A stretch of DNA of 35,922 nucleotides from Candidatus Eiseniibacteriota bacterium (lineage in GTDB: Bacteria; Eisenbacteria; RBG-16-71-46): contig JANXPZ010000141.1 of assembly GCA_025357055.1 (NCBI GenBank), positions 1 to 35,922 of the forward strand, in the 5' to 3' direction. The notes below the pieces were generated by a model. It saw nothing but the letters and a program-made list of their open reading frames with translations, ran no database searches and was not told the origin of the DNA. The position numbers and the translations under genes are program-made. Below are positions 1 through 35,922 of the stretch, piece by piece. Within the stretch, counting starts at the first letter, position 1, and each line of letters begins with the position of its first letter.

Positions 1-157
1 CGAACCGCCCACGAGTCAAGAGCAACCCTCGGGAGACCGCTTCACCGGATCGGCCGGAGCGCTCAGGGACTTATCGACGGAATAGGGCACCCTCGGAACA
101 GGCTCGGGCGGCGGGCCTCGCGTACGTCCGGACCGGGTGGCCTGCCCCCGCCGCTCC

Positions 158-784
158 TCAGCGCACGACGAGGGTGCCGGCGACCAGGTCGTGCAGGGTC
201 TGCTTCCTCGCCGTGAAGAGCACCATGATGTAGCCGATGCCGAGGGTGAGGCTGGTGAGCACCCTCGCGAAGTGGCGTCCGCTCGCGCGCGCGAAGGAGA
301 TGCGCCGCCCCTCGACGTCCGTGACCCGCAGTCCGAGTGCCAGCTGCCCGAGCGTCGCCTGCCGCGACGAGCTCTGCATGAGCGCGTAGTAGAACCAGCT
401 GCCCAGCAGCTCGAGGAACGCCACGGTGAGGACCGCGCCCATGAGCGCGGTGATCGCCTCGGCCGGCAGGTCGGTGTCCGTCCAGCCCGCCGAGTCGTTG
501 GCCAGCAGCGGCACGAAGACCATGAAGCCCACGGGCGTGAACACCACGCCGAGCAGGAAGCGGTCGATCAGGTAGCTCCAGAAGCGGCGCCAGAAGCCGC
601 CGTAGACCGGGGCCGCGCGGGTCGCGGACGGTTCGGCCGGCACGGCCGCCCAGGGCCCGGGGTCCGTGGCGGGCGGCGGGACGGCTGCTCCGGGCACCTC
701 GGTGCCGAGGGTGACCGGGGCTCCGCAGGATGAACAGAACGCCGCCTCCCGGGGCAGGTGGGTGCCGCAACGGATGCAGAACAT
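158..784 (-). CDS. Zinc-ribbon RDD family membrane protein
   Basis: The 208-residue product begins with a zinc-ribbon (CIRCGTH, then CSSCGAP; two CxxC pairs within the first 25 residues). A Pro/Ala-rich linker follows, then an RDD domain from about residue 57 starting GGFWRRFWSYLIDRFLL. Two hydrophobic segments follow (about 70-90 and 105-130), then TLGQLALGLRV and a conserved tail with a final hydrophobic stretch (RVLTSLTLGIGYIMVLF). RDD proteins are small polytopic membrane proteins of mostly unknown, possibly transport-related, function. The ATG at 784 is preceded by a GGGGAGG ribosome-binding site about 8 nt upstream. The frame stays open further upstream, but that stretch lies in trpD and lacks RDD similarity. 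It sits 23 nt after trpD and is the last gene of the minus-strand run; I see no clear terminator in positions 1-157. Confidence 0.85.
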   Translation of the reverse strand: MFCIRCGTHLPREAAFCSSCGAPVTLGTEVPGAAVPPPATDPGPWAAVPAEPSATRAAPVYGGFWRRFWSYLIDRFLLGVVFTPVGFMVFVPLLANDSAGWTDTDLPAEAITALMGAVLTVAFLELLGSWFYYALMQSSSRQATLGQLALGLRVTDVEGRRISFARASGRHFARVLTSLTLGIGYIMVLFTARKQTLHDLVAGTLVVR

Positions 785-807
785 GGCTTCGCCCTCCCCG
801 AGGGAAC

Positions 808-1815
808 TCAGTCCCGGAACGCCGTGAGATCGTCCAGCTTGCGCGCGGCGCGCCCGCTGTCGATCGCTTCCTGGGCCTGGGCCACGCCCGCGGCGAGGTC
901 CCCCACCACTCCGGCCACGACCAGCGCGCCGCCGGCGTTGAGCACGACGATGTCGCGCGCCGGCCCCTTCTCCCCCTCGAGCACGGCGCGGATCCGCACG
1001 GCGTTGGCGGCCGCGTCCCCGCCCTCGAGACCGCTGCGGTCCGCGTGCGCGAGACCCAGCGGCTCGGGGTCCACCTCGAATTCGCGGATCTCGCCGCGGT
1101 CCAGCTCGGCGACGTGCGAGCGGCCCCGCACCGTCAGCTCGTCCAGCCCGTCGAGGCCGTGCACGACCCAGGCGCGCTCGCTGCCGAGGATCTTCAGGAC
1201 TTCGGCGACGCGGCGCACCAGACGGTCGGAGAAGACGCCGATCAGCTGCCGCCGCGCGCCGGCCGGGTTGGTGAGCGGGCCGAGCAGGTCGAGGATCGTG
1301 CGCACCCCGACCTCGCGGCGAGGTCCCGCTGCGTGGCGCAGCGCCGCGTGGTAATTGGGCGCGAACAGGAAGGTGATGCCCAGCAGGTCGAGCGAGCGCG
1401 CGGCGCTCCCGGGCGTCAGGTCGAGGCGCACGCCCAGGGCCTCGAGCACGTCGGCGCTCCCGGTCCGGCTCGAGACCGCGCGGTTGCCGTGCTTGGCCAC
1501 GGCCACGCCGCACGACGCCACCACGATGGCCGAGGTGGTCGAGATGTTGAACGTGCCGGCGTTGTCGCCGCCGGTGCCGCAGGTGTCGAGCAGCGGCGCG
1601 CGCTTGGTGCGGATGGGGGGCACGCGTTCGCGCATCGCCTCGGCCATGCTGGCGATCTCCCCGGGAGCTTCGCCCTTCATGCGCAGCGCCACGGCGAGGG
1701 CGCCGATCTGCGCCGGCGTGGCGTCGCCGTCGAGGATCTGCTCCATGCTGGCGCGTGCCAGCTCCCGCGGCAGGTCTTCGCGGAGCACCGCGCGTGCGAT
1801 GGCCGTACGGATCAC
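808..1815 (-). CDS. trpD: Anthranilate phosphoribosyltransferase TrpD
   Basis: TrpD transfers phosphoribose from PRPP to anthranilate, the second step of tryptophan synthesis. Visible signatures are the PRPP loop CGTGGDNAGTFNIST, KHGNRAVSS, RTILDLLGPLTNPAG and the metal-binding acidic pair in HGLDGLDELT. All fit an active enzyme. The length of 335 residues is normal. I chose GTG at 1815: it overlaps the trpG stop by 4 nt (GTGA), as at the other junctions of this operon, and has a GGGAGG site 7 nt upstream. An ATG at 1842 in the same frame would add nine unconserved residues. TrpD looks intact although the two upstream genes that should supply its anthranilate appear catalytically degraded. 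Confidence 0.93.
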   Translation of the reverse strand: MIRTAIARAVLREDLPRELARASMEQILDGDATPAQIGALAVALRMKGEAPGEIASMAEAMRERVPPIRTKRAPLLDTCGTGGDNAGTFNISTTSAIVVASCGVAVAKHGNRAVSSRTGSADVLEALGVRLDLTPGSAARSLDLLGITFLFAPNYHAALRHAAGPRREVGVRTILDLLGPLTNPAGARRQLIGVFSDRLVRRVAEVLKILGSERAWVVHGLDGLDELTVRGRSHVAELDRGEIREFEVDPEPLGLAHADRSGLEGGDAAANAVRIRAVLEGEKGPARDIVVLNAGGALVVAGVVGDLAAGVAQAQEAIDSGRAARKLDDLTAFRD

Positions 1816-2402
1816 TGGGGTACCTCCCTTGGTTGGCGGCACAGTGCGAGGAAGTTCTCCACGAGCCTCAGGCCCGGGCAGGTCAGGATGGATTGGGGCG
1901 GGAACTGTACACCCCAGCTCTCGTGATCGCGATGTCGAAGCCCCATGATCTCCCCCGTGGGGGTCCAGGCCGTGACCTCGAGGGTGCGGGGCAGGGACTC
2001 GCGCTCCACGACCCGCGCATGATAGCGCGCCGCGACGAAGGGGTTCTCGAGACTGGCGAAGAGGCCGCGTCCCCGGTGCAGGACCGGGCTGGTCGTGCCG
2101 TGCAGCAGGCGCGGGGCCGGCGCCAGCCTGGCTCCGTAGACCTCGGCCAGGGCCTGGTGCCCGAGACCGATGCCCAGGATGGGCACCCGGCCGGCGCAGC
2201 GGCGGATCGCCTCGAGCGTGATGCCGGCAGCCGCCGGCGCCCCCGGCCCGGACGACACCACCAGGCCCTCGAGCGGCCGCGCGGCCAGCGCTTCGGCCGT
2301 GATGGCGCCGCTGCCGTGGACTTCGAAGCGCGCGCCGAGTGTGGCGAGGGCCTGCAGCAGGCTGCCGGTGAAGGCGTCCCGGTTCTCGATGACCCCGATC
2401 AT
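1812..2402 (-). CDS. trpG: TrpG-like glutamine amidotransferase lacking its catalytic triad
   Basis: The 196 residues align end to end with the class I glutamine amidotransferase subunit of anthranilate synthase. Recognisable blocks are SSGPGAP (50-56), ILGIGLGHQALAE (75-87), RYH (126-128), EVTAWTPTGEIMGLRH (142-157) and GVQFPPQSILT (164-174). The nucleophile Cys of GxCLGHQ is Gly79 (codon ggt). The His and Glu of the family motif FHPES are Pro168 and Gln170. All three catalytic-triad residues are therefore replaced while the surrounding motifs are kept. By family knowledge it should not hydrolyse glutamine. It may be a structural partner or a pseudoenzyme, or the gene may be decaying. The ATG overlaps the trpE stop by 4 nt (ATGA), so coupled translation is expected. 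The fold and family are certain; the function is not. Confidence 0.85.
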   Translation of the reverse strand: MIGVIENRDAFTGSLLQALATLGARFEVHGSGAITAEALAARPLEGLVVSSGPGAPAAAGITLEAIRRCAGRVPILGIGLGHQALAEVYGARLAPAPRLLHGTTSPVLHRGRGLFASLENPFVAARYHARVVERESLPRTLEVTAWTPTGEIMGLRHRDHESWGVQFPPQSILTCPGLRLVENFLALCRQPREVPQ

Positions 2403-3886
2403 CGCCCGACCCCTGCGGCGCGTTGCAGCGCGAGGCCGGGCCCGCGGGCCTGGTCCTGGGTGTCGCGCCACGCGGCCTCGGGGCCGGTGTCCGCGGTGAT
2501 CACGGTCGCCGCGCTCCAGTCGGCTCGCCCGTCGGCGAGGAGCAGCGTGTGCGCGGAGCTGCACAGCTCCAGGCCGCCTCGAAGATCGAAGTATCCCACC
2601 GCCCCGGTGTGGAGCCCGCGCGGCGCCGCCTCCAGTTCCTCGATGAGCTCCAGGGCCCGGCCCCGGGGCGCGCCGCAGTCGCCGGCTGCGGGAAAGCAGG
2701 CCCCCAGCAAGTCCAGTGGCCCGGCGTCGGGCCGCGGCCGGCCGCGTACCGTGGACGAAAGGTGCATGGCCTGCGAGTGGCGTTCCACCTCCATCCACTC
2801 GCTGACGTCGACCGTGCCAGGCTCGGCGACACCGCCCACGTCGCTGCGGGCCAGGTCCACGCCCAGGGCGTGGGCGGCGCGCTCCCGCTCCCCGCTGCGC
2901 AGTTCCTCCTCCAGCCTGCGCTCCTCCTCCGCGGTGCGGCCGCGCGGCCGCGCCCCCGCGAGGACGTGCGCCTCGATCACGTCCTCCGTCCGGCGCACCA
3001 GCGAGCCGGGCGCGGAGCCCGCGAGGCAGAAGTCGCCGATCCGGAAGAAGTGGCCGTAGGGCGATGGGGTGGTCAGGCGCAGCGCGCGGTAGGCCTCGAA
3101 GGCGGGGGCCCGGAGCGCCACGCTCAGGCGCCGCGCGAGCGTCAGCTGCAGCACCTCCCCCGCGCGGACGTGCGCCCGGGCGCGCTCGACGACGGTTCCG
3201 AACTGCTCGGGCGTGAACGACGAGGCGGGTTGCCCGAGCGGCGCCCCGGACTTCGGCGCGGGCCAGGCCAGCGGGGCCTCGAGCCGCGCGATCTCCGCAT
3301 CGAGGCGTTCGACCGCCGCCACCCACGACGCGTCGGGATCGCTCCCGCCGCGCGCGTGCGTCACGACCTTGACGGTGTGCGCGACGTGGTCGAAGACGGT
3401 GACGACCCCGGTGAAGAGGAACACGGCGTCGGGCGGTCCCGCCCCGGCCGCTGCCTGCGCGGGCCGCCCCTCGAACCAGCGCGCTGCGTCGCAGCCGAGG
3501 TAGCCGACCGCGCCGCCGCAGAACCACGGCAGCCCCGGCAGGGCGATGGCCTGGCGCGCCGCGAGCAGGGCCCGCAGTTCATCGCGTGGCGGGCCGGCGC
3601 AGGGGCGGGTGACACCGTCCTCGAGGATCTCGCAGTGCTCCCCGCGGGCCACGAAGACCAGCGTGGGTCTGCTCCCCACCATGGAGTAGCGTCCCCACTT
3701 CTCGCCGCCCTCGAGACTCTCGAGCAGGAAGGCGTGGACACCGTCGTCGAGCTTGCGGAAGGCGGAGACGGGCGTCTCGTGGTCGCCGGGCAGGTCGCAG
3801 GTGACCGGGACGTGTCTGCCGCCGGCCGCGAGCGCGCGGAACTCGTCGCGGCCAGGGGTGACGGGACGCTCGCGCCCGCTCGTCAC
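2399..3886 (-). CDS. trpE: Anthranilate synthase component I-like protein with a degenerate active site
   Basis: The 495 residues have the TrpE layout: an N-terminal domain with LLESLEGGEKWGRYSMVG (54-71), then a chorismate-binding domain from about 225 (GEVLQLTLARR, TPSPYGHFFRIGDFCLAGS, GAVGYFDL). Many normally invariant positions differ. SPE is SAPG (291-294), AGTRPRG is AGARPRG (310-316), the Mg-ligand Glu of the AEH motif is Ala338, RND is RSD (347-349), GTxSGAPK is AGDCGAPR (401-408), the substrate-binding Arg of AIRT is His446, the GAG loop is ATV (460-462) and the second Mg-ligand Glu is Asp475. His375 of MHL is kept. The frame is intact and G/C-rich at third positions. The GTG start overlaps the recN stop by 4 nt. 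TrpE fold is clear, but conversion of chorismate is doubtful. Confidence 0.82.
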   Translation of the reverse strand: MTSGRERPVTPGRDEFRALAAGGRHVPVTCDLPGDHETPVSAFRKLDDGVHAFLLESLEGGEKWGRYSMVGSRPTLVFVARGEHCEILEDGVTRPCAGPPRDELRALLAARQAIALPGLPWFCGGAVGYLGCDAARWFEGRPAQAAAGAGPPDAVFLFTGVVTVFDHVAHTVKVVTHARGGSDPDASWVAAVERLDAEIARLEAPLAWPAPKSGAPLGQPASSFTPEQFGTVVERARAHVRAGEVLQLTLARRLSVALRAPAFEAYRALRLTTPSPYGHFFRIGDFCLAGSAPGSLVRRTEDVIEAHVLAGARPRGRTAEEERRLEEELRSGERERAAHALGVDLARSDVGGVAEPGTVDVSEWMEVERHSQAMHLSSTVRGRPRPDAGPLDLLGACFPAAGDCGAPRGRALELIEELEAAPRGLHTGAVGYFDLRGGLELCSSAHTLLLADGRADWSAATVITADTGPEAAWRDTQDQARGPGLALQRAAGVGR

Positions 3887-5565
3887 GCGCCCGCCCCCAG
3901 GAGTTCGCGCGCCTGCCGTCGCGTGGTGTCGGTGACCCGGTCGCCGGCCAGCATCCGGGCCAGTTCCTCGACGCGCTCGCTGCCTTCGACCGCCACGATG
4001 CGCGCCACCGTCCGGCCCGCCGCCACGGACTTGTCCACCCGCAGGTGATGCGTGGCGAGGGCGGCGATCATCGGCAGGTGGGTCACGCAGACGATCTGGC
4101 GGTGCCGGGCCAGGAGCTTCAGGCGCTCCCCGACCGCCTGGGCGACCGCGCCACCGATCCCGGAGTCCACCTCATCGAACAGCAGAAGGTCAACGGGGTC
4201 TTGGGCTTCCAGCGCTACCTTCAGAGCCAGCATCACCCGGGAAAGCTCCCCGCCCGAGACCACCTTCTGCAGCGGCCGGGCCGGCTCGCCGGGATTCGCG
4301 CTGAACCTGATCTCGACCTGGTCGAGCCCGCTGGCACCCAGGGCGGGCTGCGGGCCATCGTCCGGCTCGACCAGGAAGCCGAGGCTCGCGTGCTGCATCC
4401 CGAGCGGCTTCATCTCCTTCGAGAGCCTTGTCCCCCACTCCTGCGCCGCCGCCTGGCGTCTGCGCGAGAGGGTGCGCGCCGCGGCGACGCAGGTCGCATG
4501 CGTCTCCTGCGCCGCGTCGCGGGCCTGCGTCAGCGTGGCCGCGGCGTCCTCCCCCGTGGCGAGCTCGTGGCGGAGCTCCTCGCGCCAGGCGATCAGCCCG
4601 GGCACGTCGCGGCGGTGCTTGCGCACGAGCCGGGCGATCGCCTCCCGGCGGGACTCGACCTGCTCCAGCGCGGCGGGGTCGGCCTCGAGGCGTGAGACGT
4701 ATTCGCCGAGCGCGCGTGCGACCTCGGCCGTGGCGATGCGCGCCTCGTCGAGCGCGGGCAGGGACTCCGCCAGGCTCGGATCGAGCGTGGCCGCCTGTTC
4801 GAGCGCGCGCCCGGCCCGGGCGAGGGCGTCCACCGCCGGCGCTTCGCCGTCCGAGAGGCGCCCGAGCGCCTGTTCCACCAGTTCGCGCAGGCGGTCGGCA
4901 TGAGCCAGGCGCGCGGCCTCGATCCGCAGTTCGTCCTCCTCGCCGTCGCGCAGGCGCGCCTCGTCCAGTTCGAGCGCCGCCTGCTCCATCCACTCGCGCC
5001 GCTCGGCGTGGGTGGCGAGCGAGCCCTCGAGGGCCTCGAGCCGGGCGGCGGCGGCGCGCCAGGCGGCCAGCGACTGGGCATAGCGGGCGCTCTCGCCCTC
5101 GACCGCCGCGAGCCGATCGAGGGTCTCGAGGCCCGCGCCGGGGCGCAGCAGGCTCTGGTGCTCGTGCTGGCCGTGGAGATCCGCGAGCGCCTCGCAGAGT
5201 TCCCGCAGCGCGCCGCGCGTCACCGCCGACTGGTTCACCAGGGCGCGGCTCTTGCCGCCGGCCTGGACCTCGCGCCGCAGGATGAGGCTCTCGCCGTCGT
5301 ACTCGACGCCCCACGCGGCGAGCAGCGGTCCGACCCGCAACGCGGCGCGCGCCGAGGGGCGGAACTCGCCCTCGACCACGGCGGCCTTCGCGCCCTCGCG
5401 CACGACGCCCGGGTCGGCGCGGCCGCCGGTGAGCAGGTCCACGGCCTGCACCAGCAGCGACTTGCCCGCGCCGGTCTCGCCGGTCACCACGTTGAGCCCG
5501 GCGCCGAACTCGACTTCGGCCCGCTCCACCAGCACGAGGTCGCGGATGAGCAGGCGTTCGAGCAC
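3883..5565 (-). CDS. recN: DNA repair protein RecN
   Basis: RecN is an SMC-like ATPase that acts early in double-strand break repair. The 560-residue protein has the Walker A motif GETGAGKS near residue 30, a long Glu/Ala/Arg-rich coiled-coil middle (about 155-370), the ABC signature VVSGGELSRVMLALK and Walker B LLLFDEVDSGIGG, followed by the H-loop region IVCVTHLPMIAA. The length matches the family. GTG at 5565 gives the conserved start LERLLIRDLVLVERAEVEF. It lies two bases after the nadK stop, so the genes are probably co-translated. The nadK-recN order is common in bacteria. Confidence 0.96.
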   Translation of the reverse strand: MLERLLIRDLVLVERAEVEFGAGLNVVTGETGAGKSLLVQAVDLLTGGRADPGVVREGAKAAVVEGEFRPSARAALRVGPLLAAWGVEYDGESLILRREVQAGGKSRALVNQSAVTRGALRELCEALADLHGQHEHQSLLRPGAGLETLDRLAAVEGESARYAQSLAAWRAAAARLEALEGSLATHAERREWMEQAALELDEARLRDGEEDELRIEAARLAHADRLRELVEQALGRLSDGEAPAVDALARAGRALEQAATLDPSLAESLPALDEARIATAEVARALGEYVSRLEADPAALEQVESRREAIARLVRKHRRDVPGLIAWREELRHELATGEDAAATLTQARDAAQETHATCVAAARTLSRRRQAAAQEWGTRLSKEMKPLGMQHASLGFLVEPDDGPQPALGASGLDQVEIRFSANPGEPARPLQKVVSGGELSRVMLALKVALEAQDPVDLLLFDEVDSGIGGAVAQAVGERLKLLARHRQIVCVTHLPMIAALATHHLRVDKSVAAGRTVARIVAVEGSERVEELARMLAGDRVTDTTRRQARELLGAGA

Positions 5566-5567
5566 GA

Positions 5568-6446
5568 TTACATGCTCCGCCGCGTACTCCCCTGCCAGCC
5601 GAGCTTGACCTGGAGTGAGTGCGCGAAAGGCCGATCCGGGTTGCGCACGACCCGCACGGTCGCGCGGTCGAGGCGGATGCGGATCTCATCCTCGGGCTCG
5701 AGCGGCACGTGCTCCTGCCCGTCGAGCATGAGCACGGTCTGATCGAGCGAGCCGATGAGACGCAGCGCGATCTCGTCGTCCGGCGAGAGCACCAGCGAGC
5801 GGCTGCCCAGCGAGTGGGCGCACACCGGCGTGACCACGATGGCTTCGACCTCGGGGGAGAGCACGGGGCCACCGGCCGAGAGCGAGTAGGCGGTCGAGCC
5901 GGCTGCGGTCGCGGTGATGAGGCCGTCGGCCACGAGATGGCCGAGGTCCTGGCCGAGCGCGCGCATCTGCAGGTGGATGGCCGCGTAGCCGCCCGCTCCC
6001 TTCACCACGGCGTCGTTCATCGCGAACGAGCGCGCCACCACGCGCCCGCGGCGCAGCACGCGGGCGCGCAGCAGCCGGCGCGGGGAGATGGGCCAGGCGC
6101 TCGCGAGCGCGGCCTCCACCGCGGGCAGGAGTTCGCCCTGCTCGGCGGCGGCGAGGAAGCCCAGGCCGCCGAAGTTGATCCCGAGCAGCGCCCCCCGCCG
6201 CCCGGTGAGCGAACGACCGCCGGTGAGCACGCTGCCGTCGCCGCCCAGCGAGATCAGTAACTGGCACCAGACGGCGAGCTGCGCGAGCGGCTGCCCTTCG
6301 CGTCGCAGGGTGGCGGCCAGGGCCTGCTCGATCCGCACGTCGCAGCCGCGGCGCGCGAGCCGCGTGCGCAGGAGCGCGGTGGCGCGACGCACCTCGGGCC
6401 GGCCGATGTGACCCGAGATCGCGATGCGGCGCAGGCGCGCGCTCAT
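5568..6446 (-). CDS. nadK: NAD kinase
   Basis: NadK phosphorylates NAD to NADP. The 292-residue protein shows the diagnostic GGDGS (LISLGGDGSVL), GINFGGLGFLA, an ND variant of the NE motif (FAMNDAVV) and the second nucleotide-binding block ATAAGSTAYSLSAGGPV. The usual ATPTGSTAY is slightly altered to ATAAGSTAY. The ATG at 6446 overlaps the dxs stop by 4 nt (ATGA). The reading frame stays open far upstream inside dxs, but that part is antisense-like low-complexity sequence and not NadK. It is in a run with dxs and recN. Confidence 0.95.
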   Translation of the reverse strand: MSARLRRIAISGHIGRPEVRRATALLRTRLARRGCDVRIEQALAATLRREGQPLAQLAVWCQLLISLGGDGSVLTGGRSLTGRRGALLGINFGGLGFLAAAEQGELLPAVEAALASAWPISPRRLLRARVLRRGRVVARSFAMNDAVVKGAGGYAAIHLQMRALGQDLGHLVADGLITATAAGSTAYSLSAGGPVLSPEVEAIVVTPVCAHSLGSRSLVLSPDDEIALRLIGSLDQTVLMLDGQEHVPLEPEDEIRIRLDRATVRVVRNPDRPFAHSLQVKLGWQGSTRRSM

Positions 6447-8341
6447 GAGAAGTGCAGCTGCTGGGCGCGGACCCACTCGCGGGTCCGCCGCGCGATGCCA
6501 GGCCCGTCGAGCCCGACCTGCTGCAGCAGCGCGTCCCGCTTGCCGTGCGCCACGAACGTCTCGGGCAGCGCGATGCGCAGCAGCGGCGTCGCCGAGAGGT
6601 CGTTGCGGTCGAGACATTCGCTCACCGCGCTGCCGAAGCCGCCCATGGGGACGTTCTCCTCGATCGTGACGATGCGCCCGACCGAGCGGGCCAGCCCGGT
6701 GACGACGCGCTCGTCGAGCGGGCAGACGAAGCGGGCGTTGACGACCGTGGCCGAGACGCCCTCGGCCGCCAGCAGTTCGGCGGCCGCGAGCGCGGGCAGC
6801 ACCATGGTGCCGAGCGCGATCAGCGCGACATCGCCCCCGGCGCGCAGTTGCAGGGCCGTGCCCGGGGCGATCAGGGCGGGCGGGCCCTGGGGCAGCGCCG
6901 CCTCGGGGATCGGGGCGCGCGGGAAGCGCACGGCGATCGGTCCCTTCGCAACGGGCTGCAGCTTCACCGCCGTCCAGATCATGTCGCGAAGCTCCTCGCC
7001 GTTCGCCGGCGCCATCAGCGTCATGCCGGGGATCATGCGCAGGTAGCCGACGTCGAAGGCGCCGTGCTGCGGGGCGCCGTCCTCCCCGACCAGGCCCGCG
7101 CGGTCCACCGCCAGGATGATCGAGAGGTCCTGGACCGCCGCGTCGTGGAGGATCTGGTCGAAGGCGCGCTGCAGGAAGGTCGAATAGATGGTGGTGAGCG
7201 GGATGAGGCCGTTCGCGGCGAGCGCGGCCGAGAAGGTGACCGCGTGCTCCTCCGCCATGCCGACATCGAAGAAGCGCTCCGGGAACTCCTTCGAGAAGGC
7301 CTTCAGGCCGGTGTTGTCGGCCATCGCCGCGGTCACCGCGACCAGCTGTGGCAGCTGCCTGCCGATCTCGACCACGGTCTGGCCGTAGACGCTCGTGTAG
7401 GTCGGGCGCGCACCCTGGGTGGCCTCCCCGGTCTCGGGGTCGAACACGCCCACGCCGTGGAAGCTGGTCTTGTCCAGCTCGGCCGGGCCGTAGCCCTTGC
7501 CCTTGGTGGTCACCACGTGCAGCAGCGTGGGGCCCTCGAAGCGCTTGAGGTCGTCGAGGGTCTCCAGCAGCGTGTCGAGATCGTGTCCGTCGATCGGTCC
7601 GAAGTACTTGAAACCCAGCTCCTCGAAGAGCACGGTCGGCACGACCAGGTTCTGCAGCCCCTCCTTGATGCGCCGCGCGCCCTCGCGCGCCCGCCAGCCC
7701 GGCGGCAGCTTGCCCAGCAGGTCCCAGACGTCGCGCTCGAAGCGCCGGTAGATGCGGCTGGTCGTGAGCTTGGTCAGGTAGTGCGCGATCGCCCCGACGT
7801 TGGGGGCGATGCTCATGTCGTTGTCGTTGAGGACGACGATCAGCCGCTTCTGCAGCTCGCCCGCGTTGTTGAGCCCCTCGTAGGCCATCCCGCCGGTCAG
7901 CGCGCCGTCCCCGATCACCGCCACGACGTGCTCGTCGCCGCCGCACAGGTCGCGCGCCACGGCGAAGCCCAGCGCGGCCGAGATCGAGGTGCTCCCGTGC
8001 GAGGCGCCGAAGGGGTCGTGTTCGCTCTCGGAGCGGCGGGGATAGCCGGCGATGCCGCCTTCGGTGCGGAGCGTGTCGAAGCGCTCGTAGCGGCCCGTGA
8101 GCAGCTTGTGCGTGTAGCACTGATGGCCCACGTCCCAGATGATCTTGTCACGCGGCGAATCGAACACCCGGTGGAGCGCGAGCGTCAGTTCGACGACCCC
8201 GAGGTTTGGCGCCAGGTGTCCCGCGCGTCGCGCCACGGTCTGGATGATGACGTGACGGATTTCGGCGGCGAGCGCCACGAGCTGTGGGCGCGAGAGCTCC
8301 CTCAGGTCGGCGGGCGAGTGGATGCCCTCGAGCAGGCTCAT
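6443..8341 (-). CDS. dxs: 1-deoxy-D-xylulose-5-phosphate synthase
   Basis: DXS condenses pyruvate and glyceraldehyde 3-phosphate, the first step of the MEP isoprenoid pathway, using thiamine diphosphate. The 632 residues include DVGHQCYTHKLLTGR, the ThDP/Mg motif GDGALTGGMAYEGLNNAG followed by NDNDMSIAPNVGA, and the transketolase pyrimidine domain (AEEHAVTFSAALA, AVDRAGLVGEDGAPQHG). The usual GHSSTS block reads SHGSTS with the His retained. The ATG at 8341 overlaps the stop of the upstream PAP2 gene by one base (TGATG). The ispA gene just upstream uses the isoprenoid units this pathway makes. Confidence 0.97.
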   Translation of the reverse strand: MSLLEGIHSPADLRELSRPQLVALAAEIRHVIIQTVARRAGHLAPNLGVVELTLALHRVFDSPRDKIIWDVGHQCYTHKLLTGRYERFDTLRTEGGIAGYPRRSESEHDPFGASHGSTSISAALGFAVARDLCGGDEHVVAVIGDGALTGGMAYEGLNNAGELQKRLIVVLNDNDMSIAPNVGAIAHYLTKLTTSRIYRRFERDVWDLLGKLPPGWRAREGARRIKEGLQNLVVPTVLFEELGFKYFGPIDGHDLDTLLETLDDLKRFEGPTLLHVVTTKGKGYGPAELDKTSFHGVGVFDPETGEATQGARPTYTSVYGQTVVEIGRQLPQLVAVTAAMADNTGLKAFSKEFPERFFDVGMAEEHAVTFSAALAANGLIPLTTIYSTFLQRAFDQILHDAAVQDLSIILAVDRAGLVGEDGAPQHGAFDVGYLRMIPGMTLMAPANGEELRDMIWTAVKLQPVAKGPIAVRFPRAPIPEAALPQGPPALIAPGTALQLRAGGDVALIALGTMVLPALAAAELLAAEGVSATVVNARFVCPLDERVVTGLARSVGRIVTIEENVPMGGFGSAVSECLDRNDLSATPLLRIALPETFVAHGKRDALLQQVGLDGPGIARRTREWVRAQQLHFS

Positions 8342-8961
8342 CAGAACACCCAGTACCAGAACAGGGTGCTCGCCACGCCCAGGGTCGCCCCCACCGCAAC
8401 CTCGAAGGGCGTGTGGCCGAGCAGCTCCATGAGGCGCTGCGTGTCGGCCTCGGGATGCACGAAGTGCTCCTCGATCAACCGGTTCAGGATGACCGCCTGC
8501 TTGCCCGCGGCCCGGCGCAGGCCCGCCGCGTCGTACATGATGACGCCGCTGAAATAGAGGGTCACGCCGAACAGGACCGAGCCGAACCCCTGCTCGAGAC
8601 CCACCGCGGTCGTCAGCGCCGAGACCGCGGCCGCGTGTGACGAGGGCATGCCGCCGGTCTCGACGAAGCGCCGCAGGTTCCAGCGGCGGTACGTGAAGAA
8701 CCAGGCCAGACCCTTGTAGCCCTGGACCAGTAACCCGATGGTGAAGGCGATCCAGAACGGTCCCGTGGCGCTGGCCTCCGGTTCGAGGTCCTGTGCGAAC
8801 GCCGGCCGGGTGCAGGCCAGCGCGTCCCTAGCGAGGCTTGAAGATAAGGGCCGGGGCGGGTGGCGGCAAGGAGGGGCCGCGCACGGGCCCGGGGCGGGTC
8901 CTACCTCTCCCGCGCCGCCAGGGTGTCGAGCAGCGCCAGCAACCGCGTGGGGTGGAGGCAA
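8341..8961 (-). CDS. Divergent PAP2 family membrane protein (DUF212/YuiD-like)
   Basis: The C-terminal 140 residues match the divergent PAP2 (DUF212) family: a hydrophobic segment FWIAFTIGLLVQGYKGLAWFF, the active-site-like ETGGMPSSHAAAVSALTTAVG, GVIMYDAAGLRRAAGKQA, and a final LMELLGHTPFEVAVGATLG with a last membrane helix. Function is unknown; by relation to PAP2 it may act on phospho- or polyprenyl-phosphate lipids, which fits its place between ispA and dxs (inference). The start is uncertain. The only ATG/GTG/TTG in frame upstream is the ATG at 8961, which overlaps ispA by 61 nt and adds about 65 low-complexity residues. A CTG at 8820 would give the family-typical length of about 160. Confidence 0.8.
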   Translation of the reverse strand: MPPPHAVAGAARHPGGAGEVGPAPGPCAAPPCRHPPRPLSSSLARDALACTRPAFAQDLEPEASATGPFWIAFTIGLLVQGYKGLAWFFTYRRWNLRRFVETGGMPSSHAAAVSALTTAVGLEQGFGSVLFGVTLYFSGVIMYDAAGLRRAAGKQAVILNRLIEEHFVHPEADTQRLMELLGHTPFEVAVGATLGVASTLFWYWVF

Positions 8962-9827
8962 TGGGTCTCGAGGATGAGCCTGGCCGAGCGCAGGAGCGAC
9001 TGCTCCTTCTCCAGGGCCGCCGCCTCTCCGACCGCGCGATGGTACGTGGCCTTGCCGCGGGCCGCGTCCGTGCCCGCGCGTTTGCCCAGCCGGCTCAGCG
9101 AGGAGCTGGCGTTCAGCAGGTCGTCATGGATCTGGAAGACCAGGCCCATCAACCGGCCCGCGTCGTCGAGCACCTCGACCGTGCGCGGGTCCGCTCCGCC
9201 GGCGATGGCCCCGAGCGCGAGGCAGGCGCCCATGAGCGCGCCGGTCTTGCGCGTGTGGATGGCCTCGACGTCCGCCGCCCTCACCCTGCGTCCCTCGGCC
9301 GCCATGTCGAGCGCCTGGCCGCCGACCAGATCGTCGGAGCCGCTGGCGCGCGCCAGCCGCCGCACGGCCTCCAGCACCCGGGGCGCGGGGACTCCGGCGC
9401 CCTCGAGCATCGTCAGCTCCTCGAAGGCGAAGGCGAGCAGCGCGTCACCCGCGAGCAGGCCCAGGGCCTCGCCGTATTTCCGGTGGGTCGTGAGCCGGCC
9501 GCGGCGGTAGTCGTCATCGTCCATCGCCGGCAGGTCGTCGTGCACCAGCGAGAAGGCGTGCACGCACTCCACCGCGACCGCGGCCGGCAGGGCATGGAAC
9601 CAGTCGCCGCCGACGGCCTCGCAGGAGAGCAGGACGAGCAACGGCCGCACGCGCTTGCCGGGGCCCAGTGCGGCGTAGCGCATCGCCTGGCGAAGCTTCG
9701 GCGGACCGGCGCAACGCTCGGAGAGCGCATCCTTGAAGTAGATCTCGAAGGCGTCCGCGAGGCGCGGATGGGGGAAGGCAGGCGGGGCCGGGGTCCGGCG
9801 GCGGCGTGCGGGGGCGGGCGCGGCCAT
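8901..9827 (-). CDS. ispA: Polyprenyl diphosphate synthase (FPP/GGPP synthase type)
   Basis: This trans-isoprenyl diphosphate synthase chains IPP onto allylic diphosphates. The 308-residue protein shows GKRVRPLLVLLSCEAVGG, the first Asp-rich motif LVHDDLPAMDDDDYRRG, LLAGDALLAFAFE, GGQALDMAAEG, HTRKTGALMGACLALG and the second motif region FQIHDDLLNASSSLSRLGK. The last Asp of the second DDxxD is Asn, a variant I believe occurs in other lineages. Chain length cannot be read safely from sequence, so the gene symbol is by similarity. The ATG overlaps the xseB stop by one base (TGATG); the xseA-xseB-ispA-dxs order is a classic bacterial arrangement. Confidence 0.93.
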   Translation of the reverse strand: MAAPAPARRRRTPAPPAFPHPRLADAFEIYFKDALSERCAGPPKLRQAMRYAALGPGKRVRPLLVLLSCEAVGGDWFHALPAAVAVECVHAFSLVHDDLPAMDDDDYRRGRLTTHRKYGEALGLLAGDALLAFAFEELTMLEGAGVPAPRVLEAVRRLARASGSDDLVGGQALDMAAEGRRVRAADVEAIHTRKTGALMGACLALGAIAGGADPRTVEVLDDAGRLMGLVFQIHDDLLNASSSLSRLGKRAGTDAARGKATYHRAVGEAAALEKEQSLLRSARLILETHCLHPTRLLALLDTLAARER

Positions 9828-10195
9828 CAGAAGGGCAACTCGCCGACGGAGCCATCCGGCTCACGCCGTTCGGTCTTCGCGGGCTCGCGGGCCGGCCTGG
9901 CCACGGGCTTCGGCTCGTCGGCAGGCTCGCCCTCGAGCTCCATCGGCTCGGTCATCGGCTCGCCATCCGCGCCGGTGCTCAGCCGCTCGATGCGCTTCTC
10001 GGCCTGGTCGAGGGTCTGCGTCAGCCGTCGCGAGAGCTTCACGCCCTCCTCGTAGCGGGCGATGGATTCCTCGAGCGAGAGGCTGCCGCCCTCGAGCTCC
10101 TCGACGATCACCTGCAGCCGCTCGATGGCCGCCTCGAAGCTCAGCGAGGCGGCGTCAGGAGCGTCGCTCACGGCCGGTTTCCTTTCACGCGCCAT
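9827..10195 (-). CDS. xseB: Exodeoxyribonuclease VII small subunit
   Basis: XseB is the small helical subunit of exonuclease VII, which degrades single-stranded DNA. Residues 19-75 carry the family pattern LSFEAAIERLQVIVEELEGG, then SLSLEESIARYEEGVKL, ending in a helix with RIERL. A charged, Pro/Glu-rich tail of about 45 residues makes it 122 residues, longer than the usual 70-90. It overlaps the end of xseA by 11 nt, which supports a coupled operon. Confidence 0.94.
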   Translation of the reverse strand: MARERKPAVSDAPDAASLSFEAAIERLQVIVEELEGGSLSLEESIARYEEGVKLSRRLTQTLDQAEKRIERLSTGADGEPMTEPMELEGEPADEPKPVARPAREPAKTERREPDGSVGELPF

Positions 10196-11549
10196 CCTTC
10201 CCTCCCGGGCGGGTCTGCTCCACGCGCGCGTCGGCTTCCCCGCGCGCGAACTCGATCGTGAGACTCTCCCCCACCGCCAGCGTCGCGGCGACGCGCACGA
10301 AGGTACCGTCCGGACGGCGTACGAGGCAATAGCCGCGCTCGAGCACCAGCCGCGGCGAGAGCGCCCGCAGGCGGTCGGCGAGCGCCAGGGTGCGCGTGCG
10401 GTGCGTCAGCACCGACTGGACGACCGCCGTGTCCATCTGCTCGCGCAGGTCGTCCAGTTCCCGGCGGCGGGTCCCGAGCAGGCGCGGCCACTCGCGCAGC
10501 CCGTAGCGCGAGGCGATGTGCTCCAGGCGCTCGCGGGCGCGCTCGAGCATGGTGCGGACGGCATCGTGCAGGCGCCCCAGCAGCTCGTCCACGCGCTGTT
10601 GGAGGTGACCGAGGACCTCCTCCTGCCGGCGGAACCCGTAGCGCGCGGTGAGCGCCTCGAGCCGGCGGCGGCGCTCGGCCGCGGCGAGACGTGCCGCGCG
10701 CTCGAGCCGGCTGCGCCATTGCGCGATCCGCTGCGCGATCTCCGCCCGGCTCGGCACGGCGAGCTCGGCTGCGTTCGAGGGCGTGGCCGCGCGCAGGTCG
10801 GCGGCGAAGTCGGCGAGCGTGACGTCCACCTCGTGCCCGACCGCCGAGATGACGGGCAGGCGGCAGGCGGCGATGGCGCGGACCACGGCCTCCTCGTTGA
10901 ATGCCCAGAGGTCCTCGAGCGAACCGCCGCCGCGTCCGACGATCAACAGATCCACGCGGCCGTACCGGTCGAAGCGCTCGATCGCTGCGGCGATCTCGCG
11001 CGCCGCGCCCTCGCCCTGGACGCGCACCGGAGCCAGCACGATGCCGATCGACGGCCAGCGCGCGCGCAGCACCTTCACCAGGTCGCGGACGGCGGCGCCC
11101 GAGGGCGAGGTGACGAGGCCGATCCGCGCGGGATAGCGCGGCAGCGGCCGCTTGCGCGCCGCATCGAACAGCCCCTCGGCGGCGAGCTTCCGCTTCAGCT
11201 CCTCGAGCGCGAGCAGCAGCGCGCCCACCCCGGCGGGGCGCAGTTCGTCCACGACGAGCTGGTAGCGGCCCTGCGGCTCGTAGACCGAGATGGCGCCGAA
11301 GGCCTCGACCTCGAGGCCGTCCTGGGGCTCGAAGGCCAGCCGCCCGGCGCGGCCCTTCCACATCACGCAGCCGAGCACGGCGCCCTCGTCCTTGAGGGAG
11401 AAGTAGAGGTGCCCGCTCCCGTAACGCTTGAAGCCGGTGATCTCGCCCTTGACCCAGAGGGCCGGGAAGGCGTCCGCCAGCGTGCCCTTGATCAGGCCCG
11501 TGAGGGCCGAGACGGAGAGGATGCCCTCGGGCGCCGGAGCGGTGGCCAT
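10185..11549 (-). CDS. xseA: Exodeoxyribonuclease VII large subunit
   Basis: XseA is the catalytic subunit of exonuclease VII. The 454 residues begin with the OB-fold DNA-binding domain (VSALTGLIKGTLADAFPALWVKGE; GHLYFSLKDEGAVLGCVMW). The catalytic core has PARIGLVTSPSGAAVRD, DLLIVGRGGGSLEDLWAFNEE and VISAVGHEVDVTLADFAADLRA, followed by a long Arg-rich coiled coil and a C-terminal LSPRLVLERGYCLVR block. All core motifs are canonical. The ATG at 11549 lies four bases after the stop of the upstream fusion gene; I see no strong ribosome-binding site, so translation may be coupled. Confidence 0.96.
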   Translation of the reverse strand: MATAPAPEGILSVSALTGLIKGTLADAFPALWVKGEITGFKRYGSGHLYFSLKDEGAVLGCVMWKGRAGRLAFEPQDGLEVEAFGAISVYEPQGRYQLVVDELRPAGVGALLLALEELKRKLAAEGLFDAARKRPLPRYPARIGLVTSPSGAAVRDLVKVLRARWPSIGIVLAPVRVQGEGAAREIAAAIERFDRYGRVDLLIVGRGGGSLEDLWAFNEEAVVRAIAACRLPVISAVGHEVDVTLADFAADLRAATPSNAAELAVPSRAEIAQRIAQWRSRLERAARLAAAERRRRLEALTARYGFRRQEEVLGHLQQRVDELLGRLHDAVRTMLERARERLEHIASRYGLREWPRLLGTRRRELDDLREQMDTAVVQSVLTHRTRTLALADRLRALSPRLVLERGYCLVRRPDGTFVRVAATLAVGESLTIEFARGEADARVEQTRPGGKDGA

Positions 11550-11553
11550 GAGG

Positions 11554-13428
11554 CTAGTGCGCGAGCGTACCCGAGGCGGCGAGGACGGTGTTCGCGAGCA
11601 CCATCGCCACGGTCATGGGACCGACGCCGCCGGGCACCGGGGTGAGGGCGCCGGCGACCTTCGAGACCGAGCCGGCCTCCACATCGCCCACCAGCCGGCT
11701 CCCCGTGCGACGGGTCGGATCGGGGATGCGGTGCACCCCCACGTCCACGACGGTGGCCCCGGGCCGGACCCACTCGGCGGTGACCATCTCCGGGCGGCCG
11801 ATCGCGCACACCAGCACGTCCGCCTGCCGGGCCAGTTCCTGCAGCGCGGGGCCGCTCACGCTGTGGCCGAGCGTGACAGTGGCGTCCACGCCCTTGCGCG
11901 AGAGCAGGGCGGCCAGCGGGCGCCCGACGATGTTGCTGCGCCCGATCACCACGACGTGGCGCCCGGCCAGCGGGATCTCGTAATGGCGCAGCAGTTCGTG
12001 GATGCCGAGCGGGGTGCAGGGCACGAACCCGGGCAGCCCGGCGGCCAGCCGGCCCACGTTGACCGGGTGGAAGCCGTCCACGTCCTTCGCCGGCGGGATC
12101 GCCTCGAAGATGGCCTGTGGCGCGGGGGCGCCCGGCGCAGCCGGGTCCGGCGCCAGGGGAAGCTGGACCAGGATGCCGTGCACCGCCGGGTCATCGCCCA
12201 GCCCGCGCACGCGCTCCACCACCGCCGCGGTGGCGCAGCCTGCGGGGAGCGCCACCTCCACGGTCTCGATGCCGACCTCGGTGCAGGCTTCGCGCTTGCG
12301 CCTGAGGTAGATCCGCGAGGCCGGGTCCTGCGCCAGGGGAAGCTGGACCAGGATGCCGTGAACCGCGGGGTCATCGCCCAGCCTGCGCACGCGCTCCACC
12401 ACCGCAGCGGTGGCACAGCCCGCGGGGAGCGCCACCTCCAGGGTCTCGATGCCGACCTCGGCGCAGGCTTCGTGCTTGCGCCTGAGGTAGATCCGCGAGG
12501 CCGGGTCCTCGCCCACCGAGACCAGCGCGAGCGTCGGGACGACGCCGGTCGCGCGCAGGCGCTGGACCTCGGCGTGCATGGCCATGCGGACGGTCGAGGC
12601 GGGCTCCTCGCCGCCCAGCAGCCGCAGCTGCGCGGGTTGCGTGGCGGCGGGCAACGGCACCGAGAGCCGGCGGATCGAGAGCGCGCGGCCCGTGGCGGGA
12701 TCCACCGTGACGAGCGCCCCGTTCAGGCGCGGATCGCCGGTGGCGGGCGTGAGGCGCTGCGGCAGCAGCGTGAGGAAGCGCGCGAGCGCCGCGTGGCGGT
12801 CCATGCCGATCACCGACTCGAAGCCGCCCGTCATCCCCGCGTCGCACAGGAAGGCGGTGCCGCCGGGCAGCACGCGCTCGTCGGCGGTCTGCACGTGTGT
12901 GTGCGTGCCCACCAGCACGGTGGCGCGGCCGTCGAGGTGCCAGCCCATGGCGACCTTCTCGGCCGTGGTCTCGGCGTGGAAGTCCACGAACACGACCTGG
13001 CAGCGGTCCTTCAGCTCCGCCAGCACGCGGTCGGCGGCCCGGAAGGGGCAGTCGGCCTCCTTCATGAAGACGCGCCCCAGCAGGCTCACCACGCCCACGG
13101 CCGTGCCGTCGGCGGCGCGAAAGACGCGCCAGCCCTCGCCCGGCGTGCCGGGCGGCAGGTTCGCCGGACGCACCAGCCGCGGCTCTTCGGCCACGTAGCC
13201 GGCGCTCTCCTTGCGGTCCCAGAGGTGATTGCCGCCGGTGAAGACGTCCACGCCCGCCGCGGCGAGGCTCTCGCCCGAGTCCCGGTTGAGACCGAAACCC
13301 CCCGCGGAGTTCTCGACGTTGCAGATGACCAGGTGCGCATCGTAGCGCTGTCGCAGGGCCGGCAGCAGGGCCTTCACCACCTCGCGGCCCGGCGCGCCGA
13401 TCACGTCGGCGATGAAGAGGATGTTCAG
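11554..13428 (-). CDS. Fusion of YmdB-type metallophosphoesterase and FolD, with duplicated FolD segment
   Basis: One 624-residue frame joins two enzymes. Residues 1 to about 256 are a YmdB/TIGR00282 metallophosphoesterase (NVENSAGGFGL, GGNHLWDRKE, FVDFHAETTAEK, VGTHTHVQTAD). Residues from about 266 are FolD, the bifunctional methylene-tetrahydrofolate dehydrogenase/cyclohydrolase (VGEDPASRIYLRRK, PPAKDVDGFHP, VVVIGRSNIVGRPLA, PVPGGVGPMTVAMVLANT). Between them the catalytic YxxxK segment through GILVQLPL is present twice in tandem (308-367 and 368-427), so FolD has about 60 extra residues. I place the start at CTG 13428, which has AGGGGAGG upstream. This gives NILFIADVIGAPGRE, matching the family start and keeping the metal-ligand Asp8; the GTG at 13404 would lose it. 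The upstream rny gene is the usual partner of ymdB. No stop separates the halves. Confidence 0.85.
   Translation of the reverse strand: MNILFIADVIGAPGREVVKALLPALRQRYDAHLVICNVENSAGGFGLNRDSGESLAAAGVDVFTGGNHLWDRKESAGYVAEEPRLVRPANLPPGTPGEGWRVFRAADGTAVGVVSLLGRVFMKEADCPFRAADRVLAELKDRCQVVFVDFHAETTAEKVAMGWHLDGRATVLVGTHTHVQTADERVLPGGTAFLCDAGMTGGFESVIGMDRHAALARFLTLLPQRLTPATGDPRLNGALVTVDPATGRALSIRRLSVPLPAATQPAQLRLLGGEEPASTVRMAMHAEVQRLRATGVVPTLALVSVGEDPASRIYLRRKHEACAEVGIETLEVALPAGCATAAVVERVRRLGDDPAVHGILVQLPLAQDPASRIYLRRKREACTEVGIETVEVALPAGCATAAVVERVRGLGDDPAVHGILVQLPLAPDPAAPGAPAPQAIFEAIPPAKDVDGFHPVNVGRLAAGLPGFVPCTPLGIHELLRHYEIPLAGRHVVVIGRSNIVGRPLAALLSRKGVDATVTLGHSVSGPALQELARQADVLVCAIGRPEMVTAEWVRPGATVVDVGVHRIPDPTRRTGSRLVGDVEAGSVSKVAGALTPVPGGVGPMTVAMVLANTVLAASGTLAH
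12141..12500 (-). repeat. In-frame 180-bp tandem duplication inside folD
   Basis: Positions 12141-12320 and 12321-12500 are direct repeats offset by exactly 180 bp (60 codons). I count 10 mismatches, about 94% identity. Five mismatches change residues (His/Arg, Ala/Thr, Leu/Val, Arg/Gly, Gln/Pro) and five are silent. The unit covers the FolD catalytic Tyr-Lys helix, the following strand and the Gln of GILVQLPL. The accumulated differences argue against a simple assembly stutter. Confidence 0.95.
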
Positions 13429-13438
13429 GCGACCTCCC

Positions 13439-15001
13439 CTACTTGGCGTAGTCCACGGCTCGGGTCTCGCGGATCACGGTGACGCGGATCTGGCCCGGGT
13501 ACTGCAGCTCCTTCTCGATGCGGCGCGCGATCTCGGTCGCCAGGACCTGGGCGCGGCCGTCATCCACCTTGTTGTGCTCGACCATGATGCGCACCTCGCG
13601 CCCCGCCTGGATGGCGTAGGACTTCTCCACCCCCGGGAACCCGCAGGCGATCTTCTCGAGCGCCTCGAGCCGCTTGATGTAGACCTCGAGACTCTCGCGC
13701 CGCGCCCCCGGGCGCGCGCCCGAGATGGCGTCGGCGGAGGCGACCAGCACCGGCCACAGGCTCCCGCCGGCATAGTCGTCGTGGTGATAACCGATGGCCT
13801 CGATCACGGGTTGCGGCTCGCCGTAGCGCTGCGCCACCTCCATCCCGAGCTGGGGATGCGTGCCCTCGTGATCGTGGTCGAGCGCCTTGCCGATGTCGTG
13901 GAGCAGGCCGCAGCGCTTGGCCATCTTCTGGTCGAAGCCCAGCTCGACGGCGATCATGCCGGTCAGGTGCGCGACCTCGATCGCGTGGCTCAGGATGTTC
14001 TGGCCGTAGGACGTGCGGTAGTGGAGGCGGCCGAGCAGGTTCTGCAGATCGGCGTGGATGCCGGCGATGCCGACCTCGAGGCAGGCCATCTCACCCAGCT
14101 CGTGGATGCGGTTCTCGACCTCGGTCTTCACCTTGGCCACGACCTCCTCGATGCGGGCGGGGTGGATGCGGCCGTCGGCGACCAGGCGCTCCAGGGAGAG
14201 CCTGGCGATCTCGCGGCGCACCGGGTCGAAGCCCGAGAGGATCACCGCCTCCGGCGTGTCGTCGATGATGACGTCCACGCCGGTGATGACCTCGAAGGAG
14301 CGGATGTTGCGGCCCTCGCGTCCGATGATGCGGCCCTTCATGTCGTCGCTGGGCAGGTGCACGACGGAGACCGAGACCTCGGAGACGTGGTCGGCGGAGT
14401 AGCGCTGGATGGCGAGCCCGATGATCTTGCGCGCCTCACGCTCGGCGTTGCGTTGCGCGGTCTCGCGGATCTCGGTCACGTGCCGCGCGGCCTCGGCCTT
14501 GGCCTCGTTCTCGACCTCGGCCATGAGCCGGGCGCGCGCCTCCTCGGCGCTCATCCGGGCGATGCGCTCGAGCATCCCGGTCTGTTCGACGATGAGCTTG
14601 TCGAGCTGGCCGTCCCGCGCCTGCACGGCGGTCTCCCGGTCCCGCAGTTCGGTCTCGGAGCGCTTCAGGTCGCGCTCCTTCTTGTCGATGAGCTCGACCC
14701 GCCGGCTGAACGCGGCCTCCTTCTCGTGGAAGGCGCGCTCGACGGCGAGCTGCGTGGTGCGCGCTTCCTGGGTCTCGCGCTCGACCTGCTGCTTGATGCG
14801 CAGCGCCTCCTCGCGGCCTTCGAGGAGGGCGTTGCGGCGGCTGGCCTCGGCCTCGCCCTGAGCCTGGTCGAGCACGGTCTGGGCGCGGCGCTCCGCGCTC
14901 TGCAGGTTGCTTCGCCCCGCCCTGGCGCGGACGAGGTAGCCGACGAAAAAAGCCACGACGACACCGATCGCGGTGCCGCCGATCCAGATCATCTGGTCCA
15001 T
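13439..15001 (-). CDS. rny: Ribonuclease Y
   Basis: RNase Y is a membrane-anchored endoribonuclease that starts mRNA decay. The 520-residue protein has an N-terminal membrane anchor (residues 4-24, WIGGTAIGVVVAFFVGYLV), a long Glu/Arg/Ala-rich coiled coil (about 30-190), a KH domain (DDMKGRIIGREGRNIRSFE, then GVDVIIDDTPE) and an HD domain (LSHAIEVAHLTG; GLLHDIGKALDHDHEGTHP). The catalytic HD pair is present and the length is normal. The ATG at 15001 has a GGGAGAG site upstream. It lies downstream of the 6S RNA candidate and 10 nt before the YmdB-FolD fusion. Confidence 0.97.
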   Translation of the reverse strand: MDQMIWIGGTAIGVVVAFFVGYLVRARAGRSNLQSAERRAQTVLDQAQGEAEASRRNALLEGREEALRIKQQVERETQEARTTQLAVERAFHEKEAAFSRRVELIDKKERDLKRSETELRDRETAVQARDGQLDKLIVEQTGMLERIARMSAEEARARLMAEVENEAKAEAARHVTEIRETAQRNAEREARKIIGLAIQRYSADHVSEVSVSVVHLPSDDMKGRIIGREGRNIRSFEVITGVDVIIDDTPEAVILSGFDPVRREIARLSLERLVADGRIHPARIEEVVAKVKTEVENRIHELGEMACLEVGIAGIHADLQNLLGRLHYRTSYGQNILSHAIEVAHLTGMIAVELGFDQKMAKRCGLLHDIGKALDHDHEGTHPQLGMEVAQRYGEPQPVIEAIGYHHDDYAGGSLWPVLVASADAISGARPGARRESLEVYIKRLEALEKIACGFPGVEKSYAIQAGREVRIMVEHNKVDDGRAQVLATEIARRIEKELQYPGQIRVTVIRETRAVDYAK

Positions 15002-15204
15002 GGTCTCTCCCGGCAGGGCGTCGAGGGAGCCCGATCCGCCGCGCGGTCCCGCCCCTGCGGCCGGCGCGCAGGCGTGTCCATTCGACCCGCCCTCGCGCAG
15101 GCCCGGTCCGGGTGCGTCCGGCGTACCGGTGCTCCTGCGACGTCTGCTCGGGCCGGGGCGCGCGACGGGCGCCGGGGCCCTATGAATCCCCGCCGAAATG
15201 CCGT

Positions 15205-15385
15205 GTGCAGTGGAGTTCTTGAGACCTGGCGAACCAGGTGGGTCCGCTTCGACCGGGTCTGCCTGCCTCGGTCCCCGGCCGTCCCGCGTTGCCGCGGGGC
15301 GGTGGCCCGGGGAGCCCGTTGCCTGGCTTCACCGGCCACCAGGGGTCCCGTTGAGATCAGAGTTGGTTCAAGAACTGTTCGGCAT
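15205..15385 (-). ncRNA. ssrS: 6S RNA (ssrS) candidate
   Basis: The roughly 430-nt gap between zapA and rny holds a structured element read on the minus strand. A 9-bp closing stem pairs 15368-15376 with 15214-15222, enclosing 163 nt. Inside, next to the 3' arm, is a 6-bp hairpin with a UUCG loop (15224-15239). Further in are a 7-bp stem (15334-15340 with 15301-15307) and a hairpin with a GCAA loop (15283-15298). Long closing helix, open centre and a small 3'-side hairpin resemble 6S RNA, which sequesters RNA polymerase. The position directly after zapA is the classic 6S location. Ends are approximate and covariance has not been tested. I see nothing else in the rest of the gap (15002-15204). 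Confidence 0.6.
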
Positions 15386-15431
15386 CACGAGCACGGCAGG
15401 GAATGGGATGGCTCTCGGGGACTCCCCCTCA

Positions 15432-15743
15432 TCACTTCGTGCTGTCCTGGAGCATCTCGTCCAGGACGGCGTTCAGATGCGCCGCGCGGGTGCTCAACTG
15501 CTGCTCGATCCGTTCGCGCTGCGCGCGCTCCTTCATCAACTCGTCGGCGATGTTCAGCCCGGCGAGCACGGCGATCTTCGACAACGAGCTTGAGACCGAG
15601 GTCGCGGGGAGCTTCTCCGTGATCTCGTGCATCTTGCGGTCCACGTACGCCGCGACCCCCAGGATGTACTCCTGGTCGGCCTCGCCGCGGATGGTGTAGC
15701 TCTGACCGAAGATCTGCACCTGAACCAGGGTCTTGGTGTCCAT
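15432..15743 (-). CDS. zapA: Cell division protein ZapA
   Basis: ZapA is a small FtsZ-associated protein that promotes Z-ring bundling. The 103-residue sequence shows the family N-terminal domain (LVQVQIFGQSYTIRGEADQE, then YILGVAAYVDRKMHEI) followed by a C-terminal helix/coiled coil (IAVLAGLNIADELMKERAQR). The length is normal. It sits 20 nt after a short coiled-coil gene and is followed by the 6S RNA candidate, a neighbourhood widely conserved in bacteria. Confidence 0.93.
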   Translation of the reverse strand: MDTKTLVQVQIFGQSYTIRGEADQEYILGVAAYVDRKMHEITEKLPATSVSSSLSKIAVLAGLNIADELMKERAQRERIEQQLSTRAAHLNAVLDEMLQDSTK

Positions 15744-15763
15744 GGCGTCCTTGGGGAACGGGC

Positions 15764-16060
15764 TCAGCCCTCGATCCGCTCCAGCTTCGTCACCAGCGCC
15801 TCGATCCGCAGCGCCACCTCGCGGCGCTCCGCCTGCCAGTCACGTTGTTCACGGCGCAGTCCCTGCAGCTCTCCGAGGAGTGCGGCCGGGTCCTGCCCCT
15901 GCAACTTCTGCTCGAGCTCCTGGCTCCGCGCCGCGAGCTGGTCACGCTCCTGCAGCAGGCGCGCGTGCTCGGTGCGCTGGGCCTGCAGCAGGGCGGCGGC
16001 CTTCTCGACGCGTGCGGCCAGGTGGTCCAGGTCGCTCGCCATCGTGTCGGTGTCTTTCAT
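15764..16060 (-). CDS. Short coiled-coil protein, ZapB-like
   Basis: The 98-residue protein is almost entirely a heptad-like coiled coil rich in Leu, Glu, Gln, Arg and Ala (for example LDHLAARVEKAAALLQAQR), with no membrane segment or catalytic motif. Its place between pheT and zapA, and its size, fit the small ZapB-like division proteins often found beside zapA; this is inference because coiled coils are poor for homology. The ATG at 16060 overlaps the pheT stop by 4 nt (ATGA). A further upstream ATG at 16084 would add eight residues inside pheT. Confidence 0.7.
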   Translation of the reverse strand: MKDTDTMASDLDHLAARVEKAAALLQAQRTEHARLLQERDQLAARSQELEQKLQGQDPAALLGELQGLRREQRDWQAERREVALRIEALVTKLERIEG

Positions 16061-18585
16061 CGCTCTCTCAGTCGGCCGCTGCATTCGCGGGCGACGGCTT
16101 CGACCATGCGGTCCTGGATGGCCTGGACCTCGGCCTCGTGCAGCGTACGCTCCCCGTGCTCGAAGCGAAGCGCGTACGCCAGACTCTTCATGCCCTCGGG
16201 TGTTCCGGGGCCGGTGTAGACATCGAACAATTCGATCGAGGCGAGCCGTGACCCTTCCCCGCCGGCTGCCTGCGCCGCGCGGATCAGGACCTGCTCGACC
16301 TCGCGTTGCGGACGCGCGACCGGTACGAAGAAAGCGAGATCACGTCTCACCGGCGGGAAGCGGCCCGGCAGCGTCACCCGGTGAGCCGCGGAAGCGCTCA
16401 GGAACGCAGGATCGAGGCACACCACGAAGAGGTGCACCGGGACCTCGATGTCCCATGTGCGCAGCAGCGGCTGGCCCAGGCATCCGCCCCATCCAATGCG
16501 CGAAGTCCCGGCCGCAATCTCCGCGCTGGCACCGACTTTCCAGCCGGGCGCAGCATAGGCCCGCCATTCGGGGGTGTCAACGCTCATCTCTGCGATCCAG
16601 GCCTCCCACAGGCCCTTCGCCTCGTCGAAGTCCACGGCCTGCTGCGCCGCGTCGTGCGCGTGCGCGTAGCGCGGGCCGGTCACGATGGCGGCGAGCATCA
16701 GCGTCTCCTCCGGAAGCGCGGCGCGCTCCGCCCCGGGCACGGGCGGGGTGGCGGCGAAGCCCATGCCGACTTCGAAGAGGCGCACCGCCGGCACGCCCTG
16801 GCGCAGGTTGTGCGCGCAGGCGCGCAGCAGCCCCGCGACCGGGCTGGGCCGCAGCACCTCCCCTTCCCGGCTCATCGGGTTCGCCAGGCGCACGAGCGAG
16901 CCGGGTGAGGCGCCCAGCAGGGCCGCGGTCTCCTGGGCCTCGCGCTCGGAGATCAGCGTGCCCGTCCAGGCCTCGGTGAAACCGCGGGCCAGCATGGCGC
17001 GCCGCGCGCGTTCGATGCCGCGCTCGCGCGGGCTGCGCGTGGCATGGACGCCATGAGTCTCGAGCGGCGCTTCGGGGATGAGGTCGTAGCCGTGCGAGCG
17101 GGCCACCTCCTCGATCAGGTCGTCCTCGATCGTGATGTCGGCCCGCCAGCTCGGCACCTCGACCTCGAGCTCCCAGGCCGACGGCGCCGGTGAGCCGTGA
17201 GGCGCGCGGGGCGTCACGTCGAATTCCAGGCCCTCGAGGTGCCGCGTCGCCTGGTCGAGCGGGACTTCGATGCCGAGGATGCGCCGGCAGCGCGAGCCGC
17301 GCAGTGCGAGCGGAGCGGGCGCGGCCGGCCCGTGGACGCGCTCGGATGCGGCGCCCAGCGTCATCCCCGGCGAGACTTCGGCCAGGAGCGCCAGGAAGCG
17401 CGCGACCGCGGCGGCGCCGCCGCGCGGGTCCACTCCGCGCTCGAAGCGCTTCGAGGCCTCGGTCGAGAGCCCGAGCGCGCGCGAGCCGCGGCGGATGCGG
17501 CGCGGCTGGAACCACGCGCACTCCAGCAGCAACCGCGTGGTGGCGCCGAGGACCATGGCGCCGCCGGGTCCGCCTTCCGCGAGCCCATCCCGGACCTCGC
17601 TCTCCGCCCCGCCCATCACGCCGGCGATCGCCACCGGCTTCTCGCGGTCGCAGATGAGCAGCACCTCGGGATCGAGCGTGCGCTCCTTGCCGTCCAGCGT
17701 GGTGAAGCGCTCCCCCGCCCGGGCGCGGCGCACGCGGATCGCGGGGCCAGCAAGCCGGTCGAGGTCGAAGGCGTGCAGTGGCTGGCCGAACTCGAAGAGC
17801 ACCAGGTTGGTGAGGTCCACGACGTTGTTGATGGGCCGCTGACCCATGGCCTCGAGCCGGCGCTGGAGCCAGCCGGGCGACGGGGCGATGCGCACGCCCT
17901 CGACCACCTGCGCGAGATAGCGCGGGCAGCCTTCGCGATCCTCGATCTCCAGGTCGAACTGGCCGTCGCCGCGCCACAGGGCCGTGAGGCGCTCCTGGGC
18001 GGCCGGTGTCCAGGCCAGCCCGAAGGCGGCCCTCACCTCGCGCGCCAGGCCCACCACGCCGAGGCCGTCGGGGCGGTTGAACGGCACCTCCACCTCGAGC
18101 ACCGCATCGGGCGGGGGCAGCAGCTCGTCGAGCGGGCGACCCGTCACGAGTCCGGTGTCGCTGCCGAGGTGGAGCGGGAGGTCCACGATGCCCGAATGGT
18201 CGTCGGAGAAGCCGAGCTCGTCCGCCGAGCAGAGCATGCCCTGGCTCTCGACGCCGCGGATCTTGCTCTTCTTGATGACCAGCCCGTTGGGGAGTCTTGC
18301 CCCGATGGTGGCGAGTGGCGCGATCATGCCGGCGCGGACGTTGGGCGCCCCGCACACGATCGAGAGCTCGCCCGCGCCGGCGTCCACGCGGCAGAGCGAG
18401 AGCTTGTCGGCGTTGGGGTGCTTGGCCACCTCGAGCACCTTCGCCACCACCACGCCCGGGTAGGAGTGTCCGCGGGCCTCGATGCCCTCGACGTAGAAGC
18501 CGCGCCGGGTGAGCACGTCGGCCAGCGCCTCGGGGGCCACGTCCAGCTCGATCCAGTCGCGCAGCCAGGACATCGGAAGCTTCAT
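16057..18585 (-). CDS. pheT: Phenylalanine-tRNA ligase beta subunit
   Basis: PheT pairs with PheS in the (alpha-beta)2 enzyme that charges tRNA-Phe. The 842 residues show the expected order: MKLPMSWLRDWIELD, an EMAP-like tRNA-binding domain (PNADKLSLCRVDAG, SQGMLCSADELGFSDDHSG), the B3/B4 editing domain (INNVVDLTNLVLFEFGQPLHAFD), B5 (IEDDLIEEVARSHGYDLIPE), a class II core-like domain and a C-terminal FDX-ACB domain (FPPVRRDLAFFVP). The length is slightly above the typical 800. AAGGA lies upstream of the ATG. It follows pheS after 52 nt. Confidence 0.97.
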   Translation of the reverse strand: MKLPMSWLRDWIELDVAPEALADVLTRRGFYVEGIEARGHSYPGVVVAKVLEVAKHPNADKLSLCRVDAGAGELSIVCGAPNVRAGMIAPLATIGARLPNGLVIKKSKIRGVESQGMLCSADELGFSDDHSGIVDLPLHLGSDTGLVTGRPLDELLPPPDAVLEVEVPFNRPDGLGVVGLAREVRAAFGLAWTPAAQERLTALWRGDGQFDLEIEDREGCPRYLAQVVEGVRIAPSPGWLQRRLEAMGQRPINNVVDLTNLVLFEFGQPLHAFDLDRLAGPAIRVRRARAGERFTTLDGKERTLDPEVLLICDREKPVAIAGVMGGAESEVRDGLAEGGPGGAMVLGATTRLLLECAWFQPRRIRRGSRALGLSTEASKRFERGVDPRGGAAAVARFLALLAEVSPGMTLGAASERVHGPAAPAPLALRGSRCRRILGIEVPLDQATRHLEGLEFDVTPRAPHGSPAPSAWELEVEVPSWRADITIEDDLIEEVARSHGYDLIPEAPLETHGVHATRSPRERGIERARRAMLARGFTEAWTGTLISEREAQETAALLGASPGSLVRLANPMSREGEVLRPSPVAGLLRACAHNLRQGVPAVRLFEVGMGFAATPPVPGAERAALPEETLMLAAIVTGPRYAHAHDAAQQAVDFDEAKGLWEAWIAEMSVDTPEWRAYAAPGWKVGASAEIAAGTSRIGWGGCLGQPLLRTWDIEVPVHLFVVCLDPAFLSASAAHRVTLPGRFPPVRRDLAFFVPVARPQREVEQVLIRAAQAAGGEGSRLASIELFDVYTGPGTPEGMKSLAYALRFEHGERTLHEAEVQAIQDRMVEAVARECSGRLRER

Positions 18586-18637
18586 GGGATCCTTCTCGAG
18601 GCCCGCCGGCGGCGGGACCCGGTCGCGTGCCCGCAGG

Positions 18638-19780
18638 TCAGAACTGGTTCAGGAAGCGCAGGTCGTTCTCCAGGAAGAGCCGGATCTCCGGGATGCCGTA
18701 GCGCGCCATGGCGATGCGCTCGAGGCCCATGCCGAAGGCGAAGCCGGTTACCTCCTCGGGGTCGTAGCCGACCGCCCGGAAGACGTTCGGGTGCACCATT
18801 CCGGCGCCCAGCAGTTCGCTCCAGCCCGAGCCCTTGCACACCGGGCAGCGCTGCTCGCCGGTGCCCAGGTTCGTCCGTCCGCTGCCGTCGCAGATCGCGC
18901 AGGCCACGTCGAGCTGGGCTCCGGGCTCGACGAACGGGAAATAGATCGGGATGATGCGCGTGCGCACGCGCGGCCCGTAGATCGAGCGCGCGAAGGTGTT
19001 CAGCGTGCTCTTCAGGTCCGCCAGGCTCACGTCGCGGTCCACGAACAGGCCGTCCATCTGGTGGAACTGGTCCATGTGGCTGGCGTCCACCTGCTCGGCG
19101 CGGTAGACGCGCCCCGGGAAGACCAGCCGGAGCGGCGGCTTGCGCTCCTCCATCGCGCGCACCCAGCCCGGCGAGGTGTGCGTGCGCAGCACCACCTCGG
19201 GGCTGACGAAGTACGTGTCGTGCGCGTCGCGCGCCGGGTGGTCGGGGCCGAAGTTGAGCCGGGTGAAGTTGTACTCCTCGTGCTCGACCTCGGGGCTGGT
19301 GGCGACCGAGTAGCCGAGCCCGTGGAACAGGTCGAGCAGTTCGTCGCGGATCTGGGCCAGCACGTGGGCGTGTCCGACCCAGGGCCTTCGCCCCGGCAGC
19401 GTGACGTCGAGCGCCTCGCGGGACTCGGCGGCCTGCTCCAGCGTGGCGCGCTTCGCCTTCTCGAGTTCCTCGAGCCAGCGCTTCGCCAGGTTGAGCCCGC
19501 GGCCCCGCACCTTCTTCTGCTCGGGGGCCAGCGCAGGGATCCCGGCGAGCGCGAGCGTGACGACGCCGCGCTCCCGGCCGAGCAGGGCCACGACGCGTTC
19601 CTTCAGGGCGGCCGCATCGGCCGCTCCGGCGAGCACCTCGGCGCCGCGCACGTACAACTCGGCCAGCGCGGGGTCGAGCGCTTCAAGCTCGGCCCGCCGC
19701 GCGGCGTGCTCCGGGATGAGGGTGGACGGATCCCCCGCGCCCCACCCCGGGTCGAGTGTGCTCAGCAGTGGCTGCTCCAC
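18638..19780 (-). CDS. pheS: Phenylalanine-tRNA ligase alpha subunit
   Basis: PheS is the catalytic subunit, a class II synthetase. The 380 residues have an N-terminal coiled coil (about 15-110), then VTLPGRRPWVGHAHVLAQIRD, HTSPGWVRAM, the motif 2 region FPGRVYRAEQVDASHMDQFHQ and motif 3 GFAFGMGLERIAMARYGIPE. Between motifs 2 and 3 is a four-Cys knuckle, CAICDGSG and CPVCKGSGW. It is absent from the E. coli enzyme, but similar inserts occur in other lineages. GTG at 19780 is the start, four bases after the rplT stop. Confidence 0.97.
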   Translation of the reverse strand: MEQPLLSTLDPGWGAGDPSTLIPEHAARRAELEALDPALAELYVRGAEVLAGAADAAALKERVVALLGRERGVVTLALAGIPALAPEQKKVRGRGLNLAKRWLEELEKAKRATLEQAAESREALDVTLPGRRPWVGHAHVLAQIRDELLDLFHGLGYSVATSPEVEHEEYNFTRLNFGPDHPARDAHDTYFVSPEVVLRTHTSPGWVRAMEERKPPLRLVFPGRVYRAEQVDASHMDQFHQMDGLFVDRDVSLADLKSTLNTFARSIYGPRVRTRIIPIYFPFVEPGAQLDVACAICDGSGRTNLGTGEQRCPVCKGSGWSELLGAGMVHPNVFRAVGYDPEEVTGFAFGMGLERIAMARYGIPEIRLFLENDLRFLNQF

Positions 19781-19784
19781 GTGG

Positions 19785-20141
19785 TCAGGCCGCCACCGAC
19801 TTCGCGACCTCCGCGAGTTTGGCGAACGCCGCCGCGTCGCGGACCGCGAGGTCGGCGAGGAGCTTGCGGTTCACGTCGATGTGCGCGCGCTTGAGGCCCG
19901 CGATGAGCGTGCTGTACGAGAGGCCGTTGATGCGGGCCGCCGCGTTGATGCGCACGATCCAGAGCCGCCGGAAGTCGCGCTTGCGGAGGCGCCGGTGTTC
20001 GTAGGCGAACTGACCCGCGCGCTGCACGGTCTGGATCGCGGTCTTGATGAGCTTGCGCCGTCCGCCGATGTTGCCCTTGGCCGCCTTGAGGGTCTTGCGG
20101 CGGCGGGCACGGCCGGGGACGACGGTTTTTGCGCGTGGCAT
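19785..20141 (-). CDS. rplT: Ribosomal protein bL20
   Basis: bL20 is a 23S rRNA-binding assembly protein of the large subunit. The 118-residue sequence is canonical: [53 protein letters not shown] and [14 protein letters not shown]. In several bacteria bL20 represses the infC-rpmI-rplT transcript by binding its leader. Here the three genes are in that order and infC has a structured leader, so the same control is plausible. Confidence 0.98.
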
Positions 20142-20220
20142 GGCGTTCTATCTCCTCTTCCGCTGCGGCGTCCGAAGCGCCCGCAGCCGGGACGGATGGA
20201 TCCAGGTGGGACGGTGACGG

Positions 20221-20418
20221 CTAGCGCTTGCCGAGCATGCGCAGCACACGGGGCTGATCGACGGCCGCGACGACGACGACGCCCACCAGGCGCCGCTTGG
20301 CAGTGCGGTTCTTCGCGATCATGCCGTGCCGGAGGTTGGCGTGGCCGCGTTTGGCCTTGCCGGTGCCGGTCAGGCTGAAGCGCTTGGCCGCCGCACGGTT
20401 GCTCTTCTGCTTGGGCAT
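20221..20418 (-). CDS. rpmI: Ribosomal protein bL35
   Basis: The 65-residue basic protein begins MPKQKSNRAAAKRFSLTGTG and continues GKAKRGHANLRHGMIAKNR, the normal bL35 pattern. The infC stop codon is part of the AGGAG ribosome-binding site of this gene (TAGGAGTCCTGGATG), so its translation is probably coupled to infC. An 80-nt spacer separates it from rplT. Confidence 0.97.
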   Translation of the reverse strand: MPKQKSNRAAAKRFSLTGTGKAKRGHANLRHGMIAKNRTAKRRLVGVVVVAAVDQPRVLRMLGKR

Positions 20419-20427
20419 CCAGGACTC

Positions 20428-21066
20428 CTAGGAGGTGCGGGTGATGGTGTCGGCCAGGACCGGGGCCTTGGGGGCTGCCTTCGCGGTGCTGGTCTTGATG
20501 GGTGGGGCCGCGGCTTCCGCGTCCTCGGCCTTGCCCCCGGTCTTCGAAGGTCTGGGCATCAGGACCGCCGTCAGCGTGCGGCCTTCCGAGCGGGGCGCCG
20601 ATTCCACGGTCGCATACTCGGCGAGGTCCGCGATGGCGCGCTGGATGAGCTTGTAGCCCAGGTCCTGGTGCGCGATCTCGCGTCCGCGGAAGGTGACCGT
20701 GAGCTTCACCTTGTCGCGATCCGCGAGGAACTCGCGGGCGTGCACGATCTTGAAATCGTAGTCGTGCTTCTCGACCTTCGGGCGCATCTTCACTTCCTTC
20801 AACTGCATCTGGTGCTGCTTCTTCTTGGCCTTCCGTGCCCGCCGGTTCTGCTCGTACTTGAACTTCCCGTAATCCATGATGCGGCACACGGGCGGTCGCG
20901 ACGTGGCGGCGACTTCCACCAGGTCGAGGGCCTTGGACTGCGCGAGCGCCAGCGCTTCGCGGGTGGCGAGCACGCCGATCTGAGAACCGTCCTCTCCGAT
21001 CACGCGGACCTGCGGAACCCGGATGCGCTCGTTGACGCGGACTTCAGGTTGTTTCACAGCAGAAAT
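20428..21066 (-). CDS. infC: Translation initiation factor IF-3, apparent ATT start
   Basis: IF-3 binds the 30S subunit and enforces start-codon fidelity. The product carries both IF-3 domains: PEVRVNERIRVPQVRVIGEDG, ATSRPPVCRIMDYGKFKYEQ, the KKKQ linker, then KEVKMRPKVEKHDYDFKIV and FRGREIAHQDLG, plus an Ala/Pro/Lys-rich tail of about 40 residues. No ATG or TTG lies at the conserved N-terminus. An ATT at 21066 sits 8 nt after a strong GGAGG (21075-21079); the next GTG (21057) would be 17 nt away. ATT gives 212 residues. A rare AUU start of infC is known in E. coli, where it lets IF-3 repress its own synthesis, so the same feedback is likely here (inference). Confidence 0.93.
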   Translation of the reverse strand: MSAVKQPEVRVNERIRVPQVRVIGEDGSQIGVLATREALALAQSKALDLVEVAATSRPPVCRIMDYGKFKYEQNRRARKAKKKQHQMQLKEVKMRPKVEKHDYDFKIVHAREFLADRDKVKLTVTFRGREIAHQDLGYKLIQRAIADLAEYATVESAPRSEGRTLTAVLMPRPSKTGGKAEDAEAAAPPIKTSTAKAAPKAPVLADTITRTS

Positions 21067-21123
21067 GGCGGTCACCTCCGTTCCGGATGGGCAGTGGTCC
21101 ACCTCCCGCCGGCGCTGCCCCGG

Positions 21124-21171
21124 AACGAAAACGCCGGGCGGGTCCTCCGTGCAGGAAGACCCGCCCGGCGT
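21124..21171 (-). terminator. Intrinsic terminator/attenuator in the infC leader
   Basis: A perfect 14-bp G/C-rich stem pairs 21158-21171 with 21131-21144 around a 13-nt loop. On the minus strand it is followed at once by TTTCGTT (21124-21130). It lies 58 nt upstream of the infC start and well downstream of the predicted promoter at 21313-21341. It would therefore stop the infC operon transcript unless antiterminated, as expected for an attenuator. The leader between promoter and infC also holds shorter hairpins, but I recognise no T-box sequence. Confidence 0.75.
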
Positions 21172-21312
21172 CGAACCGCATGTCCCCTGCCGGAACCGCG
21201 CGTTGCGCGGATGGCCCCGGCCGGGGCGACGCCATGGACCCTTGAGCGAGGCCACCTGGGCCTGCGGGGGTGAGAAGCGCGGGGCTTCTGCTTGGAGGCT
21301 ATGTGACGAGGC

Positions 21313-21341
21313 AGTCTACAGGGGCCCCGGGTGGGACGCAA
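21313..21341 (-). promoter_or_regulatory. Sigma70-type promoter for infC-rpmI-rplT-pheST
   Basis: On the minus strand TTGCGT (21336-21341) is separated by exactly 17 nt from TAGACT (21313-21318). Transcription would begin near 21306 and give a leader of about 240 nt before infC that contains the terminator hairpin. The rest of the 21067-21415 gap has no gene. Confidence 0.65.
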
Positions 21342-21370
21342 GCCGCTGCGCGGGACCGAATACCGGGGTG

Positions 21371-21402
21371 CGGGACCGTCCCTCGTCTCTCGGGCGGTCC
21401 CG
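21371..21402 (-). terminator. Hairpin after thrS, possible terminator
   Basis: An 8-bp perfect inverted repeat (21371-21378 with 21395-21402, 16-nt loop) lies 14 nt beyond the thrS stop. No T-run follows on the minus strand, so it may be an mRNA-stabilising or weak termination hairpin. Confidence 0.35.
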
Positions 21403-21415
21403 GCCCCGGTTCGGG

Positions 21416-23191
21416 CTAGCTCCGCTCCCGCGTCTCGCGCTGGACGCGTTCGATGAACGCCTCGCGGCTCATGGGATCGAGCTGTCCCTGGCCCTTGCGG
21501 CGGGGTGCGACCAGGCCGGCCTCGGCCTCGCGCGGTCCCACCACCACCATGTAGGGGATCTTGACCAGCTCGGCGTCGCGGATCTTGGCGCCCATCTTCT
21601 CGTCGCGCAGGTCCACCTCGGCCCGCACGCCGGCCTCCTTGAGCATGCGCAGGGTGTCCGCCGCATAGTCGAAGGCCTTCGGGTTCGCCGGGATGACGAT
21701 CGCCTGCACCGGCGCCAGCCAGACCGGGAACTCGCCGCCGGTGTGCTCGATGAGGATGCCGACGAAGCGCTCCATCGAGCCCAGCAGGGCACGGTGCAGC
21801 ATCACCACCTCGTGTTCCTTGCCGTCGGACGCGGTGTAGTAGACGCCGAAGCGCTTGGGCAGGTTCAAGTCCACCTGGATGGTCGGGCACTGCCACTCGC
21901 GCCCCAGCGCGTCGCGCAGCTTCACGTCGATCTTGGGCGCATAGAAGGCTCCGCCACCCTCGTCCACCTCGTAGGGCAGCCCGCGCCGGTCGAGCGCCTG
22001 GCGCAGCGCGTCGGTGGCGAACGCCCACTCCTCGTCGCTGCCCAGGTACTTCTCCTTCGGGCGGGTGGCGAGGTAGCAGACGTACTCGTAGCCGAACGCC
22101 TTGAGCAGGAAGTCCATCAGGTCGAGGATGCCCAGCACCTCGTCCTGGAGCTGCTCGCGGGTGCAGAAGATGTGCGAGTCGTCCTGCGTGAAGCCGCGCA
22201 CCCGCTCCATGCCGTGCAGCACGCCCGAGCGCTCGTAGCGGTAGACCGTGCCCAGCTCGGCGTAGCGCAGCGGCAGGTCGCGATACGAGTGCCTGCGGGT
22301 CTGGTAGATCATGATGTGGCCCGGGCAGTTCATCGGCTTCACGCGGTACGGCTGCCCATCGATGTCCATCGGCGAGTACATGATGTCGCCGTAGTTCTCG
22401 AGGTGCCCGGAGATCTGAAAGAGCTTCTCGCTCGCCAGGTGCGGCGTGTAGACGAACTGGTAGCCGCGGCGCAGGTGCTCTTCCTTCCAGAAGTTCTCGA
22501 TCAGGTGGCGCAGCATCCCGCCCTTGGGATGCCAGTGGACCAGCCCGGGGCCGACCTCCTCGTGGATCGAGAACAGGTCCAGTTCACGTCCCAGCCGCCG
22601 GTGATCGCGCTTGAGCGCGTCCTCGACCCGCTTGAGGTATTCGTCGAGATCCTGCTGGGCCGGAAAGGCAGTGCCGTAGATGCGCTGGAGCATCTCGTTG
22701 CGTTCGCTTCCGAGCCAGTACGCGCCCGCCACATGGGTGACCTTGAAGGCCTTGATCCCCCCGGTGCCCTGCAGGTGCGGGCCGCGGCACAGATCGAGGA
22801 ACGGGCCGCTGCGGTAGTAGGTGACCCTGCCGCCCTCGGGAACCTGGGTGAGGAAATGCAGCTTGTACTTCTCGTTCGCCGCCGCGAAGCGGGCGTACGC
22901 CTCGTCCTTGGTGGTCTCGACGTACTCGAAGGGCCGGTCCTCGGCGATGATCTCGCGCATGCGGGCCTCGATGCGCTCGAGGTCCTCGGGAGTGAACGGC
23001 GTGGGCCGGGCGAAGTCGTAGTAGAAGCCGTTCTCGACCGGCGGTCCCCCGGCCACTTTCGTCTCGGGGAACAGTTCGGTCACGGCGCTGGCCAGCACGT
23101 GCGCGGCGGAATGCCGCAGCCGGTAGAGCTCTGCGCCCCCGGAGTAGCCGGAGACGTCGGGGCGATCCTCAGGGGCCTGGGTGCTGGACAT
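21416..23191 (-). CDS. thrS: Threonine-tRNA ligase without TGS domain
   Basis: ThrRS charges tRNA-Thr. The 591-residue protein has the editing domain (RHSAAHVLASAVTELFP, LCRGPHLQGTGGIKAFKVTH, with the His and Cys residues kept), the class II catalytic core (HPKGGMLRHLIENFWKEEH, MNCPGHIMIYQ, RYERSGVLHGMERVRGFTQD, HRALLGSMERF) and a C-terminal anticodon domain (APVQAIVIPANPKAFDYA). The usual N-terminal TGS domain of about 60 residues is absent: the editing domain begins near residue 25. The ATG at 23191 has a GAGGAA site upstream, and only about 110 nt separate it from tRNA-Val, leaving no room for TGS. It is probably transcribed from the tRNA-Val promoter. Confidence 0.95.
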   Translation of the reverse strand: MSSTQAPEDRPDVSGYSGGAELYRLRHSAAHVLASAVTELFPETKVAGGPPVENGFYYDFARPTPFTPEDLERIEARMREIIAEDRPFEYVETTKDEAYARFAAANEKYKLHFLTQVPEGGRVTYYRSGPFLDLCRGPHLQGTGGIKAFKVTHVAGAYWLGSERNEMLQRIYGTAFPAQQDLDEYLKRVEDALKRDHRRLGRELDLFSIHEEVGPGLVHWHPKGGMLRHLIENFWKEEHLRRGYQFVYTPHLASEKLFQISGHLENYGDIMYSPMDIDGQPYRVKPMNCPGHIMIYQTRRHSYRDLPLRYAELGTVYRYERSGVLHGMERVRGFTQDDSHIFCTREQLQDEVLGILDLMDFLLKAFGYEYVCYLATRPKEKYLGSDEEWAFATDALRQALDRRGLPYEVDEGGGAFYAPKIDVKLRDALGREWQCPTIQVDLNLPKRFGVYYTASDGKEHEVVMLHRALLGSMERFVGILIEHTGGEFPVWLAPVQAIVIPANPKAFDYAADTLRMLKEAGVRAEVDLRDEKMGAKIRDAELVKIPYMVVVGPREAEAGLVAPRRKGQGQLDPMSREAFIERVQRETRERS

Positions 23192-23300
23192 GGCTGGGAT
23201 TCCTCGAGCCGGCACGGGCATACGGGGCCCGGGCCTGGCGAAGGGCCGCCTTCGGGGACTTCACCGGGCGGGAGTCCGGTCGGGCAGCCGCAGATGGAGA

Positions 23301-23377
23301 TGGTGGGCGATACTGGACTTGAACCAGTGACCCCTTGCTTGTCGAGCAAGTGCTCTAGCCAACTGAGCTAATCGCCC
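23301..23377 (-). tRNA. tRNA-Val (anticodon GAC), CCA encoded
   Basis: A full cloverleaf reads on the minus strand: acceptor GGGCGAT/ATCGCCC, D arm GCTC/GAGC, anticodon stem CTTGC/GCAAG with loop TCGACAA, T arm ACTGG-TTCAAGT-CCAGT, discriminator A and an encoded CCA. The anticodon GAC specifies valine. Position 33, almost always U, is C here. It lies upstream of thrS. Confidence 0.95.
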
Positions 23378-23389
23378 ACGGAGCGGCAG

Positions 23390-23418
23390 ATTACAGCGGA
23401 AGGCGCGCAGGCTGTCAA
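23390..23418 (-). promoter_or_regulatory. Near-consensus sigma70 promoter of tRNA-Val
   Basis: On the minus strand TTGACA (23413-23418), a 17-nt spacer and TGTAAT (23390-23395) lie 12 nt before the tRNA 5' end. This is the strongest promoter match in the window and may also serve thrS. Confidence 0.8.
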
Positions 23419-23508
23419 GGCGAGCGCCCCGGGGAGCCGGTGACGGGGCGAGGAAGACCCAGCCACCGCGCGCAGACGCCCGGTGCGCCCCCTGCGCCAG
23501 ACCCTGCG

Positions 23509-24522
23509 CTAGACGCTGCGCCCGACCACCCCGGCGATGGCGCGGATCTGGCGGACCAGCTCGTCGAACTGCGCCGGGTAGAGCGACTGCGGCCCGTCCG
23601 AGAGGGCGTGATCCGGGTCGTGGTGGACCTCGACCAGGAGTCCGTCCGCCCCGGCCGCGATGGCGGCGCGCGCCATGGGCGCGACCTTGTCGCGCATGCC
23701 GGTGCCGTGCGAGGGATCCACGATGACGGGCAGGTGCGAGAGCTCCTTGACCACGGGGATGGCGTTCAGGTCGAGCGTGTTGCGGGTGTAGCTCTCGAAC
23801 GTGCGGATGCCGCGTTCGCACAGGATGACCTGGTGGTTGCCGTTCGAGAGCACGTGTTCGGCGCTCATCAGCCATTCCTCGATGGTCGCGGCCATGCCGC
23901 GCTTGAGCAGCACGGGCTTCCGGGCACGCGCGACCTCGCGCAGCAGCGAGAGGTTCTGCATGTTGCGCGCGCCGACCTGCACGATGTCGGCGTAGCGGGC
24001 GACCTGCTCGACCTGCTTGGGGTCCATCACCTCGCTGACCACGGCCAGGCCGTGCGCGTCCGCCGCGCGCCGGAGGATCTTCAAGCCCTCCTCCCCCAGT
24101 CCCTGGAAGGAGTAGGGCGAGGTGCGCGGCTTGTAGGCTCCGCCGCGCATCACCGTGGCGCCCGCCCGGGCGACCGCGGCGGCGATGGTGAAGGCCTGCT
24201 CCTCCCCCTCGATCGAGCAGGGGCCCGCCATCAGGACGAGCTGCTCGCTGCCGATGGTGCAGCGCCCGACCGAGAACACCGTGTCGGCCGGATGGAACGC
24301 GCGCGAGGCGAGCTCGAAGGGCACCGGGACGGACTCGACGCTCTCCGCCGCGGGCCAGCGCCGAACCTCGTTCCAGTCCAGCGCCGTGTCGTCGCCCACC
24401 GCGGCCAGCCGCACCTGGCCGTCGTGGTCGGTGCGGTGGACCGCGAGCCCTGCCAGGCGCAGGCGCTCCGTGACCTCGCTCACGGCCGTCTCGCTCGTGT
24501 CCCGGCGGACCCGGATCAGCAT
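23509..24522 (-). CDS. aroF: 3-deoxy-7-phosphoheptulonate (DAHP) synthase, type I-beta
   Basis: DAHP synthase condenses phosphoenolpyruvate and erythrose 4-phosphate, the first step of the shikimate pathway. The 337 residues comprise an N-terminal ferredoxin-like regulatory domain ([20 protein letters not shown]) and a barrel with [53 protein letters not shown] and IVDPSHGTG. This matches the Thermotoga/Bacillus-like I-beta class in size and layout. In that class the ferredoxin-like domain mediates aromatic amino-acid feedback; this is inferred for this protein. The ATG overlaps the aroC stop by one base (TGATG). An upstream ATG at 24561 adds an unconserved Ala/Arg-rich stretch. Confidence 0.95.
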
Positions 24523-25583
24523 CAGCGGTCGCGCCCGCGCAGCGCGCGCTGGCGCAGCCACGCCTCCATCAGCGCCAGGGCGAGCATCGCCTCGGCCACC
24601 GGTACGACACGCGGGCAGATGCAGGGGTCGTGGCGGCCCACGATGGCGAGCGGCGTGGACTCACCCTGCGTGGTCGTGGCCGTCTGCTCCTGGCCGATCG
24701 AACTGGCCGGCCGGATCGCCACGCGCACCACGACGTCGGCGCCGTTCGAGATGCCGCCCGAGATGCCGCCGGCGTGGTTCGAGAGGTAGCGGCCGCCCTC
24801 GAGCACGTCGTTGGTCTCCGAGCCCCGGCGCGCGGCGAGGGCGAAGCCGTCGCCGATCTCCACGCCCCGGGTCGAGGGGATCGAGAGCATGTCGGCGCCG
24901 AGCAGGGCGTCGAGCCGGTCCATGGTGGGGTCGCCCCAGCCGGCGGGCACGCCGCGGGCGACGACTTCGACCACGCCGCCGACGGAGTCCTTCGCGTCGC
25001 GCGCGATCACGATGAGCTGGGCCATCTCGATCGCGGCGGCGGGGTCGGGGCAGCGCACCGGGTTGCGCTCGGCCTCGTCCCAGTCGCGCCAGGCCGCCAC
25101 CACGTCGCCGACCTGGACGGTGCCCCCGACGATGCTCACCCCGATGGTGGCCAGCGCGAGCTTCGCCAGCGCCCCGGCGGCCACGCGGCCCACGGTCTCG
25201 CGGCCCGACGAGCGTCCGCCACCGCGGTGGTCGCGCACGCCGTACTTCTGCTGCCAGGCGTAGTCCGCGTGTCCCGGGCGGAACACCTCGCGCAGGGCCT
25301 CGTAGTCCTGCGGGCGGGTGTCCTGGTTGCGCACCATCATCGCGATGGGAGTGCCGAGCGTGACTCCCTCGAAGAGCCCCGAGAGGACCTCGACGCGGTC
25401 GGCCTCGTCGCGCTGCGTGGTGAGTGCGCTCTGTCCCGGCCGGCGGCGGTCCAGCTCGCGCTGCAGGTCCGCGACGTCCACGCGGATGGCGGGTGGCATG
25501 CCGTCCACCACCACGCCCACGGCCGGACCGTGGGACTCGCCGAAGGTGACGACGCGGAAGAGCGTGCCGAACGAGGAGGACAT
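24522..25583 (-). CDS. aroC: Chorismate synthase
   Basis: Chorismate synthase makes chorismate from EPSP using reduced FMN, the last shikimate step. The 353 residues contain the three signatures: FGESHGPAVGVVVDGMPP near the start, FRPGHADYAWQQKYGVRDHR with GGGRSSGRETVGRVAAGALA in the middle, and NHAGGISGGISNGADVVVRV plus GRHDPCICPRVVPVAEAM at the end. The ATG at 25583 has AGG-rich sequence upstream and follows a possible 24-codon leader frame by two bases. It pairs with DAHP synthase, so the first and last shikimate enzymes are co-transcribed. Confidence 0.97.
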   Translation of the reverse strand: MSSSFGTLFRVVTFGESHGPAVGVVVDGMPPAIRVDVADLQRELDRRRPGQSALTTQRDEADRVEVLSGLFEGVTLGTPIAMMVRNQDTRPQDYEALREVFRPGHADYAWQQKYGVRDHRGGGRSSGRETVGRVAAGALAKLALATIGVSIVGGTVQVGDVVAAWRDWDEAERNPVRCPDPAAAIEMAQLIVIARDAKDSVGGVVEVVARGVPAGWGDPTMDRLDALLGADMLSIPSTRGVEIGDGFALAARRGSETNDVLEGGRYLSNHAGGISGGISNGADVVVRVAIRPASSIGQEQTATTTQGESTPLAIVGRHDPCICPRVVPVAEAMLALALMEAWLRQRALRGRDR

Positions 25584-25585
25584 GC

Positions 25586-25660
25586 TCAGCGCCCGCCCGC
25601 GCGGCGTGTTTCGCGGAGCCGGAGCAGCAGTTCGACAACGGCAGTCGTGGGCTTGCGCAT
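25586..25660 (-). CDS. Possible 24-residue upstream peptide coupled to aroC
   Basis: An ATG at 25660, preceded by a GGGAGA-like site, opens a frame of 24 residues (MRKPTTAVVELLLRLRETRR, then AGGR). It ends two bases before the aroC ATG (TGAGCATG). The close spacing suggests translational coupling. It contains no Phe, Tyr or Trp, so it does not look like a classical aromatic attenuation peptide. It may be a chance frame. Confidence 0.3.
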   Translation of the reverse strand: MRKPTTAVVELLLRLRETRRAGGR

Positions 25661-25702
25661 GGGGCTCTCCCGGGAAGGTCGGCGCGGCCGGTCAGCGACC
25701 GG

Positions 25703-25732
25703 ACGCTAGCAGGGTGGAGCCCGGTTTGGGAA
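25703..25732 (-). promoter_or_regulatory. Possible promoter of the aroC-aroF operon
   Basis: On the minus strand TTCCCA (25727-25732), an 18-nt spacer and TAGCGT (25703-25708) would start transcription near 25696, about 36 nt before the small upstream frame. The match is partial. The gap 25661-26003 between divergent operons otherwise holds no recognised gene. Confidence 0.4.
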
Positions 25733-25779
25733 GCCGGACCCGGTGCTTCGGGGCATGGGCGTCGAGGCTGTGGGTCGGT

Positions 25780-25880
25780 GCGCCGCACAGGTGCGGCGCG
25801 TGTCCTGCCCCGGGACCGCTTTCGCATGCTCCTCACGCAGGCCGGCCGCATCCGAATGAGCATCACGTTCCTGCATTCGG
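25780..25880 (+). promoter_or_regulatory. Structured leader candidate upstream of the metX-hom fusion
   Basis: Two strong hairpins lie here: an 8-bp G/C stem with a CAGG loop (about 25780-25799), and CCGAATG (25852-25858) pairing with CATTCGG (25874-25880). The second loop contains AGCAT, which with the preceding G could also pair with ATGCTC at 25826-25831, a potential pseudoknot. It does not match the SAM or SAH riboswitch consensus sequences I know. A regulatory role is only suggested by its place before a methionine-pathway gene. Confidence 0.25.
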
Positions 25881-26003
25881 GTCGTGACGAGTGACGCGCG
25901 TGTCGGTTCTCAGCCGCCAGCCGGTCCATCGGCACGGGCGGTCTGGTCCGGGTGGCCGGGACGCGATCCATCAGGCCTTCCCCTCTCCCCTTCCGCGAGG
26001 CCG

Positions 26004-28304
26004 ATGCAGCAGTCGGGCGAACACCGCGAGCTCTGGGCGGAGTCACCGACCCTCGCCCTTGGACGGGTGTGCCTGCTCGACCTGCCGGATGGCTTCCAGG
26101 CCGTGCATGGCGGCCGGCTCGAGTCGATCCAGCTCAGTTACGAGTGCTGGGGCGAGCTCAACCCGGCCCGCGACAACGCCGTGCTCATCTCCCACACGCT
26201 CACCAGCGACTGTCATGCCTCCGGTGACTTCCAGGGCGAGCCGGTCGGCTGGTGGGAAGGCCTCATCGGGCCGGGCCGCGCGATCGACACCGATCGCTGG
26301 TTCGTGGTCTGCCCGAACCTGCTGGGCAGCTGCTTCGGCTCGACCGGGCCACGCTTCCCCGCGCCCGACGGCGAGCCCTACCTCGAGCGCTTCCCGCTCC
26401 TGACGCCGCTCGATCTCATGCGGGTGCAGCGGTTGTTCGTGCGTCAGCTCGGCATCGACCGCCTGCAGATGGTCATCGGGCCGAGCCTGGGCGGCATGAT
26501 CGCCTGGGAATGGGCGATCGAAGGCGGCGACCTGGCCCGGCAGGTCGTGGTGGTCGCGGCTCCGCTGCGCACCACGCCCTACCAGATCGGCCTGAACTGG
26601 CTGCAGCGCCGGGGCGTCGAGCTGGATCTCACCGGCAGCGAGCCTGGCGCGGCCTGGGGACAGATGGTCTCGCGCGGAGTGGGCATGCTGAGCTACCGCT
26701 CGCCCGTCGGGCTGGACGAACGCTTCGGCCGCGAGTGGGCGAAGCCGCCGGGCGCCACGCTGGGTGAGCGCGGGATGTTCAACGTCGAGTCCTGGCTGCG
26801 CCACCAGGGGAAGAAGATGGCCCGCCGCTTCGATCCGTACTCGTACATCCTGCTGAGTCGCGCCATGGACCTGTTCGACGCCAGCGAGGGCCGCGGCAGC
26901 CTCGTCACCGCGCTCCAGCGTGTCCGCTGCCGCACGCTGGTGGTGGGCATCAGCTCCGACCACCTCTATCCCGCCGGGGAGGTCCATCTCGGCGCCGACA
27001 TCCTCAACCACCTCGGCAAGCCGGTCGAGTACGCCGAGATCCGCTCGCCGCACGGGCACGACGCCTTCCTGCTGGAGACCGGGCAGCTGGCGGCGATCCT
27101 GAGCGACGCCCACGCCCGCCGGCCCCGGGCCGTGCCGAGCCCCGCGCAGCAGGAAGTGCGCACCGTGCGCCTGGGGATCCTGGGCGCCGGACGCGTGGCG
27201 CGGCTCTTCCTCGAGCTGCTGGCGCAGCGCGAGACCCAGGTCGCGCTCGACTACGGCCTGCGCTTCGAGGTGAAGGCCGTGGCGGACCTGGACCCGGAGA
27301 AGCTGCGGGACCCGGCCTTCGAGTCCGCGGACACCGTGACCGATCCGGCGCTCGTCGTGGCCCGCGAGGACGTGGACGTGGTCGTCGAGGTCACGCGCGG
27401 CGGCGACACGCGCGAGCTGGTGGAGACCGCGCTGCGTCGCCGGCGACCCGTGGTCACGGTGAACAAGGCGCTGGTCGAGCGCCACGGTCCGGAGCTGGAG
27501 CGGCTGGCCCTGGCGAACGGCGTGCGGCTGGCCTACCACAACGCCATCGCGGCGGGCTGGCCGCTGCTCTACGCGGTCGAGCGCCCGCTGGTGCGCGAGC
27601 AGTTCCACAGCATCGAGTCCGTGCTCTCGTCGACCTGCAACGTGGTGCTCGAGCGCCTGGAGGCCGGCGACCCGTTCGCTGCCGCCCTCGCGCGCGCCGC
27701 CGCGCTCGAGGTGACCGAGCCCGACCCGCGACTCGATATCAGCGGCTGGGACACGGCGCAGAAGCTCCTGATCCTGGTCACGCGCACGCTCGGCGTGCGC
27801 TTCGGCATCGAGCAGCTCGCGGTGCGCGGCATCGCCGACCTGGACCCCGCGCTGGTGCGCGAGGCGCCGCGGCTGGGGCTGCGGGTCAAGCTGGTGGGCG
27901 TGTTCCATCGTGACGGGGATGGCACCCCGGTGGCGGCCGTGCTGCCGGCGGCGGTCGCGGCGGAGGGCCACCTGGGTGGGGTGCGTGGCGCGGACAACGT
28001 CATCGTGCTGGCCGGCGAGGAGACCGGCGAACTCGTGCACCTCGGCCGCGGTGGCGGGCAGCTCCCGGTGGCCACCGCGCTGCTCAACGACCTGATCGGG
28101 CTCTTCCACCCGAGCCACAGCTGGACCGGCCGGTTCCCGCCCGCCGGGTTCGCGCCCGTGGCTCCCGGGTTCACGCGCTTCCTGGTGCGCGAAGGCGGCG
28201 TGACGGTCGCCGCGCAGCCCACGCCCGGGGCGATCCCCCTGCTCGATTCGATGCGGAAGCGCTGGCGCCCGCGGCCCGGTGACCCGCCCGCCCGGAGCGG
28301 CTAG
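26004..28304 (+). CDS. Fusion of homoserine O-acetyltransferase (MetX) and homoserine dehydrogenase
   Basis: The 766-residue frame joins two enzymes acting on homoserine. Residues 1 to about 375 are a MetX-type alpha/beta hydrolase: HTLTSDCHASGD, GWWEGLIGPGRAIDTDRWF, nucleophile Ser161 in GPSLGG, Asp319 in ISSDHLYP and His352 in SPHGHDAF. Residues from about 386 are homoserine dehydrogenase: the nucleotide-binding GILGAGRVA (391-399), VVTVNKAL with Lys488, STCN, and EPDPRLDISGWDTAQK with catalytic-type Asp583 and Lys587. No ACT domain follows, so threonine feedback through ACT is not expected. Order is acetyltransferase first, linked by about 10 residues. ATG at 26004 begins the conserved part; the frame stays open to 25884 without similarity. 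The two activities would make and then acetylate homoserine for methionine synthesis. Confidence 0.9.
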   Translation: MQQSGEHRELWAESPTLALGRVCLLDLPDGFQAVHGGRLESIQLSYECWGELNPARDNAVLISHTLTSDCHASGDFQGEPVGWWEGLIGPGRAIDTDRWFVVCPNLLGSCFGSTGPRFPAPDGEPYLERFPLLTPLDLMRVQRLFVRQLGIDRLQMVIGPSLGGMIAWEWAIEGGDLARQVVVVAAPLRTTPYQIGLNWLQRRGVELDLTGSEPGAAWGQMVSRGVGMLSYRSPVGLDERFGREWAKPPGATLGERGMFNVESWLRHQGKKMARRFDPYSYILLSRAMDLFDASEGRGSLVTALQRVRCRTLVVGISSDHLYPAGEVHLGADILNHLGKPVEYAEIRSPHGHDAFLLETGQLAAILSDAHARRPRAVPSPAQQEVRTVRLGILGAGRVARLFLELLAQRETQVALDYGLRFEVKAVADLDPEKLRDPAFESADTVTDPALVVAREDVDVVVEVTRGGDTRELVETALRRRRPVVTVNKALVERHGPELERLALANGVRLAYHNAIAAGWPLLYAVERPLVREQFHSIESVLSSTCNVVLERLEAGDPFAAALARAAALEVTEPDPRLDISGWDTAQKLLILVTRTLGVRFGIEQLAVRGIADLDPALVREAPRLGLRVKLVGVFHRDGDGTPVAAVLPAAVAAEGHLGGVRGADNVIVLAGEETGELVHLGRGGGQLPVATALLNDLIGLFHPSHSWTGRFPPAGFAPVAPGFTRFLVREGGVTVAAQPTPGAIPLLDSMRKRWRPRPGDPPARSG

Positions 28305-28307
28305 AAT
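28279..28307 (+). promoter_or_regulatory. Possible promoter of the GH31 gene
   Basis: GTGACC (28279-28284), a 17-nt spacer and TAGAAT (28302-28307) lie across the end of the metX-hom gene. Transcription would start near 28314, leaving a leader of about 88 nt before the GTG at 28402. Confidence 0.45.
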
Positions 28308-28401
28308 GCCAGCCGTCTGCCCGCCGCAGGGACCGGCCCGCGTCTGACGCGGACGGCCGGTCGCGGCAGGGCCCCGGGACAGCCGATCGAGGAGGACCGC
28401 C

Positions 28402-31400
28402 GTGGCGTACCGTCCGCCGCACCTGCGCCCCGCCCCCGCGTTCGCCGTGGTCCTGCTCGTCCTGGCGACGGCGTGCCCCGTCCCCGCCCACGCCGCCTGG
28501 CCGGCGCCCGGCGCGCGCATCCTCTTCGCTCCCGGCCGCCCGGTCCTCCAGCCCGCCCGGCTCGCCGAGTCCATCGGCGATCGGATGGTGCGCTTCTGGG
28601 CCGACTCGGCCGCGCAGGCCGGGGCCCTGCCCTCGCTGGCGCTCGCCGCTCCCGCTCGCGTCCTCGGCCCCGCCCCCGCGACGTTCCCGCTCCGGCCGGA
28701 GTTCTCCTCGCAGCAGGGCGTGCGCACCGTGCGACTCAAGGTCGAGCGCGGCACCTCGCTCTACGGCACGGGCGAGGTCATGGGCTCCCTGCTGCGCAAC
28801 GCCCGCGTGACCACCTGCTGGAACACCGATGCCTACGGTTACGACGAGCAGACGCCGTCGCTCTACCAGTCGCATCCGTGGGTGCTCGCCGTGCGCGCGA
28901 ATGGCACGGCCTACGGCGTGCTCGGCGACACCCCGGGGCGGACGACCGTGGACCTGACCGACGGCATCACCTTCCGCGCGCAGGGGCCGCCGTTCGACGT
29001 CATCGTGATCGAGCGCGAGAGCCCGCAGGCCGTGCTCAAGGCGCTCGCCGACCTCACCGGGCGCATGCCGCTGCCGCCGAAGTGGGCGCTGGGCTACCAC
29101 CAGTGCCGCTATTCCTACACGCCCGCCGCGCAGGTGCTCGAGGTCGCGCGGGAGTTCCGCCAGCGGCGCATCCCCTGCGACGTGGTGTGGATGGACATCG
29201 ATTACATGGACGGTTACCGGCTCTTCACGTTCAGCCCGCAGGGCTTCCCGGACCCGCGCGCGTTGAACGACTCGCTGCACGCCATCGGGTTCCGCTCCGT
29301 GTGGATCGTGGACCCCGGCGTGAAGCGCGACCCCGGCTACCCCGTCTATCAGCAGGGCAGCGCCGGCGACCACTGGGTCAAGGCCGCCAGCGGCGAGGAC
29401 TACGTCGGCAGGGTGTGGCCCGGCCAGTGCGTGTTCCCCGACTTCACCCGCGCTGCCACGCGCGCCTGGTGGGGCTCGCTCATCGGCGGTTTCGCCGCCA
29501 CCGGAGCCGACGGCATCTGGAACGACATGAACGAGCCCGCGATCTTCGAGGTGGAATCGAAGACCATGCCCGCGACCAACCGTCACCGCGCCGACGCCGA
29601 ACTCGGCGGCCCCGGACCGCACCTGCGCTACCATAACGTCTACGGTTCGCTGATGGCGCGGGCGACCCGCGAGGGACTCGAGGCCGCGCGCCCGCAGCGG
29701 CGGCCGTTCGTGCTCACGCGCGCGGGATTCCTCGGCACCCAGCGCTACGCCGCCTGCTGGACCGGCGACAACCGCGCTACCTGGAAGCATCTCGCCGCCT
29801 CCGTGCCGATGGCGCTGAACCTCGGGCTCTCGGGGCAGCCCATGTGTGGGCCCGACATCGGCGGCTTCGGCGGCGCGCCCGAAGCGCGGTTGTTCGCGCG
29901 CTGGATGGGCGTCGGCGCGCTGCTGCCCTTCGCCCGCGGGCACAGCGAGAAGGGCTCGCCGCGGCGCGAGCCGTGGTCCTTCGGCCCCGCGGTCGAGGCC
30001 ACCTGTCGCAGAGCGCTCGAGACCCGCTATCGGCTGATGCCCTACCTCTATACGCTCTTCCGCGAGGCCTCGGTGGACGGGTTGCCCGTCGCGCGTCCGG
30101 TGTTCTTCGCGGACCCGAAGGACGACAGGCTGCGCGCCGAGGACCACGCCTTCCTGCTGGGCGCCGATCTGCTGGTGGTGCCCGACCTCACCGACGACCA
30201 GTCGCACGTGCCCATGCTGCCGAAGGGCGTCTGGCGGCAGGTCGAGATCGGGGACGGGCGAGGCGACCCCGACCTGCCGCGCCTGCTGGTGCGCGGTGGC
30301 GGCATCGTCCCGCTCGGCCCCGTCCTGCAGCACGTGGACGAGCGCCCGCTCGACGAGGTCGAACTGCTGGTGTGCCTCGACGAGCGCGGCCACGCCGAGG
30401 GCACGCTGTACGAGGACGCCGGCGACGGCTACGGCTACCGCGATGGCGAGTACCGGCTCACGCGCTACGTCGCGCAACTCGCCGGGGACCGTCTCCAGGT
30501 GAGGGCCGCCTCGAGCGAGGGCTCATGGCCGGTGCTGAGCGGACGCCGGTATACGGTCAGGGTGCTGCCGGCGCGAAGGTGCTCGAGGGGCTCCGGGTCG
30601 AGGGCCCGTAGGCGGTCGTCAACCTCGCCGCAGCGGGCGCCCCGTGTGGACGCCGTGTGGACGCTCTCGCCCTGCGCCCGTGGGCCTGATATCCTTGTAT
30701 GCATGAAGACCGCATCCATGGCCCGTCGCACCCGCATGCTTCCCGCCCTCCTGCTGGGCTCCGCCCTCCTCGCCGCCTGCCTCCTCCCCGCTCCCGCCCG
30801 CGCGCAGGGAGTGCGCCTGTTCCGCGACGGCAGTGGCACCTACTGGGACCTCTCCTACGGGTATGCCTCGGGCGGCAGCGCCGTGCAGCTCATCAACGGC
30901 AGCAAGGCCCCGCTCGAGTACGTCACGCGCTGGCGCGGGACCAGCAGCCTGCGCATGCGCTACACGGCGCAGACCGCCGGCGATTGGCTGCTCGGCGTGG
31001 CCAACACCGGCTGGACCGCGGTGGACGGCGCGCAGCTCGACTCGCTGATCTTCTGGGCGTACTCCGGCACGGCGCTGGCGGCCAGCGACCTGCCCTACGT
31101 GTTCATCGAGGATCAGAACAACACGCGCACGCCGCGCTACCCGATGGCGCCCTACAACCCGGCGGGACTGCCGGCCGGCGTCTGGACGCGCCTGGTCATG
31201 GCCCTGGCGCCGATCAAGGCCGGCCCGGGCAGCGCCAACCTGTCGATCATGAACAAGACGTTCTTCGCGCAGACGCCGACCGGCGCGATGAACGTGCAGC
31301 GCACCGTGTACGTCGATGAACTGCGCTGGGTGCGCTCCGATCCCACGCTGCCGCTCACTCCCACCGGCGTGCAGGCGACCGCCGGAGAGCGCCACGTGGA

Positions 31401-33156
31401 TCTCGGCTGGGACCTGCCCACGCCGGCCGACGTGGAGTCATACCGGATCGAGCGCTTCACCAGCGGCGTGTGGACGCCGTGGGTGTGGGCCAGCGCCGAG
31501 GATGGCGGCCGGGCGCTCTGGACGGGCGCGCCGGCGGTGACCTGCACGTTGCGCGCGGTCACCGAGGACTGGAGCTTCCGCGAGTCGGCGCCGACCGCCG
31601 AGTTCACCGCCACGACCGGGGTGCTCGACGATCCGGCCTTCCTCGACATGATCCAGCGCTCGACCTTCCGCTACTTCTGGCAGAGCGCGCATCCGGTGTC
31701 GGGCCTCACCCGCGAGCGCTCCTCGTCGGGCGACGTCTGCGCCGCGGGCGGCACGGGCTTCGGCATCATGGCGATCCCGGTGGGCATCGAGCGCGGCTTC
31801 ATCACGCGCGCCGAGGGCTCGGCGCGCCTGTTGCAGGTGCTCACGTTCCTCGCGACCACGGCCGAGCGGCACTGGGGCGCGTTCCCTCACTGGATCCACG
31901 GCGTCACCGGGCAGCACGTCGGCTTCCTCGGCCCGGACGACGACACCGTGGACCTGGTCGAGACCGCGTACGTGGCGCAGGGCCTGCTCACCGTGCGCCA
32001 GTACTTCGACGGCGCGGGGTCGGACGAGACCCAGATCCGCGCGCTCGCCACGCAATTGTGGGAGGCGATCGATTGGGACGCCTTCGTCCCCGCGGGTGGG
32101 ACCGTGCTGCGCTGGCACCGCTCCCCCACCACCGGGCTGTCGGACCATGACGTCACCGGCTGGAACGAGTGCCTGATCACCTACCTGCTCGCGGTGGCGT
32201 CGCCCACGCACCCGGTCTCGACGACGCTCTACCACGCCGGCTGGGCCCGCAGCGGTGCGATGCTGCTGGGTCAGAGCTACTACGGCTATCCACTGTACGT
32301 GGGCTACGCCTATGGCGGGCCGATGTTCTTCGCGCACTACTCGTTCGTGGGCTTCGATCCGCGCTCCAAACACGATGCCTACGCGAACTACTACACCCAC
32401 AATCGCGATCACGCGCTGGTCCAGGTGGCGTATGGCGCCGCGAACCCGCTCGGACGCACCGGCTACAGCGCTCTGGCGTGGGGGCTCACCGCCAGCGACG
32501 ACCCCTATGGCTACAGCGCGCACGCCGCGTACTCGAACGACAACGGGACCATCACGCCCAGCGCGGCGCTCTCCTCGATGCCGTACGTGCCGCAGCAGTC
32601 GCTCGCCGCGGCGCGCCATTTCTACGAGAACTACGGCGCCACGCTCTGGGGCTACAACGGGTTCCGGGACGCCTTCCACCCCGGGCTCGGCTGGACCGCG
32701 AGCGACTACCTCGCGATCGACCAGGGCCCGATCGTGCTGATGATCGAGAACACCCGCACCGCGCTGCTGTGGGACCACTTCATGGCGAATCCAGAGATCG
32801 CGCCGATGCTGACGGCCCTCGGATTCGTGGCCGACACGAACGCCGCAGTCGATGTCCCGCCGGCGGCCGGCATGCCGCCGCGTGCGCTGCGCCTGGCGTC
32901 GTGGCCCAATCCGTCGATGGGCGCGATGTCGTTCGTGCTCGATCTGCCCGCAGCGGGCGCGACCGAAGTGGAGGTGTTCGACCTCTCCGGCCGCCGGCTG
33001 GCGTCGATGCAGCACGGGCAAGTGGCTGCCGGGCGCCACGCGCTGTCGTGGGACGGCCGTGGCGCCGACGGTGCCCTGGTCGCCCCGGGTGTCTACCTGG
33101 CGCGCGTGAGCGCGGGTGGGCAGACCGCTGCGACACGCTTCGTGCGGGTGAGGTAG
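28402..33156 (+). CDS. Secreted GH31 alpha-glucosidase reading in frame into a GH144-type glucanase
   Basis: GTG at 28402 follows GGAGG by 6 nt. A signal peptide (hydrophobic VVLLVLATACPVPAHA) precedes a GH31 enzyme that removes terminal alpha-linked sugars. It shows the N-terminal beta-sandwich (TSLYGTGEVMGSLLRN), PLPPKWALGYHQCRYSY, nucleophile Asp in DGIWNDMNEPAIFE, acid/base Asp in WTGDNRATW, CGPDIGGFGG and ARGHSEKGSPRREPW. GH31 similarity ends about 30560. From there the frame becomes Arg/Ser-rich and loses its G/C third-position bias. The +1 frame continues with good codon bias (AAGAKVLEGLRVEGP) to a stop at 30611. No in-frame stop separates this from the signal peptide of the next enzyme at 30703, so the 1584-codon frame is formally continuous but is probably two genes joined by a frameshift. 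Confidence 0.8.
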   Translation: MAYRPPHLRPAPAFAVVLLVLATACPVPAHAAWPAPGARILFAPGRPVLQPARLAESIGDRMVRFWADSAAQAGALPSLALAAPARVLGPAPATFPLRPEFSSQQGVRTVRLKVERGTSLYGTGEVMGSLLRNARVTTCWNTDAYGYDEQTPSLYQSHPWVLAVRANGTAYGVLGDTPGRTTVDLTDGITFRAQGPPFDVIVIERESPQAVLKALADLTGRMPLPPKWALGYHQCRYSYTPAAQVLEVAREFRQRRIPCDVVWMDIDYMDGYRLFTFSPQGFPDPRALNDSLHAIGFRSVWIVDPGVKRDPGYPVYQQGSAGDHWVKAASGEDYVGRVWPGQCVFPDFTRAATRAWWGSLIGGFAATGADGIWNDMNEPAIFEVESKTMPATNRHRADAELGGPGPHLRYHNVYGSLMARATREGLEAARPQRRPFVLTRAGFLGTQRYAACWTGDNRATWKHLAASVPMALNLGLSGQPMCGPDIGGFGGAPEARLFARWMGVGALLPFARGHSEKGSPRREPWSFGPAVEATCRRALETRYRLMPYLYTLFREASVDGLPVARPVFFADPKDDRLRAEDHAFLLGADLLVVPDLTDDQSHVPMLPKGVWRQVEIGDGRGDPDLPRLLVRGGGIVPLGPVLQHVDERPLDEVELLVCLDERGHAEGTLYEDAGDGYGYRDGEYRLTRYVAQLAGDRLQVRAASSEGSWPVLSGRRYTVRVLPARRCSRGSGSRARRRSSTSPQRAPRVDAVWTLSPCARGPDILVCMKTASMARRTRMLPALLLGSALLAACLLPAPARAQGVRLFRDGSGTYWDLSYGYASGGSAVQLINGSKAPLEYVTRWRGTSSLRMRYTAQTAGDWLLGVANTGWTAVDGAQLDSLIFWAYSGTALAASDLPYVFIEDQNNTRTPRYPMAPYNPAGLPAGVWTRLVMALAPIKAGPGSANLSIMNKTFFAQTPTGAMNVQRTVYVDELRWVRSDPTLPLTPTGVQATAGERHVDLGWDLPTPADVESYRIERFTSGVWTPWVWASAEDGGRALWTGAPAVTCTLRAVTEDWSFRESAPTAEFTATTGVLDDPAFLDMIQRSTFRYFWQSAHPVSGLTRERSSSGDVCAAGGTGFGIMAIPVGIERGFITRAEGSARLLQVLTFLATTAERHWGAFPHWIHGVTGQHVGFLGPDDDTVDLVETAYVAQGLLTVRQYFDGAGSDETQIRALATQLWEAIDWDAFVPAGGTVLRWHRSPTTGLSDHDVTGWNECLITYLLAVASPTHPVSTTLYHAGWARSGAMLLGQSYYGYPLYVGYAYGGPMFFAHYSFVGFDPRSKHDAYANYYTHNRDHALVQVAYGAANPLGRTGYSALAWGLTASDDPYGYSAHAAYSNDNGTITPSAALSSMPYVPQQSLAAARHFYENYGATLWGYNGFRDAFHPGLGWTASDYLAIDQGPIVLMIENTRTALLWDHFMANPEIAPMLTALGFVADTNAAVDVPPAAGMPPRALRLASWPNPSMGAMSFVLDLPAAGATEVEVFDLSGRRLASMQHGQVAAGRHALSWDGRGADGALVAPGVYLARVSAGGQTAATRFVRVR
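30703..33156 (+). CDS. Secreted GH144-type (PF10091) beta-glucanase with FlgD/T9SS-like C-terminal domain
   Basis: An internal ATG at 30703 opens a complete secreted protein of 817 residues: Arg-rich n-region, hydrophobic core and cleavage after APARA (34). A beta-sandwich module follows (about 35-210), then an Fn3-like module (about 225-310). The PF10091/GH144 catalytic domain spans about 315-715 (STFRYFWQSAHPVSGLTRER, GTGFGIMAIPVGIERGFITR, GWNECLITYLLA, GGPMFFAHYSFVG, CHO-binding aromatic WGLTASDDPYGYSAH, AIDQGPIVLMIENTRTALLW). The C-terminal 85 residues form a FlgD-like sorting domain (LASWPNPSMGAMSF, VEVFDLSGRRLASM, GVYLARV). Characterised relatives are endo-beta-1,2-glucanases; substrate here is inferred. 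The second signal peptide argues for separate translation from GH31. Confidence 0.88.
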   Translation: MKTASMARRTRMLPALLLGSALLAACLLPAPARAQGVRLFRDGSGTYWDLSYGYASGGSAVQLINGSKAPLEYVTRWRGTSSLRMRYTAQTAGDWLLGVANTGWTAVDGAQLDSLIFWAYSGTALAASDLPYVFIEDQNNTRTPRYPMAPYNPAGLPAGVWTRLVMALAPIKAGPGSANLSIMNKTFFAQTPTGAMNVQRTVYVDELRWVRSDPTLPLTPTGVQATAGERHVDLGWDLPTPADVESYRIERFTSGVWTPWVWASAEDGGRALWTGAPAVTCTLRAVTEDWSFRESAPTAEFTATTGVLDDPAFLDMIQRSTFRYFWQSAHPVSGLTRERSSSGDVCAAGGTGFGIMAIPVGIERGFITRAEGSARLLQVLTFLATTAERHWGAFPHWIHGVTGQHVGFLGPDDDTVDLVETAYVAQGLLTVRQYFDGAGSDETQIRALATQLWEAIDWDAFVPAGGTVLRWHRSPTTGLSDHDVTGWNECLITYLLAVASPTHPVSTTLYHAGWARSGAMLLGQSYYGYPLYVGYAYGGPMFFAHYSFVGFDPRSKHDAYANYYTHNRDHALVQVAYGAANPLGRTGYSALAWGLTASDDPYGYSAHAAYSNDNGTITPSAALSSMPYVPQQSLAAARHFYENYGATLWGYNGFRDAFHPGLGWTASDYLAIDQGPIVLMIENTRTALLWDHFMANPEIAPMLTALGFVADTNAAVDVPPAAGMPPRALRLASWPNPSMGAMSFVLDLPAAGATEVEVFDLSGRRLASMQHGQVAAGRHALSWDGRGADGALVAPGVYLARVSAGGQTAATRFVRVR

Positions 33157-33159
33157 ACT
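33130..33159 (+). promoter_or_regulatory. Possible leaderless-type promoter before the TerB-like gene
   Basis: GCGACA (33130-33135), an 18-nt spacer and TAGACT (33154-33159) lie across the end of the glucanase gene. The predicted start point falls on the GTG at 33166, which has no ribosome-binding site. The hexamer is identical to that of the infC promoter. Confidence 0.35.
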
Positions 33160-33165
33160 GCCCCC

Positions 33166-33642
33166 GTGTTCGACCTGCTCCGCCGCTACCTTGCGCCCGC
33201 GCCCGCCGCGGATCCCGCGGTCGATGACGCTCCCGCGTCGGCGCCGACGGAGGAACCCCTGCGCCTCGCCGCCTGCGCGCTGCTGGTGGAACTCGCGCGT
33301 GCCGACGGCGAGTTCACGGAGATCGAGCGCTCCCACATCGCGGACATCCTGGTGCGCGAGTTCCAGGTGACACCGCCGGGCGCGCAGGAGTTGATGACGG
33401 CCGCGGACGAGTCACTGCGCGAGGCGGTCGACCTGCACCAGTTCACCGCGGTCATCAACGCGCGCTACGGCGTGACGGAACGCGCCACGCTCGCCGAGCT
33501 GCTGTGGTGCGTGGTGGACGCCGATGGCGTGCTCTCTCAGCACGAGGCGTCACTCATCCGCCGGATGGGCGGCCTGCTCGACCTGCCGCCCGGCGCGCTC
33601 AACGCCGCGCGGGCCCGCGCCCTGGAGCGCTGCAAGGGGTGA
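33166..33642 (+). CDS. TerB-like domain protein
   Basis: The 158-residue protein has a short Ala/Pro-rich N-terminal linker and an all-helical TerB/DjlA-type domain from about residue 28. The two family hallmarks are ELARADGEFTEIERSHI and VVDADGVLSQHEASLIRRM, an acidic, metal-binding-like repeat. There is no signal peptide. TerB-like domains occur in stress and membrane-associated proteins; the specific role is unknown. GTG at 33166 lies 9 nt after the preceding stop without a clear ribosome-binding site. Confidence 0.8.
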   Translation: MFDLLRRYLAPAPAADPAVDDAPASAPTEEPLRLAACALLVELARADGEFTEIERSHIADILVREFQVTPPGAQELMTAADESLREAVDLHQFTAVINARYGVTERATLAELLWCVVDADGVLSQHEASLIRRMGGLLDLPPGALNAARARALERCKG

Positions 33643-33736
33643 CGCGGTTCCGGGTTGGCGTTTCATCGATCGTCCGGGCTAGCATGCGCACGAGTCGGCC
33701 ATCTTCTCCGTCGGTGCCCCCCGCAGGGAGAGACCT

Positions 33737-34741
33737 ATGACGCACGTCAGGTCCGCGATCGCCCGGCACGCCTCACCTGTCTCACTTCCCCCCTGGCGCT
33801 GTCTCGCCCTGCTCCCGCTCCTCGCGTGCGCTGCGCCGGCGGTCGCCGCCGAGCTCATCGTGGATGCGCGGTTCGTGCTCACCGACTCGGTCGAGACGCA
33901 GGCGCCCGCTGGCGGGAAGGCCGTGATCTGCCTGCTCCGCGAGCAGTACGTCCGCAACCGGCCGCTGCCCCCCGAGATGATCTACCTGGACGACGCGCCG
34001 GCCGGCCTGCTGCCGCAGCAGGCCTGGTTCGAGTTGCAGGTGGATCCCGGAACTCACCGTCTCTGCGGGTTGGTGAACGACCCCGGCTTCACGCTGCGAT
34101 GTCATCCTGACCGTGCCTACCTCCTTCGCCTGCGCGAAGTCATCGACAGTCAGGACCAGCGCAGCGAGAAGTGGTTGTTCGACGATCCCAGCACCGCAGC
34201 CGATCTCATCCGGAAGTACCGCCTCTTCCATGTCACGACGACCGACGCGGGGTTGCGCTTTCTCCGCAAGAAGATGCGGACGGTCTGCTCCGTCGACACG
34301 GCGCGTGCCGCTCGACAGTCGGCCGCCACCCTGCCGGAATCGTTCGATCACGTCCTGCTGGAACGCCCGCTCGACCAGGTGAACCTGGAGCGGGACTTCT
34401 CGCAGCTCTACGGTCAGGTCTCGATCGACACGGCGGGCATCCACTATCGGCTGAACATGCGCGTCAGAGCCTCACTCAACACCTGGAGGCTGGTGGCCGA
34501 TTCGCTGGAGATCCCGGCGGACCGGATCGTGGAAGTCCGCTTCGGGGGGACGCGCTTCACCGGCGTCAGTCCCTGGGTGGATGTGCACCATCGGACGGAC
34601 TCGGGAGTGAAGATCGCGTCCTTCGGGGACATGCGTGACGCGTACGGGGAGTCCACCTACAACGGCATCTTCGCCGCGGTCGATGAACTCAGGGCCACTC
34701 GTCGCCCGCGCGTGGTGGACGGCGCGCAGCCGGAGCGCTGA
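33737..34741 (+). CDS. Exported protein of unknown function
   Basis: The 334-residue protein has a signal peptide (CLALLPLLACAAPAVAA, cleavage near residue 38). The part around residues 55-130 resembles DUF2846-like small beta-domains: IYLDDAPAGLLPQQAWFELQ, VDPGTHRLCG and a hydrophobic YLLRLREV. The C-terminal part contains a stretch like PH/YokE-type lipid-binding folds (SLEIPADRIVEVRFGG). Both assignments are weak. It contains several Cys residues after the signal. GGGAGA lies upstream of the ATG. A TAGCAT at 33680-33685 with TTGGCG 19 nt upstream could be its promoter. I do not recognise its function. Confidence 0.75.
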   Translation: MTHVRSAIARHASPVSLPPWRCLALLPLLACAAPAVAAELIVDARFVLTDSVETQAPAGGKAVICLLREQYVRNRPLPPEMIYLDDAPAGLLPQQAWFELQVDPGTHRLCGLVNDPGFTLRCHPDRAYLLRLREVIDSQDQRSEKWLFDDPSTAADLIRKYRLFHVTTTDAGLRFLRKKMRTVCSVDTARAARQSAATLPESFDHVLLERPLDQVNLERDFSQLYGQVSIDTAGIHYRLNMRVRASLNTWRLVADSLEIPADRIVEVRFGGTRFTGVSPWVDVHHRTDSGVKIASFGDMRDAYGESTYNGIFAAVDELRATRRPRVVDGAQPER

Positions 34742-34837
34742 GTTCTGCCATTGCCCTTGCAGGAGAGGATGTGGTCACGGGGGCAGGTCAGGCCCCCGGA
34801 GCGCTGCGGCTGCTCGTCAACGCGGCATGACCTCGGG

Positions 34838-34914
34838 TGGTGGCCCCGGCAGGAGTCGAACCTGCGGCACGCGGTTTAGGAAACCGCTGCTCTATCCGTC
34901 TGAGCTACGGGGCC
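34838..34914 (-). tRNA. tRNA-Arg (anticodon CCT), CCA encoded
   Basis: The minus-strand cloverleaf has acceptor GGCCCCG/CGGGGCC, D arm GCTC/GAGC, anticodon stem GCGGT/ACCGC with loop TTCCTAA (anticodon CCT), T arm GCAGG-TTCGACT-CCTGC, discriminator A and CCA. It is flanked on its 5' side by a tyrosine recombinase gene on the same strand. Confidence 0.96.
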
Positions 34915-35891
34915 AACGCTGGGGCATCATACCCAGAACGCGCGGTCTCGCAAGTCGACGGAAGAGCTTCCTCTCCCGTTCCCTGGTGGCCTGGTGAACT
35001 ACGGGAACAACGGTACTGGAACACGCGCTCACACTCGCGCCGGACCATGTCCGAGGCGAGCCGCCCGTACCGCTGGGTGGTCTCGATCGAACGGTGGCCG
35101 AGCAACTCCTGCAGCGCAGCAAGGGACCCGCCCGCCTCGAGCCAACGGCAGGCGAACGTGTGACGCATCTGGTGAGCATGAAAGCGGGGGAGGCCGGTCT
35201 CGCGCCGGCTACGGCGCGCGTAGTAGCCCGGGGCCCGGATCGCCGTGACCGGCTCCGTCCGCCGGGTGAACTCAGCGCGTAGCTCGGGCGGCAGCGGGAT
35301 CCAGCGGACCCGGCGCCCCTTGGTGTGCGCGACCACGAGACTGCCGCCCTGCAGGTCGGAGCGCTTGGCGCGTACCAGCTCGCCCCACCGCATGCCGGTC
35401 CCGATCCCTAGCCGCGCGATCCAGCCGTAGGGGTCCCGCATGCCCGTGAGGAGATCGACCTCGGAGTCGCTGAGGCGGTCGGGTGCTCGCTCCTGCAGCC
35501 GCGGCATTACGCGGCGAGGGAACGGCGTCTCCGGCAGGAGCCCGGAGTCCATCGCCCAGTTGAGCATGCACCGCAGGTCGGAAAGCACGTGGCTGACGGT
35601 GAGGATGGAGAGGTCGGTCTCGCGCTCGAGGTGGATCCGGTAGGTGCGCACATCCTCACGGCAGAGGGACGCGAGCGGCATGCTCCCGAGCGCAGGACTG
35701 AGGTAGTCCCTAACCCGCACTATTCGTGAATCGTAGTGAACACGAAGACCTCCGTGTGGTAGAAAGGCTGTGTTCAGGCAGCTCTCTTCCACGGACGGAG
35801 GTCCTCGCGTGCGCCACTCTACCACGACACCGTGTCTGCTGTTCCCGGATCTTTTCGACCGGCCGCTGACCGCCACCTTCGACGTCCCCAA
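34905..35891 (-). CDS. Tyrosine recombinase/phage-type integrase, 5' end probably disrupted by IS1380
   Basis: From residue 61 the frame is an integrase: core-binding domain (RDYLSPALGSMPLASL, LTVSHVLSDLRCMLNWAMD) and catalytic domain with all six active residues, Arg168 (GTGMRWGEL), Lys191 (HTKGRR), His240 and Arg243 (HAHQMRHTF), His266 (LLGHRS) and Tyr275 (TTQRYG). Residues 1-60, encoded by 35712-35891, have no integrase character and lie in the IS1380 end. The first part of the core-binding domain is therefore missing and the native start lost. The frame ends 10 nt inside the tRNA-Arg gene, and its last 30 or so residues cover the tRNA promoter. It is probably a remnant of an integrated element; activity is unlikely. 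Confidence 0.8.
   Translation of the reverse strand: MGTSKVAVSGRSKRSGNSRHGVVVEWRTRGPPSVEESCLNTAFLPHGGLRVHYDSRIVRVRDYLSPALGSMPLASLCREDVRTYRIHLERETDLSILTVSHVLSDLRCMLNWAMDSGLLPETPFPRRVMPRLQERAPDRLSDSEVDLLTGMRDPYGWIARLGIGTGMRWGELVRAKRSDLQGGSLVVAHTKGRRVRWIPLPPELRAEFTRRTEPVTAIRAPGYYARRSRRETGLPRFHAHQMRHTFACRWLEAGGSLAALQELLGHRSIETTQRYGRLASDMVRRECERVFQYRCSRSSPGHQGTGEEALPSTCETARSGYDAPALAP
34926..34953 (-). promoter_or_regulatory. Promoter of tRNA-Arg inside the end of the integrase frame
   Basis: On the minus strand TTGCGA (34948-34953), a 16-nt spacer and TATGAT (34926-34931) lie 11 nt before the tRNA 5' end. The promoter sits within the last codons of the recombinase frame. Confidence 0.65.
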
Positions 35892-35922
35892 CGCCAGTTC
35901 CGACGGCGGCGCAGTGCTGCTC
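35711..35922 (+). mobile_element. IS1380-family insertion sequence, left part (continues past the window)
   Basis: Integrase homology stops at about 35711, exactly where non-homologous sequence leading to an IS1380-type transposase begins, so the IS end is placed near 35708-35712. An inverted repeat (13 of 15 nt, arms at about 35747-35759 and 35789-35803) overlaps the transposase ribosome-binding site and could form an RNA hairpin that limits translation. The right end, the terminal repeat partner and the target duplication lie outside the window. Confidence 0.65.
35809..35922 (+). CDS. IS1380-family transposase, N-terminal fragment
   Basis: GTG at 35809 follows a GGAGG site (35797-35801) by 7 nt. 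The 38 visible codons include LTATFDVPNASSDGGAVLL, which matches the N-terminal block of IS1380-type transposases (a short strand, then SSDGGALLL). The catalytic DDE part lies beyond the window end. The call rests on this short block plus the adjoining disruption of the integrase. Confidence 0.7.
   Translation, partial: MRHSTTTPCLLFPDLFDRPLTATFDVPNASSDGGAVLL

Follow-up and report, generated by a model that had tools for sequence, protein, structure and literature searches.

A putatively non-catalytic TrpE-TrpG pair beside an intact trpD in an Eisenbacteria genome with a second trp operon

The native anthranilate synthase of a Candidatus Eiseniibacteriota bacterium has probably been displaced by a second tryptophan operon and turned into a non-catalytic protein pair, termed here TrpE2 and TrpG2, that remains coupled to an intact TrpD. 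Both subunits are encoded in the window, i.e., the entire 35,922-nucleotide stretch that was analyzed (contig JANXPZ010000141.1), which comes from one draft metagenome assembly. The genome clusters with assemblies from metagenomes that carry the name Candidatus Eisenbacteria.

Results

We compared the locus with 20 genomes of the family, representing species outside the genus. The native gene order in the family is recN-trpE-trpG-trpD-trpC-trpF-trpB, with a small zinc-ribbon/RDD-like gene separating trpD from trpC inside the operon in most members. On the minus strand of the window lie recN (3883..5565), the conserved upstream neighbor that served as evolutionary-rate control, trpE2 (2399..3886) for the anthranilate synthase large subunit, trpG2 (1812..2402) for a 196-aa class I glutamine amidotransferase subunit, trpD (808..1815) for anthranilate phosphoribosyltransferase, and the small zinc-ribbon gene (158..784). 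The unbroken trpG frame overlapping trpE and trpD that the first-pass annotation had described was confirmed, with 4-nt overlaps at both junctions: ATGA, where the trpE2 stop lies on the trpG2 start, and GTGA, where the trpG2 stop lies on the trpD start. In phylogenetic trees, TrpE and TrpD of the window fell inside the native family clade, and judged from sequence the window genes represent the native Eisenbacteria trpEGD locus. Unlike in the relatives, no trpC start was present in the 157 bases between the small zinc-ribbon gene and the contig end; this and the location of the only trpC and trpA found in the genome on two other contigs (see below) suggest that the native trpCFB genes are gone, although the window contig ends at this point.

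The Cys-His-Glu triad of functional class I glutamine amidotransferases is absent from TrpG2. Its replacement by Gly79, Pro168, and Gln170, noted at first reading, was verified at the codon level (positions 2168-2166, 1901-1899, and 1895-1893, respectively). The triad of E. coli PabA is C79/H168/E170 (PMC7617670), and TrpG2 aligns with this protein without gaps, so that the residue numbers coincide. All 15 full-length trpG orthologues of the family, each at the recN-trpE-trpG-trpD locus, encode C/H/E, as does a 16th whose gene is split across two contigs. None of these orthologues has the Gly/Pro/Gln substitutions, and among the family genomes compared the triad loss is confined to this one. 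In the relative G016, the trpG gene (L046, G016:C80:104145-104717) has an intact triad and one in-frame TAG, with an open reading frame of ~135 codons before it. In this enzyme family glutamine hydrolysis depends on the Cys-His-Glu triad, and the proposed loss of glutaminase activity in TrpG2 is well supported by the sequence.

TrpG2 otherwise retains the features of the TrpG/PabA family, scoring 133 bits against PF00117 and 163 bits against the NCBI trpG_papA profile TIGR00566 (cut-off, 121). Its predicted model matches E. coli PabA with a TM-score of 0.80. Because residues 101-126 are poorly predicted and intact orthologues were part of the input alignment, the case for a retained fold rests mainly on the sequence profiles. 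In the TrpE2-TrpG2 pair, the Pfam domains GATase, Anth_synt_I_N, and Chorismate_bind all score above their cut-offs. Against TIGR00564, TrpE2 reaches 353 bits (cut-off, 518), and the intact TrpE encoded on contig C38 of this genome is also below the cut-off at 465 bits. The predicted structure of TrpE2 was poor (pLDDT 55) and was set aside.

For TrpE we compiled a list of 15 active-site residues, one of them an added conserved His. The remaining residues were mapped by motif from the template, the chorismate- and magnesium-binding residues of MbtI (PMC8008425). In TrpE2, 12 of the 15 are changed (V249T, E294G, I309L, E338A, T402G, Y426H, R446H, G460A, G462V, E472A, E475D, and K479Q) and only Q247, E335, and H375 are kept, compared with 69 changes at the 244 other invariant positions (p = 9e-5). 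TrpE2 thus lacks most of the chorismate/Mg2+ site of a functional TrpE, while its N-terminal domain is better kept. Chorismate chemistry requires the Mg2+ glutamates and the substrate contacts, and TrpE2, too, would by sequence be catalytically dead.

The changes extend well beyond the active sites. Contrary to the first-pass view that exactly the three catalytic residues had been lost, 26 of the 101 TrpG positions invariant among the relatives are replaced, as are 81 of 259 in TrpE. The corresponding counts are 5 of 135 for TrpD and 3 of 148 for RecN, and relatives handled identically lose 0-7% of invariant positions. The triad is hit somewhat more often than expected by chance (3/3 versus 23/98 other invariant positions, Fisher p = 0.016), and a wider list of seven TrpG active-site residues showed no enrichment (3/7 versus 23/94, p = 0.25). 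TrpE of this genome is 52-58% identical to its family relatives, which are 73-89% identical among themselves, whereas TrpD and RecN have ordinary identities. On a fixed tree, the ratio of this genome's branch length to that of its sister is 15 for TrpE and 5 for TrpG, but 1.5 for TrpD and 1.2 for RecN. The acceleration is therefore limited to TrpE and TrpG. TrpD keeps its motifs and scores 403 bits against a trpD cut-off of 199.

Selection was assessed with our own implementation of a codon model, in which branch lengths were common to four genes and each gene had one omega. Lengths were pooled because saturation left the synonymous length of the branch undefined in per-gene models, which were dropped; synonymous sites are near saturation in the pooled model as well. 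Omega on this branch was 0.25 for TrpE and 0.19 for TrpG versus 0.05 elsewhere, a roughly five-fold and four-fold rise that leaves both well below 1, on a branch that includes time before the catalytic loss and is represented by one genome. For TrpD, omega was unchanged (0.068 on this branch versus 0.065 elsewhere). Equal omegas were rejected (2dlnL = 194), and setting omega to 1 for the pair cost ~111 log units relative to free omegas. The lost catalytic residues, the low omegas, the open frames, and the mild, regional replacements described below may fit the pseudoenzyme pattern proposed for TrpG2, a reading qualified by the time span of the branch and by the single genome that carries the loss.

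No stops or internal indels were found in trpE2 or trpG2 in comparison with the relatives, and neither frameshifts nor code-random replacements, the other marks of a pseudogene, were seen. Of two signs that the first-pass annotation had held to count jointly against its reading, a normal triad in all relatives was found and stops in this copy were not. Few stops are expected at this GC content, so that their absence is weak evidence, and we put weight on the absence of indels, the type of replacement, and its regional pattern. Replacements at invariant TrpE2 sites have a mean BLOSUM62 score of -0.07 compared to about -0.8 for code-random change, and none of 4000 neutral simulations was as mild; one new proline appeared at these sites versus 7-10 under neutrality. 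TrpG2 replacements also lean milder than neutral (p about 0.02). Losses at invariant TrpE2 positions are few in residues 35-230 (9/82) and many in the catalytic half (65/162; p = 1.6e-6), and residues 132-196 of TrpG2 have lost only two such positions of 30, both from the triad, versus 24 of 71 earlier in the protein (p = 0.005); the regional cuts were picked after the losses had been viewed, which makes both p values optimistic. Third-codon-position identity does not mirror this regional pattern, suggesting that the constraint acts on the protein. The view that the changes are not random decay therefore finds support on grounds other than those first given, namely the lack of stops and indels, the mild replacements, the regional differences, and the enrichment in the TrpE active site. 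On the other side, conserved and variable sites of TrpE2 change about equally often, as under relaxed selection, and both genes show an upward drift of GC content at second codon positions.

A search of the genome for an intact second trpG or pabA, suggested at first reading, recovered an intact trpG and a pabA-like gene. Contig C38 carries a second trpE-trpG-trpD-trpC-trpF-trpB set, in which TrpG keeps C/H/E and TrpE keeps its motifs; contig C37 carries trpB-trpA followed by a DAHP synthase gene; and contig C61 holds a linked pabB-like/pabA-like pair (L009, 366-1879). The only trpC and trpA found in this genome are on C38/C37, and the two contigs have a common 141-base end inside trpB. Bases 1-700 of C38 (L008) begin with an inverted piece of trpB that has the 141-base end in common with C37 (L167). 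This looks like a fork in the assembly, or a hairpin artefact, within trpB and gives this end of C38 a chimeric appearance. Two DAHP synthase genes were observed, one in the window (23512-24660) beside the chorismate synthase gene aroC (24525-25691) and the other (L066, 383-1432) directly behind trpA of C37, by which the second operon brings its own pathway-entry enzyme.

In composition, C38/C37 match this genome to the degree seen for its other contigs and more closely than any of 35 high-GC foreign loci match it, making contamination unlikely; a POT transporter gene on C38 was uninformative as a clue to contig membership. The C38 copies of TrpE and TrpD fall outside the native clade, and the C38 operon is accordingly either foreign or anciently divergent, its long branches leaving its place in the tree unsure. 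A search for its donor found none. No second TrpG of the C38 kind was seen in any other genome of the order. Most family genomes have a second chorismate-binding protein (~43% identical to the C38 TrpE) that was not seen in this genome. The relatives seem to depend on one TrpG together with this different, TrpE-like protein, in contrast to the pabB-like/pabA-like pair found here.

Discussion

With a second trpEGDCFBA set and a separate pabAB pair, the native TrpE-TrpG is redundant, and the order of events that we infer begins here: the native pair would have become needless both for making anthranilate and for feeding PabB. Both subunits would then have lost catalysis, presumably completely, TrpG2 no longer hydrolyzing glutamine and TrpE2 no longer holding Mg2+ and chorismate. 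The pair would persist as two full-length proteins with overlapping frames, beside an intact and constrained TrpD, through a non-catalytic role, most likely as a partner or scaffold of TrpD. In our judgment, the probable explanation is that the native anthranilate synthase was displaced and became such a pair. A more specific version, in which TrpE2-TrpG2 would be a regulatory or scaffold partner of TrpD, such as a tryptophan-sensing brake based on the N-terminal domain of TrpE, its better-kept part, as HisZ is for HisG, is speculative and rather unlikely to be correct as it stands.

The pair may instead be a fading relic, in which neither trpE2 nor trpG2 has a function at the protein level, stops and frameshifts are purged because they would silence trpD, and missense changes drift. 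We consider this possible, if somewhat doubtful. Coupling to a trpD under normal constraint through the ATGA and GTGA junctions could alone keep the frames open where few stops are expected anyway, and the similar rates at invariant and variable TrpE2 positions and the upward second-position GC drift are what such a relic would show. Coupling alone does not predict, however, that TrpE2 replacements should be much milder than neutral or that losses should differ so strongly between domains, down to the mere two triad residues lost past residue 132 of TrpG2. Accelerated, non-neutral change would also suit neofunctionalization, with the pair gaining a different chorismate- or glutamine-using reaction; we regard this as very improbable, since the residues lost are those common to the whole family of chorismate enzymes (Mg2+ glutamates, Arg, Lys, and the GAG loop) together with the glutaminase triad. 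Least credible is an artefact, either an error of sequencing or assembly in trpEG or contamination by C38/C37 that would remove the redundancy. The draft metagenome assembly and the chimeric-looking end of C38 invite the suspicion, but 107 invariant residues are replaced while the frames stay unbroken and the flanking recN and trpD on the same contig are normal, and C38/C37 match the genome in composition and hold the only trpC and trpA found.

The proposed non-catalytic pair is orthologous, by locus and tree, to TrpE-TrpG and to glutaminases of the TrpG/PabA type and has their Pfam domains, and differs from them in the missing glutaminase triad and the largely replaced synthase active site. 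The glutaminase-like domain of carbamoyl phosphate synthetase I has lost its catalytic Cys and been retained. The TrpG2 model matches its fold, among others, and TrpG2 may likewise keep a class I glutaminase fold without the nucleophile; the synthase of that enzyme still works with free ammonia, whereas the partner TrpE2 has lost its active site too. HisZ is a catalytically dead synthetase paralogue that regulates the phosphoribosyltransferase HisG. TrpE2-TrpG2 may be comparable, as an inactive enzyme encoded together with a working phosphoribosyltransferase of an amino-acid pathway. This parallel offers a lead, although the folds are unrelated and TrpE2-TrpG2 is tied to TrpD by adjacency and by the intact, constrained trpD. 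Insect symbionts, Buchnera among them, have trpEG pseudogenes that are similar in that redundant anthranilate synthase genes lose function, but those carry frame breaks and trpE2/trpG2 do not. Searches of the open literature turned up no account of a comparable dead TrpE-TrpG pair.

Automatic annotation would label TrpG2 a working amidotransferase, since it passes the curated NCBI cut-off for TrpG/PabA without any residue of the triad, and the gene is in this respect an annotation trap. The locus offers a natural before-and-after view of how both partners of an enzyme complex lose catalysis. The second operon, as the likely cause, is present in this genome, intact orthologues at the same locus allow comparison, and a constrained neighboring gene serves as an internal control. 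Whether a dead complex is kept by a new job or by mere coupling to the next gene thereby becomes testable.
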